DNA of 5,062 nt from Nitrospinae bacterium RIFCSPLOWO2_12_FULL_45_22. GTDB lineage: Bacteria > 2-12-FULL-45-22. This document shows positions 1 to 5,062 of the stretch, piece by piece (position 1 is the first letter of the stretch; each line of letters begins with the position of its first letter). Below the pieces are notes generated by a model. The model was not told the DNA's origin, did not search any database, and was given only the letters and a program-made list of their open reading frames with translations. The DNA lies in assembly GCA_001803565.1 (NCBI GenBank), contig MHDQ01000187.1, forward strand, positions 1 to 5,062. Reading direction: 5' to 3'. Both the position numbers and the translations under genes were made by a program.

Positions 1-900
1 AACGTATACATTTGGCATTAACGCTGCTGCAAAAAGGCTTGCTATTATAATGAAGTAGAGGACATTCAATACCCGGATGCCTCCAAAACGGTCAGCCGAC
101 CATCCGCCAAGTACCCTGAAGACGCTTGCCGATATTGCAATAACAGCCGCGAATTGCCCCATATTTGCCTTGGGTATATTGTAGGCATCATGAAAGAAGG
201 TAGGAAGGAACGTAGTAAATCCAATGTACCCACCGAAAGAGACTATATACATAATATTGAACACCCATGCGTCTTTTTCAATTATAACCTTCAGGTAATC
301 CTTCATCTTCTTCTTTTCCTGGTCAGGCGGCTCCTTGGCAAAGAGGGCCATCAGTGTCATAGGAATAAGCATAAGAATAATATAAAAACCATACACTGAG
401 TGCCAGCCATAGGCAGCAGCAAGAGGAGGCGCAGTCAGCATTGCGATTACAGCGCCGCTGTTTCCGGCTCCTGATATTCCGATAGCCAGCCCCTTATACT
501 TTGGCGGGTACCATCCGCCGCCCAGGGAAAGTGCAATACCGAATGAAGCGCCTGCTATACCAAGAGGAATACCCATCCAGATAACCTCCTGGAAGGTATC
601 AACAAAAAAGTAACCATAGGCGAGGCCTATAGTAATCAAACCCATCTCAAGCATCGCAGCCCATTTTCGCGTAATGTATTGTGCTAAAAGACCTGTCGGG
701 AAACGCATAAAAGCGCCTGCCAGAACCGGTACTGACAACATAAATCCCTTTTGCACAGGAGTTAGATGAAATTGCTCACTAATAAATGGAGCTACTGCCC
801 CGTTAACAACCCAGATTGCAAAACAGAAATCAAAATACAGGAATGCACAAAAAAGTGTTGGCCAATGACCTGATTTTAAGAATGCTTTTACGCCACCCAT
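1..900 (-). CDS. narK: NarK-family (NNP) nitrate/nitrite MFS transporter, C-terminus cut by window edge
   Basis: Inner-membrane major facilitator that moves nitrate and/or nitrite. I translated 300 codons from ATG at 900 to the left edge with no stop; NNP transporters are usually about 400-470 residues, so roughly the last third is missing. Hydrophobic segments follow from residue 15 on (first FDFCFAIWVVNGAVAPF). Family signatures are present: Arg66 in the TM2 motif AGAFMRFPTG and Arg262 in FRVLGGWSADRFGG, matching the two substrate-binding arginines of NarK; the first nitrate signature GISGAGNSGAV at 141-151; and the second, SFGGYIGFTTFLP, at 221-233. A charged cytoplasmic loop, KEPPDQEKKKMK, sits at 189-200 between the two halves. 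The start is fixed by AAGGAGG 8 nt upstream. It lies downstream of a sigma-54 promoter and a two-component pair. Whether it is an exchanger, a proton symporter, or specific for nitrate or nitrite cannot be told from this part. Confidence 0.93.
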   Translation of the reverse strand, partial: MGGVKAFLKSGHWPTLFCAFLYFDFCFAIWVVNGAVAPFISEQFHLTPVQKGFMLSVPVLAGAFMRFPTGLLAQYITRKWAAMLEMGLITIGLAYGYFFVDTFQEVIWMGIPLGIAGASFGIALSLGGGWYPPKYKGLAIGISGAGNSGAVIAMLTAPPLAAAYGWHSVYGFYIILMLIPMTLMALFAKEPPDQEKKKMKDYLKVIIEKDAWVFNIMYIVSFGGYIGFTTFLPTFFHDAYNIPKANMGQFAAVIAISASVFRVLGGWSADRFGGIRVLNVLYFIIIASLFAAALMPNVYV

Positions 901-908
901 GATGAAAA

Positions 909-915
909 CCTCCTT
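909..915 (-). promoter_or_regulatory. Strong Shine-Dalgarno of the transporter
   Basis: AAGGAGG on the minus strand lies 8 nt before the ATG at 900. It is a near-perfect anti-16S match with ideal spacing and decides the start codon. Confidence 0.9.
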
Positions 916-933
916 CCCCGTTAATCAGGGGAA
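914..933 (-). other. Small stem-loop abutting the transporter Shine-Dalgarno
   Basis: On the minus-strand RNA, UUCCCC (933-928) can pair with GGGGAA (919-914) around an 8-nt loop. The 3' arm touches the first base of AGGAGG. It could modestly affect ribosome access or protect the 5' side of the message. It has no U-run, so it is not an intrinsic terminator. It is short and may be coincidental. Confidence 0.4.
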
Positions 934-963
934 TTTACTATATAAATACACAGCGATGGTTAT

Positions 964-992
964 TTGATAAAAGTAATACTACTTATTATAAT
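964..992 (+). promoter_or_regulatory. Possible sigma-70-type promoter on the opposite strand
   Basis: On the plus strand, TTGATA (964-969, five of six) is followed by a 17-bp spacer and TATAAT (987-992, six of six). The predicted start is near 999, reading away from the transporter into the sigma-54 promoter and enhancer region. No plus-strand gene follows, so any product would be a non-coding antisense or divergent transcript. It shares its palindromic -10 with the minus-strand candidate. Confidence 0.4.
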
Positions 993-1004
993 AACGACTA
1001 TTAC
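973..1004. repeat. AT-rich imperfect dyad in the transporter leader
   Basis: A 32-bp inverted repeat centred between 988 and 989. The outer arms GTAATA (973-978) and TATTAC (999-1004) pair perfectly. The core TTATTATAATAA (983-994) is a perfect 12-bp palindrome. Only three of sixteen paired positions mismatch, all in the 4-nt blocks between. It lies between the sigma-54 start site and the start codon. As RNA it would be a weak A-U hairpin. As DNA it could be an operator or the shared -10 region of opposed promoters. Confidence 0.5.
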
Positions 1005-1013
1005 GGATCTTAA
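985..1013 (-). promoter_or_regulatory. Possible sigma-70-type promoter toward the transporter
   Basis: On the minus strand, TTAAGA (1013-1008, four of six matches to the -35 consensus) is followed by a 17-bp spacer and TATAAT (990-985, a perfect -10). It would start transcription near 978, giving a leader of about 78 nt before the ATG. It could provide basal expression alongside the sigma-54 promoter. The surroundings are AT-rich, so chance matches are expected. Confidence 0.4.
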
Positions 1014-1075
1014 TTTTGCTGAATATTAATGCAACTCTTTTATCCCTCCTTTCCAATCCCTTTGAGACTGGATGT

Positions 1076-1091
1076 TGCAAGACAAGTGCCA
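1076..1091 (-). promoter_or_regulatory. Sigma-54 (RpoN) promoter of the transporter gene
   Basis: The minus strand reads TGGCACT-TGTC-TTGCA. It matches the sigma-54 consensus TGGCACG-N4-TTGCA at every conserved position except one (T for G at position 7). The invariant GG (1090-1089) and GC (1078-1077) have the required 10-bp spacing. Taking the C of GC as -12 puts the start site near 1065, with a leader of about 165 nt before the ATG at 900. Such promoters need an ATP-hydrolysing enhancer-binding protein; the adjacent regulator with an intact GAFTGA loop is the obvious candidate. Confidence 0.85.
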
Positions 1092-1169
1092 TAACATATA
1101 TACATGCTTATCTATTTGATATTACAAGGTTATTCGTATTTATCCACTGGATTGCACGGATATTATTAC

Positions 1170-1185
1170 GTTACATAAACGTAAC
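1170..1185. promoter_or_regulatory. Proximal enhancer-type palindrome GTTAC-N6-GTAAC
   Basis: GTTACATAAACGTAAC is a perfect 5-6-5 inverted repeat. An overlapping 7-5-7 perfect repeat, TTACGTT-ACATA-AACGTAA, spans 1166-1184. Its centre lies about 112 bp upstream of the predicted sigma-54 start, within the usual range for NtrC-class upstream activating sequences. The same half-sites and spacing recur at 1269-1284. I infer a binding site for the dimeric Fis-type HTH of the neighbouring regulator. Confidence 0.7.
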
Positions 1186-1188
1186 ACA

Positions 1189-1218
1189 ATAACGGACAAG
1201 ATTATAGATAACCGTTAT
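1189..1218. repeat. Inverted repeat ATAACGG...CCGTTAT between the enhancer palindromes
   Basis: ATAACGG (1189-1195) and CCGTTAT (1212-1218) are perfect 7-bp inverted copies 16 nt apart. The right arm also belongs to a tight palindrome, ATAAC-C-GTTAT (1208-1218). No T-run follows on either strand, so it is not an intrinsic terminator. It could be an accessory protein site, a degenerate relative of the GTTAC sites, or chance. Confidence 0.3.
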
Positions 1219-1249
1219 GATTAGCCATGTTTGAGGAAATAAATGAAGT

Positions 1250-1258
1250 GGGGGGGGG
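1250..1258 (+). repeat. G9 homopolymer tract
   Basis: Nine consecutive G residues lie in the intergenic region between the two GTTAC-N6-GTAAC palindromes. Such tracts are prone to slipped-strand length change and to sequencing error. A length change here would alter the spacing and helical phase of the two palindromes but no protein frame. Confidence 0.7.
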
Positions 1259-1268
1259 AATCGGAAAT

Positions 1269-1284
1269 GTTACCAATAAGTAAC
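1269..1284. promoter_or_regulatory. Distal enhancer-type palindrome GTTAC-N6-GTAAC
   Basis: GTTACCAATAAGTAAC has the same half-sites and 6-bp spacer as the palindrome at 1170-1185. Here the symmetry extends to ATGTTAC-N6-GTAACAT (1267-1286), ending on the last base of the regulator's stop codon. Centre-to-centre distance to the proximal copy is 99 bp, and it lies about 211 bp upstream of the predicted sigma-54 start. I infer a second binding site for the same regulator. Confidence 0.65.
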
Positions 1285-1285
1285 A

Positions 1286-2695
1286 TCACTCAGCAGTATT
1301 ATCTTCAACAATCTCTTCCTTTTTCAGCAGACCATACAATTTGCACTTCTCCCAAAGGGTTTTTCTCGATATGCCAAGGAGTTTTGAAGCAAGTGTCTTG
1401 TTGCCTTTAGTCTCTTCCAGTACTTTTGATACATACTGTTTCTCAAAAAGAGACATGGCAGTCGGAAGGGGTTCTGAATAACTGAGCCTCTCACCCACTT
1501 TACTTCCTTCACGGCAGATAGTACACATATCTTCAGGGAGGTCCCATGGTTGTATCTCTTTATCTCTTGATAAGGTCAAGGCCCTTTTAACTGCATTCTC
1601 AAGTTCTCTTATATTACCCGGGTAGTCATACTTTAGAATAAATTCCCGTGCCTCTATTGATATTCCCCTCATTGGTTTATTCATATGCTTTGAGTACATA
1701 TTCAGAAAATGCTCTGTTAGCAGTAAAATATCCTCCTTGCGATCCCTTAAAGCAGGAAGATGAACAGGCACAACATTCAGCCGGTAATAAAGATCCTCAC
1801 GGAAACTGCCTTTCTGTACCTCTTTTTTAAGGTCCCTTTGAGTTGCTCCTATAATCCTTACATCCACATTTATTGTACTCGTGCCTCCAAGTCTTTCAAA
1901 CTCACGCCCCTGAAGCACCCTTAATAGTTTGACCTGAACCGTCTGGTTAATCTCTCCGATTTCATCAAGGAAGAGAGTACCCTTGTGGGCAAGCTCAAAC
2001 CTCCCCTTCTTCTGCTTCAGGGCTCCGGTAAATGCACCTCTCTCATGACCAAACAACTCTGCCTCAAGAAGCGTTTCAGGCAGCGCGGCACAGCTCACTT
2101 TAATGAACGCCTCATTTTTCCTCGGACTATTATAGTGGATAGCATTTGCAACAAGCTCCTTGCCTGTGCCGCTTTCTCCGGTAATGAGCACCGTTGTATC
2201 CGTAGGCGCTATTATCTCTATCTTCTCAAATATATCTTTCATCTTATCGCTCTTACCGATAATTCCGCTGAATTCATACCTCTCCTCTATCTTTTCTTTC
2301 AGGTATATATTCTCGTCTTCAAGGTCTCTCAATGCAATCAGCCTTTTTACTGTCAGGATAAACTCATCCATAGAAAACGGCTTTGTTATATAGTCGTATG
2401 CACCTATCTTCATAGCCTCAACGGCAGTATCCACTGATCCATATGCGGTGATCATCAACACCTTTGTGCGCGGAGAGATCTGTTTGCACGACTTCAATAT
2501 CTGGACTCCGTCCACTTCCGGAAGTCTCAGGTCAGTTATCACAACATCATAAGAGTTATTCTTAATTGACTTTAATCCTTCACCACCGGTTTCCGCACTC
2601 ATGACGTTGTATCCTTCAACCTTAAGAGCGTCACTTATTGAGATCCTCATCAGCGGTTCATCATCTATAATTAATATATCCGGTATCTTGTGCAT
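1286..2695 (-). CDS. NtrC-family sigma-54-dependent response regulator
   Basis: Cytoplasmic transcription activator of 469 residues, the normal full length for REC-AAA+-HTH regulators. The receiver domain (about 5-120) has Asp11/Asp12, phospho-acceptor Asp55 in [13 protein letters not shown], Thr83 and Lys105 (TKPF). The AAA+ domain (about 143-375) has Walker A GESGTGKE (173-180), the sigma-54-contacting loop GAFTGA (220-225), Walker B LFLDE (241-245), arginine-finger candidates Arg299 and Arg305 in [10 protein letters not shown], and sensor [12 protein letters not shown] (358-367). A Fis-type helix-turn-helix fills about 417-457 ([19 protein letters not shown]). All catalytic motifs are intact. 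It starts 12 nt after the kinase stop, so the two form an operon and a probable cognate pair. It probably activates the sigma-54 promoter at 1076-1091. It resembles AtoC/ZraR/NtrC-type proteins, and I cannot assign a specific named orthologue. Confidence 0.95.
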
Positions 2696-2703
2696 TGTGA
2701 TAT

Positions 2704-2709
2704 TCCTTT
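2704..2709 (-). promoter_or_regulatory. RBS of the response regulator, overlapping the kinase stop codon
   Basis: AAAGGA on the minus strand overlaps the TAA stop of the kinase (TAAAGGA) and lies 8 nt before the ATG at 2695. A stronger AGGAGG (2718-2713) is inside the last kinase codons but 17 nt from the ATG, too far for normal use. The arrangement favours translational coupling of kinase and regulator. Confidence 0.75.
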
Positions 2710-5062
2710 ACGCCTCCTTCAACGGCAGCCTGATCGTGAATGTTGTCCCCTTCCCCTCTTCGCTCTTTACGTCTATCTTCCCTGAGTGTTTCTCAACTAT
2801 ACCAAGACTTACTGCAAGGCCGAGCCCGGTTCCCTTTCCAACATCCTTAGTTGTAAAAAACGGATCAAATATCCTTGGCATTATCTGTGGCGGTATCCCT
2901 GAGCCATTATCAGAAACAGCGATACAGCACCAGTTGTTGTCGGCATATGTCCTGACTATTACCTCCCCCTCACCCTTGACTGCCTGAACCGCATTCAGCA
3001 ACATATTCATAACTACCTGTCCTATCTTATGCTGATCCATCATTACTCTTTGCATGTTTAAACCAAGCTCTTTTCTTAGATGGATACCATTCTTCGTTAC
3101 TGCATAACTCATCAGAGACAGGACATCTTCAACAAGGTTATTTACATCCACAGCTAAAAGCCTCGGTTCATGCTGCTGTGCAAAATCAAGAAGCTGTTCA
3201 ACAGTTCTCTGAACACGCTGGATTCCATCCTCCATGGACTTCATATATATCACTTCACGCTCCTTTGGCAGGAGCTTATTACGTATATTATACAGACAAT
3301 TCATAATCCCGCCAATGGGGTTATTGATCTCATGTGCAATTCCTGCAGCCAACTGGCCTATAGCAGACATCTTCTCCGCCTGAGCAACCTGCTGTTCCAG
3401 TCTGTTCCTTTCAGTAATATCATTTGCAATTACCAGCACCCCCGCCATCTTTTCATCTCCGCTTCTAAGAGGTGAAATACTGAGAACCGCATATTTTACA
3501 CCCCCGGAATTATCTATAATTTCTACCTCATATGTCTGTCTTATCCCCTCTGCTACGGTCTTTCTTAACCTCTCGCCTTTATGCTTCTTCGACAGTATAG
3601 CCAGGAATGAACTTCCAACAAGATCTTCCTTCTTATAACCCCACTCTTCTACCTTTTTATTAACATAAGTAATCAGTCCGGCAGGGTTAAGTGTGAAAAT
3701 AACGTCGTTTGCGCCTTCAAGGAGGTTTTCAAGATAATCCTTGGTCTCCCTCAACTCCCTGGTCCTGTCTGATACCCTCTGTTCAAGGATGTCATGATAT
3801 TCACGCAGATGCCTTTCCAATCTCTTCCTGTCAGTAATATCGCGGACAAATGCCCTTGTCTTTATGAATTGACCGGTTATCGGATGGTAAAGGGCAGTGG
3901 CGGATATCTCAACTTCTATTTTTTTACCATCCTTTGTAATAAATTGTAACTCGACCCGGCCTTTGCCTTCTTTAATCACCCGACCTACATGCTTTTTTAC
4001 ACGCTCCCTGAGTTCTTCCGGAACTATATCCTCCAGCCTCTTATTTCGCATCTCCTCAATCGTGTAACCAAGGGTATTAAGTTCCGTCTTGTTAACCCCT
4101 ACAAAATATCTTTCAGCATTAACAGAATGAATCATCTCAGGAGAATTTTCGATGAGATCCTTATACCTCTCCTCAGATGTCTCAAGTTCCTTATTCCTCT
4201 CCTCAAGAGTAGTATAAGTCTTCTTTAACTCTTCTGCCATTTTATTGAACTCATCCGCCAGTTTTTCTATCTCATCACCTGTCTTAACATAAAGACGGTG
4301 GTCAAGTTTACCCTGGCCTATAAGTTCTACACCACGGTACAGCTCATTAATAGGTTTAACAATATCTCCTGCAGCATAGACGGCTGTAAGGGCAAGAAAC
4401 ACTATGAGCACAAAGGCAAATATAGTAACGCGCGCGAGTAAAGAATATATGGGTGCATACATCTCACTGGGGCTCTGTCTCAGAAAGACATACCATTTGT
4501 TTCCGTCAAGCCATCCAAGTTCCGGGTTTATTGTCGCAAGTACCGGGGCAAAACCAACAATAGAGTCTTTACCGCCATGGGCATCATCTTTTGCAACCCC
4601 CCATCCCGGATTAACGCGTGTTACGAGTTTGACAAGATCATGGCTTATATGATGGCTGCGCAGAGGAAATATAGGACACATGATAATTGTACCTGCAGAA
4701 TCTACAAGGTTTGCATGTCCTGTCTTACCGATTCTTACATTATTTATAATCTCGAGGAGGCTATCTACTGTATACCTGATTGCAACAACGCCGATTGCCT
4801 TACCATTATCCATGACGGGGGCCGCTATGTTCATCAGATACTTGCCGGTTTTATTATCAAGATTTAAATCACCGACGTAGACCTTGCCCGCACCATTGTT
4901 GAAGGCAACATTAAACCAGCGCTCACTTTTGAAATTACCGCTTCCACCCTCGTTTATGCCGGCAACATAATCAGCACTCCTGTCAACAATTAAAAGGCTG
5001 TGAACTTCCTTTTCATCATAACTCCTGAATTCCCTGAGATAATTATTCAGTTCACCTCTGCC
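2708..5062 (-). CDS. dCache-HAMP-PAS-PAS hybrid-sensing membrane histidine kinase, N-terminus cut by window edge
   Basis: Membrane sensor kinase, probable partner of the adjacent regulator. The frame stays open from the TAA at 2708 to the right edge: 784 residues, true start outside. The ATG at 4834 is internal: the 76 codons before it continue the sensor fold (ERWFNVAFNNGAGKVYVGDLN, then LDNKTGKYLM). Visible residues: dCache extracytoplasmic sensor 1 to about 200; transmembrane helix about 212-231; HAMP about 231-283; PAS about 296-411 (ends RDITDRKRLE); coiled-coil linker about 416-447; PAS about 441-556 (ends NDITERNRLE); HisKA with phospho-accepting His577 in IAHEINNP; HATPase_c with N-box NMLLNAVQA, G1 DNGSGIP, FDPFFTTK and G2 GKGTGLGLA. 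The HEINN sequence fits the HExxN phosphatase motif, so it may also dephosphorylate the regulator. There is no receiver domain. The ligand is unknown; co-location with a nitrate/nitrite transporter hints at a nitrogen-oxide or related signal. Confidence 0.93.
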   Translation of the reverse strand, partial: GRGELNNYLREFRSYDEKEVHSLLIVDRSADYVAGINEGGSGNFKSERWFNVAFNNGAGKVYVGDLNLDNKTGKYLMNIAAPVMDNGKAIGVVAIRYTVDSLLEIINNVRIGKTGHANLVDSAGTIIMCPIFPLRSHHISHDLVKLVTRVNPGWGVAKDDAHGGKDSIVGFAPVLATINPELGWLDGNKWYVFLRQSPSEMYAPIYSLLARVTIFAFVLIVFLALTAVYAAGDIVKPINELYRGVELIGQGKLDHRLYVKTGDEIEKLADEFNKMAEELKKTYTTLEERNKELETSEERYKDLIENSPEMIHSVNAERYFVGVNKTELNTLGYTIEEMRNKRLEDIVPEELRERVKKHVGRVIKEGKGRVELQFITKDGKKIEVEISATALYHPITGQFIKTRAFVRDITDRKRLERHLREYHDILEQRVSDRTRELRETKDYLENLLEGANDVIFTLNPAGLITYVNKKVEEWGYKKEDLVGSSFLAILSKKHKGERLRKTVAEGIRQTYEVEIIDNSGGVKYAVLSISPLRSGDEKMAGVLVIANDITERNRLEQQVAQAEKMSAIGQLAAGIAHEINNPIGGIMNCLYNIRNKLLPKEREVIYMKSMEDGIQRVQRTVEQLLDFAQQHEPRLLAVDVNNLVEDVLSLMSYAVTKNGIHLRKELGLNMQRVMMDQHKIGQVVMNMLLNAVQAVKGEGEVIVRTYADNNWCCIAVSDNGSGIPPQIMPRIFDPFFTTKDVGKGTGLGLAVSLGIVEKHSGKIDVKSEEGKGTTFTIRLPLKEA

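Follow-up and report, generated by a model that had tools for sequence, protein, structure and literature searches.

Paired GTTAC-N6-GTAAC dyads as candidate enhancer sites of an NtrC-type two-component system at a sigma-54 promoter of nitrate-respiration genes in uncultured Nitrospirota and Deltaproteobacteria

NtrBC, ZraSR and AtoSC share a design in which a sensor histidine kinase is paired with a response regulator that combines an AAA+ activator domain with a Fis-type helix-turn-helix (HTH), and in which paired dyad enhancers lie about 100-200 bp from a -24/-12 promoter. Sigma-54 promoters require an enhancer-bound AAA+ activator. Two-component control of nitrate transport and reductase genes (narK, narGHJI) is represented by NarX-NarL and NarQ-NarP, which operate alongside FNR; NarL and NarP are not sigma-54 activators, and NarX and NarQ are sensors of another type. 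Sigma-54 control of nitrogen-oxide genes (NO reductase, hcp) via tandem dyads is known from NorR, whose sites read GT-(N7)-AC (PMC1274295). In Desulfovibrio vulgaris, the response regulator DVU0621 targets the nitrite reductase genes DVU0624-0625 (PMC3333781) and is among the sigma-54-dependent response regulators with rebuilt motifs (PMC4641369). Uncultured Nitrospirota are reported to reduce nitrate in groundwater poor in oxygen (PMC11033732).

The locus analyzed here, a contig of 5,062 nucleotides (the window), carries three genes, all on the minus strand, in the order sensor histidine kinase (HK), response regulator (RR), intergenic gap and NarK-like transporter. The HK gene (2708-5062) encodes dCache, HAMP, two PAS, HisKA and HATPase domains and has its N-terminus cut by the contig end; a full-length version is present on locus L038 of Nitrospirae bacterium RBG_16_43_11. 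The RR gene (1286-2695) encodes a receiver, an AAA+ sigma-54 activator domain and a Fis-type HTH (profile matches to PF00072, PF00158, PF25601 and PF02954), i.e., the full NtrC-type architecture, and its product is the presumed dyad binder. Among the NCBIfam equivalog matches listed, it reached none of the cut-offs. With 443 bits against a TIGR01818 cut-off of 558.6 it does not qualify as NtrC proper (NR(I)), and with 339.7 bits against a cut-off of 476 for the NorR model it does not qualify as NorR. Nor is it of the NarL type (LuxR/NarL, without an AAA+ domain), as it carries PF00158 and HTH_8. The transporter gene (1-900), presumed to be the first gene of the target operon, has its C-terminus cut by the other contig end. 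It matched the NarK family model TIGR00886 with an E-value of 4e-56 and 190.6 bits, under the curated cut-off of 311.7, and a complete homologue from a relative (L141) also stayed below it with 225.4 bits. We therefore call the transporter NarK-like, an assignment that leans on the narG, narH and narJ neighbours described below.

The 385-bp gap between the RR and narK-like genes contains a near-consensus sigma-54 promoter, TGGCACTTGTCTTGCA (1091-1076, minus strand). Upstream of it are two palindromes of the form GTTAC-N6-GTAAC, a proximal one (GTTACATAAACGTAAC, 1170-1185) and a distal one (GTTACCAATAAGTAAC, 1269-1284), both of them candidate upstream activator sites. An exact motif search confirmed that both match at all 10 specified bases, just where they had been annotated. 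Measured from the -12 GC, the dyad centres are at 99.5 and 198.5 bp, which corresponds to about -112 and -211 relative to the predicted start and agrees with the distances given initially. The dyads had also been described as neighbouring the regulator gene, and they do adjoin it, but on its downstream side, between RR and the narK-like gene, and not upstream of RR. Elsewhere in the window, no further dyad with one mismatch or less was found, and the two matches with two mismatches are both inside coding sequence. The presumed narK leader contains an imperfect 32-bp inverted repeat (GTAATACTACTTATTA/TAATAACGACTATTAC, 973-1004) with arms that are 81% complementary. A run of nine G at 1250-1258, between the dyads, is absent in relatives and may be a tract whose length, and with it the dyad spacing, varies through phase variation or assembly.

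The initial annotation considered two such copies unlikely to arise by chance. Among 3000 dinucleotide shuffles of the gap, only one held at least one copy of the dyad and none held two. However, 96 of the 3000 shuffles (about 3%) contained a perfect 5-bp dyad of some kind (spacer 0-12) in repeated form. Taken by itself, the window is therefore no more than suggestive, and conservation has to decide. Homologues of the RR were identified by scanning bacterial genomes, and seven Nitrospirota MAGs (L039-L045; RR identity 75-82%) have the downstream region sequenced. All seven retain a dyad pair (GTTAC-N6-GTaaC-like), a TGGC-N7-TTGC promoter and a NarK-like gene, as does a second copy of the locus in nzgw271 (L141); in L038, also found in the RR scan, the gap is a run of N. 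The proximal dyad is centred 97.5-102.5 bp from the -12 element in ten promoters, including the L141 copy and a divergent promoter on L133, and the distal dyad 170-198 bp overall and 170-190 bp in the relatives. With the arrangement kept in 7/7 relatives at a fixed promoter distance, found again in a second bacterial class and without a match in the reversed-pattern controls (below), a chance or low-complexity effect of the AT-rich gap is refuted for all practical purposes.

The conserved unit is not the perfect 10-bp dyad that had been proposed. The pair itself is kept, but the unit is better written TGTTACrTTnnnGTwaCA, with a looser promoter-side half; in several relatives the right half-site reads GTATC, GTTAC or GTTTC. 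L040-L044 have an extra degenerate GTTAC half-site, located past the distal dyad at a distance of about 30 bp. The RR recognition-helix region is invariant among the orthologues that bear the dyads. It had further been suggested that the 99-bp spacing between the dyads, not being a whole number of helical turns, may matter for cooperative binding. The spacing is not conserved, however, ranging from 66 to 99 bp with 99 bp particular to the species of the window, and the phasing argument thus carries no weight; in a test of helical phasing, R stayed at about 0.6 for all periods between 9.8 and 11.5 bp and discriminated nothing. The near-fixed distance of the proximal dyad, by comparison, points to a constraint, either on the loop or on the face of the DNA.

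Because the distal dyad in the window directly follows, and abuts, the RR stop codon, it might instead act at the RNA level as a terminator or processing hairpin. We regard this as highly improbable. The stems, of 5-6 bp, are rich in A and T, the loop measures 6 nt, there is no U-run, and an Rfam search gave no match. Moreover, the relatives have 35-294 bp between the last matched base of RR and the distal dyad, and the dyads on L133 and L167 are not downstream of any RR gene.

The operon beyond the narK-like gene is cut off in the window by the contig end, and its nar genes are seen in relatives. The second copy in nzgw271, L141, has the order RR, dyads, promoter, narK-like, usp, a cytochrome gene (cytC), narG (1260 aa), narH and narJ, of which the last three score above their NCBIfam cut-offs (1381 bits against 1084, 679.7 against 524 and 60.2 against 59.35, respectively). 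L039, L040 and L042 continue with narK, usp, cytC and narG as far as these loci extend, and L044 with narK, cytC and narG. On L038, the RR gene is followed by a run of N (4220-4377) and then by the apparent end of usp, cytC and narG, which reads as a scaffold gap that hides narK and most of usp. A further dyad pair with a sigma-54 promoter (L133:3216-3405) is divergent from the HK gene and precedes usp and the gene for a second transporter of the NarK type (narK2). The genome of nzgw271, which holds L041 and L141, was described to encode narGHI with a co-localized narK and was linked to the reduction of nitrate in groundwater low in oxygen (PMC11033732). That study notes narK and narGHI but does not account for their regulation, and its text contains none of the words sigma, two-component and regulator.

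Outside the Nitrospirota, three deltaproteobacterial loci (L052, L054 and L055) have homologous RR and HK genes, in swapped order, before a region with dyads and a TGGC-N7-TTGC promoter, whose counterpart is present in every Nitrospirota relative as well. L054 and L055 continue with a NarK-like gene, and no gene was scored beyond this region in L052. The distal dyad is strong in all three and centred at 185.5-190.5 bp; the proximal one, centred at 119.5-121.5 bp, is conserved and weaker. Deltaproteobacterium H5_GWC, whose genome contains the RR homologue L060, has two good dyads and the promoter TGGTATGCATATTGC before homologues of the usp-narK2 genes of L133, with the proximal dyad centred about 120.5 bp from -12. 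Conservation in orthologous regions, proposed initially as a check of the motif, is thus apparent in 7/7 Nitrospirota relatives and four Deltaproteobacteria. As the search matrix was trained on the sites of L039-L045, enrichment there is circular, whereas only the deltaproteobacterial sites (L052, L054, L055 and, for H5_GWC, L167) are independent of the training. Around RR homologues of other clades (566 kb), there was one match compared with one to three control matches, and a scan of 20 genomes with more distant RR relatives was near background (one control match, in G086). In that scan, the match in G083 was set aside, as it is at a coding ORF and looks like chance; the match in G081 proved real once the region was inspected, where the promoter-like string that had matched faces the other way and the likely true promoter, TGGTATGCATATTGC, faces usp-narK2. 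Many deltaproteobacterial RRs with a nearly identical recognition helix and a different HK had no dyad-sigma-54 arrangement nearby or in their genomes, and the helix alone therefore does not predict the motif. Three deltaproteobacterial loci (L046:1607, L053:1632 and L057:200) carry a related dyad, TGTTACCTTTTTGTAATA, close to TTGAC(A) and upstream of the gene for a different HK; it is possibly an autorepression site.

Random scattering of the motif, which would have spoken against an operator, was not observed. The dyad-pair pattern matched nine distinct loci in eight genomes, namely eight RR-narK loci and the HK-divergent usp-narK2 promoter of RIFCSPLOW2_12_42_9, and the pattern of dyad plus promoter gave 10 matches in 11 genomes (25 Mb), nine at RR-narK and one at the same usp-narK2 promoter. 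The reversed-pattern controls gave no match in either set of genomes. By contrast, single dyads with one mismatch in the genome bin of the window (G000) were at or below background (48 sites versus 80 in the control), so it is the arrangement, not the bare dyad, that carries the information. Exact dyads number four in this bin, and the two outside the window are without recognizable sigma-54 promoter context. We rejected this own-genome count as a test and used the genomes of the true relatives instead, because the contig is probably mis-binned and the count is therefore weak evidence.

A probable mis-binning of the window contig (G000:C187) is suggested by its HK-RR DNA, which differs from that of RBG_16_43_11 (L038) at 29 of 3648 aligned bases (about 99% identity); across the rpoN region, by contrast, the host MAG and the RBG_16_43_11 genome share only about 65% identity. 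A narG gene above cut-off was not found in the host MAG. Recent transfer is an alternative that we do not favour over probable mis-binning. In the same bin, interspersed repeats of about 80-170 bp number in the dozens, most of them with 85-97% identity (e.g., G000:C246, L159:3185-3500). On another contig of the bin (G000:C129, L132:5192-5287), three near-dyads and a sigma-54 promoter, TGGCATGACCTTTGC, accompany an RR of 53-55% identity; the genes downstream encode a multihaem-cytochrome-like protein and a molybdopterin oxidoreductase resembling TtrA/PhsA. This locus, which belongs to another phylum, suggests that related activators may keep related operators.

The dyads are very likely enhancer sites of the cognate NtrC-type RR that drive a sigma-54-dependent nitrate-respiration operon. 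Conservation and specificity support the initial proposal of a candidate operator for the neighbouring regulator, and the RR is the likely binder because the dyads lie in enhancer range, beside a sigma-54 activator gene, and follow the RR across lineages. Briefly, the kinase, with its periplasmic dCache domain, would phosphorylate the RR in response to a signal that might be nitrate, nitrite or redox state. RR dimers would use the Fis-type HTH to bind the two dyads, situated about 110 and 180-210 bp before the start, AAA+ domains would assemble, and DNA looping would allow them to drive open-complex formation by sigma-54 RNA polymerase at the -24/-12 promoter. The outcome would be expression of narK and, judging from the relatives, the whole usp-cytC-narGHJ operon, and the same operator pair may drive a separate usp-narK2 unit in at least two lineages. 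Binding by the RR, activation rather than repression, phosphorylation and looping are what we infer from sequence. The sigma factor gene rpoN (PF04552) is present in 10 of 11 genomes, a set outside which the likely true species of the window (L038/G070) falls; its lack in G060 reflects either an incomplete draft or a real absence.

Many protein families bind dyads of this size, and the position of the TGTTACCTTTTTGTAATA dyad near TTGAC(A) in L046, L053 and L057 would suit a repressor. The dyads could thus be operators of a different factor, e.g., a one-component repressor or activator responding to nitrate, NO or redox state, that co-regulates the sigma-54 promoter. We consider this unlikely, as the promoter needs an activator about 100-200 bp upstream, where these are the only conserved dyads, and as they adjoin the sigma-54 activator gene in nearly every genome. 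Presumably, they also match neither FNR/DNR nor NarL-type sites, and they do not match the GT-N7-AC sites of NorR (PMC1274295).

With its activator domains, -24/-12 promoter, rpoN and conserved dyads, the system can be classed as an NtrC-type sigma-54 two-component regulon with putative binding by the RR. Its kind, an NtrC-type two-component system acting with sigma-54, was already known, and within it the operator and the small regulon are new and well supported; a search of the available literature for the motif in several written forms found no mention of it. NtrC systems serve nitrogen assimilation, whereas the target here is nitrate transport and respiration, and the NtrC box (TGCACC-N5-GGTGCA) is unlike the operator TGTTAC-N6-GTAACA. 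The TyrR box (TGTAAA-N6-TTTACA) has the same 6-6-6 dyad geometry and is bound by a Fis-type HTH, but half-site sequence, regulator type and targets differ. NorR is a one-component NO sensor, in contrast to the receiver-domain RR and the GTTAC-N6-GTAAC dyads found here. DVU0621, compared by target and class and not by motif, is likewise a response regulator of a nitrogen-oxide pathway and differs in its target, nitrite reductase. The operator, the promoter and the cognate two-component pair make up a testable nitrate-respiration switch in a lineage represented by MAGs only, and its interest, which we rate as moderate, lies in the target, nitrate respiration in an uncultured lineage. These elements suggest that a pathway usually ascribed to regulators of the NarL/FNR type is here under the control of sigma-54. 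NarXL and NarQP resemble the system in their presumed job and are set apart by the sigma-54 promoter and dCache sensor found here. On balance, it seems probable that in class 9FT-COMBO-42-15 of the Nitrospirota and in several Deltaproteobacteria, a dedicated two-component system acting with sigma-54 switches nitrate respiration (narK-usp-cytC-narGHJ and usp-narK2) through an operator of its own, used almost only here. Such a system would be a functional counterpart of NarXL, assembled from other components and common to more than one phylum.
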